A DNA stretch of 64,000 nt from the NCBI GenBank assembly GCA_029959605.1, contig JASCOC010000002.1, positions 1 to 64,000 of the forward strand, in the 5' to 3' direction. The notes below the pieces were generated by a model. It ran no database searches. It had not been told where the DNA came from and was given only the letters and a program-made list of their open reading frames with translations. Each line of letters opens with the position of its first letter. The stretch's first letter is position 1. The position numbers and the translations under genes were made by a program. Origin of the DNA: Lysobacteraceae bacterium PS02340. GTDB lineage: Bacteria; Pseudomonadota; Gammaproteobacteria; Xanthomonadales; Xanthomonadaceae. Of the stretch, positions 1-64,000 are shown in pieces.

Positions 1-125
1 CGGCCCGGGGGGGGGGGGGGCGGGGGGGCGGCGCCCGCCCCGCCCGCGACGATCGGCGACAGGACGAGCAGGCAGGCGAGTTGCAGCAGGCGCGATGCCC
101 GGAACAAGCGGCGGCGGTGATGCAT
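1..125 (-). CDS. N-terminus of an exported protein (partial)
   Basis: An open frame begins at an ATG complementary to 123-125 and runs off the left edge after about 41 codons. It starts with a basic stretch ([12 protein letters not shown]) followed by a hydrophobic core ([15 protein letters not shown]), which is a typical Sec signal peptide. The last codons fall in a G/C homopolymer tract (1-50) that is probably unreliable sequence, so the frame there cannot be trusted. The gene is divergent from clpS and its function cannot be judged from this fragment. Confidence 0.5.
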
Positions 126-198
126 CGAGGCACCGGGTCGGGGGAATGCCGGTCATTCTGACGACCGGGGTCCGGGGCGTCCATCCACGGCGCGGCGG

Positions 199-204
199 TA
201 TAAT
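199..204 (+). promoter_or_regulatory. Consensus -10 box for leaderless clpS transcript
   Basis: A perfect TATAAT hexamer ends 6 bases before the clpS ATG at 211. Start sites usually lie 6-7 bases after the -10 box, so the transcript would begin at or next to the A of the start codon. No Shine-Dalgarno sequence precedes the ATG. No good -35 hexamer is visible about 17 bases upstream. Confidence 0.6.
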
Positions 205-210
205 CGGCCG

Positions 211-531
211 ATGAGTCGCAGACACGAACACGAACACGATCACGGCACCGCGGTGGCCCCCGGCCGCCCGGAAGTCGCGCCACCGCCGCTGTATTCGGTG
301 CTGCTGCTCAACGACGACTACACGCCGATGGACTTCGTGGTCGAGATCCTGGTGCGGTTCTTCGCGCTGGATCTCGAACGCGCCACCCAGGTGATGCTCC
401 ACGTGCACACGCGTGGCCGGGGCGTGTGCGGCATCTACAGCCGCGAGGTCGCGGAGTCGAAGGTCGCGCAGGTGAACGAATACGCACGGCTCAATCTGCA
501 CCCCTTGCTCTGCACGATGGAAAGGGCCTAA
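211..531 (+). CDS. clpS: ATP-dependent Clp protease adaptor ClpS
   Basis: ClpS binds proteins with destabilising N-terminal residues (N-degrons) and delivers them to the ClpA unfoldase of ClpAP in the cytoplasm. The 106-residue protein has a His-rich flexible N-terminus followed by the folded core with [10 protein letters not shown] (residues 34-43) and HVHTRG (64-69), both hallmarks of the substrate- and ClpA-binding surfaces. The length is normal for the family. The start has no ribosome binding site but sits just after a consensus -10 box, so the mRNA may be leaderless. clpA follows 78 bases later and aat, which creates N-degrons, lies nearby. Confidence 0.97.
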
Positions 532-609
532 TAAGCCCACGGGGGCAGGGTTTGTTTGCCGCAATCGGGCCCCATCTAGGGTGTCAGTGAAGCCGGAGGC
601 GACCGCCCC

Positions 610-2895
<2,286 letters not shown>

Positions 2896-2918
2896 CCGAA
2901 GCCGCGGGCCGAGTCACG

Positions 2919-2948
2919 AAGAAGGCGCCCGAGGGCGCCTTCTTTTTT
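2919..2948 (+). terminator. Intrinsic terminator after clpA
   Basis: A perfect 12-bp GC-rich stem (arms 2919-2930 and 2933-2944, minimal loop) runs into a T tract at 2943-2948. It lies 24 bases after the clpA stop. The converging DUF885 gene ends just beyond at 3049, so the hairpin could act in both directions. Confidence 0.9.
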
Positions 2949-2955
2949 CGTATTT

Positions 2956-3022
2956 GTGGGAGCGGCCTTGGCCGCGATGGGGCTTCGCGGGACGGCCCCA
3001 TCGCGCGCAAGCGCGCTCCCAC
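2956..3022. repeat. REP-like inverted pair (GTGGGAGCG type)
   Basis: The sequence opens with GTGGGAGCGGCCTTGGCCGC and closes with GCGCGCAAGCGCGCTCCCAC. Each end is itself palindromic and the two ends form an inverted pair around a short GC-rich centre. This is the layout of REP/REPIN elements, which are scattered between genes in Pseudomonas and xanthomonads. It sits between the convergent clpA and DUF885 genes, a typical place. Confidence 0.65.
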
Positions 3023-3048
3023 GCGGGGAGCGCTTCCGGCGTGCTGGA

Positions 3049-4914
3049 TCAGCGCGCGGACGCCTCCACCCATGCGTCCACACGACGCTCGAGCAGATCC
3101 AACGGCAACGCGCCGCCGCCGAGCACCGCATCGTGGAAACCGCGCACGTCGAAACGATCGCCGAGCCGCTCTTCGGCGTTCTTGCGCAGTTCCTGGATGC
3201 GGATCATGCCGATCTTGTAGGCCGTCGCCTGGCCCGGCCACGACAGATAGCGCTGTACTTCGGAGCGGATCGTCGCTTCGGGAAAGCCGCTGTTGTCGTT
3301 GAAGTAATCGACCGCCTGCTGCTCGGTCCAGCCCTTGGCATGCATGCCGGTGTCGACGACCAGCCGGATCGCGCGCCACAGCTCGGAACTCAGCTGGCCG
3401 TAACGCGAGTAGGGATCGGCATAAGTGCCCGGAATTTCCTTGGCCTGCCACTCCGAATACAGGCCCCAGCCTTCCGAATACGCGGTGGTCTGGTACTGGG
3501 TGCGGAACTGCGGCAGGCCGGTGAGCTCCTGCGCGATCGCGATCTGCATGTGATGGCCGGGCAGGCCTTCGTGATACGCGATGACTTCCAGTTCCGGCTT
3601 CGGCATCGCGTTCATGTCGGACAAATGCGCGTAGTAGATGCCGGGTCGGGTGCCGTCCGGGCTGCTCGGGAAATAGTGCTGCGCGGCGCCGGGTTCTTCG
3701 CGGAACGATTCGACGCGGCGCACGACCAGATCGGCCTTCGGCAGCAGACCGTAGAACTGTGGCAGTTGCTGCTTGATGTTGTCGAGCAGGCGCGTGGATT
3801 CGTCGAGGTACGCCTGGCGGCCGGCATCGGTGTTCGGGAACTTGAACTGCGGATCGGTGGCGATGAAGCGGAAGAACGCCTGCAGGTCGCCGTCGAAGCC
3901 GACCTCGTTCTTGATCGCCTCCAGATCCTTGTGGATGCGCGCCACGTCCTGCAGGCCGATGTCGTGCACCTGTTCGGGCGTCAGGTCTGTGCTGGTGTTG
4001 CGACGCAGCTGCGAGGCGTAATACGCCTTGCCGTTGGATTGTGTCGTGCCGACGCCGGCGGGATTCTCCAGTGCGTTGCCGATGTCGCCCTCTTGCCACG
4101 CGATCACACGCTGGTAGGCGGGGCCGACGGATTCCAGCAGCGCCGCGCGTGCCTGGGTCTTGAGCGCATCGGCTTTCGCCGCGTCGATCGTCCCCGCCTC
4201 GCGCAGCGCGTCGGCCTTCTTGACCAGATCGGCCCACAGCGCGGTGTCGTCGCCCTGCGAGAACGGCGCGCCGGTGATCACGTTGCGCGACTGGGTGATG
4301 ACGCCGGTGTAGGCGAACTTCGGCGCGCGCATGCCGGCGTCCGCGCTGGCCTGCGCATGTTCGAGCAGGGTGTCGAACATCGTCGGCAGCGCGCGCAGTC
4401 GCGCGATGTAGGCGAGGTAGTCGGCTTCGCTGTCGACCTTGTGGAAGTTGATCAGCAGCGTCGGCAACATCGCCTGCGGTCCCATCATCTGGGTGAAGGC
4501 GTAGCCGTTGCGGCGGTACTCGAACTGTTCGGCCGCCTCGCGCGCCTGCTGCGCCCACAGTTCGTAGGACAACCTGCCTTCGAGATCGAGCGCATCGACG
4601 TCGAAGCTGCGCTCCATCTCGGCAACGCTCGCACGTTGCCACGCGAGCTGCTTTTCCATCGCGGCGTCCGACACGTCGTCGAGCTGGTCGTACAGCTCCT
4701 TGCGGCCGAGGAAGGTCAGCCCGATCGGGCTGAAGCGCAGCGAGGTTTCGTACTGCTGGTCGAGCCAGGCATTGAGGCGCGCGGTCTCGGCCGCGGGCGG
4801 CGCCTGGGTCATCGCCGTCGGCGCGGCGCCTGTGGCGGGCGCGGTCTGCGCATGGACGGGCAGGGCGAGTGCGAGCGCAAGGGCGAGCGTGGTGACGGCA
4901 GGCAGTCGGGGCAT
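3049..4914 (-). CDS. Exported DUF885 family protein (putative metallohydrolase)
   Basis: The protein has about 621 residues. A signal peptide (MPRLPAVTTLALALALALPVHA) suggests export to the periplasm or outer surface. The rest matches the DUF885 family, whose members carry a zinc-protease-like HExxxxH-type motif. Here HEGLPGHH is visible around residue 448, and VIAYHEGLPGHHM is the family hallmark. Function is unproven; a peptidase is the usual guess. The start could also be an ATG three codons earlier (4923). Longer frames would cross the infA terminator hairpin and are unlikely. Confidence 0.85.
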   Translation of the reverse strand: MPRLPAVTTLALALALALPVHAQTAPATGAAPTAMTQAPPAAETARLNAWLDQQYETSLRFSPIGLTFLGRKELYDQLDDVSDAAMEKQLAWQRASVAEMERSFDVDALDLEGRLSYELWAQQAREAAEQFEYRRNGYAFTQMMGPQAMLPTLLINFHKVDSEADYLAYIARLRALPTMFDTLLEHAQASADAGMRAPKFAYTGVITQSRNVITGAPFSQGDDTALWADLVKKADALREAGTIDAAKADALKTQARAALLESVGPAYQRVIAWQEGDIGNALENPAGVGTTQSNGKAYYASQLRRNTSTDLTPEQVHDIGLQDVARIHKDLEAIKNEVGFDGDLQAFFRFIATDPQFKFPNTDAGRQAYLDESTRLLDNIKQQLPQFYGLLPKADLVVRRVESFREEPGAAQHYFPSSPDGTRPGIYYAHLSDMNAMPKPELEVIAYHEGLPGHHMQIAIAQELTGLPQFRTQYQTTAYSEGWGLYSEWQAKEIPGTYADPYSRYGQLSSELWRAIRLVVDTGMHAKGWTEQQAVDYFNDNSGFPEATIRSEVQRYLSWPGQATAYKIGMIRIQELRKNAEERLGDRFDVRGFHDAVLGGGALPLDLLERRVDAWVEASAR

Positions 4915-5011
4915 CGGAGGCATCCGTTCGGTCGTGTGGACCGAGCCTACCGCGGGACACGCCGTTCCGGCATGCAGGGCGCCGACCCGGATGTCCGCGC
5001 GCCCGAAACGA

Positions 5012-5036
5012 CGAAGGCGACCCATGGTCGCCTTCG
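5012..5036 (-). terminator. Hairpin downstream of infA
   Basis: An 11-bp perfect stem (5012-5022 with 5026-5036) with a 3-base loop lies 22 bases after the infA stop on the minus strand. The sequence after it (TCGTTTC) is only weakly T-rich, so termination efficiency is uncertain. Confidence 0.6.
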
Positions 5037-5057
5037 GAAGGTGTTGCGCCGCCGCGA

Positions 5058-5276
5058 TTACTTCATGCGGTAGGTGATGCGGCCCTTGGTGAGGTCGTAG
5101 GGCGTCATTTCCACCTTGACCCGGTCACCGGTCAGGATGCGGATGTAGTTCTTGCGCATCCGTCCGGAGATGTGCGCAATGATTTCGTGGCCGTTCTCGA
5201 GCTTCACCCGGAACATGGTGTTCGGGAGGGTCTCGGAGACCGCGCCTTCGAACTCGATGACGTCGTCTTTCGCCAT
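5058..5276 (-). CDS. infA: Translation initiation factor IF-1
   Basis: IF-1 binds the A site of the 30S subunit during initiation. The 72-residue product starting [11 protein letters not shown] is a complete OB-fold protein with the expected motifs ([32 protein letters not shown]) and the canonical length. An in-frame ATG 12 codons upstream is not used by the family. It lies between aat and a DUF885 gene and has its own promoter. Linkage of infA, aat and clpA is widespread in proteobacteria. Confidence 0.98.
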
Positions 5277-5351
5277 GCGTGTGGAATATCCGTCGTTGGG
5301 GATGCGGCGCACGGTTCGAATGATTTCGAGCTCGCGCCAGCAAAGCGGGGT

Positions 5352-5380
5352 ATTGTCGCACGCGGCTGCAGGCGATGCAA
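5352..5380 (-). promoter_or_regulatory. Predicted sigma-70 promoter of infA
   Basis: Read on the minus strand, TTGCAT (5375-5380) and GACAAT (5352-5357) are separated by exactly 17 bases. Transcription would start near 5345, giving a leader of about 70 bases before infA. The box lies just beyond the aat stop codon. Confidence 0.6.
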
Positions 5381-5397
5381 AACGACCCCTGCGCGCT

Positions 5398-6141
5398 TCA
5401 GTCCGGCGTGCCCAGCGCGGCCGCGGGGATCTCGCCGAACGCGCCGGTCCATGCGCCGATCACCGGGGCCGGGGCTTCGGCCAGCACGTCGACCGATGCG
5501 ATGAACCGTTCACGCGGCCAGCTGGCGGCGCCCAGCGAGTCTAGATGCTGATTGCCGACCTGGGCATCGATCAGCGGCATGTCCCAGCGGCGCATCTGCC
5601 GGGCGAGCCCGAACAGCGCCGCCTTCGATGCGCCGGTGCGGGCGCTGAACATGCTTTCGCCGAAGAACATCCGGCCGATCGACACGCCGTAGATGCCGCC
5701 GACGAGCGCATCACCGTCGAATACTTCCACGCTGTGGGCGACGCCCGCCGCGTGCAGGGCGGCGTAGGCGTCACGCATGGCATCGGTGATCCACGTGCCG
5801 TCCTGACCCGGGCGCGGTGCCCGCGCGCAGGCGGTGACGACCGCGGCGAACGCGGTATCGGCGCGCAACGTCCAGTCGCTGCCGCGCAAGGTGCGTGCGA
5901 AGCGCCGGTTCGGATGTAGCGCCGCGGTCTCGAACACCGTGCGCGGATCCGGCGACCACCACAGGATCGGTTGCCCCTCGGAGAACCACGGAAACACGCC
6001 GTGGCGGTAGGCCTTGCGCAGCCGCGGCACCGACAGGTCGCCACCGAATGCGAGCAGGCCGTCGGGGCGGCGCAGCGCGCTGTCGACCGGCGGAAACGGG
6101 GCGTCCGGCTCCACGCCGAGGCGCGGCAGATGCAGGCTCAC
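5398..6141 (-). CDS. aat: Leucyl/phenylalanyl-tRNA--protein transferase
   Basis: Aat transfers Leu or Phe from aminoacyl-tRNA to proteins with N-terminal Arg or Lys, creating N-degrons for ClpS/ClpAP. The 247-residue product has the family signatures [34 protein letters not shown] and a GNAT-like core with [19 protein letters not shown]. The GTG start (MSLHLPRL) is supported by a 4-base overlap (GTGA) with the stop of the upstream FemAB-like gene. The three genes 8539 to 5398 are therefore probably one coupled operon. Confidence 0.95.
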
Positions 6142-7265
6142 GGCGTGGGTTGCCGGAATGGACTGCTGGCGGCCAGCGTTGCGGCGTAGCCGCGGATCGA
6201 CTGCGCCTCCTGCGTGCACCACTCGCGCAGCGCGCGCCGGAATTCGGGGTCGGCGATCCAGTGTCGGCTGTGCACCAGCGTCGGCAGGAAGCCGCGTGCG
6301 AGCTTGTGTTCGCCCTGCGCGCCGGGTTCGAAGTGGCGCAGGCCCGTCCGCAGGCAGTAATCGATGCCCTGGTAATAGCAGGTCTCGAAATGCAGGCCGG
6401 GCAGGGTGGCGATCGCGCCCCAGTAGCGGCCGTACAGCGTGTCGCCACCGCGCAGGCAAAGCGCGCCGGCGACCGGCACGTCGCCGAGATCGGCCAGCAC
6501 CAGGACCAGCTGGCGCGGCATCGTCGCGGCGAGATGGCGCAGGAAATCCAGCGTCAGCGCGGGCGAGTTGCCGTACTCGGCGAAGGTCTGCAGGTAGAAG
6601 CGGTACATCGTCGCGAGATCGTCGTCGCTGGCCTCGTCGCCGTGCAGCACGCGGAACGTCACGCCCGCGCGGGCGACCTTCGCGCGCTCCTGACGGATGT
6701 TCTTGCGGTGCTTGTGGTCCATCGCGGCGAGGTAATCGTCGAACGTCGACCAGTCGCCGGGATTGCGCCAGTGGTATTGCACGTCGATGCGCGGCAGCCA
6801 GTCGGTGTCAAAGGCATCCGCTTCGGCTGCGGTGTGGAAGTTGACGTGTGCCGACGACCAGCCGGCATCGCCAGTCGCGCGTTCGATGCCGACGCGCAGC
6901 GCGGTCTGCGCAGCGGCGTCGCGCGCCAGCAGACGCGGACCGGTCACCGGCGAATAGGGCGAGGCGACCAGCAGCTTCGGGAAATAGTCATGGCCGTACT
7001 GCGCATAGGCATGCGCCCAGGCGTGGTCGAACACGAACTCGCCGTGCGAGTTGGTCTTGCGGTAGGCGGGCGCCGCGGCGGTCAGCGTGTCGCCGTCCCA
7101 CAGCGTCAGATGCTGCGGCGTCCAGCCCCAGTCGGCGCGCAGGCAGCCGTGCTGCTCCAGCCCCGAGAGAAACGCATGGCTGACGAATGGATTGCCGTCA
7201 TGCAGCGCATCCCATTCCGCCGCCGGCACATCCGACAGTTGCGACAGCACGCGCAGCGCGGTCAT
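6138..7265 (-). CDS. FemAB-like N-acyltransferase (COG3146/DUF482)
   Basis: The 375-residue protein matches the COG3146 family of predicted N-acyltransferases, which have a GNAT-like fold related to the FemABX aminoacyl-tRNA-dependent enzymes. Visible landmarks are the N-terminal NPFVSHAFLSGLE, a central DHKHRKNIRQER segment and the C-terminal HFETCYYQGIDYCLRTGLRHFEPGAQGEHK region. Substrate is unknown. Its ATG overlaps the stop of the DUF2254 gene (ATGA) and its stop overlaps the aat start (GTGA). The coupling to aat, another aminoacyl-tRNA-using GNAT-fold enzyme, is suggestive. Confidence 0.85.
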   Translation of the reverse strand: MTALRVLSQLSDVPAAEWDALHDGNPFVSHAFLSGLEQHGCLRADWGWTPQHLTLWDGDTLTAAAPAYRKTNSHGEFVFDHAWAHAYAQYGHDYFPKLLVASPYSPVTGPRLLARDAAAQTALRVGIERATGDAGWSSAHVNFHTAAEADAFDTDWLPRIDVQYHWRNPGDWSTFDDYLAAMDHKHRKNIRQERAKVARAGVTFRVLHGDEASDDDLATMYRFYLQTFAEYGNSPALTLDFLRHLAATMPRQLVLVLADLGDVPVAGALCLRGGDTLYGRYWGAIATLPGLHFETCYYQGIDYCLRTGLRHFEPGAQGEHKLARGFLPTLVHSRHWIADPEFRRALREWCTQEAQSIRGYAATLAASSPFRQPTP

Positions 7266-8539
7266 CCGATGCGTCCGTCGACGCTGTCACCGGCTTCGAT
7301 GACGGTGCGCCGCAACTGCTCGCGGTCGGGCTCGAAGGTCAGGGCGGTCATCGCGCGCGCCATCGCCAGACCCGCGTGGCGGCTGGCGGCCGCGGCGAAG
7401 ACGGGATCGCCGGACGCCGCGATCGCCGCGAGTCCCTTCTGCATGCGGATGCCGATTTCCACCAGGCCGGCGCCGTCGCGTGCCAGCGCGGGATAGAGAT
7501 CGCCGAACACGTCGTCGATGTCGATCGCGGGCACGAACACGCGTGCATGGCGGACCTCCGTCGCAGTATTCGGCACGCCCAGCCGCGCCCATTCGCACAT
7601 CAGCCGGGTGACGGTGCCGATGATGTCGATCGCGGTGCCGGCATCGTTGATGCTGGCCGACAGCGCGCGGCTGCCGATCTCGGTCAGCACGACGAAGCCG
7701 TAGCGCGGGTCCTGCTCGAAGCTGCGCTCGTCGCTGATGGTGAACGCGCTGCGCACGCGCGCAATGACTTCTTCGGTCGCGGGCAGTCCGCGTGCGGCGA
7801 CCAGCGCACGACCGGGCGCAGCGAACACCCCGGGCAACGCGACCACATGGATCTCGCCGTCATGGTCGGCCGCGATCGTGGCCAGCAGCGCGACGTCGAT
7901 GTGCTCGACGTAGCCGATGTCCTGTGCCTCGAGCGCCGTCGCATCGGCCGGCACGCCGGGCGACGGTGCCGCGCCGAAAAACGGATCGTCCGCGTACTGG
8001 CGCACCGCGCGCCGGGTCACGTCTTCGACCAGATTGATCGTCGCGCCGAGCCGGCCGAAGCTCGACAGCTGTTCGATCCAGCGCAGCAGGGTCAGGGTGA
8101 TCAGCACGATCACCAGCACGGTCGCGGCGAACAGCACGACCCGGCCGCTGTCGCCGTAGATGCCGGTGCTCAGTGCGATCAGGCCGACGACCGCGAACAG
8201 GAACGCGCCGATGAAGGTCGCCAGCGCGCCCTGGGCGCCGCTGTCGGCAATCAGCAGGCGCGTCGCGCGCGGCGTGGCGCTGGTCGAGGCCGAGCTGTAG
8301 GCCGAGACCATCGTCGACAGCGAGAACGTCGTCACCGCCAGCATCGACGCGGCGAGGATGCCGAGCAGATTGCCGACCGAATCGGCACCGATACGGCCGG
8401 CCAGCGATTCGGGAATCCAGGTCTTGACCAGAGCGCCGACCAGCGCGGTCACGATCGCGAGGCCGCAGTAGATCGTCGCGCGCACCCACATGCGCCGGGA
8501 TTCCCGGCGCAGGATCAAACGCAGTTGCGCCAGAGTCAT
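7262..8539 (-). CDS. DUF2254 integral membrane protein
   Basis: The 425-residue product has four predicted membrane segments in its first 160 residues (for example VRATIYCGLAIVTALVGALV, LLGILAASMLAVTTFSLSTM and VVLFAATVLVIVLITLTLL). A long soluble C-terminal part follows. The TTFSLSTMVSAYSSASTSATPR segment is typical of DUF2254. The role is unknown. The start is ambiguous: an ATG at 8572 would add 11 residues. Its stop overlaps the start of the FemAB-like gene by 4 bases, so it is the first gene of the DUF2254-FemAB-aat unit. Confidence 0.85.
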   Translation of the reverse strand: MTLAQLRLILRRESRRMWVRATIYCGLAIVTALVGALVKTWIPESLAGRIGADSVGNLLGILAASMLAVTTFSLSTMVSAYSSASTSATPRATRLLIADSGAQGALATFIGAFLFAVVGLIALSTGIYGDSGRVVLFAATVLVIVLITLTLLRWIEQLSSFGRLGATINLVEDVTRRAVRQYADDPFFGAAPSPGVPADATALEAQDIGYVEHIDVALLATIAADHDGEIHVVALPGVFAAPGRALVAARGLPATEEVIARVRSAFTISDERSFEQDPRYGFVVLTEIGSRALSASINDAGTAIDIIGTVTRLMCEWARLGVPNTATEVRHARVFVPAIDIDDVFGDLYPALARDGAGLVEIGIRMQKGLAAIAASGDPVFAAAASRHAGLAMARAMTALTFEPDREQLRRTVIEAGDSVDGRIG

Positions 8540-8589
8540 GCGCAGCGCCCCGCGCGCGGCGCCGGAACGCATGCGCCTGGCATCGGGAC

Positions 8590-10777
<2,188 letters not shown>

Positions 10778-10823
10778 CGTAAGATCAAAGGCCTGTACCG
10801 ACTTTCTCAGGTAAAGACGCACG

Positions 10824-13205
10824 GTGGCACGACCGCTTTCAGACCGCTCCAAGCGCACGCGCAGCGCAGCCAAGGACACCGCACCCGCGGCGTCCGCCAA
10901 GGCAGCGCCGAACCCGCGTCGCCAGCGGCTGGTCCGCGACATCGCGCTGATCCTGATCGCGCCACTGCTGCTGTATCTGCTGGCGTGTCTGGTCACGTAC
11001 TCGCACACCGACCCGGGCTGGACCAATGCCGGTAGCGTCACCGCGCCGCTGAACAATGTCGGCGGCCCGGTCGGCGCGTGGATCGCCGACGTGCTGCTGC
11101 ATCTGTGCGGCTACGTCGCCTATCTGCTGCCGGTGATTCTTGGCGCGATCGCATGGATCGCGCTGTTCGGCATCGAACGCGATCCGGAAGGCACCGCCGA
11201 TTTCGGCCCGGCCCTGCGCCTGGTCGGCATCGTCGGCTTTCTGGTGTCGGCGACCGGCCTGCTGTACCTGCGGGTGCCGGCGGTGCAGAACCTGTCGGCC
11301 GGTGGCGGCGGCATTCTCGGTCGACTGGTCGGCAATTCGCTCTACGGGGCGATCGGTCCGGTCGGCGGCAATCTGTTTTTGCTCGCGCTGTTCCTGGTGT
11401 CGGTGACGCTGGCGACGGGCCTGTCGTGGTTCGCGCTGATGGACCGGCTCGGCGGCTGGGTCATGAAGCTGCCGGTGCTGTTCCGCCGCAGCAGCAAGCA
11501 GGCGACCGACTGGAAGGAAGCCCGCGTGCACCGCGAGGAGCGCACCGAAGCGCGCAAGGTCGACACCGAACTGCGGGCCAAGCGCGCGCCGGTGAAGATC
11601 GAAGCGCCGGTCGTGCCGCCGGTGGTCGAGAAGAGCGAACGCGCCAAGCGCGAGCAGCAGATCCCGATGTTCCACGGCGTCAACGCCAACGGCTCGGACC
11701 TGCCGCCGCTGTCGCTGCTGGACGATCCCAAGCCGCAGCCCAAGGGCTACGACGAAGAGACGCTGGAAACCCTGTCGCGGCAGATCGAGTTCAAGCTCAA
11801 GGACTTCCGCATCGACGTGGAGGTCAAGGAAGCGCAGCCGGGCCCGGTGATCACGCGCTTCGAGATGGAGCCGGCGCCGGGCGTCAAGGTCAGCCAGATC
11901 AGTTCGCTGGACAAGGACATCGCCCGCGGCCTGTCGGTCAAATCCGTGCGCGTCGTCGACGTGATTCCGGGCAAGTCGGTGATCGGCCTGGAAATCCCGA
12001 ACGTGCGCCGGGAGATGATCTATCTCTCCGAGCTGCTGCGCTCCAAGGAATACGACAAGTCGCCGAGCCCGCTAACGCTGGCGCTAGGCAAGGGCATCAG
12101 CGGCCAGTCGGTGGTCGCCGATCTGGCGCGCATGCCGCATCTGCTCGTCGCCGGCACCACCGGCTCGGGCAAGTCGGTCGCGGTCAACTCGATGGTGCTC
12201 AGCCTGCTGTTCAAGGCCAGCCCAAAAGAACTGCGCATGCTGATGATCGACCCGAAGATGCTGGAGCTCAGCGTCTACGAGGGCATTCCGCATCTGCTGG
12301 CGCCGGTGGTCACCGACATGAAGGAGGCCGGCAACGGCCTGCGCTGGTGCGTGGCGGAGATGGAGCGCCGCTACAAGCTGATGAGCGCGGTCGGCGTGCG
12401 CAACCTGGCCGGCTTCAACAAGAAGGTGAAGGACGCACAGGACGCCGGGCAGCCGATGTCCGACCCGCTGTTCCGGCCGAATCCGGAATCGAGCGACGTC
12501 GCCGAACTGCTCGAGCCGCTGCCCTACATCGTCATCTTCATCGACGAATTCGCCGACATGATGATGATAGTCGGCAAGAAGGTCGAAGAACTCATCGCGC
12601 GTCTCGCGCAGAAGGCACGTGCGGCCGGCATCCATCTGATCCTCGCCACGCAGCGGCCGTCGGTGGACGTGATCACCGGTCTGATCAAGGCCAACATCCC
12701 GACGCGCATCGCGTTCCAGGTCAGTTCCAAGATCGATTCGCGCACCATCCTCGACCAGTCCGGCGCGGAAACGCTGCTCGGCAACGGTGACATGCTGTAT
12801 CTGCCGCCGGGTACGGCGATGCCCGAGCGCGTGCACGGCGCATTCGTATCGGACGAGGAAGTGCACCGCGTCGTCGAGCACCTCAAGCAGAGCGGCCAGG
12901 CCCAGTATATTTCGGGCGTGCTCGACGAAGTGCAGACGATGGGCGACGGCACCGTGGTCGGCGCGACCGGGCTGCCGGAAAGTGGTGGCGGTGGTGGCGA
13001 CGAGAGCGATCCGCTGTACGACGAAGCGGTCAAGATCGTCACCGAGACCCGCCGCGCGTCGATCTCCGGTGTGCAGCGCCGGCTGAAGATCGGCTACAAC
13101 CGCGCCGCACGTCTGGTCGAAGCGATGGAAGCGGCCGGCGTGGTGACCCCGCCCGAGCACAATGGCGACCGCAGCGTGCTCGCGCCGCCGCCACCGCCGC
13201 GCTGA
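10824..13205 (+). CDS. ftsK: DNA translocase FtsK
   Basis: FtsK anchors at the division septum and pumps the chromosome termini toward dif for XerCD resolution. The 793-residue protein begins at a GTG with a basic N-terminus and four membrane segments (about 35-205). A short charged linker and the RecA-like motor follow, with Walker A GTTGSGKS at 444-451 and Walker [12 protein letters not shown]. The C-terminal winged-helix gamma domain ([21 protein letters not shown]) reads KOPS sites. The linker is much shorter than in E. coli FtsK, which is common outside Enterobacteria. Confidence 0.97.
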
Positions 13206-13339
13206 TCGAGCCGACGCTGCGCGACCTGCGATGAATCGTCGATGCACGGCATCGACACACAGCCGCGCCGTCGTCTCCGCATTCAGCAAAGAATTCGCAC
13301 ACTCCGATCCAACGTCACCGAACCCAGAGGTTCTTTCGC

Positions 13340-13981
13340 ATGCGCTCGATGATCCGTCATACCCGCTGGTTTGCCGCCGCTGCCGTGCTGATGGTAGCCG
13401 GCCTCGCGCAGGCCGCCGATGCGCGCCCGCAGCTCGAGCAGTTCACGCGCGGTCTCAAGGGCCTCGAAGCGCAGTTCACCCAGCAGGTCGCCGACGGCAA
13501 CGGCCGGGTCAAGGAAAGTTCGAGCGGCACGCTGGCGCTGTCCGCGCCGCGCCTGTTCCGCTGGGAATACGTGAAGCCGTATCCGCAACTGATCGTCGCC
13601 GATGGCCGCACGGTATGGGTCTTCGATCCCGACCTGCAGCAGGTCACGCGTCGCTCGCAGGGCAGCGAGGAACAGGACAGCCCGCTGGCCGCGCTGATCG
13701 ACCCGTCCAAGCTCGACCGCGACTTCAGCGTCGCCGAGGCCGGCAGCGCCGGTGGTCTGAACTGGCTCGAGCTGCGTCCCAAGCGCACCGAGAACGCCGC
13801 GTTCGAACGCGCCCGTCTGGGCTTCGGCAGCGACGGCAGCCTGTCGCGCATGGAAATCCACGACACGCTGGGTCAGCGCACGACGATCGGTTTCAGCGGC
13901 TGGAAGCGCAATCCGACGTTCGCCGCCGACACCTTCCGCTACACGCCGCCTGCGGGCGTGGATGTGGTGGGTGAGGAATAA
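13340..13981 (+). CDS. lolA: Outer membrane lipoprotein carrier protein LolA
   Basis: LolA shuttles lipoproteins across the periplasm from LolCDE to LolB. The 213-residue precursor has a signal peptide (hydrophobic WFAAAAVLMVAGLAQA) and the LolA core with FTRGLKGLEAQFTQQV, GTLALSAPRLFRWEYVKPYPQLIVADG and WVFDPDLQQVT. It lies 134 bases after ftsK on the same strand; the ftsK-lolA-rarA order is a widely conserved gammaproteobacterial arrangement. Here a repeat and a minus-strand gene separate lolA from rarA. Confidence 0.96.
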   Translation: MRSMIRHTRWFAAAAVLMVAGLAQAADARPQLEQFTRGLKGLEAQFTQQVADGNGRVKESSSGTLALSAPRLFRWEYVKPYPQLIVADGRTVWVFDPDLQQVTRRSQGSEEQDSPLAALIDPSKLDRDFSVAEAGSAGGLNWLELRPKRTENAAFERARLGFGSDGSLSRMEIHDTLGQRTTIGFSGWKRNPTFAADTFRYTPPAGVDVVGEE

Positions 13982-14007
13982 GCAACGCACCTCGACTGCT
14001 GCATGAG

Positions 14008-14088
14008 CCGTCGTCCCAGCGAAAGCTGGGACCCATCTTGATCTTGCTTTATCGCGAAAATGGGTCCCAGCTTTCGCTGGGACGACGG
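14008..14088. repeat. 29-bp perfect inverted repeat made of nested hairpins
   Basis: The 29-base arms at 14008-14036 and 14060-14088 are exact reverse complements around a 23-base spacer. Each arm also contains its own smaller stem-loop (CCCAGC-GAAA-GCTGGG and its complement). The unit can thus fold as one long hairpin or as two small ones. It lies between the convergent lolA and TIKI/ChaN-like genes. The shape suggests an interspersed MITE-like or REP-like element that may also terminate transcription. Confidence 0.75.
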
Positions 14089-14137
14089 TCGAGTTGCGGC
14101 CGTCTGCTGCCGTGATTGTGGGCGCAATACGGCTGAC

Positions 14138-14995
14138 TCAGGTATCGGGATCGGTCTCTCCAATCTGCCGGATGGGCGTGAACACCGGCAGCACCAGCCG
14201 GTAGTCGAACGGCGAGCCCGCACCCTCGCGACCGCCACCCCGCGATGGCGCGACATCGACGATCCCGCACGCTTCTCCGCACGCCCAGTACGCACCACGC
14301 GCCGCCGTGACATTCACCGAGTACGGCGCCAGATCCTGCAGCAGGGCGGTCATCGGCTGCGCCGGCAATCCCGCAGGCGCGTCGGCGGGTCGAAGGTGCA
14401 TCGCATGCACGTTGCCGGTCACTACTACGATGCGGCCACGCGGAAATCCGTTATGTGCCCGACGCAGGACCTGCGCCATCGCCACCTCGCAGGTCCCGCG
14501 TCGGTAGCAGCGGACATCGCGCGGATCGAAGGGCAGGACCGCGACATCGCGTCCGGAGATTTTCAGCCTGCCGACGCGCTGGATCAGGGCGAGCACGTCC
14601 TCGCTGCGGCGACCGTCGTTCTCGTCCACGGCGACGCGCCACCACGGGCGTGCCCGCAAGGCCTCGATCGCGTCATCGGACCCGCCAGAGACCACCGCAT
14701 CACGGATGGTCGCGTGTTCGCCGGCCGGAATCTCCAGCGCGAGCAGCAGCGGCGATGCCGTGCTCCAGTGTTCGACCAGATCGCCTGCCAGCAGCGGAAT
14801 CTCGCGGGTGCCGTGCATCTCGCCGAGGACCACGAGCCGATGGTCGCCGCTTTCGCGGACCAGCGTGTCGAGTGCATCACTGCGCCAGTCCACGGCAGCC
14901 GTCGTCGAAGCGGCGAGCCACAGAAGGCCGCCGGCGAGCCACTTCAGTTGCAGCGTTGCGGTTGTGATCACGTCCGTGTGTCGCAATATCGTCAT
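14138..14995 (-). CDS. Exported TIKI/ChaN-superfamily-like protein
   Basis: The 285-residue protein has an N-terminal hydrophobic segment (WLAGGLLWLAASTTAA) compatible with a signal peptide. The mature part starts with a strand-loop containing VVLGEMHGTREIP and later has VVVTGNVHAMHL. Such GE.H and G..H elements occur in the TIKI/ChaN (haem-uptake) and erythromycin-esterase-like superfamily. Function is not known and the family call is tentative. GGAG lies 8 bases before the ATG. A GTG eight codons in is an alternative start. It is divergent from rarA with only 40 bases between starts. Confidence 0.6.
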   Translation of the reverse strand: MTILRHTDVITTATLQLKWLAGGLLWLAASTTAAVDWRSDALDTLVRESGDHRLVVLGEMHGTREIPLLAGDLVEHWSTASPLLLALEIPAGEHATIRDAVVSGGSDDAIEALRARPWWRVAVDENDGRRSEDVLALIQRVGRLKISGRDVAVLPFDPRDVRCYRRGTCEVAMAQVLRRAHNGFPRGRIVVVTGNVHAMHLRPADAPAGLPAQPMTALLQDLAPYSVNVTAARGAYWACGEACGIVDVAPSRGGGREGAGSPFDYRLVLPVFTPIRQIGETDPDT

Positions 14996-15035
14996 CCCGG
15001 CACTCCGTTGCAGACTCAGGCCACAGGTTAATCGC

Positions 15036-16406
15036 GTGCCCCGTTCCCGCCCATCCCGCGCCGACGGCGGCGATCTGCTGCAGGTCGACCGCAGCGCCAT
15101 GCGTCCGCTGGCCGAACGTATGCGGCCGGCCAGGCTCGACGAAATGGTCGGCCAGCGTCGTCTGGTCGCCGAAGGCACCGCGCTGCGCACGGCGGTCGAG
15201 GCCGGCAAGATTCATTCGATGGTGCTGTGGGGACCGCCGGGTTGCGGCAAGACCACGCTGGCGCTGCTGTTGGCGCATTACGCGGACGCGGAGTTCAAGG
15301 CGATCTCGGCGGTGCTGTCGGGCCTGCCCGAAGTGCGCCAGGTGCTGGCCGAAGCCGCGCACCGTTTCGATGGCGGGCGCCGCACGGTGCTGTTCGTCGA
15401 CGAGGTGCACCGCTTCAACAAGACCCAGCAGGACGCGTTCCTGCCGCACATCGAACGCGGCACGATCGTGTTCGTCGGCGCGACCACCGAGAACCCGTCG
15501 TTCGAACTCAACTCCGCGCTGCTGTCGCGCTGCCGCGTGCACGTCATGGAGTCGGTGTCGCCCGACGACATCCTCGAATCGCTGAACCGTGCGCTGGCTG
15601 ATGCCGAGCGCGGACTGGGCGATCGCGGGTTGCGAATTGCAGAGGATCTGCTGCGGCTGATCGCGGTGGCGGCCGACGGCGATGTGCGACGCGCACTGAC
15701 GCTGCTGGAGATCGCCGCCGAACTGGCGGGCGAGGGCGGCGAAGTCACCGGCAGTACGATCGAGCAGGTGCTGGCCGATCGCACGCGTCGGTTCGACAAG
15801 GGGGGCGAGCAGTTCTACGACCAGATCTCGGCACTGCACAAATGCGTGCGCAGTTCGAATCCCGATGCCGCGCTGTACTGGCTGACGCGGATGCTCGATG
15901 GCGGATGCGACCCCGGCTATCTCGCCCGGCGCATGACGCGCATGGCGGTGGAGGATGTCGGTCTGGCCGATCCGCGTGCGCTGCAGATGTCCATCGATGC
16001 CTGGGACACGTACGACCGTCTCGGCAGTCCCGAGGGCGAGCTCGCGCTCGCGCAACTGGTGATCTATCTGGCCAGCACCGCGAAATCCAATGCCGGCTAC
16101 ATGGCCTTCAACCAGGCCAAGCGCGACGTGCGCGAGTACGGCACGCAGGACGTGCCGATGCATTTCCGCAATGCGCCGACCAAGCTGATGAAGGAACTCG
16201 GCTATGGCACCGGCTACCAGTACGACCACGACACCGAAGGCGGGATCGCGCTCGATCAGACCGCATTTCCGGATGCGATGGGCGAACGGGTCTACTACCA
16301 GCCGGTCGCGCGCGGCATGGAGATCAAGCTCAAGGACAAGCTCGACGTCCTGCGCGCCGCACGCGCGGAAGCAATCCGCAAGGCCCGCGAGGCCGGCGAC
16401 GACTGA
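15036..16406 (+). CDS. rarA: Replication-associated recombination protein A (AAA ATPase)
   Basis: RarA (MgsA) is a DnaX/RuvB-like AAA+ ATPase that acts at stalled replication forks and interacts with SSB. The 456-residue protein shows LAERMRPARLDEMVGQ, Walker A GPPGCGKT at 66-73, Walker B LFVDEVHRFNK, sensor VGATTENPSF, and the C-terminal tetramerisation domain including KSNAGYMAFNQAKRDVREYGTQDVPMHFRNAPT. The GTG start is chosen because it gives the family's usual N-terminus. An ATG at 15099 (AMRPLAER) would remove part of it. Confidence 0.94.
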   Translation: MPRSRPSRADGGDLLQVDRSAMRPLAERMRPARLDEMVGQRRLVAEGTALRTAVEAGKIHSMVLWGPPGCGKTTLALLLAHYADAEFKAISAVLSGLPEVRQVLAEAAHRFDGGRRTVLFVDEVHRFNKTQQDAFLPHIERGTIVFVGATTENPSFELNSALLSRCRVHVMESVSPDDILESLNRALADAERGLGDRGLRIAEDLLRLIAVAADGDVRRALTLLEIAAELAGEGGEVTGSTIEQVLADRTRRFDKGGEQFYDQISALHKCVRSSNPDAALYWLTRMLDGGCDPGYLARRMTRMAVEDVGLADPRALQMSIDAWDTYDRLGSPEGELALAQLVIYLASTAKSNAGYMAFNQAKRDVREYGTQDVPMHFRNAPTKLMKELGYGTGYQYDHDTEGGIALDQTAFPDAMGERVYYQPVARGMEIKLKDKLDVLRAARAEAIRKAREAGDD

Positions 16407-16529
16407 GCGTCAGCGGATTTTCTGACGACGCCTGCGGCCCGCGACCGAAACCGCGCGGGCGTTCGCACGATGGTGCAGGCAGTGGCACGCGCGCACGCTC
16501 GAGGCGGTTCTTCCATGGAGGGAATGCCG

Positions 16530-16949
16530 ATGCGGATCTGCGCAATCCTGCTGCTGTGCGTCGCGTTTCTGTTCGTCGACTTGCCGGTCGCCGCGCAGTC
16601 GGTGCACAAATGCGCCGATGGTCGCGGTGGCCATCGTTACCAGTCCCAGCCTTGCGCCGATGGCGAAAGCCTGCGGGTGTGGACGGCCGAGGTGCAGGAT
16701 CCGCCGGCAGCGACGGCAACGCAGCGCCCGGCGAAACCGCCGACGCAGCGTCGTGCGGCCGCGTCGACGCGGGACCGTCCAACGCGCGCGACGACGCCTC
16801 GACGCGACGACCAGTACGCGCGATGTCTGGCCGCACGCGCCAGTCGCGAAAACGCCTTGCGCAAGCTCGGCACACAGCGCCGCTACGACGATCTGCGTCG
16901 GCTGAACGAGCGCGTGTCCGCGGTGTGCAATCACCGCGGACGCGGCTGA
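16530..16949 (+). CDS. Exported DUF4124-like small protein
   Basis: The 139-residue protein starts MRICAILLLCVAFLFVDLPVAAQ, a clear signal peptide. A short DUF4124-like module follows (VHKCADGRGGHRYQSQPC), with two cysteines that could form a disulfide. The rest is a low-complexity basic Pro/Ala/Arg/Thr stretch and a charged C-terminal helix with two more cysteines (YARCLAARAS and SAVCNH). GGAGG sits 8 bases before the ATG at 16530 and decides between three clustered ATGs. A related protein is encoded at 35460-35873. No function is known. Confidence 0.75.
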   Translation: MRICAILLLCVAFLFVDLPVAAQSVHKCADGRGGHRYQSQPCADGESLRVWTAEVQDPPAATATQRPAKPPTQRRAAASTRDRPTRATTPRRDDQYARCLAARASRENALRKLGTQRRYDDLRRLNERVSAVCNHRGRG

Positions 16950-16961
16950 AGTGCCGGTCGA

Positions 16962-17312
16962 TCAGGGATTGCAGGGGCGGTTGGTGCCTTCCCATCCGTT
17001 CGGCAGGCGACGGATGACCTGACCGCCGGCGCAGCGCTCGCCGGATTCGAGCGGGGTCGAACGGTAGGCCACCAGCTTCGGCGCGGCGGGCGCAGCGACG
17101 GCCGGCTTCGGGTATTCGTAGATCACCCGCTCGGGCGAGGGCAGATGGCCGAGCTGGCGGGAAAACGCGCCTGCATCGTCATCGCTGCGGCTGGCATGCA
17201 GCCAGGCCGCATTGGATGCGACCAGCAGGGCCAGCAGCACGATCGCCATGGCCTGCCAGGTCGAACGCCGCCAGCGGGCGGGAAACAGGAACACGTTGCG
17301 TTGCCGATCCAC
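16962..17312 (-). CDS. Single-pass membrane protein of unknown function
   Basis: The 116-residue product has a basic N-terminus (MDRQRNVFLFPARWRRS), one membrane segment (MAIVLLALLVASNAAWL) and a periplasmic tail. The tail contains two cysteines near the end (GERCAGGQVIRRLPNGWEGTNRPC). The C-terminal pattern resembles small exported modules in which a Cys pair brackets an aromatic/basic core. I do not recognise the family. It converges with the DUF4124-like gene, with only 12 bases between their ends. Confidence 0.6.
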   Translation of the reverse strand: MDRQRNVFLFPARWRRSTWQAMAIVLLALLVASNAAWLHASRSDDDAGAFSRQLGHLPSPERVIYEYPKPAVAAPAAPKLVAYRSTPLESGERCAGGQVIRRLPNGWEGTNRPCNP

Positions 17313-17542
17313 GATGCGCTCCGGAGTCCAGACAGACCAGATTCGATGCTAGGCGCCGGGTGCGGGGCGGACCACTAGGGGGAACCCTGTAAACGTTTTC
17401 CTGTGCATCCAATGAGGGTGCACGCATCGGGCGGCCAAGGGCGCCTGCATGAACCGGTCAGGCACATCGCGTCAACCGCCGCAGGGCAGCAAAGAGGCGT
17501 TGAAGGCCAATCCGGGAACCCATGGCGCATCGCGTTTCGAGG

Positions 17543-17558
17543 GTGTACAAATGTACAC
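17543..17558. promoter_or_regulatory. LexA2-type SOS operator before lexA2-imuA-imuB-dnaE2
   Basis: GTGTACAAATGTACAC is a perfect 7+7 palindrome around AA. Its TGTACAAATGTACA core matches, as I recall, the box reported for Xanthomonas LexA2 and differs from the E. coli CTGT-N8-ACAG box. It ends one base before the lexA2 start at 17560 and overlaps an upstream in-frame ATG (17551), so bound LexA2 would cover the start region. Confidence 0.85.
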
Positions 17559-17559
17559 C

Positions 17560-18159
17560 ATGAGTGATCTGTCCCCCCAGCGTGCCGCCGTCCTCGAATT
17601 CCTGCGCGAGCGCATCGCCGCCGGTGCGCCGCCGAGTCTGGCCGAGATCGCCGTCGCGTTCGGTTTCGCTTCGCGCAATGCCGCGCAGAAACACGTGCAG
17701 GCGCTGGTGTCGGCCGGACTCGTGGAATTGCAGGCCGGGCAGAAGCGCGGGCTGCGGCTGCCGGGTCAGGGCGACCGCATGGCCGCGTTGCCGGTGCTCG
17801 GACGCGTGGCCGCCGGCGTGCCGATCGGTCCGGACACCGGCAGCGATCGCGTGCTGTGGCTGGACCGCAGCCTGTTCTCGCTGCGTCCGGATTACCTGCT
17901 TCGGGTCGAGGGCGATTCGATGATCGACGACGGCATCCTCGAGGGCGATCTCGTCGGCGTGCACCGCAGTCGCGATGCACGCGACGGCCAGACCGTCGTC
18001 GCACGACTGGACGATGCCATCACCATCAAGCGGCTCGAACACCGCGAAGGCGGCGTGCGTCTGCTGCCGCGCAATCCCGCGCATGCGCCGATCGTGATCG
18101 CTGCCGATGCGGACTTCGCGATCGAAGGCCTGTACTGCGGCCTGGTGCGGCAGGGCTGA
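17560..18159 (+). CDS. lexA2: LexA2-type SOS repressor
   Basis: This autocleaving repressor controls the mutagenesis cassette that follows. The 199-residue protein has an N-terminal winged helix (PQRAAVLEFLRERIAAGAPPSLAEIAVAFGF) and a C-terminal S24 peptidase domain. The cleavage site A85-G86, the nucleophile S120 in GDSM and the general base K157 are all visible. The ATG at 17560 is preferred over one three codons upstream because the latter lies inside the operator. imuA starts one base after the stop, indicating an autoregulated operon. Confidence 0.93.
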   Translation: MSDLSPQRAAVLEFLRERIAAGAPPSLAEIAVAFGFASRNAAQKHVQALVSAGLVELQAGQKRGLRLPGQGDRMAALPVLGRVAAGVPIGPDTGSDRVLWLDRSLFSLRPDYLLRVEGDSMIDDGILEGDLVGVHRSRDARDGQTVVARLDDAITIKRLEHREGGVRLLPRNPAHAPIVIAADADFAIEGLYCGLVRQG

Positions 18160-18160
18160 C

Positions 18161-18778
18161 GTGGCGCCTGCGCTCCAATCGCTGGAGGCCCTGCTCGCCG
18201 CGCGCACGGTGTGGTCGGCCGGGCGCGGTACGCGCTGCGCCGATATCGGCCAGCCGACCGGACATGCCGCGCTCGATGCCGCACTGCCGGGCGGTGGCTG
18301 GCCGCCGCGTGCATTGACCGAACTGCTGCTGCCGGCCGATGGCGTCGGCGAAATTTCGCTGCTGTTTCCGGCGCTCTCGCGCATCACCGCCGCCGGCGGG
18401 CGCGTGGTGCTGGTCGCGCCGCCGTGCATTCCGTATGCACCGGCGTGGCAGGCGGCGGGCGTGCGGCTGGACGCGCTGGATGTCGTCGAGGCCTCCCCTG
18501 CCGATGCGCTGTGGGCCTTCGAGCAGTGCCTGCGCAGCGGCGCCTGCGCGGCGGTGCTGGGCTGGCCCGATACCGGCGATGCGCGGTTGATGCGGCGCCT
18601 GCAGGTCGCCGCCGACAGCGGCGATTGCCACGCCTTCGCACTGCGCGACCGGCGCCATGCGGCGAATGCATCGCCGGCCGCGTTGCGGCTGGAATATCTG
18701 CCCGAGGTGCAGGCCTGGCAGGTGCGCAAATGCCGCGGCGGGCAGGTGCCGTCGCATCCGTTGCGATTGGCGAGCTGA
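18161..18778 (+). CDS. imuA: Translesion synthesis accessory protein ImuA
   Basis: ImuA is a RecA-like accessory factor for DNA damage-induced mutagenesis with ImuB and DnaE2. The 205-residue protein begins at a GTG one base after the lexA2 stop. It has the family pattern TGHAALDAALPGGGWPPRALTELLLPADGVGEISLL, followed by RVVLVAPPCIPYAPAW and a C-terminal WQVRKCRGG segment. The RecA-like core lacks an obvious intact Walker A lysine motif. It is the second gene of the SOS operon; imuB starts 11 bases later. Confidence 0.92.
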   Translation: MAPALQSLEALLAARTVWSAGRGTRCADIGQPTGHAALDAALPGGGWPPRALTELLLPADGVGEISLLFPALSRITAAGGRVVLVAPPCIPYAPAWQAAGVRLDALDVVEASPADALWAFEQCLRSGACAAVLGWPDTGDARLMRRLQVAADSGDCHAFALRDRRHAANASPAALRLEYLPEVQAWQVRKCRGGQVPSHPLRLAS

Positions 18779-18789
18779 ATGATCCTGCG

Positions 18790-20211
18790 ATGCTCTGGGC
18801 CTGTCTTCTCCTGCCGCAACTGGCGCTCGACGCCGTTCTCCGTCGTCTGCCGGATCCCGACGCACCGTTCGCGCTGGTCGAAGGGCCCGCGCAGCTGCGC
18901 ACGCTGCACAGCGTCAACGACGCGGCCGGCGCGCATGGACTGAAGGCCGGCATGCGCCTGTCGGCCGCGCATGCGCTGCTGGCCGATGTGCGCACGCAAC
19001 CGCACGATCCGCTGGCCGAATCGACGGCGCATCGCTTTCTGGCCGCCTGGGCGTATCGCCATAGCTCGCTGGTGAGCCAGCAGTGGTCGCGCGCGATCGT
19101 GCTCGAAGTGCAGGCGAGCTTCCGCCTGTTCGGGCCGTGGTCGCAGTTCGAACGCACGCTGCGCGAGGAACTGTCGGCGCTGGGTTTCGCACATCGCATC
19201 GCGCTCGCGCCGTCGCCGACCGCCGCGCGGGTGCTGGTGGGTCTGCGCGATGGATTCGCGGTCACCGGCGCTGCGGACCTGTCGGCGCTGCTGGATCGCA
19301 CGCCGGTGCGTCGTGCCGCATTGCCGGGCGATGCCGGCGAACGTCTGTACCGCATGGGCGTACGCACACTCGGCGCATTGCGTGAATTGCCCGGCGCAGG
19401 CGTGCAACGCCGGTTCGGCGGGGACGTGCTGGCGCACGTGCGCAGGCTGTATGGCGAGAGCGACGATCCGGTCGCCTGCTACACGCCGCCGGACCGCTTC
19501 GACATGCGCGTCGAGCTGGGTTACGAAGTGGAAGCGCATCCGCCGCTGCTGTTTCCGTTGCGGCGCCTGATCAACGACCTGTGCACGTATCTGTCCGCGC
19601 GCGATGGTGGCGTGCAGCGTTTCGTGATCGGGCTGGAGCATGAAGAAGGCAGTACCGATGTCGAGGTCGGCCTGCTCGCGCCCGAGCGCACGTCGACGAT
19701 GCTGTTCGAACTCGCGCGCAACCGGCTCGAACGCACCGAAATCGCCAGGCCCGTCGTCGCGATGCGCCTGCTCGCGCGCGAGCTGCCGCCGTTCGTGCCG
19801 GCCGCGCGCGATCTGTTCGATACGCGGCCGCAGCAGGCGCTCGACTGGCCGCATCTGCGCGAACGTCTGCGCGCGCGGCTCGGCGACGATGCGGTCTATC
19901 GCGTGACACCAGCCGGCGATCCGCGCCCCGAACGCGCATGGTCGCGCCGCATCGGCGATGGCGGTGGCGCGATTGCGGATGCGCCTGCGCGTCCGCCGCG
20001 TCCGGCCTGGCTGCTGCCGCAACCTGTACCGCTGCACGATGCCGGCCTGCGTATCGTGTCCGGGCCGGAGCGTCTGGAAAGCGGCTGGTGGGACGATGCC
20101 GATGCGCGCCGCGATTACTACGTCGTGGAAACCCGCGAGGGCCAGCGCGGCTGGGCCTTCGTGCCGCCGGGCCGCTTCGACGGCTGGATGCTGCACGGCT
20201 GGTTCGCATGA
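18790..20211 (+). CDS. imuB: ImuB, inactive Y-family polymerase-like protein
   Basis: ImuB is a Y-family polymerase homologue that lacks catalytic residues and bridges the beta clamp, ImuA and DnaE2. The 473-residue product starts [19 protein letters not shown]. It carries the polymerase-like fold ([51 protein letters not shown]) without the acidic triad expected of an active enzyme. The C-terminal part ([22 protein letters not shown]) is typical of ImuB. Its stop overlaps the dnaE2 start by ATGA, so the two are translationally coupled. Confidence 0.93.
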
Positions 20212-23200
20212 GCTGGGACGATGCGATCGACGGCGTCGACCGCGACACGCCGGGCAGCCATGTGCCGCGTGCGCTGCGCGTGGCCGGGCGTCTGCGTGCG
20301 GCCGCGAACGACGACGTCGCCCACGACACCCGCGACGATCTGCCGGCATACGCAGAGTTGCACTGCCTGTCGGATTTCTCGTTCCTGCGCGGCGCGTCCA
20401 GCGCGGAGCAATTGTTCGCGCGCGCCGTGCACTGCGGCTACAGCGCGCTCGCGATCACCGACGAATGCTCGCTCGCCGGCATCGTGCGCGGGCTGGAGGC
20501 GTCGGAGGAAACCGGACTCAAGCTGATCGTCGGCAGCGAGTTCCGGCTCATCGACGACACGCGTTTCGTGCTGCTGGTCGAAACCCGCGCGGGCTATGCG
20601 CAGCTGTGTGCGCTGATCACGCGCGGCCGCCGCGCGGGCACCAAGGGCCAGTACCGGCTCTCGCGCGCGGATGTCGAAGCCGAATTCCGCGGGACAACAC
20701 CCGGGGTTTTCGCCGTGTGGTTGCCGGGTGCGACACCCGAAACGGGGCAGGGTGCGTGGCTGCGCGAGGTGTTCCCGGACCGGACCCATCTGGCGGTGGA
20801 ACTGCACCGCGAACGTGACGATGCCGAGCGTCTCGCCGCGTTGCTGGCACTGTCGCGCACGCTCGGCATCCCTGCTGTCGCCAGTGGCGACGTGCACATG
20901 GCGACGCGACGCGAACGCATCCTGCAGGACACGCTGACCGCGATCCGCCACACCACACCGATCGCCGACTGCGGCGAACATCTGTTCCGCAATGGCGAAC
21001 GGCATCTGCGTTCGCGGCGCGCGCTCGGCAACATCTACGGCGCCGACCTGATGCAGGCCGCTGTCGATCTCGCGGCGCGGTGCAGCTTCGGCATGCGCGA
21101 ACTGCATTACGACTATCCGGTCGAGCTGGTGCCCGAAGGACATACGCCGACGACGTGGTTGCGTCATCTGACGGAAGAGGGCATCCGCGTCCGCTGGCCG
21201 GACGGGCCCACCCCCAAGGTCCGCGAGCTGATCGATTTCGAGCTTGCACTGATCGCGAAGCTGAAGTACGAGGCGTTCTTCCTAACGGTCGCCGACATCG
21301 TCCGCTTCGCCCGAGGCGAGGGCATCCTGTGCCAGGGCCGTGGCTCGTCGGCGAATTCCGCGGTCTGCTACGCGCTCGCCATCACCGCGGTGAATCCGGA
21401 CGACACCCGCCTGCTGATGGCGCGCTTCCTGTCGGAGAACCGCAACGAGCCGCCCGACATCGACGTCGACTTCGAACACGAACGGCGCGAAGAGGTCATC
21501 CAGTACGTCTACGCAAAGTACGGCCGCGAACGCGCCGCGCTGGCGGCGACGGTTATCGCCTACCGCGGCAAGAGCGCCGTGCGCGATGTCGCCAAGGCTT
21601 TCGGTCTGCCGCCGGACCAGATCGCATTGCTCGCCAATTGCTATGGCTGGGGCAATGGCGAGGCGCCGATGGAACAGCGCATCAGCGAGGCAGGGTTCGA
21701 TCTCGACAATCCGCTGATCGGCAAGATTCTCGTCATCACCGAGATGTTGCGCGACCACCCGCGGCATCTGTCGCAGCACGTCGGCGGTTTCGTGATCTCC
21801 AACGAACCGCTGTCGCATCTGGTGCCGGTCGAGAATGCGGCGATGGACAACCGCACGATCATCCAGTGGGACAAGGACGATCTGGAGACCATGCAGCTGC
21901 TGAAGGTCGATTGTCTCGCGCTCGGCATGCTGACCTGCATCCGCAAGGCGCTGGATCTGGTGCGCGGCCAGCGCGGACGCGATTTCGAGATCGCGAACCT
22001 CCCGCGCGAGGATGCGCAGACCTACGCGATGATCCAGATCGCCGACACCGTCGGCGTGTTCCAGATCGAATCCCGCGCGCAGATGGCGATGCTGCCGCGG
22101 CTCAAGCCGAAAGAGTTCTACGACCTCGTGGTCGAAGTCGCGATCGTGCGGCCGGGTCCGATCCAGGGCGACATGGTGCATCCGTATCTGCGACGCCGGC
22201 AGGGACACGAGCTGGTGACGTATCCGTCCGAAGGCGTGCGCGAGATCCTCGGGCCGACGCTCGGCGTGCCGCTGTTCCAGGAGCAGGTCATGGAGCTGGT
22301 GATCCACGCCGGCTACAACGCCGACGAGGCCGATGGCCTGCGTCGTTCGATGGCGGCCTGGCGTCGCGGCGGCGACATGGAGCCGCACCGCCTGCGGATC
22401 CGCGGGTTGATGGAAGACAAGGGCTACGCGTCAGAGTTCATCGACCAGATCTTCGACCAGATCAAAGGCTTCGGCTCCTACGGCTTTCCGCAGAGCCACG
22501 CCGCCTCGTTCGCGAAGCTCGTCTACGCCAGTTGCTGGCTCAAGCGGCACGAGCCGGCGGCCTTCGCCTGCGGCCTGCTCAATGCGCAACCGATGGGGTT
22601 CTATTCGCCGAGCCAGATCGTGCAGGACGCACGTCGCGGCAGTCCGCATCGCGCGGCGGTGGAGGTGCTGCCGGTCGATGTGATGGTCAGCGATCGCGAT
22701 TGCACGCTGGTCGGCGGACGTCCGTGGCGCAGTTACGCCGATCCCGGCGCGCAGCCGGACATCCGGCTCGGCCTGCGTCTGGTCGCCGGCTTGTCGGACA
22801 CCATGGCCGACGCGATCGTCGCTGCACGCGCGCGCCGGCCGTTTTCCAGCGTCCAGGATCTGTGCCTGCGCGCCGGCCTCGACGAGAAGGCGCGCAGCGT
22901 GCTCGCCGAGTCCGGTGCGCTCGCCTCGCTGGCCGGGCATCGCAACGCGGCGCGTTGGGCGGTCTCGGGCATCGAGCGGCAACGGCCGCTGCTGCCGGGC
23001 AGTCCCGACGAAGACGTGGTCGAACTCCCGGAGCCGCGTGCGGGCGAGGAGATCCTGTCCGACTACCGCAGCACCGGCCTGACGCTGGGCCAGCACCCGA
23101 TGGCCCTGCTGCGTGCGCAGATGGCCGAGCGCCGGATCATCGGCCTGCGCGATCTGCAGCAGCGCCGGCACGGCAGTGGGGTGCACGTCGCGGGCCTCGT

Positions 23201-23456
23201 GACCCAACGCCAGCGACCGGCGACGGCCAAGGGCACGATCTTCGTCACGCTGGAAGACGAGACCGGAATGATCAACGTGATCGTCTGGCCGCACCTCGCG
23301 TTGCGGCGTCGGCGTGCGTTGCTGGAGTCGCGGCTGCTCGCGGTGCGCGGTCGCTGGGAACGCGTGGACGGCGTCGCCCATCTGATCGCCGGCGACCTGC
23401 AGGACCTCAGCGGCATGCTCGGCGGCATGCAGCTGCCGTCGCGGGATTTCCACTGA
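20208..23456 (+). CDS. dnaE2: Error-prone DNA polymerase DnaE2
   Basis: DnaE2 is the C-family polymerase that performs damage-induced mutagenic synthesis with ImuA/ImuB. The 1082-residue protein has an N-terminal PHP domain ([22 protein letters not shown]) and the catalytic aspartates in PDIDVDFEH (D417, D419 and D421 region). The fingers/clamp part includes [20 protein letters not shown]-terminal OB fold ([20 protein letters not shown]) follows, and the tau-binding tail of replicative DnaE is absent. Length is normal. It is the last gene of the LexA2-controlled operon. Confidence 0.96.
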
Positions 23457-23538
23457 GACGCACGCCGGGGATTGGTCTGCTAATTGTTATGTTGTAACTT
23501 TCACGACTATCTTTTGCATCGCACGCAACAGGATTTCG

Positions 23539-24300
23539 ATGTCGCTGTATCACCGGATCGCCGAACTCCAAGGCGATCGCCCATGGGGCGCCATGCTCGA
23601 CGCCGGCACCGGCCGCAACTCGATGCGCTGGATGCTGTCGCTGGACACCGACCGCTGGACTGCCGTCACCGGGGCAGCGTCGATGGCGCGGCAGACGGAA
23701 ACCGAAATCGGTGCGCGCAGACGGGACATGGACCGTCTGATCGTCGGCAACTGGCTCGATCCTGCGCTGCTCGCGGGCGAGCACTACGACACCGTACTCG
23801 CCGACTATCTGCTCGGTGCGATCGAAGGCTTCGCGCCGTATTGGCAGGAGCAGTTGTTCGCGCGTTTGCGCGGACTGGTCACGCCTGGCGGCCGGCTGTA
23901 CGTCGTCGGTCTCGAACCCTACGTGCCGCAAAATCCCGATGCGCTCGATGCGGCCGGCAGTCTGGTCACGCGGATCGGGCGTCTGCGCGATGCCTGTCTG
24001 CTGTTGGCCGGCGATCGGCCGTATCGCGAGTATCCGGCCGACTGGACGCTGCGGCAGATCGAACGTGCGGGCTTCCGCATGCTGCATGCCGAACAGGTGC
24101 CGATCCGGTTCGGCACCCGCTTCGTCGACGGCCAGCTCGACATGTGCGGGCGCGTGCTGGAACGCGTGGCGGATCGGCCGTTGGCGGCTGCGCTGCACGC
24201 CCATGCCGACGCCTTGCGCATGGAGGCACATCTGCGGATCGCCGAGGACGGTGGTCTGCGGACCGGCCACGATTATGTGATCGCGGCGGAGGCGGTTTGA
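23539..24300 (+). CDS. Class I SAM-dependent methyltransferase
   Basis: The 253-residue protein has a shortened motif I (AMLDAGTGRNSMRW) and a post-II DTVLADYLLGAIEGFAPYWQ segment. LVTPGGRLYVVGLEPY follows, which is the pattern of class I methyltransferases acting on small molecules or proteins. Substrate is unknown. An AGGA lies 6 bases before the ATG. The AT-rich 82-base gap after dnaE2 (TTGTTA, 18 bases, TATCTT) could hold its own promoter. The gene ends just before a corrupted G/C-rich tract. Confidence 0.75.
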   Translation: MSLYHRIAELQGDRPWGAMLDAGTGRNSMRWMLSLDTDRWTAVTGAASMARQTETEIGARRRDMDRLIVGNWLDPALLAGEHYDTVLADYLLGAIEGFAPYWQEQLFARLRGLVTPGGRLYVVGLEPYVPQNPDALDAAGSLVTRIGRLRDACLLLAGDRPYREYPADWTLRQIERAGFRMLHAEQVPIRFGTRFVDGQLDMCGRVLERVADRPLAAALHAHADALRMEAHLRIAEDGGLRTGHDYVIAAEAV

Positions 24301-24328
24301 GGGTTTCGGCCGGGTGCCTCGAGCGTGC

Positions 24329-24430
24329 CGGGGCGCCCCCCCCCCCCCCGGGGCGGCGCCCCCCCCCCCCGGGGGGGGTGGGGCGGGGGGCCGGCGGCGG
24401 GCCGCCCCCCCCCGGCCGGGGGGCGCGCGC
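24329..24430. other. Low-complexity G/C homopolymer tract, probably unreliable consensus
   Basis: The stretch contains runs of 14 C (24336-24349) and 12 C, then G8, G6 and more C runs, with almost no A or T. It resembles the first 50 bases of the window and is unlike any natural intergenic sequence nearby. It lies after the methyltransferase stop and interrupts no gene. The 248 bases between the methyltransferase and terC hold only this tract, the hairpin repeat at 24432 and unremarkable sequence. Confidence 0.6.
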
Positions 24431-24431
24431 C

Positions 24432-24454
24432 CACCTCTCCCGGAGGGAGAGGTG
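24432..24454. repeat. CACCTCTCCC palindromic hairpin
   Basis: A perfect 10-bp stem (24432-24441 with 24445-24454) with a GGA loop lies between the convergent methyltransferase and terC genes. CCTCTCCC/GGGAGAGG palindromes of this kind are common intergenic elements in xanthomonads. It could serve as a terminator, although no T tract follows. Confidence 0.5.
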
Positions 24455-24548
24455 CGTGGATCGCACGAACGTGGAGTGCGGGATCAAGTCGCGCAACGGA
24501 TCGAAGCACGACGATCGACTCGATCATCATTGAGCCGGTGATGCCGCC

Positions 24549-25328
24549 TCAGCGCGGCATCGGATCGGTCGGCTCGTCTACCGGCGGCGTGCGCTCGCCG
24601 CGCACGCGCATCGCGTTGCGCTTGGCCCACAGGTTGAGCATTTCGACCGCGGCCGAGAAGCCCATCGAGCCGTAGATGTAGCCCTTCGGAATGTGCAGGC
24701 CGAACCCGTCGAGCAGCAGGTAGATGCCGATCAGCACGATGAAGGTCAGCGCCAGCATCTTCACCGTCGGATTCGCGTCGATGAACTTGCCCAGCGGCTG
24801 CGCCGCCAGCAGCATCACCGCGACCGCCAGCAGGATCGCGCAGACCATCACCGGCACGTAGTCGCCGGCCATGCCGACGGCGGCGATCACCGAGTCCAGC
24901 GAGAACACGATGTCGATGACCGCGATCTGCGCGATCACCGCGCCGAACGAGGCCGTCGCCTTGCCGACCGTGCCGTGCGCTTCGCCGTCCTCGCCCTTGA
25001 GCTGCTCGCGGATCTCCATCGCGCCCTTCACGATCAGGAACAGACCGCCGAGGATCAGCACCAGATCGCGCACCGAGATGCCGCGGCCGAACAGTTCGAA
25101 CAAAGGTTCGGTCAGCCCGGCCAGCCAGGCCAGCATCAGCAGCAGGCCGATACGCGTGATGCACGCCACCGCGATACCGAACTTGCGCGCGAACTCGCGC
25201 TGCTCGACCGGCAGCTTCGACACCGCGATCGAGATGAAGACCAGGTTGTCGATGCCGAGCACGATCTCGATCGCACTGAGCGTGATCAGCAGGATCCAGA
25301 CCTGCGGGTCGGTAATCAATTCCATCAT
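24549..25328 (-). CDS. TerC family integral membrane protein
   Basis: The 259-residue protein has seven or eight membrane segments and the TerC signatures. These are the acidic intramembrane EIVLGIDNLVFISI near the N-terminus and IDIVFSLDSVIAAVGMAGDY in the middle. TerC proteins are tied to metal ion homeostasis, chiefly manganese export in characterised members; tellurite resistance is the historical name. The ATG at 25328 has GAGGA about 10 bases upstream. A GTG at 25337 lies too close to it. The next gene upstream on this strand is the GntR regulator, 88 bases away. Confidence 0.9.
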   Translation of the reverse strand: MMELITDPQVWILLITLSAIEIVLGIDNLVFISIAVSKLPVEQREFARKFGIAVACITRIGLLLMLAWLAGLTEPLFELFGRGISVRDLVLILGGLFLIVKGAMEIREQLKGEDGEAHGTVGKATASFGAVIAQIAVIDIVFSLDSVIAAVGMAGDYVPVMVCAILLAVAVMLLAAQPLGKFIDANPTVKMLALTFIVLIGIYLLLDGFGLHIPKGYIYGSMGFSAAVEMLNLWAKRNAMRVRGERTPPVDEPTDPMPR

Positions 25329-25416
25329 CGGTGACACGTCCTCAGTGGGGTTCTAGGCAGCGCGGGGGCGATCAGGCGCGCATCGGAGCACGCAGGATCT
25401 GACGCCGGCGTGTGGA

Positions 25417-26130
25417 TCAGATGGCACCGGAGGTGGGCAACGGGGCGGGCACGTTGAGCTGGCCGCCCGAAGCGACGTAGGCGGCGAGCGCCTGGCCCTG
25501 GCTCAGCAGATGCTGTTCCATCGTGCGGCCGGCGGCCTCCGCGTCGCGCCTGCGGAAGCAGTCCATCAGGGCGCGGTGTTCGGACAGCGACTGCGCCGTG
25601 CGGCCGGGGGTCAGCAACTGCCGGCCGCGGTGCATCTTCAGGATCCGGTGCAGGTCGTGGGTGATGCGGATCAGCCACGGGTTGCCGGCGTAGCGCTGCA
25701 CGGTCTCGTGGATGACGTAGTTGTTGCGGTAGTACTCGGCGATGTTGCCGGTCTCGACCGCGGATTCCATCGCCGCGTGCAGACTTTCCAGCAGCGCCAG
25801 CCCAGCGTCGTCGATGTTGCGCACCGCCTCGTGCGCGCAACGGCCTTCGAGCATCGCCATCACCGGGAACAGCTGGTTGAGATCCTCCAGCGTCAGCCGG
25901 GTCACGCGGCTGCCACGGCCCGCGTCGATCTGCACCAGGCCTTCGGCGGCCAGAAGTTTGAGCGCTTCGCGCAGCGGCGTGCGGCTGATGCCGAGGCGCT
26001 CGCACAGCTCCGGCTCGTCGATCCATTCGCCCGGCGGCAGCTGATAGTCGTAGATCAGCTCGCGTACCTGCTCGGCGACTTCCTCGTAGAGCGGCGCACG
26101 CTTGCGCGTGGGTGTGGAGCCGATGGCCAT
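25417..26130 (-). CDS. GntR/FadR-type (FCD) regulator of the malonate locus
   Basis: The 237-residue protein has an N-terminal winged helix (YEEVAEQVRELIYDYQLPPGEWIDEPELCERLGISRTPLREALKLL; read here in parts) and an all-helical FCD effector domain with conserved histidines (YVIHETVQRYAGN, SLSEHRALMDCF). Regulators of this class (MdcY, MatR) sense malonate in other malonate operons. It is the last gene of the mdc locus on the minus strand, about 100 bases after the MatC-type transporter. It likely controls the promoter before mdcA; the specific role is inferred from position. Confidence 0.87.
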   Translation of the reverse strand: MAIGSTPTRKRAPLYEEVAEQVRELIYDYQLPPGEWIDEPELCERLGISRTPLREALKLLAAEGLVQIDAGRGSRVTRLTLEDLNQLFPVMAMLEGRCAHEAVRNIDDAGLALLESLHAAMESAVETGNIAEYYRNNYVIHETVQRYAGNPWLIRITHDLHRILKMHRGRQLLTPGRTAQSLSEHRALMDCFRRRDAEAAGRTMEQHLLSQGQALAAYVASGGQLNVPAPLPTSGAI

Positions 26131-26184
26131 GGTCTGAGCGGAAATCCAGGACGGTGCAGTGTATCGGGGTTGGTGTGCGGACGA

Positions 26185-26216
26185 CCCGGCCTGCCGCGGA
26201 GGGGCGACAGGCCGGG
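26185..26216 (-). promoter_or_regulatory. Hairpin between transporter and GntR regulator genes
   Basis: A 9-bp stem (26185-26193 with 26208-26216) with a 14-base loop lies in the 103-base gap downstream of the transporter stop. There is no T tract, so it may act as a weak terminator or an mRNA-stabilising structure that lowers regulator expression relative to the upstream genes. Confidence 0.35.
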
Positions 26217-26233
26217 CGCCGCGTGGAACAGGC

Positions 26234-27601
26234 TTACATCCAGCCCGGCACGACGAACAGCAGCCAGGCCAGCAGCGGCGCGAATGCGACCACGAGTCCG
26301 CTGTAGATCAGGAACCGGCGGAACAGCGCTTCGCGCTCTTCCTTCGCGGCCGAGGCCACGACCAGCGCACCGTTGGTCGAAAATGGGCTGACATCGACGA
26401 CCGTCGAGGACACCGCGAGCGCGCAGATCACCCCGGCCGCGCTCAGATGGCCCTGCATCAGGAACGGCACGGCCAGCGGAATCGTCGCGCCCAGCACCGC
26501 AGCGGACGAGGCGAACGCCGACACGATGCCGCCGACGTAGCAGACCAGCAGCGCGCCCAGCAGCGGAATGCCGATGCTCGACACGCCATGGCCGACGAAA
26601 TCCACCGCGCCCGCGTTCTGCAGCACACCGATGTAGGTCACCACGCCCGAGATCAGCAGCACCGTCGACCAGCTGATGCCGTCGACCGCGCCCTTCTGGC
26701 TGTTGGGCGAGAGCAGGGCGAGCACCACGGCCACCGTGATCGACACGAGACCGACGTTGAGGTCGTAGATCAGCGCACCGACGCCGAGACCGGCCAGACC
26801 GATCAGGGTGAACAGCCGCTCGCGGGTCATGCCGACCGCTTCGAGCGCATCGGGATCGTTCGACAGCGTGCCGCCGCCGGCCGACAGCAATGCGCCGTGG
26901 CCTTCGATCGCGAACTGGCGCGACGAGGCCTGCGGGCCGCCAGCAACCGCGAACTCGCCGCCGCCTGCCGTCGCCGCCATCGTCACCGAGCCGCGGCGCA
27001 GCAGCGAGATGCCACCGAAGGCGAAGAAGCAGATCACGCCCATCATCAGGTTGAAGCCGAGGCTGGTCAGGAACACCGCCATCTCGGTGACCTCGAGTCC
27101 CGCCTTCTGCACGACGCCGTTGGTGATGCTGCCGTAGACGCTGATCGGCGAGAAACCGCCGGCCTGCGCGCCGTGGATCACCAGCAGACCCATCATCAGC
27201 GGATTGATCTTGTACTGCTTGGCGAAGCGCAGCGCGACCGGACCGATGATCGCGACCGCCGCCGGGCCCAGTGCACCGAATGCGGTGAGCACCGCGGTGA
27301 CGACGAACATCACCCACGGAATGGCGACGATGCGTCCGCGCACCGCGCGCACGGCCCAGTGCACCAGCAGATCGATCGTGCCGTTCTTCTGCGCGATGGC
27401 GAACAGATACGTGATGCCGACGAGGGTGAGGAACAGATCGCCCGGAAAACCGGCGAGCACCTCCTTGCCTTCCATGCCGACGAAGAGGCCGCCGATGATG
27501 AAGGCGAGCGCGAACGCGACCGCGCCCATGTTGATGGGCAATGCGGTGGCGACGATGAACATGATCACCAGACCGATGATCGTTGCGATTTGTGGACTCA
27601 T
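26234..27601 (-). CDS. MatC-type malonate/dicarboxylate transporter
   Basis: The 455-residue protein has about 11-12 membrane segments. It begins with the MatC N-terminal pattern (MSPQIATIIGLVIMFIVATALPINMGAVAFA) and shows ion-transporter-superfamily hairpins such as GAQAGGFSPISVYGSITN and the C-terminal SSTVVDVSPFSTNGALVVA. MatC proteins import malonate in rhizobial mat operons. It lies between mdcH and the GntR gene on the same strand, in the position where MdcLM or MadLM is encoded elsewhere. Uptake of malonate is therefore the likely role. Confidence 0.87.
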   Translation of the reverse strand: MSPQIATIIGLVIMFIVATALPINMGAVAFALAFIIGGLFVGMEGKEVLAGFPGDLFLTLVGITYLFAIAQKNGTIDLLVHWAVRAVRGRIVAIPWVMFVVTAVLTAFGALGPAAVAIIGPVALRFAKQYKINPLMMGLLVIHGAQAGGFSPISVYGSITNGVVQKAGLEVTEMAVFLTSLGFNLMMGVICFFAFGGISLLRRGSVTMAATAGGGEFAVAGGPQASSRQFAIEGHGALLSAGGGTLSNDPDALEAVGMTRERLFTLIGLAGLGVGALIYDLNVGLVSITVAVVLALLSPNSQKGAVDGISWSTVLLISGVVTYIGVLQNAGAVDFVGHGVSSIGIPLLGALLVCYVGGIVSAFASSAAVLGATIPLAVPFLMQGHLSAAGVICALAVSSTVVDVSPFSTNGALVVASAAKEEREALFRRFLIYSGLVVAFAPLLAWLLFVVPGWM

Positions 27602-27687
27602 GCGCCCTCCCAGACACCTGACTCGGCTACATCACGGATGGAAGCCCGCCATCCCGGGTCAACGCTCCTAATTGCGGTGCCGCACCC

Positions 27688-28608
27688 TCATTGCATCCGG
27701 CCCAGCGCGGCGTGCACCCAATCGGCGGCACCGTCCAGACTCCGGAATTCTTCGATCGCACGGACTTCGCAACACGGATACGCGGACGCGACCATGCGCG
27801 CGAGCGCGTTGCCCGGGCCCAGTTGCAGGAACACGCGCGCGCCGCGTTCAAACGCCTGGCGCATGACCTGCGTCCATTCGACGGTCTGCGCGAGTTGCAG
27901 CGACAGCGTGCGTTCGACGGTGGCGCGATCGCGCACGGGGCGCGCGTCGATGCCGGCGAGGATCGGCAGCGTCGGCGCCTGGATCGACGTGTCGGCGAGT
28001 ACCTGTGCGAATCCGCGCGCAGCGTCTGACAGCAGCGGCGTATGCGCCGGCACGTGGACCGGCAGCGGACGCACCTCGGCGCCGCGCGCGGTCGCGACAT
28101 CGGCCAGGGTCTGCAGTGCATCGAGGCGACCGCCGACGATGAAGTGATCGGCGCCGTTGGCGATGGCGATGTACACGTCGTGCGCGGCGCACAGGGCCTG
28201 CAGCGGTTCGCGTTCCAGACCAAGGACGGCCTGCATGCCGGAATCCGGCGGGCTTGCCTCGTCCATCAGCCCTGCGCGCTGCGTCGAAAGCGTGAGGCAG
28301 GTCGCGGCATCGAAGCTGCCGGCGATCGCGTGCGCGGCGAGCTCGCCAATGCTGTAGCCGGCGACCAGCAGCGGCGTCGGCACACGATCGCGCAGGCTCT
28401 GCCAGTGGGCGAGGCTGGCCGCGCACAACAGCGGCTGCGCGTTGGCGTTGTCGAAGCGGTCGTCGGCTGCAGCGGCGCTGTCTGGGGTGCGGCCGAGCAC
28501 ATCCGCAGCCGCGTCGAGAATCGACTGCGCGGTGGCTACGTTACGCACGCGATCGAACATCGCGGCGTGCTGCGCGCCCTGACCGGGGCAGAGCAGGGCG
28601 AGGCTCAT
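27688..28608 (-). CDS. mdcH: Malonate decarboxylase, malonyl-CoA:ACP transacylase subunit
   Basis: MdcH primes the malonate decarboxylase acyl carrier protein by loading malonyl from malonyl-CoA. The 306-residue protein has the FabD-like acyltransferase fold: LLCPGQGAQHAAMF at the N-terminus, the nucleophile elbow GYSIGELAAHA, and the catalytic His region PVHVPAHTPLL. QLGPGNALARM lies near the end. Its ATG overlaps the mdcB stop (ATGA). It is the last enzyme gene before the transporter. Confidence 0.93.
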   Translation of the reverse strand: MSLALLCPGQGAQHAAMFDRVRNVATAQSILDAAADVLGRTPDSAAAADDRFDNANAQPLLCAASLAHWQSLRDRVPTPLLVAGYSIGELAAHAIAGSFDAATCLTLSTQRAGLMDEASPPDSGMQAVLGLEREPLQALCAAHDVYIAIANGADHFIVGGRLDALQTLADVATARGAEVRPLPVHVPAHTPLLSDAARGFAQVLADTSIQAPTLPILAGIDARPVRDRATVERTLSLQLAQTVEWTQVMRQAFERGARVFLQLGPGNALARMVASAYPCCEVRAIEEFRSLDGAADWVHAALGRMQ

Positions 28609-29462
28609 CCGGCCTCCTGCTGCAGCAGAAACCAGCTGCAGGCCAGCAGGTCGGCGCTGCCGCCGGGGCTGAGCCGGCGCGCGACGAATGCGTTGCAGAG
28701 CGTCTGCAGACGCGCGCGCCAAGCGGGCGCGAACGCGCCGCCGTCATCGATGAATCCGCCTGCCTGTTCGCGCGCCCAGCGCAGGCCCTCGGCGCCGCCA
28801 CGATGCAGCAGATTGAGATCGTCGACGTGGGCGACGAGCTGCATCAGCGTGTGGCACAGCGCTGCTTCCCGCGATAGACCGGCGCCCAGTGCATGACGCA
28901 ACGTCGGCAGCGCGAGCGTGCGCAGGACCGGATAGCCGGCCGCCGCCTGTTCGCGGACCCCGGCGACACGATGGCGCGCACGTGCGCGCTGGCCGGGGCT
29001 GTCCGGATCGAGCGGCGCGGTATCGAGCGCATGCGCCCATTGCCGCACGCCATCGCAGACCTGTTCGCCGGTCGGTGTCGTGCCGGATGTCTGACGATGC
29101 GACGCAGCGGATGCGACGAGCAGTCCAAGACTGAAGATCGCGCCGCGATGCGTATTGACGCCGCCGGTCGCGCGCAGCATCGCGGTCTCGGCCGCGATGC
29201 CGTGCTGCCGGAGCACCTCGAAATCATCGCCGCGTGCACCTGCGGACGCCACCGCGCGGAAGTAATGCCGCAGCGCGAACAGGCTGCGCAAGAACGTGCC
29301 GGAGTCCATGTCGTCGTGGCTGCCGGTATTGAACGGCGTGACCAGTCCCGGTTTCAGATCGCAGGCGAGCTCGGCATGCAGGCTGGCGATCGCAAGCCTG
29401 CCCAGACGTGCGCTGTCGATGTCGACGCGGGGCAGGGAGACGCTGCGCGCGACGGCGTTCAT
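28605..29462 (-). CDS. mdcB: Triphosphoribosyl-dephospho-CoA synthase
   Basis: MdcB makes 2'-(5''-triphosphoribosyl)-3'-dephospho-CoA, the precursor of the MdcC prosthetic group, from dephospho-CoA and ATP (CitG family). The 285-residue protein shows SLHAELACDLKPGLVTPFNTGSHDDMD, a CitG hallmark in which Lys/Pro-Gly and the acidic pair contact the nucleotide, plus ATGGVNTHRGAIFSLG. The start MNAVARSVSL overlaps the mdcG stop by ATGA, and its own stop overlaps mdcH, so the region is tightly coupled. Confidence 0.93.
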   Translation of the reverse strand: MNAVARSVSLPRVDIDSARLGRLAIASLHAELACDLKPGLVTPFNTGSHDDMDSGTFLRSLFALRHYFRAVASAGARGDDFEVLRQHGIAAETAMLRATGGVNTHRGAIFSLGLLVASAASHRQTSGTTPTGEQVCDGVRQWAHALDTAPLDPDSPGQRARARHRVAGVREQAAAGYPVLRTLALPTLRHALGAGLSREAALCHTLMQLVAHVDDLNLLHRGGAEGLRWAREQAGGFIDDGGAFAPAWRARLQTLCNAFVARRLSPGGSADLLACSWFLLQQEAG

Positions 29463-30109
29463 GCGGCCACGTCCTGCGCGGTGAACAGGCGCTCGCGATG
29501 TTCCAGCATCGCCCCGTCGATGCGCTTGACCAGCACCTGGCGCGTTCCGCCGGCGTATTCCCGCCAGTGCACGGCGCCGCCATCGGCCAGACACAGCTCG
29601 CCGTCGACGCGCTTGCCGGTTTTCGATTCCCAGGCCAGCAGACGTGCGACGAGTGCATCGGCCTGCGCGGCGTCGTCCACCGTCCACAGCAGATCGATGT
29701 CAGAGCATGCATGAACGTACGGCAGACCGGTCAGCGCCTGCCAGGCGAACGCGCCGAACACGCGTGCCGGCCGGAGGGTGTCGAGTGCGGTCAGCGCATC
29801 GCGCCAGTCGTCCGGCAGGTTCGCATCGAGGCGCGTAATGACATCGCGCAAGGTCAGTGGCGACTGGTGACAGACCACATGCTGCAACGGCACGCGCAGC
29901 GAGACGCGCTGCTTGCCCTCGTCAGGCGGCAGCGGCACGCCAAGGCGCAAACGAGGGTCGGGATCGCTCGCGGTGCGTCGTGCGATGACCGCGGGAAATC
30001 CGCGCGCGAACCACGCCGTCAGCCGCGATTCGTGTGCGGCCTCGTCGACCTGCCAGTCGGCGTCCGCCGACAGCCAGACCAGCGTGTGGCGGGCGAGCCG
30101 CTCAGGCAT
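29459..30109 (-). CDS. mdcG: Phosphoribosyl-dephospho-CoA transferase
   Basis: MdcG attaches the prosthetic group made by MdcB to a serine of MdcC. The 216-residue protein has the nucleotidyltransferase-type acidic motif SDIDLLW within YVHACSDIDLLWTV. It also has the family's N-terminal RHTLVWLSADADW and the RLRLGVPLPPDEGKQRVSLRVP segment. The start (MPERLARHTL) overlaps the mdcE end by 8 bases and the stop overlaps mdcB. Confidence 0.92.
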   Translation of the reverse strand: MPERLARHTLVWLSADADWQVDEAAHESRLTAWFARGFPAVIARRTASDPDPRLRLGVPLPPDEGKQRVSLRVPLQHVVCHQSPLTLRDVITRLDANLPDDWRDALTALDTLRPARVFGAFAWQALTGLPYVHACSDIDLLWTVDDAAQADALVARLLAWESKTGKRVDGELCLADGGAVHWREYAGGTRQVLVKRIDGAMLEHRERLFTAQDVAA

Positions 30110-30812
30110 TGGCTTTGGCCACCGCGGCTGCCACGCGGGCCGAGAGCGTGCGCCCGCCACGTTCGGCGCCGAGCGTCGCGCGGCGATCGCCGTCGGCCGG
30201 TGTGCGCAAGGCCTGCAGCAGCGCCTGCGCGAGATCGCCGTCCCATACCGACTGCACCGCGCCCATCGCCACGTAGTTCTCGACGCCGGGCGCGAACACC
30301 GGCGAGGTACGGCTCAGTGCCTGAAGTTTTTCCAGTGGCTGTTTGGTCACGCGCGCCATCGCGCGCAGATCCATGACGCGCACCTGCGCATCGGGCAGGG
30401 CGTGGATGTGATCGGCCATCAGCCCGAACGACAGGAAGCCGCCGCTGACCGATTCGCCGTAGACCAGGGTTACCAGCGTCGCGCCGCGTCGCCGCGCGAG
30501 ATCCAGCGTCTGCGCCAGGTGTGCGAAGTAGCCGTTGATGCCCAGTAGTTCATCGCGGCGGGCTAGGCGCTGGCCGGCGGTGTCGACCAGCATCACGATC
30601 GGTCGCTGCGGATGCGAGGCGGTGCTGGCGAGTACGGTGTCGGCGAGCGCCAATGCGTGATCCACACCGACTTCGATCTTGTCGGTCGTGCCGATGACGG
30701 TGACCTCGCCGTCTTCGGTGGTCGCGCTGCCGGTGAGCACGGAATCGTTGATGTCGATCGCATGATCGAGTGGAAACAGCGCGTCGAGCAGGGTGTCGAG
30801 CGGCGCGGTCAT
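30102..30812 (-). CDS. mdcE: Malonate decarboxylase gamma subunit
   Basis: MdcE forms with MdcD the carboxyl-transferase-like module that decarboxylates malonyl-S-MdcC to acetyl-S-MdcC. The 236-residue protein has a crotonase/carboxyltransferase core: VIGTTDKIEVGVDHALALA, VMLVDTAGQRLARRDELLGI and YGESVSGGFLSFGLMAD. The ATG overlaps the mdcD stop by 4 bases. Length matches the family. Confidence 0.94.
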   Translation of the reverse strand: MTAPLDTLLDALFPLDHAIDINDSVLTGSATTEDGEVTVIGTTDKIEVGVDHALALADTVLASTASHPQRPIVMLVDTAGQRLARRDELLGINGYFAHLAQTLDLARRRGATLVTLVYGESVSGGFLSFGLMADHIHALPDAQVRVMDLRAMARVTKQPLEKLQALSRTSPVFAPGVENYVAMGAVQSVWDGDLAQALLQALRTPADGDRRATLGAERGGRTLSARVAAAVAKANA

Positions 30813-31717
30813 GGCAGGCTCCGGTTCGCGGTAGCGGCGAGGAAGGCGTCGGTCTCGAGCAGCGGCAGGCGGTCCGGATCGGCGATGCCCTGCAGCGTCC
30901 AGATCTCCAGCCCGTCGCGGCAGTCGCCCCAGGCCTGCGCGCGTGCTGCCAGCGCAGTCTGGCGTGCCTGCAATGCGGCGAGGGCATCGTCGGTGTCGAT
31001 GCTGGCCGTGTCCGGCTGCAGCGCATCGAACGCCGCCTGCGCGAAGGCCTCGATCGCATCGGGCACCAGACCCTGCGCCTGATCGATCAGATAGCGGTGC
31101 TTGCCGCCGGTGACGCGCCAGACCAGGGCGCGATCGCGCGAATCGAATTCCTCCACGCCGCGCACCGTCTCGATCACTTCCGGACCGGACAGCGACAGCC
31201 GGCCTTCCTCGGACATGATCACCGTCGTGCAGCAGCGGGCGACGATGCCCATGCCGCCGAATGCGCCGTTGCCACTGCCGATCAGGGCGACCACCGGCAC
31301 GCCGGCCGCACGCGCGGCGAGGGTGGCACGCATGATTTCGGAAATCGCGATCAGCCCCGCGTTGGCTTCGTGCAGACGCACGCCGCCGGTATCGAGCAGC
31401 AGTAGCACGCCGTCCGGCTTCTCCGCGGCAGCGCGACGCAGCAGGCCGGTGAGCTTCGCGCCATGCACTTCGCCGACGCCGCCACCCATGAACTCACCCT
31501 GCTGCGCGGCGACCAGCACGGACTTGCCGCGCAAGCGGCCCGCACCGACGACGATGCCGTCATCGAAGGCCGCCGGCTGATCGAGCTGCGCGAGATGCGG
31601 ACTCATCGCGCGATGCGTCGGCCCGAGAAACTCGACGAACGAATCCGCATCGAGCAGGCCGGCGATGCGCTCGCGTGCGTCGGCCTCGTAGAAGCTGTGT
31701 CGGCGCGTGAGGCTCAT
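30809..31717 (-). CDS. mdcD: Malonate decarboxylase beta subunit
   Basis: MdcD is the partner of MdcE in the decarboxylation step. The 302-residue protein resembles the acetyl-CoA carboxylase beta subunit, with no zinc ribbon but with AQQGEFMGGGVGEVHGAKL, VLLLLDTGGVRLHEANAGL and ALIGSGNGAFGGMGIVA. The start overlaps the mdcC stop (ATGA) and the stop overlaps mdcE. A complete set of catalytic subunits is present. Confidence 0.94.
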   Translation of the reverse strand: MSLTRRHSFYEADARERIAGLLDADSFVEFLGPTHRAMSPHLAQLDQPAAFDDGIVVGAGRLRGKSVLVAAQQGEFMGGGVGEVHGAKLTGLLRRAAAEKPDGVLLLLDTGGVRLHEANAGLIAISEIMRATLAARAAGVPVVALIGSGNGAFGGMGIVARCCTTVIMSEEGRLSLSGPEVIETVRGVEEFDSRDRALVWRVTGGKHRYLIDQAQGLVPDAIEAFAQAAFDALQPDTASIDTDDALAALQARQTALAARAQAWGDCRDGLEIWTLQGIADPDRLPLLETDAFLAATANRSLP

Positions 31718-32034
31718 GCGCGGCTCCCGGCATGCAGGGTTTCGACCGCCTGGTCGAGGCGCAGGCTCACGACGGCAGGCGTGGCGCCGGCATCGTTGAT
31801 CGACACGCGCACGTCGCGCAGCGGATGGCGCTGGGCGAAGTCGGCGATCACCGCCTGCCAGATCGTGCCGAAGCCTTGCGCCGCGGTGACGATGCGCACG
31901 GTCAATTGCCCATCCTGCGTGGCGGGTTCCAGCAGCACTTCGAGATTGCCCGAGGCCAGCACGCCGACCAGTACCGCATCGCCGGCGAAGCGCACGGATG
32001 TCGTGCCATCGAATCGATAATCGAGGGTTTCCAT
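31714..32034 (-). CDS. mdcC: Malonate decarboxylase acyl carrier protein (delta subunit)
   Basis: MdcC carries the acetyl/malonyl thioester on its phosphoribosyl-dephospho-CoA arm. The 106-residue protein has the conserved segment VGVLASGNLEVLLEP, in which S28 is the expected attachment site, and a C-terminal VSINDAGATPAVVSLRLDQA strand. It begins 9 bases after the mdcA stop and overlaps mdcD. Confidence 0.94.
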   Translation of the reverse strand: METLDYRFDGTTSVRFAGDAVLVGVLASGNLEVLLEPATQDGQLTVRIVTAAQGFGTIWQAVIADFAQRHPLRDVRVSINDAGATPAVVSLRLDQAVETLHAGSRA

Positions 32035-32043
32035 CGCAGGCCC

Positions 32044-33690
32044 TTACCAGTTGCGGAAGCGTTTGGGCGGGTTGTACAGGCCGCCGGACCAGCGCACGAG
32101 ATCCTTGACCGAGCGCGCGGCCAGCAGGTCGCGGCTGGCATCGCGCACATTGATGCCGAGGTCTTCGGGACGGCGGATCACGCCGCGGTCGCGCAGGTTC
32201 TCGACCATCGCGCGATCACGCCCGAGACCCACGGCCGTGTAGCCGGCGACGCCGCGGATCGCCTGTTCGCGCTCCTCCGGCGTACGGCACAGCAGCAGGT
32301 TGGCGATGCCTTCCTCGGTCAGCACGTGGCTGACGTCGTCGCCGTAGATCATCACCGGCGGCAGCGGCATCGACGCACGTTCGGCGAGTTCCCAGGCATC
32401 GAGGCGTTCGACGAACGCTGGGGCCATGTGTTCGCGGAAGGTCTCGACCATCTGCACGACGAGCTTGCGGCCGCGCGGCATGTCGCCGGGACGTGCGGCC
32501 TGTTGGCCAGCCTTGAGCCAGGCCTCGCTGGCGTGGCGGCGGCCGCGCGCGTCCGAGCCCATGTTGGGCGCGCCGCCGAAGCCGGCGATGCGATCGCGCG
32601 TCGCGGTCGAACTGTTGCCCTGCAGATCGACCTGCAGCGTCGAGCCGATGAACATGTCGCAGGCATAGAGGCCGGCGGTCTGCGAGAACGCGCGGTTCGA
32701 ACGCATCGAACCATCGGCGCCGGTGAAGAACACATCCCCGCGTGCGGCGATGTACTGCTCCATGCCCAGCTCCGAACCGAAGGAATGCACGGATTTGACA
32801 AAGCCCGATTCGATCGCCGGAATCAGCGCCGGATGCGGATTGAGCGCCCAGTGCTGGCAGATCCTGCCCTTGAGGCCCAGCGATTCTGCGTAGGTCGGCA
32901 GCAACAGTTCGATCGCCGCGGTGTCGAAGCCGATGCCGTGATTGAGCCGGTTGACGCCGTACTCGGCGTAGATGCCCTTGATGGCCATCATCGCCATCAG
33001 CACCTGGATTTCGGAGATCTGTGCGGGGTCGCGGGTGAACAGCGGCTCGATGTGGTTCGGCTTCGGCGCCTGCACCACGAAATTGACCCAGTCACCGGGA
33101 ATGTCGACGCGGGGGAGGGTGTCGACGATCTCGTTGACCTGGGCGATCACGATGCCGCCGCCGAACGCGGTGGCTTCGACGATCACCGGTGTGTCTTCGG
33201 TGTTCGGGCCGGTGTAGAGATTGCCGTGGCGATCCGCTGCCTGCGCGGCGACCAGTGCGACGCCCGGCGTGAGATCGATGAAGTAGCGGCCGAACAGTTC
33301 CAGATAGGTGTGGATCGCGCCGATCTGGATGCGGCCTTCGGCGACCAGGTTCGCCAGCCGTACCGCCTGCGGGCCGGAGAAGGAGAAATCGAGCTTCGAT
33401 GCGATGCCGCGTTCGAAGACATCGAGGTGCGAGGGCAGCGACAGCACCGACTGCACCATGTGCAGATCGTGGATGCGGGCGGGGTCGAGATCGGCGAGCG
33501 ACCGGGCGAGGAAATCCGCCTGCTTCTGGTTGTTGCCCTCCAGGCAGACCTTGTCGCCCGGTTCGAGGATCGCGTGCAGCAGATGCCCGATATCGGCCGC
33601 GGCGACCTCGTGTCCGGTCGTCCACTCGGACCCCCGCTCCAGACGGGTGCGGCGGCTGCGTTCGCGGTGGTCCCAGCTGGGCTGCGCCAT
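32044..33690 (-). CDS. mdcA: Malonate decarboxylase alpha subunit (acetyl-S-ACP:malonate ACP transferase)
   Basis: MdcA exchanges acetate for malonate on MdcC in the first half of the cycle. The 548-residue protein belongs to the CoA-transferase family, with LEGNNQKQADFLARSL, RHGNLYTGPNTEDTPVIVEATAF, FGSELGMEQYIAARGDVFFTGADGSMRSNRAF (read in parts) and GFGGAPNMGSDARGRRH. The start MAQPSWDHRE gives the usual N-terminus. It is the first gene of the operon and is preceded by an AT-rich operator-like region at 33710-33731. Confidence 0.95.
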   Translation of the reverse strand: MAQPSWDHRERSRRTRLERGSEWTTGHEVAAADIGHLLHAILEPGDKVCLEGNNQKQADFLARSLADLDPARIHDLHMVQSVLSLPSHLDVFERGIASKLDFSFSGPQAVRLANLVAEGRIQIGAIHTYLELFGRYFIDLTPGVALVAAQAADRHGNLYTGPNTEDTPVIVEATAFGGGIVIAQVNEIVDTLPRVDIPGDWVNFVVQAPKPNHIEPLFTRDPAQISEIQVLMAMMAIKGIYAEYGVNRLNHGIGFDTAAIELLLPTYAESLGLKGRICQHWALNPHPALIPAIESGFVKSVHSFGSELGMEQYIAARGDVFFTGADGSMRSNRAFSQTAGLYACDMFIGSTLQVDLQGNSSTATRDRIAGFGGAPNMGSDARGRRHASEAWLKAGQQAARPGDMPRGRKLVVQMVETFREHMAPAFVERLDAWELAERASMPLPPVMIYGDDVSHVLTEEGIANLLLCRTPEEREQAIRGVAGYTAVGLGRDRAMVENLRDRGVIRRPEDLGINVRDASRDLLAARSVKDLVRWSGGLYNPPKRFRNW

Positions 33691-33709
33691 GGCTGTCTCT
33701 CGTGATGAT

Positions 33710-33731
33710 GTATTAATTACTCCATAATTAC
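33710..33731 (-). promoter_or_regulatory. Candidate operator/promoter of the mdc operon
   Basis: Two copies of TAATTAC (33714-33720 and 33725-33731) are spaced 11 bases apart, one helical turn. GTATTAATTAC is an imperfect palindrome. On the minus strand, TAATAC at 33710-33715 could serve as a -10 box about 20 bases upstream of the mdcA ATG. It is the only strongly AT-rich spot in the region and is a plausible binding site for the GntR/FCD protein. Confidence 0.5.
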
Positions 33732-33901
33732 GAAGGAGGCGCAACCTTGCGGCGCAGCATTCCGACGTGCGGGAGGTGCGCATTCAACGATACGTCGGCA
33801 ATCGGTGTGCGCGCTGGCGGCTGTCGTCGCGGGCGCCATGCGGACTGCCCGCGTTGCAGCGCCGGAGGCTCCGCCATGCGGCCGGATTCGGAATTGCGGC
33901 C

Positions 33902-35134
33902 TTAGGCAGCGCGCGGCCGGGTCCGCGGCAGCAGCGCGGTGGCCAGGCCGAGCAGCGGCAGGAACGCGGTGACCTGGTAGACCCAGACGATGCCGCGCGC
34001 ATCTGCGAGCTGACCGAGTGCGGCCGCGCCGATGCCGCCGATGCCGAACATCAGGCCGAACATCAGGCCCGAGATCATGCCGACGCGGCCGGGCACGGCT
34101 TCCTGTGCGTAGACGACCAGCGCGGCGAAGGCCGAGGACATCACCAGACCGATGAGCACCGCGAGCACCGCCGTCATCGCCAGACCGACGTGGGGCAGGG
34201 CGAGCGCGAACGGCGCGACGCCCAGGAAGGAAATCCAGATCACCGCCTTGCGGCCGATGCGATCGCCGATCGGACCACCCGCGAACGTGCCCAGCGCGAT
34301 CGCGCCGAGGAACAGGAACAGATAGACCTGGCTCTGTTGCACGCTCACGCCGAAGCGCTGGATCAGATAGAAGGTGAAGTAGTTGGTGAACGAGGCGATG
34401 TAGACGAACTTCGCGAACATCAGCACCGACACCACCGCGATCGCCTGCACGATCTTGCCGCGCGGCAGCCCCGTGCCGCGGGTGACCGCCAGACGCGTCA
34501 GGCGCGCCTGGCCATGCAGCACCGTCCATTTCGTCAGCCGCAGCAGCACGAACACGGCGAGCGCTGCGACCAGCAGAAACCACGCAATGGCAGACTGGCC
34601 GTGCGGAATCACGATCGCCGCGGCCAGCAAGGGACCGATTGCCGAGCCGGTATTGCCGCCGACCTGGAATGTCGACTGCGCCGTGCCGAAGCGTCCGCCC
34701 GAACCCATTCGCGCCACGCGCGAGGCTTCGGGGTGGAAGGTCGCCGAGCCCACACCGACGATCGCCGCAGCGACGAGCAGCATCGAATAGCTGTGCGCCA
34801 TCGCCAGCACCGCGATGCCCACGAACGTCACCGCCATGCCGGACGGCAGCAGCCAGGGCAGGGGGCGCTTGTCGGTGTACAGACCGATCCACGGCTGCAG
34901 CAGCGACGCGGTGATCTGGTAGACCAGCGCGATCACGCCGATCTGGCCGAAGTCCAGATCGAAATCGCCTTTCAGCATCGGGAAGATCGCCGGCAGCATC
35001 GCCTGGATCAGATCGTTGAGCAGATGCGCGAACGCCGCCGCACCGACGACGCGGATCGCGAAGCCCTGGGGCGGGGCGGAGAGGTCGGCTGCGGGCGCAG
35101 CCGAGGCTTCAGGGCGGTGTACGGGATCGGACAT
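33902..35134 (-). CDS. MFS transporter, fosmidomycin resistance (Fsr) type
   Basis: The product has 410 residues, or 427 if an ATG at 35185 is used. It contains 12 membrane segments and the Fsr-family features LLNDLIQAMLPAIFPMLKGDF in the first helix, STFQVGGNTGSAIGPLLAA, and GMISGLMFGLMFGIGGIGAAALG near the end. Members export small molecules; the substrate here is not known. It lies 211 bases upstream of mdcA on the same strand, so it could be linked to malonate use, but the operator before mdcA suggests a separate unit. Confidence 0.82.
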   Translation of the reverse strand: MSDPVHRPEASAAPAADLSAPPQGFAIRVVGAAAFAHLLNDLIQAMLPAIFPMLKGDFDLDFGQIGVIALVYQITASLLQPWIGLYTDKRPLPWLLPSGMAVTFVGIAVLAMAHSYSMLLVAAAIVGVGSATFHPEASRVARMGSGGRFGTAQSTFQVGGNTGSAIGPLLAAAIVIPHGQSAIAWFLLVAALAVFVLLRLTKWTVLHGQARLTRLAVTRGTGLPRGKIVQAIAVVSVLMFAKFVYIASFTNYFTFYLIQRFGVSVQQSQVYLFLFLGAIALGTFAGGPIGDRIGRKAVIWISFLGVAPFALALPHVGLAMTAVLAVLIGLVMSSAFAALVVYAQEAVPGRVGMISGLMFGLMFGIGGIGAAALGQLADARGIVWVYQVTAFLPLLGLATALLPRTRPRAA

Positions 35135-35402
35135 CGGAATGCGATGGCGTTCCGGCGTGGCGCGGCGGCGTGCGTCAGCAGACATCCGCTGAGCATCGCG
35201 GCCGGGCGACTGCGCCGGATGCGCGGGTCATGTGGGGGCTGCAGATTAGAGCCTTGCGCAGCGCCTGTCTTGCGCGGCGGCGACACGGTCTGTCGCGTTC
35301 TGGATGTCGACGGTGCATGGGATCGGGTCGGACCGCCGCGAAGTGCGTGATCACCGGCGGTGCAGGGTGATGCCCGCGTGTCCATGCGACCGGCGTCGCC
35401 GC

Positions 35403-35430
35403 TCGACAAACGTGTGCGTCTCCTTAGAAT
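35403..35430 (+). promoter_or_regulatory. Predicted promoter of the second DUF4124 gene
   Basis: TCGACA (35403-35408) and TAGAAT (35425-35430) are 16 bases apart, close to the sigma-70 consensus. Transcription would start near 35436, about 24 bases before the ATG at 35460. The rest of the gap between the MFS start (35134) and this gene holds nothing else I can identify. Confidence 0.5.
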
Positions 35431-35459
35431 CCGGCGTTCAGGGGATGGAGTTTCAACGA

Positions 35460-35873
35460 ATGGATTCGATGTCGAAGCGGCTTGCGCTGCTCGTCGTGCT
35501 GGCGTGGTCCGTCCCGGCAGCCGCACAGCACGTGTACAAATGCGTCAACTGGCAGGGCGCGGTGACCTACCAGTCCGAGCGTTGCAGTGATCGCGACCGG
35601 ATCGATCGCGTGTACGACACGAACCGCGAGATCGAGGTCGATGGTCGGGTCGTCCGCAACTTCGTGCCCAGCACGGCTGCAAACGATCCCGGACTGTCGC
35701 GGCGCTACGGCAGCCCGCAGAACGCCGATGGCAGTTACAAGTCGGATGCGCTGTGCGGTGTCGTGACCGCAGCGACCCATGGCCACCGGCGTTACCGGAA
35801 CATCGAAACACTCGCGGGGGATGCGCGGCTGCGTTCCGCGCATTGCAATCACACGCGCGGTCCGGGCGGCTGA
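35460..35873 (+). CDS. Exported DUF4124 domain protein
   Basis: The 137-residue protein has a signal peptide (MDSMSKRLALLVVLAWSVPAAAQ) followed by the DUF4124 module VYKCVNWQGAVTYQSERC, in which two cysteines bracket a small beta structure. The C-terminal part has two more cysteines (DALCGVV and SAHCNHT). GGAG about 9 bases upstream favours the ATG at 35460. It is a diverged relative of the protein at 16530-16949. The role is unknown; such proteins are common in xanthomonads. Confidence 0.8.
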   Translation: MDSMSKRLALLVVLAWSVPAAAQHVYKCVNWQGAVTYQSERCSDRDRIDRVYDTNREIEVDGRVVRNFVPSTAANDPGLSRRYGSPQNADGSYKSDALCGVVTAATHGHRRYRNIETLAGDARLRSAHCNHTRGPGG

Positions 35874-36042
35874 AAGTCCGCGAAGTCGATATGCTCGCTC
35901 GCAACAGGTGCAGCCGTGGAGCGATCCAGCCTTCGTCCATCGAACGCCGATGTCCGGAGCTGGATCGGGACTGACGCGCGGGCAGTGGACGGACGCCTTC
36001 AATCGTGTCGTGCCGCGAGACGGCAACTGTGCGGATGCCGCG

Positions 36043-37049
36043 TCAGTCCGGTTTTACCTGCACGACGACCTTGCCCCTCGCGCGGCCCTTGCCCAGGTGG
36101 ACGAGGGCCGCGTGCGCCTGGTCGAACGGGAATACCCGGTCGATCACGGGCCGGATCCGGCCGGATTCGAGCAGCGCGGCGATCTCCGCAAGTTGCGCGC
36201 CGTCCGGGCGCACGAACAGAAACGAGTAGGCGAGCCCACGCTGCTTCGCGAGGCGCCGGATCTTCCGGCTCATCCATCCGAACACCAGCGCCAGCAGGCC
36301 ATTGAGCTTGCGCGCACGGGCGAACGCCGGGTCGAGCGGCCCGACCAGCGAAACGATGCGGCCGCCGGGTTTGAGGATGCCGACGGACTGTTCGATCACG
36401 TCGCCACGCAGCGTGCCGAGTACGACGTCGTAGTCGCGCAGCACCGTGTCGAACGTGTCCTGCATGTAATCGACGACTTCATCCGCGCCCAGATCACGTA
36501 CCAGCGTCACGTTGATGGTGCTGGTGGTCGTGCCGACGTGTGCGCCCAGATGCTTCGCCAGCTGGATCGCGAACGTGCCGATGCCGCCAGACCCGGCAGG
36601 CACGAACACCTTCTCGCCAGGTTCCAGATTCGCCCGCTCGCGCAGTGCCTGCCAGGCGGTCAGGCCGACCATCGGGATCGACGCGGCCTGCACGAAATCG
36701 AGATTGGCCGGCTTGTGGGCGGCGACGCGCTCGGGCACCGCTGCGAACTCCGCAAGTGACCCCTACCCAGATCGAACAGACTCGCGTAAACCGCATCGCC
36801 CGGCTTGAAGCGCGTCACGTTCCGGCCGACCTCGACCACGATGCCCGACAGATCGCTGCCCAGCGTCGCCGGCAGATCGAACTTCAACACGGCCTTGAAG
36901 GTGCCGGTCGGTATCACGTTGTCGATCGGGTTCAGACCCACCGCGTGGATCTGGACCAGCAGTTCGTCCGGGCCCGGGACCGGGCGCGGCACATCGCTGA
37001 ACCCGATATCCGGCGACTTGCCGTAACGCTTGAACGTGAGTGCCTGCAT
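36043..37049 (-). pseudogene. NADP-dependent MDR oxidoreductase, frameshifted
   Basis: The N-terminal part (from MQALTFKRYGKSPDIGFSDV at 37049) and the C-terminal part (ending GKGRARGKVVVQVKPD at 36043) belong to one zinc-independent quinone oxidoreductase-like MDR protein of about 335 residues. The NADP-binding GSGGIGTFAIQLAKHLGA lies in the second part. They are in different frames. The shift occurs at a run of four C (36760-36763); one more base there would restore GSLAEFAAVPERV. It is either a real inactivating deletion or a homopolymer sequencing error. It follows the SDR gene on the same strand. Confidence 0.8.
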
Positions 37050-37116
37050 CGTGGTGCGTCCTTGAACTTGCGTGGGCCTGGCCGTTCGCAATGCGACCGG
37101 CCGCGTCTGAAGTGGA

Positions 37117-37905
37117 TCAGCGCGTGGCGAGATACCGCTCGGCGGCATGCGCCTGGCGCAGATCCGACATCAGGCCCAGACGCGCGCCTTCCAGCGCATC
37201 CCAGCGTTCGGCCACGTGCAGCGGCGGAATGGTCACGGCTTCGCGCCGGTCGAACCCCACGAGCGCGGCATCCACCAGTTCGGCGGTGTCCATCAGATCG
37301 GGGAGGGTAGTGGGATCGACGCCTGCCCGGCCCCAGATCTCGGTTCGCGTGCCGGCGGGCAGCACGGCCTGCACGTAGGCACCCTTCGGGCCGAGCTCCA
37401 GACGCAGTCCCTGCGAGAGATACAGCAGGAATACCTTTGTCGCGCAGTAGACCAGCGCGCCGAATTCCGGTGCGAAGCCGACCACCGATCCGATGTTGAC
37501 GATCGCGCCTGCATCCGACTGGGCGAGGCGTGGCGCGATGGCCGCTGCGAGTTGTGTCGGCGCCGTCGTATTGAGCGCGATCAGGCGTGCGACGCTGTCG
37601 CTCGACTAGTCGAGAAAACCGCCGGACTGGGCCGCGCCAGCGTTGTTGATCAGGATGCCGATGCGTGCGTCGGTGCGCAGGCGCGCGGACACCGCTTCGA
37701 GATCCTGCGGATGCGTCAGATCGGCGCGCAGTACATCGATCTTGACCCCGGTCTCGGTGTGCAGACGGGCGGCCAGTGCCTCCAGGCGGGACTGGTCGCG
37801 CGCAACCAGCACGAGATCGTGGCCCCGCTGTGCGAAGCGTTCGGCGTAGACGGCACCGATGCCACTGGAGGCGCCGGTGATCAGGACTGCGGGAAGGTCA
37901 TTCAT
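37117..37905 (-). pseudogene. Short-chain dehydrogenase with an in-frame amber codon
   Basis: A 262-residue SDR is complete apart from codon 100. It begins MNDLPAVLITGASSGIGAVYAERFA with the cofactor-binding TGxxxGxG, then NNAG, the catalytic Ser in VNIGSVVGF and YCATK. Codon 100 is TAG (37606-37608) in the context GGFLD-stop-SSDSVARLIALN. Relatives usually have Gln there, so a C-to-T change (CAG to TAG) is the simplest explanation. The reading frame is intact on both sides. It is divergent from the tetR gene and upstream of the frameshifted MDR gene. Confidence 0.8.
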
Positions 37906-38011
37906 GGCATCGGCTTCGCGTTGATTGATCGATCGAGGTCGGCCCGTTCCGGGTCGGTGGACGGCACACCGCGCGCCCGCCGAACAATGATGATGACCGT
38001 AATCTTTGGAG

Positions 38012-38040
38012 TCAATGAATTGATGATGATCGACATCAAT
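38012..38040. promoter_or_regulatory. Candidate TetR operator between SDR and tetR
   Basis: Two inverted repeats overlap here: TCAAT-GA-ATTGA (38012-38023) and ATTGATG-N8-CATCAAT (38019-38025 with 38034-38040). They lie 37 bases before the tetR ATG and about 107 bases before the divergent SDR start. TetR proteins normally bind such palindromes to control themselves and a divergent neighbour. Confidence 0.55.
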
Positions 38041-38076
38041 GTATGCTTGTCGCCGGACTCACGAGGAGACGGCGGC

Positions 38077-38667
38077 ATGCGGGTGACCAAGGCACAGGCA
38101 TCGGCGAACCGGGCACGCGTGGTGGAAACGGCCTCTGCGCTGTTCCGGGAGCGCGGTTACGACGGCGTGGGCGTCGCCGACCTCATGGCCGCCGCCGGGT
38201 TCACCCACGGCGGGTTCTACAAGCAGTTCCAGTCCAAGGCGGATCTCATGGCCGAGGCCGCCGCCTGCGGGTTCGAACAGGTCGCGCAACGCGCCGCGGC
38301 ACAGACGCCAGCCGATTTCATCGCGTATTACCTGTCGCGCGAGCACCGCGACCATCGCGGCGCCGGCTGCACGATGGCCGCACTCGGTGCGGATGCGGCA
38401 CGGCAGTCGTACGCCGTCAGGGCGACGTTCGCAGAAGGCATCGAGGGTCTGCTGGCCGACATCCAGAAAGCCAAGGGCGAGGCCGCGTCGCCAGACGGCA
38501 GACAGGCCTCACGCGCAGAGACGCTGGAGATGATGGCGCGCCTCGTCGGCGCGCTGGTGTTGTCACGTGCATGTCCGGACGACTCGGCGCTGGCGGATGA
38601 AATTCTGGAAGCGTGTCGGGGCAAAGCGTCCGACACGCGACAGAAGAGCGGCGCCGAAGCGGCTTGA
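38077..38667 (+). CDS. TetR family transcriptional regulator
   Basis: The 196-residue repressor has an N-terminal helix-turn-helix (VVETASALFRERGYDGVGVADLMAAAGFTHGGFYKQFQSKADL, read in parts) and a ligand-binding C-terminal domain. GAGGAG lies 8 bases before the ATG. It is divergent from the SDR/MDR pair, so it probably represses those oxidoreductase genes and itself through the palindromes in the intergenic region. Unlike its presumed targets it has no visible disruption. Confidence 0.9.
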   Translation: MRVTKAQASANRARVVETASALFRERGYDGVGVADLMAAAGFTHGGFYKQFQSKADLMAEAAACGFEQVAQRAAAQTPADFIAYYLSREHRDHRGAGCTMAALGADAARQSYAVRATFAEGIEGLLADIQKAKGEAASPDGRQASRAETLEMMARLVGALVLSRACPDDSALADEILEACRGKASDTRQKSGAEAA

Positions 38668-38707
38668 TACGTGGAGGGCGCCGTCTCGGGTCAAATCTTA
38701 AACTTCG

Positions 38708-38723
38708 CATAATGTACATTATG
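38708..38723. promoter_or_regulatory. Orphan perfect 16-bp palindrome
   Basis: CATAATGTACATTATG is an exact palindrome with an AT-rich composition that stands out in this GC-rich genome. It lies in the 124-base gap between the convergent tetR and copB genes, where no promoter is needed for either. It looks like a regulator binding site whose target gene is absent. Confidence 0.5.
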
Positions 38724-38750
38724 TAAGAAATGGAGTGATGCTGCGGAGTC

Positions 38751-38781
38751 GCAGGTGGCGCCCATTCCGGGCGCCACCTGC
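38751..38781. terminator. Bidirectional hairpin between tetR and copB
   Basis: A 13-bp perfect stem (38751-38763 with 38769-38781) with an ATTCC loop lies 10 bases beyond the copB stop and about 85 bases beyond the tetR stop. There is no T tract on either side. It is probably a termination or mRNA 3'-end structure for the copper operon. Confidence 0.55.
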
Positions 38782-38791
38782 TCAACCATCC

Positions 38792-40030
38792 TCAGAACCA
38801 GGTCCGCAAGCCGATCACGATCCGGGTGTCGTCCGGTGCTTCACCCATGGCGTCCCGCAGATCCCGGGTATCGCCGTACGCGCGCTCGTGTACGACGCCG
38901 ATGTAAGGCGCGAATCTGCGGGTGAACTCGTAGCGCAGTCGCAGGCCGGCTTCGGCCTTGGCCAGTCCGCTGCCGATGCCGCGGGCAGGATCGTCGCGGC
39001 GCGCCAGTTCGAGTTCGACCACGGGCTGCAGGATCAGGCGGTTCGTCAGCAGCAGTTCGTATTCGAGTTCGAGCTCGCCGATGACCTGGCCGCCTTCACC
39101 GGCATACGCCATCGCCGAGACCTCGAACATGTACGGCGCGAGCCCCTGGATGCCGACGGCCGCGAACGTCTGTGACGGGCCCGGCCGAAACGACTGCCGG
39201 GCGCCGGCGACGACGTCCCACCACGGCGAGATGCTGCGTCCGTAGAGCACGTCGAGATCCGCAGCATGGGTGCGCCCTGCACTGCGCTCGCCGCTGGCCT
39301 TCAACCACAATCGATCGGTGTCGCCGCCGATCCAGGCATCCGCTTCCCAGGCCTGGCCGCTGCCGTGGTCGCCATCGAATGCCTCCAGCCTGTCGATCCG
39401 TACGAAGCTGCGGATCGCGTCGCCGTGCATCTCGTGACCATGCAGATGCGCGGGAAACGCGGCGGCGCGATCGGCATCGGTGATCGCTGGCAGCGGTTCG
39501 CGCGGCGGATGGTCGGCCGGTAGATCGCCGGCTGGTTGCGCGGCTTCACTTCGATGATGCGCGTGCGCGTCGTCGGTTGCGGGTGGCATCTCCGGCTTGC
39601 TGGATTCCGGTTGTCCCGCGTGACCTGTGTGACCTGCGTGTGCCGAATGATCCTGCGCAGTGTCGGATTCGGCACCTCCGCGATGCTGCGCATGCGGGTC
39701 ATCTGCACGCTTGTCGTTCCCGGCCGCAGGGTCCGCGTGCCCGCTTCCATGTGCCGGATGCGCGGCCGCCGGGGCCGCTTGGGGGCGAGGTGTCGCGGCG
39801 GGTTCTGCGGGCGTGCGGTGATGTGCGTGGGGATCTGTAACCGGTGACGTCGCGGGTTTCGACGCGCGTGGTCGCTGCGGCGTCGCGCGCGGCGGCGTCG
39901 GCTTCGCTGCAGGCTGCGTGGCCGGCGGATGATGCCCATGCGCGCTGTGCTGCGCGTGCGCACTCCCGATCGCGGTACACAATGCGGCGGCCAGAACGCC
40001 GGTGCGCAGGAGTGTCGATGAGGCGCTCAT
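38792..40030 (-). CDS. copB: Copper resistance outer membrane protein CopB
   Basis: CopB is an outer membrane protein of the plasmid-type cop system. The 412-residue precursor has a signal peptide (LLRTGVLAAALCTAIGSAHA). A long low-complexity region rich in His, Ala and Pro (about 28-215), with many HxH-type copper ligands, follows. A C-terminal beta-barrel domain contains LWLKASGERSAG, WWDVVAGARQSFRPGPSQT and a final aromatic residue (LRTWF). Its ATG overlaps the copA stop (ATGA). The His-rich region is longer than the barrel's minimal need and is probably a metal sponge. Confidence 0.93.
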   Translation of the reverse strand: MSASSTLLRTGVLAAALCTAIGSAHAQHSAHGHHPPATQPAAKPTPPRATPQRPRASKPATSPVTDPHAHHRTPAEPAATPRPQAAPAAAHPAHGSGHADPAAGNDKRADDPHAQHRGGAESDTAQDHSAHAGHTGHAGQPESSKPEMPPATDDAHAHHRSEAAQPAGDLPADHPPREPLPAITDADRAAAFPAHLHGHEMHGDAIRSFVRIDRLEAFDGDHGSGQAWEADAWIGGDTDRLWLKASGERSAGRTHAADLDVLYGRSISPWWDVVAGARQSFRPGPSQTFAAVGIQGLAPYMFEVSAMAYAGEGGQVIGELELEYELLLTNRLILQPVVELELARRDDPARGIGSGLAKAEAGLRLRYEFTRRFAPYIGVVHERAYGDTRDLRDAMGEAPDDTRIVIGLRTWF

Positions 40031-41880
40031 TCGACCACCTGCACTTCGCGGAACATGCCTGCTTCCATGTGGTACAGCAGGTGGCAATGGTAGGCCCAGC
40101 GTCCGAGCGCGTCGGCGCGCACGCGATAGCTGCGTTTCGAACCGGGCGGCATGTCCACGGTGTGTTTGCGCAACTGGAAGTTGCCCTGCGCGTCTTCGAC
40201 GTCGCTCCACATGCCATGCAGATGGATGGGGTGCGTCATCATCGTGTCGTTGACCAGCACCACGCGCAGCCGCTCGCCGTAGTTGAGCCGCAGCGGTTCG
40301 GCATCGGCGAACTTGATGCCTTCGAACGACCACGCGAACTTTTCCATGTGACCGGTCAGATGCAGCTCGATCTCGCGCCCGGGTGCGCGACCGTCTGGAT
40401 CGTCGAACAGGCTGCGCATCATGCCGTAGGTCAGCACGGTACGACCATTGTCGCGCAGGCCGATGCCGGGATCGTCGAGCCGGTGCGTCGGCGCCATCGT
40501 CTGCATGTCGACCAGCGGATTGTTGCGTTCGCTGTCGGGATGCGTCTGCATCGCCCCCGCGCCGTGATCGCCCTGCGCCATCGCAGCATGCCCCATCGAC
40601 GCATGATCCATCGAGGCGTGGCCCATCGCAGCGTGATCCATGCCATGCCCCATAGCCGCATGGTCGGGTGCACGCCCCTGCCCCGCGCCATGTCCGGCAT
40701 GACCGCCGCCGTGCATGCCGCCGTGACCCATGTCGTCCATCGTCAGGATCGGCCGCGCGTCCACGTCCGGAACCGGCGCGCGCAGGCCTTCGCGCACGGC
40801 GAGCGTGCCGCTGACGAAACCGGTGCGGCCCATGTCCTGGGCGAAGATCGTGTAGGCGTCCTGCCCGGACGGCTCGACGATCACGTCGAAGGTTTCGGCC
40901 ACCGCGATGCGGAACTCGTCGACGCTGACCGGATGCACGTACTGGCCGTCGGCCGCGACCACGATCATCTTCAGGCCCGGAATGCGCACGTCGAAGTACG
41001 TCATCGCCGAGCCGTTGATGAAACGCAGGCGGATCTTCTCGCCGCTGCGGAACAGCGCGGTCCAGTTGCCGGGCGACGTCGTGCCGTTCATCAGATAGGT
41101 GTAGGTGTGCGCGTTGACGTCGGAGATGTCGGTCGGCGTCATCCGCATCTGGCCCCAACCGCGGCGATCGGCCATCGTGGCCCGCAGGCCGTCCTCGCGC
41201 GCGTCGCGGATGAAGTCGCCGAGCGTGCGTTTGTAGTAGTTGTCGTGCTCGGCCATCTTCTTCAGCCGCGCGAACAGCGCCTGCGGCGGCAGATCGGTCC
41301 AGTCGGTCAGCAGCACGACGTAGTCGCGGTCGAACGCGAACGGCTCCGGCTCGATCGGATCGATGATCAGCGCGCCGTACATGCCGGCCTGTTCCTGGAA
41401 GCCGGAATGGCTGTGATACCAGTAGGTACCGCCCTGGCGCACGTCGAAGCGGTACTGGAAGGTCTCGCCACGGTGGATACCGTCGAAACTCAGGCCTGGT
41501 ACGCCATCCATGTTCGACGGCAGCAGGATGCCGTGCCAGTGGATCGAGGTCATGTCGCCGTAGATCGAACCGGCGGGCAATGCATTGCGTACGCGCAGAT
41601 CGACCGTCGTGCCTTCGCGCCAGCGCAGGATCGGTGCGGGCAATGATCCGTTGATCGTCGCCGCCGGTCGCGTGCGGCCCGTGAAGTTGACGAGCGTCTC
41701 GCCGACGACGAGGTCGAAATCGGTGCCGGCGAGCACGCGGCTCGTCGGCGATTGCAGCGCCCAGCTGGCGCGTGGCCACAGGCCTGCACCGGCGGCGGCG
41801 ATGCCGCCCAGCGCGAGGCCCTGCACGAAACGACGGCGCGACGGCGCGACACCGTCGTCCGCGGAAATTCGGAATGTCAT
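40027..41880 (-). CDS. copA: Copper resistance multicopper oxidase CopA
   Basis: CopA is a periplasmic multicopper oxidase that oxidises Cu(I) and binds copper. The 617-residue precursor has a twin-arginine signal (SRRRFVQGLALGG). All four copper-ligand motifs are present: IHWHG, YWYHSH, HPIHLHG and HCHLLYH. A Met/His-rich insert (MGHGMDHAAMGHASMDHASM and neighbours, about 400-455) is typical of copper-binding repeats. GGAG lies 7 bases before the ATG. It follows copL by 70 bases and overlaps copB. Confidence 0.96.
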   Translation of the reverse strand: MTFRISADDGVAPSRRRFVQGLALGGIAAAGAGLWPRASWALQSPTSRVLAGTDFDLVVGETLVNFTGRTRPAATINGSLPAPILRWREGTTVDLRVRNALPAGSIYGDMTSIHWHGILLPSNMDGVPGLSFDGIHRGETFQYRFDVRQGGTYWYHSHSGFQEQAGMYGALIIDPIEPEPFAFDRDYVVLLTDWTDLPPQALFARLKKMAEHDNYYKRTLGDFIRDAREDGLRATMADRRGWGQMRMTPTDISDVNAHTYTYLMNGTTSPGNWTALFRSGEKIRLRFINGSAMTYFDVRIPGLKMIVVAADGQYVHPVSVDEFRIAVAETFDVIVEPSGQDAYTIFAQDMGRTGFVSGTLAVREGLRAPVPDVDARPILTMDDMGHGGMHGGGHAGHGAGQGRAPDHAAMGHGMDHAAMGHASMDHASMGHAAMAQGDHGAGAMQTHPDSERNNPLVDMQTMAPTHRLDDPGIGLRDNGRTVLTYGMMRSLFDDPDGRAPGREIELHLTGHMEKFAWSFEGIKFADAEPLRLNYGERLRVVLVNDTMMTHPIHLHGMWSDVEDAQGNFQLRKHTVDMPPGSKRSYRVRADALGRWAYHCHLLYHMEAGMFREVQVVE

Positions 41881-41950
41881 GTCTTGCTCCAGATCGGAAA
41901 CCGGATCGCGAGGCGACCCATGCCCTGCCCCTGTCGAGGCAGCGATGCGA

Positions 41951-42337
41951 TCAGGTGCGCAGGATCGGAGGTCGGACGGGATCGTCGAGACGCGGCGCGG
42001 CGCGATCGATGGTCACATGCAGGGCGACGACGGTGCCGCCAGTGGATGCAGCGATACGTGGCACCACCGGCAACACGCTGCCGCAGCCGTGCAGGCACAG
42101 GCAGTCGCCGCCGTCGCAACAGCTGTCGGGCGCTGGGGACCTCTGTTCGGGCGCAGCAGCATCTTCGGATGCATCCGCATCCGTCGAATGACACGGCGGC
42201 GGCGCATCGGAGGCGGCGTGCGCCGCGTGCGACATCACCGGCGCTGGCCCCGCAGCTGCGAACGCAGCGCCCACGCCGTCGAATGCCATCAGGACGGCGA
42301 GCAGCAGATGCAGCAGCACGAGCGCGGAACAACGCAT
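41951..42337 (-). CDS. copL: CopL family copper-responsive regulatory protein
   Basis: CopL is needed for copper-induced expression of copAB in Xanthomonas, and the reading frame lies directly upstream of copA there as here. The 128-residue product has a signal-like hydrophobic start (LVLLHLLLAVLMAFDGVGAAFA), a His-containing segment and the cysteine-rich DSCCDGGDCLCLHGCG motif. No ribosome binding site precedes the ATG, but TATACT ends 6 bases before it, so the mRNA may be leaderless. The mechanism of CopL is not established. Confidence 0.85.
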   Translation of the reverse strand: MRCSALVLLHLLLAVLMAFDGVGAAFAAAGPAPVMSHAAHAASDAPPPCHSTDADASEDAAAPEQRSPAPDSCCDGGDCLCLHGCGSVLPVVPRIAASTGGTVVALHVTIDRAAPRLDDPVRPPILRT

Positions 42338-42343
42338 GCGGCG

Positions 42344-42349
42344 AGTATA
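42344..42349 (-). promoter_or_regulatory. -10 box for a leaderless copL transcript
   Basis: Read on the minus strand, TATACT is followed by CGCCGC and then the copL ATG. A start site 6-7 bases after the box would fall on the start codon. No -35 hexamer is evident, which would fit activation by a copper-responsive factor. Confidence 0.5.
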
Positions 42350-42408
42350 CGTCGACGCGCGAACGCGCCGCGGTGCGCGAGCCGGCATGCCGATCGCACA
42401 CAGCAGAA

Positions 42409-42432
42409 CGGGCAGCTCTCGCGAGCTGCCCG
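42409..42432 (-). terminator. Hairpin terminating the tRNA-Ala/tRNA-Glu transcript
   Basis: A 10-bp perfect stem (42409-42418 with 42423-42432) with a 4-base loop lies 14 bases beyond the 3' end of tRNA-Glu. Only a weak T-rich sequence (TTCTGCTGTG) follows on the minus strand. It also separates the tRNAs from copL. Confidence 0.6.
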
Positions 42433-42445
42433 TCTGTTTGTAAAG

Positions 42446-42521
42446 TGGCGTCCCCACGGGGATTCGAACCCCGGTGTCCACCGTGAAAGGGTGGTGTCCT
42501 AGGCCTCTAGACGATGGGGAC
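42446..42521 (-). tRNA. tRNA-Glu (UUC)
   Basis: The complement reads GTCCCCATCGTCTAGAGGCC at the 5' end. It has a TTC anticodon in the loop CTTTCAC, a T arm GGGGTTCGAATCCCC and an encoded CCA end. The acceptor stem is fully paired. It lies 51 bases downstream of tRNA-Ala on the same strand and is probably co-transcribed with it. Confidence 0.97.
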
Positions 42522-42572
42522 GCAGAAACCTGCATCATTCTATCGATCGGCCTTTGATCGACAGACAAATTG

Positions 42573-42648
42573 TGGTGGAGCCAGGCGGGATCGAACCGCC
42601 GACCTCCTGCATGCCATGCAGGCGCTCTCCCAGCTGAGCTATGGCCCC
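42573..42648 (-). tRNA. tRNA-Ala (GGC)
   Basis: The complement starts GGGGCCATAGCTCAGCTGGG, has anticodon GGC in the loop ATGGCAT, a T arm GGCGGTTCGATCCCGCC and an encoded CCA. The acceptor stem contains the G3:U70 wobble pair that alanyl-tRNA synthetase requires. A near-consensus promoter lies just upstream. Confidence 0.97.
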
Positions 42649-42665
42649 ACGTTTGGGAGCGCGAA

Positions 42666-42694
42666 ATTGTAGTGTTCCGTATCGGCAACGTCAA
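42666..42694 (-). promoter_or_regulatory. Promoter of the tRNA-Ala/tRNA-Glu unit
   Basis: On the minus strand TTGACG (42689-42694) and TACAAT (42666-42671) are separated by 17 bases, very close to the sigma-70 consensus. Transcription would begin near 42659, about 11 bases before the tRNA-Ala 5' end. Confidence 0.8.
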
Positions 42695-42743
42695 CAGAAT
42701 TTCGCACTTCCTTCGTTCGCTTCGATTCGTTCCGGAGAACGTC

Positions 42744-43253
42744 TCAGCCGGTGGCGCCGGCCTTGCTGCGATCGAGCCGCGCATCATCCGGATTTGGACG
42801 CAGGCTTGCAAGCCCATGTCCCTGATCGTCGAGATACTGCAGCCACTTTCCGAGGAAGGTGTTCATGCGCAGGCGATGGTCGACCACTTCGTCCGGCGGC
42901 GGAAACATGCCGATCACGTCCTGCCAGCGGCGCCCGACATAGCAATGCGTGGCCTCGACCTGCCCCGCATCGCGATACAGACGCAGATGCGCGGACGGGT
43001 CCGGTTGGCCGGTCACCGGGTCGAGCATCGCGTAGCTCAGCCGCAGCTGCGTCGTGTACGGATGCTGCTCGACGACGTCCAGCATCACCGGCAAGGCGCT
43101 GGGCACCTCGGACCTGTAGCGGCCGGGTGCGAGGCTCGCGGGATCGAACAGGCGCACCAGGCGTTCGTGGTTCTCCGCATACAGCGCCATCAGCCAGCCG
43201 AAGCGGCCCATCGAGGGCACGCGGGGACGGCGGCGGGTCAGGACTTTTTCCAT
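42744..43253 (-). CDS. DUF1249 family protein
   Basis: The 169-residue cytoplasmic protein matches DUF1249: FGWLMALYAENHERLVRLF near the N-terminus, then YTTQLRLSYAMLD, HLRLYRDAGQVEATHCY and a C-terminal RMNTFLGKWLQYLDDQGH. The family is common in gammaproteobacteria and has no established function. It lies upstream of the tRNA promoter and downstream of ppsR on the same strand. Confidence 0.88.
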   Translation of the reverse strand: MEKVLTRRRPRVPSMGRFGWLMALYAENHERLVRLFDPASLAPGRYRSEVPSALPVMLDVVEQHPYTTQLRLSYAMLDPVTGQPDPSAHLRLYRDAGQVEATHCYVGRRWQDVIGMFPPPDEVVDHRLRMNTFLGKWLQYLDDQGHGLASLRPNPDDARLDRSKAGATG

Positions 43254-43353
43254 GGATCGATGCTACATCCGCGGCGATGAATCCGTCAGGATCGATCGAC
43301 GGCGTGCGGGATGGGGTTCCGGGCCTGCCGTCCCCATCTCCGGACCGGCCTCC

Positions 43354-44175
43354 TCAATACATGACGCGCTCGATGCCCAGGGTCGACAGGACCTTGCTGG
43401 AGATTTCCTCGATCGAGGTGTGCGTGGTGCTCAGCGAGGGCATGCGTTCGGCGCGGAACAGCGCCTCGGCCGCGCTCACTTCGTGCTTGCAGGTCTCCAG
43501 CTTCGCGTAGCGCGAATTGGGCCGGCGTTCCTGGCGGATCTGCGCGAGGCGCACCGGATCGATCGTCAGCCCGAACAGTTTCGCCCGGTGCGCGCGCAGT
43601 CGCGGCGGAAGGCGGTCGTGCTCGAGGTCTTCCTCGGTCAGCGGATAGTTCGCCGCGCGCACGCCGTGATGCAACGCCAGATACACGCAGGTCGGCGTCT
43701 TGCCCGCGCGCGACACCGCGACCAGGATCACGTCGGCCTCGTCGTAGTTCGTCGCCATGCCGTCGTCGTGGGTCAGCGCGAAGTTCATCGCGTTGATGCG
43801 GCGGTGGTAGGTCTCGAAATCGACCATGCCGTGCGCCCGGCCGACGCGTGACTCGCGCGTCTCCAGCAGTTCGCGCTCCAGCGGCTCGATGAACGGCGCG
43901 AACACATCGAGCACGAGCGCCCCGCTCTCCCCGAGCACCAGTGCCAGGCCGGTGTCGACGCATGAGCTGATGACGATCGGACGCACGCCCATCGCCTCGC
44001 CGCGGGCGCGGATCAATCCCGCGACCTCGCGCGCGCGCGCCTCGTTGTCGACGAACGGGATCCGGTTGGTGCTGAACTGCGTGCCGCTGAACTGGGTGAG
44101 CAGGCTGTGGCCGATGGTTTCGGCGGTGATGCCCGTGCCGTCGGACACGTAGAACACCGGGCGGGGACTGGACAT
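43354..44175 (-). CDS. ppsR: PEP synthase regulatory protein (kinase/pyrophosphorylase)
   Basis: PpsR is a bifunctional ADP-dependent kinase and Pi-dependent pyrophosphorylase that switches PEP synthase off and on by modifying a threonine near its catalytic histidine. The 273-residue protein shows [20 protein letters not shown], the P-loop [14 protein letters not shown] and the C-terminal [19 protein letters not shown] lies 7 bases before the ATG at 44175. An ATG six codons upstream is less likely. It is divergent from ppsA, its target. Confidence 0.96.
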
Positions 44176-44221
44176 GCGGACTCCGGAAGTCACGGATGAG
44201 CGCCGCGGCGCCCGGGAGGGC

Positions 44222-44227
44222 TAAAAT
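44222..44227 (+). promoter_or_regulatory. Candidate -10 box of ppsA
   Basis: TAAAAT stands out in the GC-rich gap between ppsR and ppsA. Transcription would start near 44234, about 55 bases before the TTG start of ppsA. A matching -35 box is not clear. Confidence 0.45.
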
Positions 44228-44288
44228 AGCCGTTCGATGCCGGGCCTGCCCGACCTCCTTTTCGATCAACGCGACACGGAGTCTCACC

Positions 44289-46667
44289 TTGAGCGCCAAC
44301 ATCCTGTGGCTGCATGACCTACGCCTGTCCGACCTCGCGCAGGTCGGCGGCAAGAACTCGTCCCTCGGCGAGATGATCGGCAACCTCGCCAAGCTCGGCG
44401 TTTCGGTGCCCGGCGGTTTCGCCACCACGGCCGATGCATTCAAGGCGTTCATCGCCCACAACGATCTGCACCAGCGCATCTTCGATCGCCTGGCGCCGCT
44501 GGACGTCGAAGACGTCGCCGCGCTGACCGCGGCCGGCAAGGAGATCCGCGGCTGGGTCATCGATGCACCGCTGCAGCCCGATCTCGACGCGGACATCCGC
44601 GCCGCCTACGACAAGCTGGCGTCCGAGAACGGCGGCGGCGACATCGCCGTGGCCGTGCGTTCGTCGGCGACCGCCGAAGATCTGCCCGATGCCTCGTTCG
44701 CCGGCCAGCAGGAGACGTTCCTCAACGTCACCGGCGCCGACGACGTGGTGGTCAAGGTCAAGGAAGTCTTCGCCTCGCTCTACAACGACCGCGCGATCGC
44801 CTACCGCGTGCACCACGGCTTCAAGCACGAGGACGTGTTCCTGTCCTCGGGCGTGCAGCTGATGGTGCGTTCGGACATCGGCGCGTCCGGCGTGCTGTTC
44901 ACGCTCGACACCGAATCCGGTTTCCGCGACGTGGTGTTCGTGACGTCCAGCTTCGGTCTCGGCGAAATGGTCGTCCAGGGCGCCGTGAACCCGGACGAGT
45001 TCTACGTCTACAAGCCCACGCTGCGCGCCGGCAAGCCGGCGATCCTGCGTCGCGGCATCGGCAGCAAGCAGCTGCGCATGGTCTATTCCGATGTGCCGGG
45101 CGAGCGCGTGCGCATCGAGGACACGCCGGCCGATCTGCGCGACACCTTCTCGATCACCGACGAGGACGTGCAGGAACTCTCGCGCCAGGCGCTGATCATC
45201 GAGGAGCACTACAAGCGCCCGATGGACATCGAATGGGCGAAGGACGGCGCCAGCGGCAAGCTGTTCATCGTGCAGGCGCGTCCGGAGACGGTGAAGTCGC
45301 GTGCCAAGAACACCCAGATCGAGCGTTTCTCGCTCGAGCAGCGTGGTGACGTGGTCTGCGAAGGCCGCGCGATCGGCCAGAAGATCGGCGCCGGCGTCGC
45401 GCGCGTCGTGCGTTCGCTCGACGACATGAGCCGCGTGCAGCCCGGTGACGTGCTCGTCGCCGACATGACCGATCCCGACTGGGAGCCGGTGATGAAGCGT
45501 GCCGCCGCGATCGTCACCAACCGCGGCGGCCGTACCTGCCACGCGGCGATCATCGCCCGCGAACTCGGCGTGCCGGCCGTCGTCGGCACCGGCAATGCGC
45601 TGGACACGATCGAAGACGGCCAGGAAGTCACGATCAGCTGCGCCGAGGGCGATACCGGCTTCATCTACAGCGGCATCCTGCCGTTCGAGCGCATCACCAC
45701 CGATCTGACTTCGATGCCAGAGGCGCCACTGAAGATCATGATGAACGTCGCCAACCCCGAGCGCGCGTTCGACTTCGGGCAGCTGCCCAACGCCGGCATC
45801 GGCCTGGCACGTCTGGAGATGATCATCGCCGCGCACATCGGCGTGCATCCCAACGCCCTGCTCGAATACGACAAGCAGGACGCCGAAACTAAGAAGAAGA
45901 TCGACGCCAAGACCATCGGTTACGGCAGCCCGGTCGATTTCTACGTCAACCGCCTGGCCGAAGGCATCGCCACGCTGACCGCGTCGGTCGCGCCGAACCC
46001 GGTGATCGTGCGTCTGTCGGACTTCAAGTCCAACGAGTACGCGAACCTGATCGGCGGCACGCGTTACGAGCCGGAAGAAGAGAACCCGATGATCGGCTTC
46101 CGCGGCGCCAGCCGTTACGTCGATCCGTCGTTCACCGAAGCGTTCTCGCTCGAATGCCGCGCGGTGCTCAAGGTCCGCAACGACATGGGCCTGGAGAACC
46201 TCTGGGTCATGATCCCGTTCGTGCGCACGCTCGACGAAGGTCGCCGCGTCATCGAGGTGCTGGAGAAGAACGGTCTGAAGCGCGGCGAGAACGGCCTGAA
46301 GATCATCATGATGTGCGAGCTGCCGTCGAACGCGCTGATGGCCGACGAGTTCCTCGACATCTTCGACGGCTTCTCGATCGGTTCCAACGATCTGACCCAG
46401 CTCACCCTGGGCCTGGACCGCGATTCGTCGATCGTCGCGCACCTGTTCGACGAACGCGACCCGGCCGTCAAGAAGCTGCTGTCGATGGCCATCAAGGCCG
46501 CGCGCGCCAAGGGCAAGTACATCGGCATCTGCGGCCAGGGCCCGAGCGATCACCCGGACCTCGCCCAGTGGCTGATGGACGAAGGCATCGAGTCGGTGTC
46601 GCTCAATCCCGACACCGTCGTCGACACCTGGCTCAAGCTCGCGAAGTCGAAGGCACGCGCCGGCTGA
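44289..46667 (+). CDS. ppsA: Phosphoenolpyruvate synthase
   Basis: PpsA converts pyruvate and ATP to phosphoenolpyruvate, AMP and phosphate for gluconeogenesis. The 792-residue protein has the N-terminal ATP-binding domain ([33 protein letters not shown]). The mobile phosphohistidine domain has catalytic H418 in [15 protein letters not shown]. The C-terminal PEP-binding barrel contains [18 protein letters not shown] and [21 protein letters not shown] start is used, supported by GGAG 7 bases upstream and the conserved N-terminus. PpsR, encoded divergently, should modify the Thr at position 416. Confidence 0.97.
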
Positions 46668-46690
46668 TCCGCAGCGACAGCGTCGAAACG

Positions 46691-46723
46691 CAGAACACCC
46701 GGGTGTGATGCCCGGGCGTTCTG
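46691..46723 (+). terminator. Hairpin downstream of ppsA
   Basis: Arms 46691-46703 and 46711-46723 pair over 13 positions with one mismatch. They lie 23 bases after the ppsA stop and before the convergent orn gene. No T tract follows. Confidence 0.5.
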
Positions 46724-46771
46724 CTGTGTGGCGTCGGTCGGAAGCGGATGCTGCGGCCGAGGGAACGCCCG

Positions 46772-47335
46772 TCAGGGACTCGCGAGTGCGGCCATGTGCC
46801 GGCGGTAGTGGCGCAGTTCGTCGATCGAATCGCGCACGTCGCTGAGCGCCGTGTGCGCCGAATGCTTGGTGAAACCCGACAGCACCTGCGGCGCCCAGCG
46901 GCGCGCGAGTTCCTTGATCGTGCTGACGTCGAGATTGCGGTAGTGGAAGAACTTCTCCAGCGCCGGCATCTGCCGGTGCAGGAAGCGCCGGTCCTGGCAG
47001 ATCGAGTTGCCGCACATCGGCGACTTGCCCGGCTCGGCCCACAGCTGCAGGAATTCGAGCGTGCGTGCCTGCGCCTCGGCCAGTCCCACGCCCTGCTCCA
47101 GCGAGCGCTGCCACAGGCCCGAACGGCGATGCTGGCTGCGGTTCCAGTCGTCCATCGCTTCCAGCACGTCGAGCGGCTGCACGATCGCCAGTTCCGGGCC
47201 TTCGGCGAGCACGTTGAGCTCGGCATCGGTGACGATGGTCGCGATCTCGAGGATCTGGTCGTGGTCGGTATCCAAGCCGGTCATTTCCAGATCGATCCAG
47301 ATCAGCCGGCCCTCGATGGCCTTGTCGGCATTCAT
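46772..47335 (-). CDS. orn: Oligoribonuclease
   Basis: Orn degrades 2-5 nt RNA oligomers, including pGpG from cyclic-di-GMP turnover. The 187-residue DEDDh exonuclease shows [10 protein letters not shown] (first two acidic ligands), [16 protein letters not shown] and the [11 protein letters not shown] segment with the catalytic His and final Asp. The start [11 protein letters not shown] fits the family's length; a start 31 codons upstream would overlap the divergent DUF2721 gene. The start lies 82 bases from DUF2721. Confidence 0.97.
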
Positions 47336-47417
47336 GCGTGCATTCGCCTTACGCGGAGTGACGGCGCATGATATCGCAGCCGTCGCTGCCGCCAGGTCCG
47401 CAGTGTTCCCTTCCCAG

Positions 47418-47903
47418 ATGTTGTCCAATCCCGCCTTGACGCACTACGCCATTCTCACCGCGATGCTCGCCCCGGCGTTCTTCCTGACCGCTACCGCCTC
47501 GCTGCTCGGATCCGCGAATGCGCGGCTTGCGCGCGTCATCGACCGCACGCGCTCGCTGCTGCGCGATCTCGCCGACGACGAAGGCAACGATGCCGAAGAC
47601 CGCCGCATTCTCGAAGAGCGCATCGCACTGCAGCGTCGCCGCAGCCGCATCATCCTGCGCGGCAGCCAGCTGCTGTACGTGGCGATCAGCTGCTTCGTCG
47701 GCACCAGCTTGACGGTCGCCGGCGATTCCTTTTTCGGCCACAAGTTCGAACAGGCGCCGACGCTGCTGGCCTGCCTGGGCGTGCTGGCGATGTTCGCGGC
47801 CAGCCTGCTGCTGGCGCGCGAGGCCTCGATGGCCGTGCATGCGGTCAACGAGGAAATGGACGATGCGCACCGCCGGGCGAACCGGCGCAGTCCGTTGATC
47901 TGA
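47418..47903 (+). CDS. DUF2721 membrane protein
   Basis: The 161-residue protein has three membrane segments ([63 protein letters not shown]). Between the first two lies a charged cytoplasmic loop ([30 protein letters not shown]), the pattern of DUF2721. Function is unknown. No ribosome binding site is seen before the ATG. It is divergent from orn and convergent with tadA. Confidence 0.82.
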
Positions 47904-47977
47904 AACGGTTACGCGGCGGCTGCCGGTGCGACGTGCGTGCACCGCCCTCGCCTGCCCTCTGGCGAAGGATCCGGCAC

Positions 47978-49040
<1,063 letters not shown>

Positions 49041-49120
49041 GTCGCAATCCGCCGGGGTCTGGCGGCGCCGCGCCGCAGTTCGGCGGCGACTTTACCGCAG
49101 GCGCGATCGCCGGGCGCGGC

Positions 49121-50668
49121 TCAGCGCGAATCGCGGCGCCATCGCGCGGCCTCTTCGCGGATCAGTGCGCGCTCGGTGGCGTCGAGCCGTTCCAGACTGC
49201 GGACCTGCTGCGCGGTGCGCGGGTTGGCGGCCAGCAGCGCCTCGTGGCGCAGCATGAAATCCCAGTACAGACGCGTGTACGGGCAGGCCTTCGGCCCGGT
49301 GCGCTGTCCGGGGTCGAATGGACATCGGCGGCAGTAGCTGCCGGCGCTCATGCGCTCGATGTAGCGGCCGCTGGCGATGTAGGGCTTGCTGGACATCAGC
49401 CCGCCATCGGCGAACTGGCTCATGCCGAGCACGTTGGGCATCTCGACCCATTCCACCGCGTCGACGTACACCGCGAGAAACCAGCGGTGCACCTGCGCCG
49501 GCTCGACACCCAGCAGCTGCGCGTACAGACCGATGACCATCAGCCGCTGGATATGGTGGGCGTAGCCGAGTGTCAGCGTCTGCTGCAGCGCGTCGGCCAG
49601 ACACGGCATCGGCGCGTCGCCGGTCCAGTAGAAGCCGGGCAGATCGCCGGTCGCCTGCAGCGCGTTGGATTCGGCGTAGCGCGGCATCTGCGTCCAGTAG
49701 ACGCCGCGCACGTATTCGCGCCAGCCTAGGATCTGGCGGATGTAGCCTTCCGCCGCCGCCAGCGGTGCCCTGCCCGCGCGCCATGCGGCCTCGACCGCGT
49801 CGACGACTTCGCGCGGGTTGAGCAGCTTGAGGTTCAACGCGGAAGCGATCTGCGAATGCCAGAGCCACGGTGCATCCGGCCACAGCGCATCCTGCCAGCG
49901 GCCGAAGGCCGGCAGCCGCTCCTCGACGAAACGTTCGAGCGCGTGCAGCGCCTGCGCGCGGGTGACCGGCCACGCGAACCGGTCCAGGTCACCGGGGTGA
50001 TCGGCGAAGCGCGTGCGCACGAGGTCGAGCACCTCGCGCGTGAGCGCATCCGGCTCGACGTGTGGCGGGGCGGGCACCACGCCGGGGCCCTGCGCGTCGA
50101 ACGGTGCGCGGTTTTCGGTATCGAAATTCCAGCGCTCGCCGGCGGGCACGTCGCCGTCCATCAGCACGTGATGCGTGTGGCGCATGTGCCGATAGAACGT
50201 TTCGAGCCGGAGTTCCGGCTGTCGACGCGCCCACGCGGCGAATGCACGCACGTCGCAGTAGAAATGGCGGTCCGGTTCGATCACCAGTTCGACGCCTGCC
50301 GCGGATATCGCGGTGCGGATCGCCTGCAGCACACGCCAGTCGCCCGGGGCGGTCATCCGCACGGATTGCGGACGCAGGCGTTCGATGGCCAATACCAGTT
50401 CCGCACCGAGCGTGCCGCGATTGTCCGGGTCATCGAGCAACCGGTAGTCGACCGTCCATCCGTTGGTACGCCGATCCTGCGCGAAGTGTCGCATCGCGCT
50501 CAGGAACAGCGCGGTCCGCATCTTCGTGGACCACACGTGCGTGGATTCCTCGGCGACTTCCGCCATCCACACGACGTCGTGCGCCGGGTCGCAACCATCG
50601 AAGGCCGCCGCGGTCGGATCGAGCTGGTCGCCCAGCAAGACGATGAGATGGCGGACCGGATCAGCCAT
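49121..50668 (-). CDS. Iron-sulfur bacterial cryptochrome/photolyase (FeS-BCP)
   Basis: This flavoprotein likely repairs (6-4) DNA photoproducts or senses light. The 515-residue protein matches the prokaryotic (6-4) photolyase group (PhrB/CryB). It has an N-terminal antenna-binding domain (LIVLLGDQLDP), and the FAD domain contains WREYVRGVYW and MPNVLGMSQFADGG. Four cysteines, C356, C446, C449 and C462, have the spacing of the [4Fe-4S] ligands of PhrB. The start at 50668 overlaps the end of the DUF2256 gene by 8 bases, implying translational coupling. Confidence 0.93.
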   Translation of the reverse strand: MADPVRHLIVLLGDQLDPTAAAFDGCDPAHDVVWMAEVAEESTHVWSTKMRTALFLSAMRHFAQDRRTNGWTVDYRLLDDPDNRGTLGAELVLAIERLRPQSVRMTAPGDWRVLQAIRTAISAAGVELVIEPDRHFYCDVRAFAAWARRQPELRLETFYRHMRHTHHVLMDGDVPAGERWNFDTENRAPFDAQGPGVVPAPPHVEPDALTREVLDLVRTRFADHPGDLDRFAWPVTRAQALHALERFVEERLPAFGRWQDALWPDAPWLWHSQIASALNLKLLNPREVVDAVEAAWRAGRAPLAAAEGYIRQILGWREYVRGVYWTQMPRYAESNALQATGDLPGFYWTGDAPMPCLADALQQTLTLGYAHHIQRLMVIGLYAQLLGVEPAQVHRWFLAVYVDAVEWVEMPNVLGMSQFADGGLMSSKPYIASGRYIERMSAGSYCRRCPFDPGQRTGPKACPYTRLYWDFMLRHEALLAANPRTAQQVRSLERLDATERALIREEAARWRRDSR

Positions 50669-50855
50669 CGCGTGACGTATCGGGCGCGGCGGCAACCCGC
50701 CTGTCGCGACGGCACCGCTCCGAGCAGTAACGCACCTCGTCCCAGGTCTTCGCCCAGGCGCGGCGCCAGGTCATCGTGCGGCCGCAGACCGCGCAGGGTT
50801 TGCTGGGCAGGAAACTCTTGTTGCCGGCATATTCGCCATCGCGCCTCGGTGACAT
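50661..50855 (-). CDS. DUF2256 small zinc-ribbon-like protein
   Basis: The 64-residue protein has a CxxC pair (C21, C24) and a second CxxxC pair (C44, C48) around a basic aromatic segment (MTWRRAWAKTWDEVRYCSERC). This is the DUF2256 pattern and suggests a single metal-binding site, probably zinc. DUF2256 genes are frequently found next to cryptochrome/photolyase genes; here the end overlaps the photolyase start. AGGG lies before the ATG. Function is unknown, but a role with the photolyase is the natural inference. Confidence 0.85.
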   Translation of the reverse strand: MSPRRDGEYAGNKSFLPSKPCAVCGRTMTWRRAWAKTWDEVRYCSERCRRDRRVAAAPDTSRDG

Positions 50856-50979
50856 CGCTACCCTGCCCTGTCCGTGCGACCACGGGATGATCCGGATCGG
50901 CGTCGCAGGACGTGCGACCGTTCCTGCGTAGCGCACATGATCTCCGATCCGCAGCCGCGGGCAGCCGGGCCCTGCATGC

Positions 50980-51891
50980 TCAGGCGCTGCACGCGAACAC
51001 CAGAAACTGGTGCAGTGCGTTCGCCGGTGCCGACAATGCGTCGTCGGGCCGCCAGACCAGGCCGACTTCCATCGGCGGGACTGCATCGTCGAGCGTGCGC
51101 ACGTCGATCCGGCGGCCTTCCAGCGACCACGGCCGGTAGACCATGTCGGACAGGATGCTCACCCCGAATCCGTAGGCCACCAGTCCTCGCAACGCTTCCA
51201 GCGAGGAGGTCCGGAAGGCGACGTTGGGCTCGCGCTGCACCGATTGCCAGTAGCGCAGCGCCGAGGCTTCGCCCTCGTCCACCTTCAGCATGATGTAGGG
51301 ATACGCAGCAACGTCGGCCAGGCCGATCACCGGTTGCTGCGCCAGCGGATGCGATTCGGCCAGCCACAGTTGCCTGCGCGAGCGGATCAGCAGCTGCCGC
51401 TTCAGCGTGTAGGGCTCGACCATGTTGGAAATGATGCAGAGCCCGAAGTCGAGCGCGCCTTCGGCCACGCCGCGTTCGATCTCGACCCGGTCCATGTCGA
51501 TCAGGTCGATCTCGACCAGCGGATACGAGCGCTTGAAGCGCGCCAGCAGGCTCGGCAGGAAATAGCCGAGCACGGTGTACGACGCGCCCACCCGCACCGT
51601 CCCCGCCAGGGTGTTGGCCAGGAACATCGGCTCGCTGAGTGCGTCCTGCAAGGTGTCGAGGATGTGGCGCACATGCTGGTGGAAGCGGTGCCCCTCGGCG
51701 GTCAGGGCCACGCCGTGCGGCATGCGGTCGAACAGGCGCAGCCCCAGCAGGGTTTCGAGCTGGGCGACGGCGGTCGTGATCACCGACTGCGAGACGTGCA
51801 GCTTGCGCGCGGCCTGCGAGAACTGGCCGAGCTCCGCAGCCTCGGCGAAATAGCGCAATTGCCGCAGCGACATGTTGGCGGGGATCTGCAT
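50980..51891 (-). CDS. LysR family transcriptional regulator
   Basis: The 303-residue protein has an N-terminal winged helix (LRQLRYFAEAAELGQFSQAARKLHVSQSVITTAVAQLE, read in parts) and the LysR effector-binding domain (GTVRVGASYTVLGYFLPSLLARF and following). It is divergent from the bkd operon, so it likely regulates branched-chain keto acid degradation as well as itself. A palindrome with ATC-N9-GAT lies 22 bases before its ATG. The inducer is unknown. In Pseudomonas the bkd regulator is an Lrp-type protein, so the regulator class differs. Confidence 0.9.
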   Translation of the reverse strand: MQIPANMSLRQLRYFAEAAELGQFSQAARKLHVSQSVITTAVAQLETLLGLRLFDRMPHGVALTAEGHRFHQHVRHILDTLQDALSEPMFLANTLAGTVRVGASYTVLGYFLPSLLARFKRSYPLVEIDLIDMDRVEIERGVAEGALDFGLCIISNMVEPYTLKRQLLIRSRRQLWLAESHPLAQQPVIGLADVAAYPYIMLKVDEGEASALRYWQSVQREPNVAFRTSSLEALRGLVAYGFGVSILSDMVYRPWSLEGRRIDVRTLDDAVPPMEVGLVWRPDDALSAPANALHQFLVFACSA

Positions 51892-53490
<1,599 letters not shown>

Positions 53491-53492
53491 TC

Positions 53493-54530
<1,038 letters not shown>

Positions 54531-54533
54531 GCC

Positions 54534-55880
54534 ATGGGACATCACGTCATCAAGATGCCGGACATCGGCGAAGGCATCGCCGAAGTCGAAGTGATTGCTT
54601 GGAAGGTCGAAGTCGGCGGCCAGGTCGCCGAGGACCAGATCGTGGCCGAGGTCATGACCGACAAGGCCATGGTCGAGATCCCCTCGCCCGTCGCGGGTAC
54701 CGTGGTTTCGCTGGGCGGCAAGCCGGGCGAGATGATGGCCGTCGGCAGCGAGCTGATCCGCCTCGAAGTCGAAGGCGCCGGCAATGCCGCGTCCGCCGGT
54801 GCGCCCGCTGCGGCGAAGCCCGCAGACGCCGCTGCCGAACCCAAGGCCGAAGCGCCGAAGCCGGCAGCCGACGCCAAGCCCGCGCCGGCTGTTGAAGCCA
54901 AGCCTGCTGCCGCGCCTGCGAAGACCGCGGCACCTGCACTGGCTGCCAAGAGTGAAGCGCGCGGCGCGGTCACCAACAGCGTGCTCGCCGCCGGCGAACA
55001 GCCGCTGGCCTCGCCCGCCGTGCGTCGCCGTGCCTGGGATCTGGGCATCGAACTGCGCTACGTGCCGGCGACCGGTCCGGGCGGCCGCATCCTGCACGCC
55101 GATCTCGACGCCTACGCCGCAGCCGGCGGCAAGGCGCAGCCGGTCGGTGGTGGCGCGGGCGGTAGCAGCTATGCGCGTCGCACCGGCGAAGAGCAGGTGC
55201 CGATCATGGGCCTGCGCCGCAAGATCGCGCAGAAGATGCAGCAGTCGTGGTCGAACATTCCTCACATCACCTATGTGGAAGAAATCGACGTCACCGAAGT
55301 CGAGGCGTTGCGCGCCAAGCTCAACGACCGCTGGGGCAAGACGCGCGGCAAGCTGACCCTGCTGCCCTTGCTGGCACGCGCGGTGGTGCTGGCCGCACGC
55401 GACTTCCCGCAGATGAACGCCCGTTTCGACGACGAAGCCAATATCGTCACCCGCTACGAGGGCGTGCAGCTCGGCATCGCGACGCAGAGCGCGGTGGGCC
55501 TGTCGGTGCCGGTGATCGCGCATGCCGAATCGCTGGATCTGTGGCAGACCGCGGCCGAGATCGGCCGTCTCGCCGCCGCCGTGCGCGAAGGCAAGGCGAC
55601 CCGCGATGAGCTGTCCGGTTCGACGATCACCATCAGCAGCCTCGGCCCCGTCGGCGGCGTGGTGTCGACGCCGATCATCAATCATCCGGAAGTGGCGATC
55701 GTCGGTGTCAACCGCATCATCGAACGTCCAATGTTCCGCGAAGGCCAGGTCGTCGCGCGCAAGCTGATGAACCTCTCGTCCTCGTTCGACCATCGCATCG
55801 TCGACGGCATGGACGCGGCCGAGTTCGTGCAGGCCATCCGTCAGCGCCTGGAAACCCCTGCACTGCTGTTCGTGGAGTAA
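54534..55880 (+). CDS. bkdB: Branched-chain 2-oxoacid dehydrogenase E2 (dihydrolipoyl acyltransferase)
   Basis: E2 transfers the branched acyl group to CoA. The 448-residue protein has one lipoyl domain with the lipoylated lysine K44 in MTDKAMVEI, followed by an Ala/Pro/Lys-rich swinging linker (about 85-145). The E3/E1-binding domain is [29 protein letters not shown]. The catalytic acyltransferase core has the active-site His H420 in [12 protein letters not shown]. It starts 3 bases after bkdA2 and is followed by lpdA after 2 bases. Confidence 0.96.
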
Positions 55881-55882
55881 TC

Positions 55883-57289
55883 ATGAGTCAGACCATCGAA
55901 ACCCAGTTGCTGGTCATCGGCGGCGGTCCCGGCGGATACATCGCCGGCATCCGCGCCGGCCAGCTCGGCGTCAAGACCATCGTCGTCGAAGGCGTCAACC
56001 CGGGCGGCACCTGCCTCAACATCGGCTGCATTCCGTCCAAGGCGCTGATCCATGCCGCCGAGGCATTCGCCAAGGTTGCCAGCTACGCGGCCGGCACGTC
56101 CCCACTCGGCATCAGCGTGCAGACACCGGCGCTGGATCTGGCCAAGACCGTCGAGTGGAAGGCCGGCATCGTCAAAAAGCTCACCGGCGGCGTGAGCGCG
56201 CTGCTGAAGAAGAACGGCGCGCAACTGGTCAAGGGCTGGGCGACGATCGTCGACGGCAAGACCGTCGAGGTCGCCGGCGCTGGCGAAGACGGCGGCACGT
56301 TGCGCATCAAGTGCGAGCACCTGCTGCTCGCCACGGGTTCGGAGCCGGTGGAGCTGCCGTTCCTGCCGTTCGGCGGCAAGGTGATTTCCTCGACCGAAGC
56401 GCTGTCGCCGACCTCGCTGCCGAAGCATCTGATCGTCGTCGGTGGCGGCTACATCGGTCTGGAACTCGGCACCGCCTATCGCAAGCTCGGCTGCGAAGTC
56501 ACCGTGGTCGAAGCGCAGGACCGCATCCTGCCGGCCTACGACGCCGAATTGACCAAGCCGGTCGCCACGCATCTCGACAAGTCGGGCGTCAAGGTGCTGA
56601 CGAAGCACAGCGTGCTCGGCCTGACCGACGGCGGCGCCTTGCGCGTGCGCGATCCGGACGGCAACGAGCTCACGCTCGAGGCCGAGCAGATCCTGGTGGC
56701 GGTTGGTCGTCGTCCGAAGACCGATGGCTTCAATCTCGAATCGCTGGGTCTCGATCTCGCCGGCAAGTCGATCAGGATCGACGACCAGTGCAAGACCTCG
56801 ATGCGCAACGTCTGGGCGATCGGCGACGTCGCCGGCGAACCGATGCTGGCGCACCGTGCGATGGCACAGGGCGAACTGGTGGCTGAAGTCGTCAGCGGCA
56901 AGAAACGCCACTTCATGCCTGCGGCGATTCCGGCGGTGTGCTTCACCGATCCGGAAGTCGTCGTCGTTGGCCTGTCGCCGGACGAGGCCAAGGCGCAGAA
57001 CATCGAGATCAAGACCTCGATGTTTCCGTTCGCGGCCAACGGTCGCGCGATGTCGCTGGAATCGACCGACGGCTTCGTGCGCGTGGTCGCGCGTGCGCAT
57101 GACCACCGCATCCTCGGCTGGCAGGCCGTCGGCGTGCAGGTGTCCGAACTGTCGATCGCCTTCGTGCAGTCGATCGAGATGGGCGCCACGCTCGAGGACA
57201 TCGCCGGTACCATCCACCCCCACCCGACGCTGGGCGAAGCCGTGCAGGAAGCTGCGCTGCGCGCACTCGGCCACGCCCTGCACATCTGA
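55883..57289 (+). CDS. lpdA: Dihydrolipoyl dehydrogenase (E3)
   Basis: E3 reoxidises the lipoyl groups of E2 using FAD and NAD. The 468-residue protein has the FAD-binding [17 protein letters not shown], the redox disulfide C44/C49 in [15 protein letters not shown], an NAD-binding [17 protein letters not shown] and the C-terminal [13 protein letters not shown] motif with the catalytic His-Glu dyad. It is the fourth gene of the operon and is probably dedicated to the Bkd complex. Confidence 0.96.
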
Positions 57290-57298
57290 GTCCCGCGC

Positions 57299-58396
57299 AT
57301 GACCGACACCACGTTCCCCACCTTCCGCCACGTCCCGTCGCAGCAGGCGCGCGCGCAGGCCGACCGCGAGAAGATTCTCGCCGATCCCGGTTTCGGCACG
57401 CACTTCACCGACCACATGGTCGCCATCGACTGGACCGTCGAAGACGGCTGGCACGACGCGCATGTGCGGCCCTATGGCCCGCTGACGTTCTCGCCCGCCG
57501 CCGCGGTGCTGCACTACGGCCAGGAAATCTTCGAAGGCATGAAGGCGTTCCGGCACGCCGACGGTTCGGTGTGGACCTTCCGCCCCGAGTCCAACGGCCG
57601 TCGCCTGCAGCATTCGGCCCGCCGCATGGCGCTGCCGGAGCTGCCTGTGGACCTGTTCGTCGAATCGATCAAGCAACTGGTCAAGACCGATGAAGCCTGG
57701 GTGCCCGGCGGCGGCGAATCGAGCCTGTACATCCGGCCCTTCATGATCGCCAACGAGGATTTCCTCGGCGTGCGCCCGGCCCGTCGCGTGGCCTACTACG
57801 TGATCGCCAGCCCCGCCGGCGCCTACTTCAAGGGCGGCATCAAGCCGGTCTCGATCTGGCTCTCGCGCGACTACGCACGTGCCGGCCGCGGTGGTACCGG
57901 TTCGGCCAAGTGCGGCGGCAACTATGCCTCCTCGCTGCTGCCGCAGCGCGAGGCGGTCGAGAACGGCTGCGCGCAGGTGCTGTTCCTCGATGCGGAAACC
58001 AACACATACGTCGAAGAACTCGGTGGCATGAACGTGTTCCTGGTGCAGCGCGATGGCAGCGTCATCACCCCGTCGCTGACCGGCAGCATCCTCGAGGGCA
58101 TCACCCGCGACAGCGTGATCCAGCTGCTGCGCGATCGCGGCCACACCGTGACCGAGCGCCGCGTCGAGATCGCCGAGTGGATCGAAGGCGTGCGCTCGGG
58201 CGAAATCGCCGAGGTCTTCGCCTGCGGCACCGCGGCCAGCATTTCGCCGATCGGCGTGCTCAAGGGCGCCGATTTCAGCGTCGGCGATGCCGACGCGCAG
58301 CCGGGCGAGGTCACGATGGGCATCCGCAAGGATCTGCTCGACATCCAGTACGGCCGCGCGCCGGACCGGCATGGCTGGTTGACGCGTCTGGTCTGA
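57299..58396 (+). CDS. ilvE: Branched-chain amino acid aminotransferase
   Basis: IlvE converts Val, Leu and Ile to the keto acids used by the Bkd complex. The 365-residue class IV PLP enzyme is of the longer eukaryote-like type. LHYGQEIFEGMKAFR lies near the N-terminus, the PLP-binding lysine is K204 in GTGSAKCGGNYA, and VEELGGMNVFLV and GTAASISPIG follow. It begins 9 bases after lpdA, so transamination and oxidative decarboxylation are encoded together. A terminator follows. Confidence 0.94.
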   Translation: MTDTTFPTFRHVPSQQARAQADREKILADPGFGTHFTDHMVAIDWTVEDGWHDAHVRPYGPLTFSPAAAVLHYGQEIFEGMKAFRHADGSVWTFRPESNGRRLQHSARRMALPELPVDLFVESIKQLVKTDEAWVPGGGESSLYIRPFMIANEDFLGVRPARRVAYYVIASPAGAYFKGGIKPVSIWLSRDYARAGRGGTGSAKCGGNYASSLLPQREAVENGCAQVLFLDAETNTYVEELGGMNVFLVQRDGSVITPSLTGSILEGITRDSVIQLLRDRGHTVTERRVEIAEWIEGVRSGEIAEVFACGTAASISPIGVLKGADFSVGDADAQPGEVTMGIRKDLLDIQYGRAPDRHGWLTRLV

Positions 58397-58419
58397 TCCA
58401 TCGCGTCAGATGTGACGGA

Positions 58420-58447
58420 AACGGCCCGCATTGCGGGCCGTTCTCTT
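58420..58447 (+). terminator. Intrinsic terminator after the bkd-ilvE operon
   Basis: A perfect 10-bp stem (58420-58429 with 58433-58442) with an ATT loop is followed by CTCTT. It lies 23 bases after the ilvE stop and before the convergent MFS gene. Confidence 0.75.
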
Positions 58448-58544
58448 GTGGCTGAAAGCACCGGGGAACACGCCGGATCTGGATGGATGCAACCGGTCGA
58501 GCGGTGCGAGAGGCGCGCAAGGCGTTCGACCTGCGGACTTCCGA

Positions 58545-59759
58545 TCAGCCGGTCACCACGCCGGTCTGCAGCCGCATCCCATCCGCTTCGCGCCGTGCCG
58601 CACGCGACGTGAGCGCGGCCGCGACCATGCACGCGATCAGCAGTCCTGCGCTCGCGAAGAACGTGATCCGATAGCCCGCGCTGTCGAACAGCAAGCCGCC
58701 CAAAGTCGCGCCGGAAGCGATCGCCAGTTGCACCACGGCGACCATCAGACCGCCCGCCGATTCGCTGTCGTGCGGCAGCGTGCGCGCCAGCCACGTCCAC
58801 CAGGCAACGGGCGCGGCCGTTGCGAACAGCCCCCAGCATCCCAGCAGCAACGCAGTCATCAGAAGCCGGTTGCCGGTCAGTGCCAGCGCGATGGCGATGC
58901 CGGCCATCAGCAGCGGCAGGAGCGCCAGCGTCGTGTACATGCCGCGCCGGATGAAGGGCTCGATCACCAGCGTGCCCACGACGCCTGCGACGCCGAGCAG
59001 CAGCAACAGCATGGACAGCGTGCCGACCTCGACGTGCGCGACGGTCTCGAGGTACGGGCGCACGTAGGTGTAGAGCGCGAACTGCCCCATGAAGAACAGG
59101 CTGACGGCGACCATGCCCCACGTCACTGTCGGGCGCCGCAGCAGCGCAAGCACATTCCACGCGGGGCGCACGGCGGTGGCCGGCATCGGCGGCAGCGTGA
59201 TCGCTTTCCAGACGAAGGCGACCAGTGCGAGCGGCACGAGCGACAGGAACGCGCCGCGCCAGCCCACGATCGCGCCGAAGTAGCTCCCCAGCGGCGCCGC
59301 CAGCACCACCGCCAACGCATTGCCGCCGTTGACGAGCGCCAGTGCGCGCGGCACCTGGTGCGCGGGCACGAGTCGCATCGTCGTCGCCGCGGACATGGAC
59401 CAGAAGCCGCCGATCGCCACGCCGATGAGCGCGCGGCCGATCATGAAAACGGGATAAGTCGATGCGAGTGCGGCCAGCGTGCCCGAGGCCACCATGACCA
59501 GGGTGAGCCCGAGCAGCAGCCATTTGCGATCGAGGCGGCCAGCGAGCGGTGCGATGAGCAGGCTGGTCACGAGTGCGAACGCGCCCGACACCGCGATGGC
59601 GCGCCCCGCCTGCCCTTCCGTCACCTGTAAGTCGACGGCGATCGGCGTCAACAGGCTGACCGGCATGAACTCGGCGGCGACGAGGGCGAACGCACCGAGC
59701 GATAGCGCGAGCACGGCCGCCCACTCGCGGCGGCCGGCGTTCCGGATTTCAGGAGACAT
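58545..59759 (-). CDS. MFS exporter, DHA1 family (NepI/YdhP-like)
   Basis: The 404-residue protein has 12 membrane segments with the DHA1 signatures LSLGAFALVAAEFMPVSLLTPIA in helix 1 and LAGRLDRKWLLLGLTLVMVASG around the loop 2-3 motif. FMIGRALIGVAIGGFWSMSAA follows. Members export purines, sugars or drugs; the substrate is unknown. An AGGAG sits close to the ATG on the minus strand side. It is the third gene, after adh and the hydrolase, in the set divergent from the AraC regulator. Confidence 0.87.
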   Translation of the reverse strand: MSPEIRNAGRREWAAVLALSLGAFALVAAEFMPVSLLTPIAVDLQVTEGQAGRAIAVSGAFALVTSLLIAPLAGRLDRKWLLLGLTLVMVASGTLAALASTYPVFMIGRALIGVAIGGFWSMSAATTMRLVPAHQVPRALALVNGGNALAVVLAAPLGSYFGAIVGWRGAFLSLVPLALVAFVWKAITLPPMPATAVRPAWNVLALLRRPTVTWGMVAVSLFFMGQFALYTYVRPYLETVAHVEVGTLSMLLLLLGVAGVVGTLVIEPFIRRGMYTTLALLPLLMAGIAIALALTGNRLLMTALLLGCWGLFATAAPVAWWTWLARTLPHDSESAGGLMVAVVQLAIASGATLGGLLFDSAGYRITFFASAGLLIACMVAAALTSRAARREADGMRLQTGVVTG

Positions 59760-59879
59760 GCAGAGGATTCCGTCGGAGAACAGACAGCCACGGACGCGGA
59801 CCTTGGGCGTCACGGGCCTGCGCCGCATGAGGCCGCGACCGGCGCCCTGCGGCGGGGTGTCAAAGCGCGGCCGCGAGGC

Positions 59880-60929
59880 TCAGTCGAGACCGTCGCGGAA
59901 GAACGTCGTCAGTGCATCGAACGGAATCAGGTCGACGCGGTCGTAGAGATCAACGTGGCCCGCGTCCGGCACCACCAGCAATCGCTTCGGCTGGCCGGCG
60001 CGACGATAGGCGTCCTCGCTGAACTCGCGCGAGTGCGCACTGTCGCCGGTGATGAACAGCATCGGCCGTGGCGAGATCGTGTCGATGTCGTTGAACGGGT
60101 AGAAGTTGAGGAACTTCAGATTGCTGGTGAGCGTGGGATGCGTGGTCGTTTCCGGCGAAGCGCTGGCAGGCGTGAACGCACCGCGGGGCGTGCGATAGAA
60201 ATCGTAGAACTCGCGCTCGATCGGCGTGGACTTCGCGTCCAGCGCATGCACGCTGCCACTGGTGTAGCGCGTCGGGCCGCCCGCGAACTCCACATCGCGT
60301 TGTGCGATGGCCTCGGCGATCGCGGCTTTGCGTTGCTCGACGCTCACGCCGTTGCGCAGTCCCTGCCGGTTCGCCGCGCCCATGTCGTACATGCTGACGG
60401 TCGCGATCGCGCGGATGCGCGGATCGATCTTCGCCGCGCTGATCACGAAGCTGCCACTGCCGCAGATGCCGATCGCGCCGATGCGGTCGGCATCGACGAA
60501 CGTCTGCGTGCGCAGGAAATCGACGGCTGCACTGAAGTCTTCGGCGTAGATGTCGGGCGACACCGCGTTGCGCGGTTCGCCCGCGCTTTCGCCCCAGAAC
60601 GACAGATCGATCGAGAGCGTGACGAATCCCTGCTCGGCCATCTTCGCCGCGTAGAGGTTCGCGCTCTGTTCCTTGACCGCGCCCATCGGATGCCCGACGA
60701 CGAGGGCCGCGTGACGGCGGCTTCGATCGAGCGTCTTCGGCACATGCAGATTGCCGGTGACGGTCATGCCGTACTGGTTCCGGAACGTGACCTTCCGGAT
60801 GTCCACTGCATCGCTGACGTAGAAGTTGTCGGCGCCGCGGAACAGATCGGCGGCGGAGACGTGGGCGGGGCTGGCCAGCAATGCTGCCGCCAGTGCGAGG
60901 GGCGCCAGCGGCGCGAAGCGTCGGCTCAT
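59880..60929 (-). CDS. Exported alpha/beta hydrolase with Cys elbow
   Basis: The 349-residue precursor has a signal peptide (FAPLAPLALAAALLASPAHVSAAD). It is followed by an alpha/beta-hydrolase fold of the dienelactone hydrolase/YcjY-like type, with HAALVVGHPMGAVKEQSANLYA. The nucleophile elbow is GICGSG, where Cys rather than Ser stands at the nucleophile position, and a C-terminal VPDAGHVDLYD supplies the catalytic His. GGAG is 7 bases before the ATG. Natural substrate is unknown. It lies 25 bases downstream of the alcohol dehydrogenase gene. Confidence 0.85.
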   Translation of the reverse strand: MSRRFAPLAPLALAAALLASPAHVSAADLFRGADNFYVSDAVDIRKVTFRNQYGMTVTGNLHVPKTLDRSRRHAALVVGHPMGAVKEQSANLYAAKMAEQGFVTLSIDLSFWGESAGEPRNAVSPDIYAEDFSAAVDFLRTQTFVDADRIGAIGICGSGSFVISAAKIDPRIRAIATVSMYDMGAANRQGLRNGVSVEQRKAAIAEAIAQRDVEFAGGPTRYTSGSVHALDAKSTPIEREFYDFYRTPRGAFTPASASPETTTHPTLTSNLKFLNFYPFNDIDTISPRPMLFITGDSAHSREFSEDAYRRAGQPKRLLVVPDAGHVDLYDRVDLIPFDALTTFFRDGLD

Positions 60930-60954
60930 GGTGTGCTCCATTGGAGGTCGGCGC

Positions 60955-62004
60955 TCAGGCGGCGAGCGTGGTGGTGTCGATGACGAAGCGGTACTTCACA
61001 TCGCCGGCGAGCATGCGTTCGTAGCTCGCGTTGATCTGGTCGGCGTCGACCAGTTCGATGTCCGAGACGATGTCGTGCGCTGCACAGAAATCCAGCATTT
61101 CCTGCGTTTCGGCGATGCCGCCGATCATCGAACCCGCGATCGAACGCCGCTTCATGATCAGGTTGAACACCTGGGGCGATGGATGCGGCGATGCGGGCGC
61201 GCCCACCAGTGCCATCGTGCCGTCGCGCTTCAACAGCAACAGGAATGCATCGAGGTCGTGCGGTGCCGCGACGGTGTTGAGGATGAAGTCGAAGCTCTTG
61301 GCATGCGCGGCCATCTCGTCCGCATTGCGGGACACGACCACCTCGTCTGCCCCCAGCGCTCTGGCGGCATCCCGCTTCGATTCCGACGTGGTGAACGCGA
61401 CCACGTGCGCGCCCATCGCATGCGCCAGCTTGAGGCCCATGTGGCCGAGCCCGCCGATCCCGACGACACCAATTTTCTTGCCGGGACCCGCGTTCCAGTG
61501 GCGCAGCGGCGAATAGGTCGTGATGCCGGCGCAGAGCAAGGGCGCGACCGCCGCCAACTGCGCCTCGGGATGGCGGATGCGCAGCACATAGCGTTCGTGC
61601 ACGACGATCTGCTCGGCGTAGCCGCCCAACGTATGTCCCGGCGCGTCGGCTGTCGGGCCGTTGTAGGTGCCGACCATGTGATCGCAGTAGTTCTCCAGAT
61701 CGTCCCGGCAGTCCGCGCAATCGCGACAGCTGTCGACGATGCAGCCGACGCCGACGAGATCGCCGATCGCAAACCCGGTGACGTACGAACCGACCGCCGC
61801 CACGCGACCTACGATTTCGTGGCCCGGTACGCACGGGAACATCGTGCCGGCCCACTCGGCACGCGCCTGGTGCAGATCGGAGTGACAGATGCCGCAGAAG
61901 GCGATGTCGATCTGGACATCATGGGCGCCTGGTGCGCGGCGGCTGATCCGGAGCGGTTCGAGCGGGCGGTCGCCCGAAAGCGCGCCGTAGGCATTGATCG
62001 ACAT
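60955..62004 (-). CDS. Zinc-dependent NAD(P) alcohol dehydrogenase (CAD/YahK type)
   Basis: The 349-residue protein is a medium-chain dehydrogenase of the cinnamyl-alcohol type. It has the catalytic zinc site in CGICHSDLHQ and the GHEIVGRVAAVG motif. The structural zinc cysteines are in CRDCADCRDDLENYC, and the NADP-binding turn is GIGGLGHMGLKLAHAMGA. Such enzymes reduce a broad range of aldehydes. It is divergent from the AraC regulator, 162 bases away, and begins the adh-hydrolase-MFS set, which resembles aldehyde detoxification loci. Confidence 0.93.
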   Translation of the reverse strand: MSINAYGALSGDRPLEPLRISRRAPGAHDVQIDIAFCGICHSDLHQARAEWAGTMFPCVPGHEIVGRVAAVGSYVTGFAIGDLVGVGCIVDSCRDCADCRDDLENYCDHMVGTYNGPTADAPGHTLGGYAEQIVVHERYVLRIRHPEAQLAAVAPLLCAGITTYSPLRHWNAGPGKKIGVVGIGGLGHMGLKLAHAMGAHVVAFTTSESKRDAARALGADEVVVSRNADEMAAHAKSFDFILNTVAAPHDLDAFLLLLKRDGTMALVGAPASPHPSPQVFNLIMKRRSIAGSMIGGIAETQEMLDFCAAHDIVSDIELVDADQINASYERMLAGDVKYRFVIDTTTLAA

Positions 62005-62166
62005 GGCGTGGTCCTGTCGGTGAAGAGGTGGCCATCCTCTCCGGCACGCGCCCGGTGGCGGTATTACATTCCGCTGGGTTTCTTGCCTGATCCGATGCAA
62101 CTGCCCGCGTTTCCGACAACCGCAGTCTGGCGGCGCGCTAGAGTTCCGCCTGCCATCGGAGCCCCC

Positions 62167-63090
62167 ATGACCACCTATCCCGCCCCTGCCCGCCCTGCCT
62201 CACCGGCGCAGTCGATCGCGCGCATCGTCGAGTCGCACCTGCCGCACACGGGCGATTACGGCACGGCGATTCCTGGTCTGGGCCTGTTCCGGCGCAATGC
62301 GATTGCAGCGCCGGTCGTGTGCATGGTTCCGCCCAGCATCGTGCTGGTGGCACAGGGTGCCAAGCAGATGTGGGTCGGCGGGACGGGCTATCCGTACGAC
62401 GTGTCGCGCTTCCTCGTGACGTCGCTCGATCTGCCGGCCAACTCGGAAGTCACTGCAGCCACTGCCGCGCAGCCCTGCGTGGGGCTGACCCTGAAGCTCG
62501 ATCTGCGGATGCTCGCCGAACTGGTCGCCCAGGGTGGCTTTCCGGCAGGTGCAGCAAGGCCCGTCGGCACCGGCGTGGGGATCGGCACCGCGACGCCCGC
62601 GTTGCTGGACCCGTTCGCCCGTCTGGTCGCATTGCTGGAAGAGCCCGATGCGATTCCTGCGCTGGCACCCTTGATCCAGCGCGAGATCCACTATCGCCTG
62701 CTGCTGAGCGACCAGGCGGCGCGGCTGCGGCAGATCGCGTCCGTCGACAGCCACAGCCACCGCGTCTCACGTGCGATCGACTGGTTGAAGCTGCACTACG
62801 CCGAGGCCGTACGCATCGAGGATCTCGCTGCACGCGTCCAGATGAGCGCACCCACCTTCCATCAGCATTTCCGTCAACTGACCGCGATGAGCCCGCTGCA
62901 GTACCAGAAATGGCTGCGCCTCAACGAAGCCAGGCGCCTGATGCTCAACGAACATGCCGATGCCGCAAGTGCAGCGTTCAAGGTCGGCTACGAGAGCCCC
63001 TCGCAGTTCAGCCGCGAATACGGCCGTCTGTTCGGCGCGCCGCCGAAGCGCGACATCGCCTCGCTGCGCAGCCAGGACGTCGCTGGATGA
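62167..63090 (+). CDS. AraC family transcriptional regulator
   Basis: The 307-residue protein has an N-terminal AraC_N-type ligand domain (PPSIVLVAQGAKQMWVGG, VTSLDLPANSEVT) and two C-terminal helix-turn-helix motifs (IEDLAARVQMSAPTFHQHFRQLTAMSPLQYQK, read in parts, and AAFKVGYESPSQFSREYGRLFG). This architecture is that of YqhC-like regulators, which activate aldehyde reductase genes. GGAG lies 7 bases before the ATG. It probably controls the divergent alcohol dehydrogenase gene. Confidence 0.92.
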   Translation: MTTYPAPARPASPAQSIARIVESHLPHTGDYGTAIPGLGLFRRNAIAAPVVCMVPPSIVLVAQGAKQMWVGGTGYPYDVSRFLVTSLDLPANSEVTAATAAQPCVGLTLKLDLRMLAELVAQGGFPAGAARPVGTGVGIGTATPALLDPFARLVALLEEPDAIPALAPLIQREIHYRLLLSDQAARLRQIASVDSHSHRVSRAIDWLKLHYAEAVRIEDLAARVQMSAPTFHQHFRQLTAMSPLQYQKWLRLNEARRLMLNEHADAASAAFKVGYESPSQFSREYGRLFGAPPKRDIASLRSQDVAG

Positions 63091-63177
63091 CGCCATGAGG
63101 GCGCGCCGGCAGTGCTTCGCGCTGCCCGCGAGAAGCTTTGATTGACAGACTGCCGAGTCGGCCCGACGCTCGTCGCC

Positions 63178-63594
63178 ATGAAACTAGATATCGACGCGCT
63201 CAGCCTCCGCGAGCTCGATGCACTGCTGGTCGCCGCCGAACGACGCAAGGCGGTGCTGTCACGCCGTCGACCGATCGCGGTCGTCCGCGCCGAGCTGATC
63301 GCGTTCGTGCTCACCCAGGACTACGCGATCGAAGAACTGGTCGACGCCGCGCCTCTGGGTCCCGTCGCCGCCAAGCGCGCGAAGAAGGGCAAGCGCGCGA
63401 AGGTCGCGGCGAAGTATCGCGATCCACAGAACAAGCGCAACACCTGGTCCGGCCGTGGCCGCATGCCACGCTGGCTGGCGGAAAAGACCAAGCGCGGACA
63501 GAGCGCCGCGGACTTCCTCATCCCGGGCCTCGCCCGACCGACTGCGAAGAAAAGCAGTCCGATCGGTCAGCGGACCGTCTTCAAGCAGGGCTGA
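63178..63594 (+). CDS. H-NS-like nucleoid protein
   Basis: The 138-residue protein has a short N-terminal coiled-coil region (LSLRELDALLVAAERRKAVL). Its H-NS-type C-terminal DNA-binding domain has the core YRDPQNKRNTWSGRGRMPRWL, whose GRGR segment inserts into the minor groove. It ends in a basic tail. H-NS proteins silence AT-rich genes. No ribosome binding site is obvious before the ATG. A TTGACA hexamer at 63142-63147 could be a -35 box, but no good -10 follows. Confidence 0.85.
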   Translation: MKLDIDALSLRELDALLVAAERRKAVLSRRRPIAVVRAELIAFVLTQDYAIEELVDAAPLGPVAAKRAKKGKRAKVAAKYRDPQNKRNTWSGRGRMPRWLAEKTKRGQSAADFLIPGLARPTAKKSSPIGQRTVFKQG

Positions 63595-63626
63595 GTCAGG
63601 GCTGCGACCGGTCGCGTCAGCCCGGA

Positions 63627-64000
63627 TCAGGCCGCCGCGTTCGCCAGCGCCACCGTCGCCAGCTTGCTGGCCGGCTTGCGCCCGAGCTCCCCGCTGATCC
63701 ACACCGCCGTATCGGTCACGGCCTGCAGATCGATACCGGTGCGCAGCCCGAGTCCGTCGAGCATGTACAGCAGATCCTCGGTGGCGAGGTTGCCGCTGGC
63801 GCCCTTCGCGTAGGGGCAGCCGCCGAGGCCGCCGACGGCGCTGTCGACCACGCGCACGCCGGCTTCCAGGCACGCCAGCACGTTGGCCAGCGCCTGGCCG
63901 TAGGTGTCGTGGAAATGCACGGCGAGCTGCGCCATCGGCACGGCCTGCGCGCAGGCCAGCAGCATCGCGCGCGCCTTGGCCGGCGTGCCGACGCCGATGG
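63627..64000 (-). CDS. mvaB: Hydroxymethylglutaryl-CoA lyase (3' part only)
   Basis: HMG-CoA lyase cleaves HMG-CoA to acetoacetate and acetyl-CoA at the end of leucine degradation. About 124 C-terminal residues are present and the gene continues beyond the right edge. Visible features are [36 protein letters not shown], in which the His pair binds the metal, and [24 protein letters not shown] with the catalytic cysteine. The C-terminus ([18 protein letters not shown]) is typical. Position near bkd/ilvE fits leucine catabolism. Confidence 0.95.

Follow-up and report, generated by a model that had tools for sequence, protein, structure and literature searches.

A redox cassette with two broken oxidoreductase genes beside an unbroken TetR gene, very likely at an early stage of decay, in a member of the Lysobacteraceae

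The locus and the xdo operon

The xdo operon of Agrobacterium bohemicum (XdpR-XdpB-XdpA) comprises genes for a TetR regulator, an Old Yellow Enzyme and an SDR enzyme, has an operator studied by gel shift and is reported to be widespread in Proteobacteria, including Xanthomonas and Stenotrophomonas (PMC5891007). Decay of genes by operon has been described in Shigella, where decayed genes concentrate in certain operons and one inactivation is said to relax selection on others (PMC3218036).

We analyzed a stretch of 64,000 nucleotides at the start of contig JASCOC010000002.1 of Lysobacteraceae bacterium PS02340 (hereafter, the window). The genome (3.70 Mb in 81 contigs) is Luteimonas-like and its sister genome G064 belongs to the same genus, very probably Luteimonas. 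A DNA comparison with 60 relatives, G064 not among them, yielded no close copy of the locus (longest match 629 bases, 66% identity); G064 surfaced in a protein search of the genus, and on one contig it carries an intact MDR gene, an intact SDR gene with Gln at codon 100, and TetR. Positions in the sister stretch are prefixed L118 in the following list of features and below.

36043–37049, minus strand: MDR (quinone-oxidoreductase-like) gene, a probable pseudogene, with a one-base frameshift and a two-frame match to the sister MDR
36757–36769, minus strand: stretch that holds the one-base shift and nearby substitutions, from the blastn alignment to the sister
37117–37905, minus strand: SDR oxidoreductase gene, a probable pseudogene of 262 codons with one in-frame TAG; intact sister orthologue at L118:7012-7800
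37606–37608, minus strand: TAG, codon 100 of the SDR gene, a Gln codon in 80/80 homologous loci
37987–38015, minus strand: sigma-70-like promoter match toward the SDR gene, by consensus match only, adjoining the operator-like repeat
38020–38039, no strand: operator-like inverted repeat TTGATG-N8-CATCAA between the divergent TetR and SDR genes
38077–38667, plus strand: unbroken TetR-family regulator gene (PF00440; 196 aa), divergent from the SDR gene
38708–38723, no strand: perfect 16-bp palindrome CATAATGTACATTATG downstream of TetR; sister copy at L118:8603-8618

The unit is an xdo-like cassette of divergent TetR, SDR and MDR genes, which we do not file as a member of xdo because it lacks the Old Yellow Enzyme and the operator sequence of that operon. 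The likeness lies in the divergent TetR-family gene, which in xdo encodes a repressor whose operator, an inverted repeat, spans both promoters (PMC5891007), and in the SDR gene, broken in the window and intact in the sister. Unlike xdo, the window and the sister stretch have an MDR gene and lack an Old Yellow Enzyme, of which tblastn (E ≤ 1e-20) found no copy in the window or in 16 kb of the sister; three PF00724 genes lie elsewhere in the window's genome. The repeats also differ, the operator being TCATGA-N6-TCATGA in xdo (PMC5891007) and the operator-like repeat TTGATG-N8-CATCAA in the window, where TCATGA is absent from the intergenic stretch 37906–38076, and a further difference is that both window enzymes are broken. 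Membership in the CurR equivalog NF058643 was rejected at a score of 37.8 bits, below the family cut-off of 300 bits.

SDR matches at E ≤ 1e-30 were found in 3 of 52 genus genomes, the window's own included, and TetR matches at the same threshold also in 3 of 52, one of them only 46% identical; the cassette is therefore accessory in the genus. The SDR match lies at a contig end in the genus genome G067 and in Luteimonas salinisoli (NZ_JACCKA010000031.1). A wider search confirmed 120 SDR relatives, of which the best 80 were kept as loci with fetched flanks. Divergent TetR genes occur in 56 of these 80 and the window's own gene arrangement in 5, and an MDR of at least 60% identity occurs within the flanks in 44, before the SDR gene in 17 and after it in 27. 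Old Yellow Enzyme is present in 57 of 83 related loci, lying between TetR and SDR in a Xanthomonas locus (L036; PF00724). SDR relatives at E ≤ 1e-40 were found in 360 plasmid records, and two plasmids carry the orders TetR-SDR-MDR (L153) and TetR-SDR-OYE-MDR (L152); their MDRs share 50% and 54% identity, respectively, with that of the sister, and the TetR of L152 is only 39% identical.

Two lesions in adjacent enzyme genes

The SDR gene (37905–37117, minus strand) translates in a single frame that retains its natural stop at the end. Its one TAG in an otherwise open frame of 262 codons lies at codon 100, as the earlier note had claimed, and the note's reading of the triplet as a former Gln codon is borne out by the sister and by 80/80 loci (43 CAA, 37 CAG; best 80 of 120 relatives), all of which have a frame open over 251–273 residues. 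When these relatives were examined for recoding of TAG, none of the 80 carried TAG at that codon. The two halves of the gene match PF00106 (adh_short) at profile positions 2–93 and 101–188. Classical SDR enzymes carry a nucleotide-binding TGxxxGxG motif and a catalytic YxxxK motif; the gene encodes TGASSGIG and YCATK, the latter behind the stop. The intact sister SDR has its best PDB sequence match in the short-chain dehydrogenase 4bmv_A (E 3e-119, residues 2–259 of 262) and also matches the alcohol dehydrogenase 6zdz_A (E 2e-116, residues 2–258 of 262); unlike these, the window copy is truncated.

The TAG lies at the centre of a 14-bp palindrome (37601–37614), and template-guided mutation by this palindrome was considered as its cause. 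We dropped this candidate because palindromes of this kind are common, with 54 perfect 14-bp ones in 204 kb of the window's contig, and because the changed pair is central and would not be templatable by a hairpin. In the same 204 kb (the window and 140 kb beyond), CTAG is seen 40 times against about 610 expected from base composition, and the SDR nonsense creates one of the 40 sites.

The MDR gene is intact in the sister (335 aa, L118:5938-6945) and falls into two frames in the window, where Pfam places a GroES-like domain (PF08240) in the N part, from 37049, and PF13602/PF00107 in the C part, to 36043. The one-base shift claimed in the earlier note thus stands against the sister, and its exact assignment to a run of four C does not: blastn places the gap at 36765/36766, two bases beyond the C4 run at 36760–36763, and 3 of the 6 bases directly before it differ from the sister. 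The shift can accordingly be located only approximately, and a homopolymer slip is no more than a candidate for its origin. In the PDB, the sequences that best match the intact sister MDR are the enone/quinone reductases 4ida_A (ripening-induced protein), 2vn8_A (RTN4IP1) and 5a3j_A (chloroplast quinone-oxidoreductase homologue), all distant (best E 4e-53); the window copy differs from them in being frameshifted. Of the 44 loci with a close MDR, 42 contain the two halves of the gene in frame with each other, and the remaining two are cut at the stretch end. Three MDR homologues were flagged for stops, of which two proved to be natural ends and one an in-frame TAG at residue 146, in Xanthomonas sp. 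LMG 31884 (L064, position 5155), which is one of those 42 loci; this is an independent break of the same MDR gene.

We considered it very improbable that the fragments are functional, be it by readthrough or recoding of the stop or as separate or shortened proteins. As such a reading would have it, the frames before and after each lesion do remain open, and ORFs of 122 aa and 231 aa that start with GTG lie downstream. The absence of TAG from codon 100 in the 80 loci argues against it, as do the in-frame MDR halves in 42/42 loci holding both, the different kinds of the two lesions, the position of the SDR YxxxK motif behind the stop, and the lack of any Rfam family at gathering score in 35000–39500. 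Reversible switching of the genes by phase variation is extremely improbable: the MDR lesion does lie near a short homopolymer, but the SDR point nonsense could not be reversed by slippage. Four bases also make a short tract for switching by slippage.

Comparison with a sister species, which the earlier note had proposed at strain level, showed that the corresponding locus of the sister has both enzyme genes unbroken, with 90% nucleotide identity, and the flanks of the cassette are 91–92% identical. On the far side of TetR, the 16-bp palindrome at 38708–38723 stands at the edge of the synteny block shared by window and sister, and at this point the sister carries an additional stretch of about 2.4 kb that includes TniB and TniQ genes (L118:8603-11065), perhaps a transposon remnant. 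On the other side, genes for a methyltransferase, a cupin and a flavodoxin lie in the sister (L118:3716-5930) where the window has about 150 unrelated bases; at this junction (35860–36070) matches to the sister are scattered and just 11–16 bases long. The possibility that these three genes are lost parts of the operon was rejected: none of the 83 related loci, most of them with about 4 kb of flank, matched the methyltransferase or the cupin gene, and one (L107) matched the flavodoxin gene. Since they are nearly absent from these loci, they are probably an insertion in the sister.

The assembly is a draft in 81 contigs and the MDR frameshift lies close to a short C run, which raises the question whether the operon is intact and the two lesions arose in sequencing or assembly. 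We took the genes that a simple codon-usage script called in the sister stretches (127 + 144 = 271) and compared them against a 204-kb part of the window's contig, in which alignments longer than 400 bases take up 175,910 bases; a gene was testable if 85% covered at ≥70% identity. A match was obtained for 162 of the 271 genes, comprising 149 testable genes, 2 partly covered and 11 below the identity limit. Two of the 149 were broken on the window's side, namely the SDR and MDR neighbours, and the other 147 showed no lesion, over about 176 kb aligned in which a frameshift in the last ~7% of a gene could escape. Random sequencing error is unlikely because only these two neighbours are broken; two lesions placed at random among 149 genes have a chance of about 1.3% of hitting neighbours. 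Also against error, one of the two lesions is a substitution, and the SDR missense changes at near-invariant sites (see below) point the same way as decay. We hence hold error to be unlikely, and the claim that the two genes each carry an independent lesion is upheld, with a nonsense in one gene and a frameshift in the other. The reverse comparison had 148 of 167 genes testable and flagged 2 in the sister, one by a two-frame match and one by a near-terminal stop.

Other features of the window were recorded in the course of the analysis. A DUF885 gene (3049–4914) is open in the window, with a sister match in two frames joined at codon 198, and its first part is only 79% identical to the sister. 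At 18790–23456 a Y-family-like gene (PF00817) is followed by a DnaE-type polymerase gene, which together we take to be, probably, an imuB-dnaE2 mutagenesis cassette. A pair of perfect 16-bp palindromes, composed of runs of C and of G, lies at 24363–24423, its members 45 bases apart.

Selection on the three genes

Measured against the sister, dN/dS is 0.152 for SDR (11th of 149 genes), 0.145 for TetR (13th) and 0.113 for the 3' part of MDR (30th), with a median of 0.067 over the 149 genes. These values are highish, yet the genes were clearly constrained for most of the time, and the low dN/dS therefore indicates that the loss is recent. If SDR had been neutral since the split, about 67 nonsynonymous changes would be expected in the window lineage, taking half of dS, and about 9 are seen (13% of expectation, upper bound 24%). 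The SDR and MDR genes are thus probably recent pseudogenes.

We then asked where the differences between window and sister fall relative to near-invariant columns, defined as conserved at ≥95%, using as baseline 159 close outgroup pairs that are not mutually independent, so that the statistics serve as guides. Differences in such columns number 6 of 19 for SDR, the stop included (172/3726 in outgroup pairs), 0 of 24 for TetR (19/888), 0 of 15 for the MDR C part (18/399) and 2 of 4, one per lineage, for the MDR N part (25/535). For SDR the share is far above that of the close homologue pairs; for TetR and the MDR C part it is not. Without the stop, SDR differs from TetR (5/18 vs 0/24; Fisher 0.010), and the TetR count has a chance of about 0.0003 under random placement over columns. 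This count has little to say on the brief period after the lesions arose, because most of the TetR divergence predates them and the test has little power for a loss as recent as this.

Polarised by homologues, the SDR changes comprise 9 window-derived (stop included), 5 sister-derived and 5 unresolved. The corresponding counts are 1, 3 and 0 for the MDR N part, 4, 4 and 7 for the MDR C part, and 3, 4 and 17 for TetR. Residue 154 of SDR is Gly in 80 homologues, Cys in the window and Asp in the sister; one change added by hand to each lineage gives 9 missense changes in the window lineage and 6 in that of the sister. Near-invariant columns hold 4 of the 9 (binomial 0.0005) and 2 of the 6 (binomial 0.03), both on few events. 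Since the sister SDR has two changes of its own at near-invariant sites, some relaxation of SDR may predate the split. As far as these few events go, the sign of lost constraint appears to lie mainly in SDR, and none appears in the MDR C part.

The unbroken switch and a model of decay

The undamaged TetR gene and the palindromes that the earlier note placed beside the lesions are confirmed: the frame 38077–38667 is open, and both the 20-mer at 38020–38039 and the 16-mer at 38708–38723 are in place. TetR is 88% identical between window and sister, and the operator-like 20-mer is identical. A promoter consensus scan of 37850–38120 gave one match against a mean of 0.0 in shuffles. Of 58 regions upstream of TetR, 53 contain the looser pattern TTGA-N10-14-TCAA, a raw pattern count that includes window and sister; one of the 53, L076, has it only at another position. 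In whole-genome searches the stricter TTGATG-N8-CATCAA turned up exactly once in the window's genome and once in that of the sister, alongside 8 and 10 one-mismatch sites, respectively. A search of the window's genome for exact sites gave no further TetR target.

The earlier note had suggested recent loss of selection on the whole unit. This is supported in part: the sign of lost constraint appears to lie mainly in SDR, and no decay is seen in TetR, with its 0/24, or in the operator-like repeat, which is identical in the sister, although a very recent relaxation of TetR may have occurred. We find it improbable that selection still maintains TetR and its single exact operator now that both known target enzymes are dead.

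We propose that this accessory TetR-SDR-MDR redox cassette is, very likely, at an early stage of decay. In intact relatives, TetR would bind TTGATG-N8-CATCAA over the divergent promoters, most likely repressing itself and the enzymes, and would be released by a small reactive carbonyl or electrophile or an enone-like compound, which SDR (acting on carbonyls or alcohols) and MDR (on enones or quinones) would then process. In the window lineage, SDR would have lost constraint and acquired its stop, so that SDR perhaps broke before MDR; the downstream MDR would then have lost value, and possibly expression by polarity, and acquired its frameshift, leaving a strain with an unbroken switch and a dead output. 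Operon-wise decay, in which loss of one gene relaxes others, is the simplest account of both lesions (PMC3218036). The Shigella case involves hundreds of operons, whereas here a single operon is affected, in a genome with few lesions over the part compared. That decayed genes cluster in operons was known from that study, and the lesion pair is an ordinary early case of it with no new mechanism.

The survey points to an operator-like repeat common to xdo-like redox cassettes of Beta- and Gammaproteobacteria. If the repressor outlives its regulon, TetR would have another role, or targets outside the operator pattern. The locus would offer a clean snapshot of early operon decay, in which the enzymes are broken, the switch and the promoter-like site are unbroken, and an intact copy is present in the sister.
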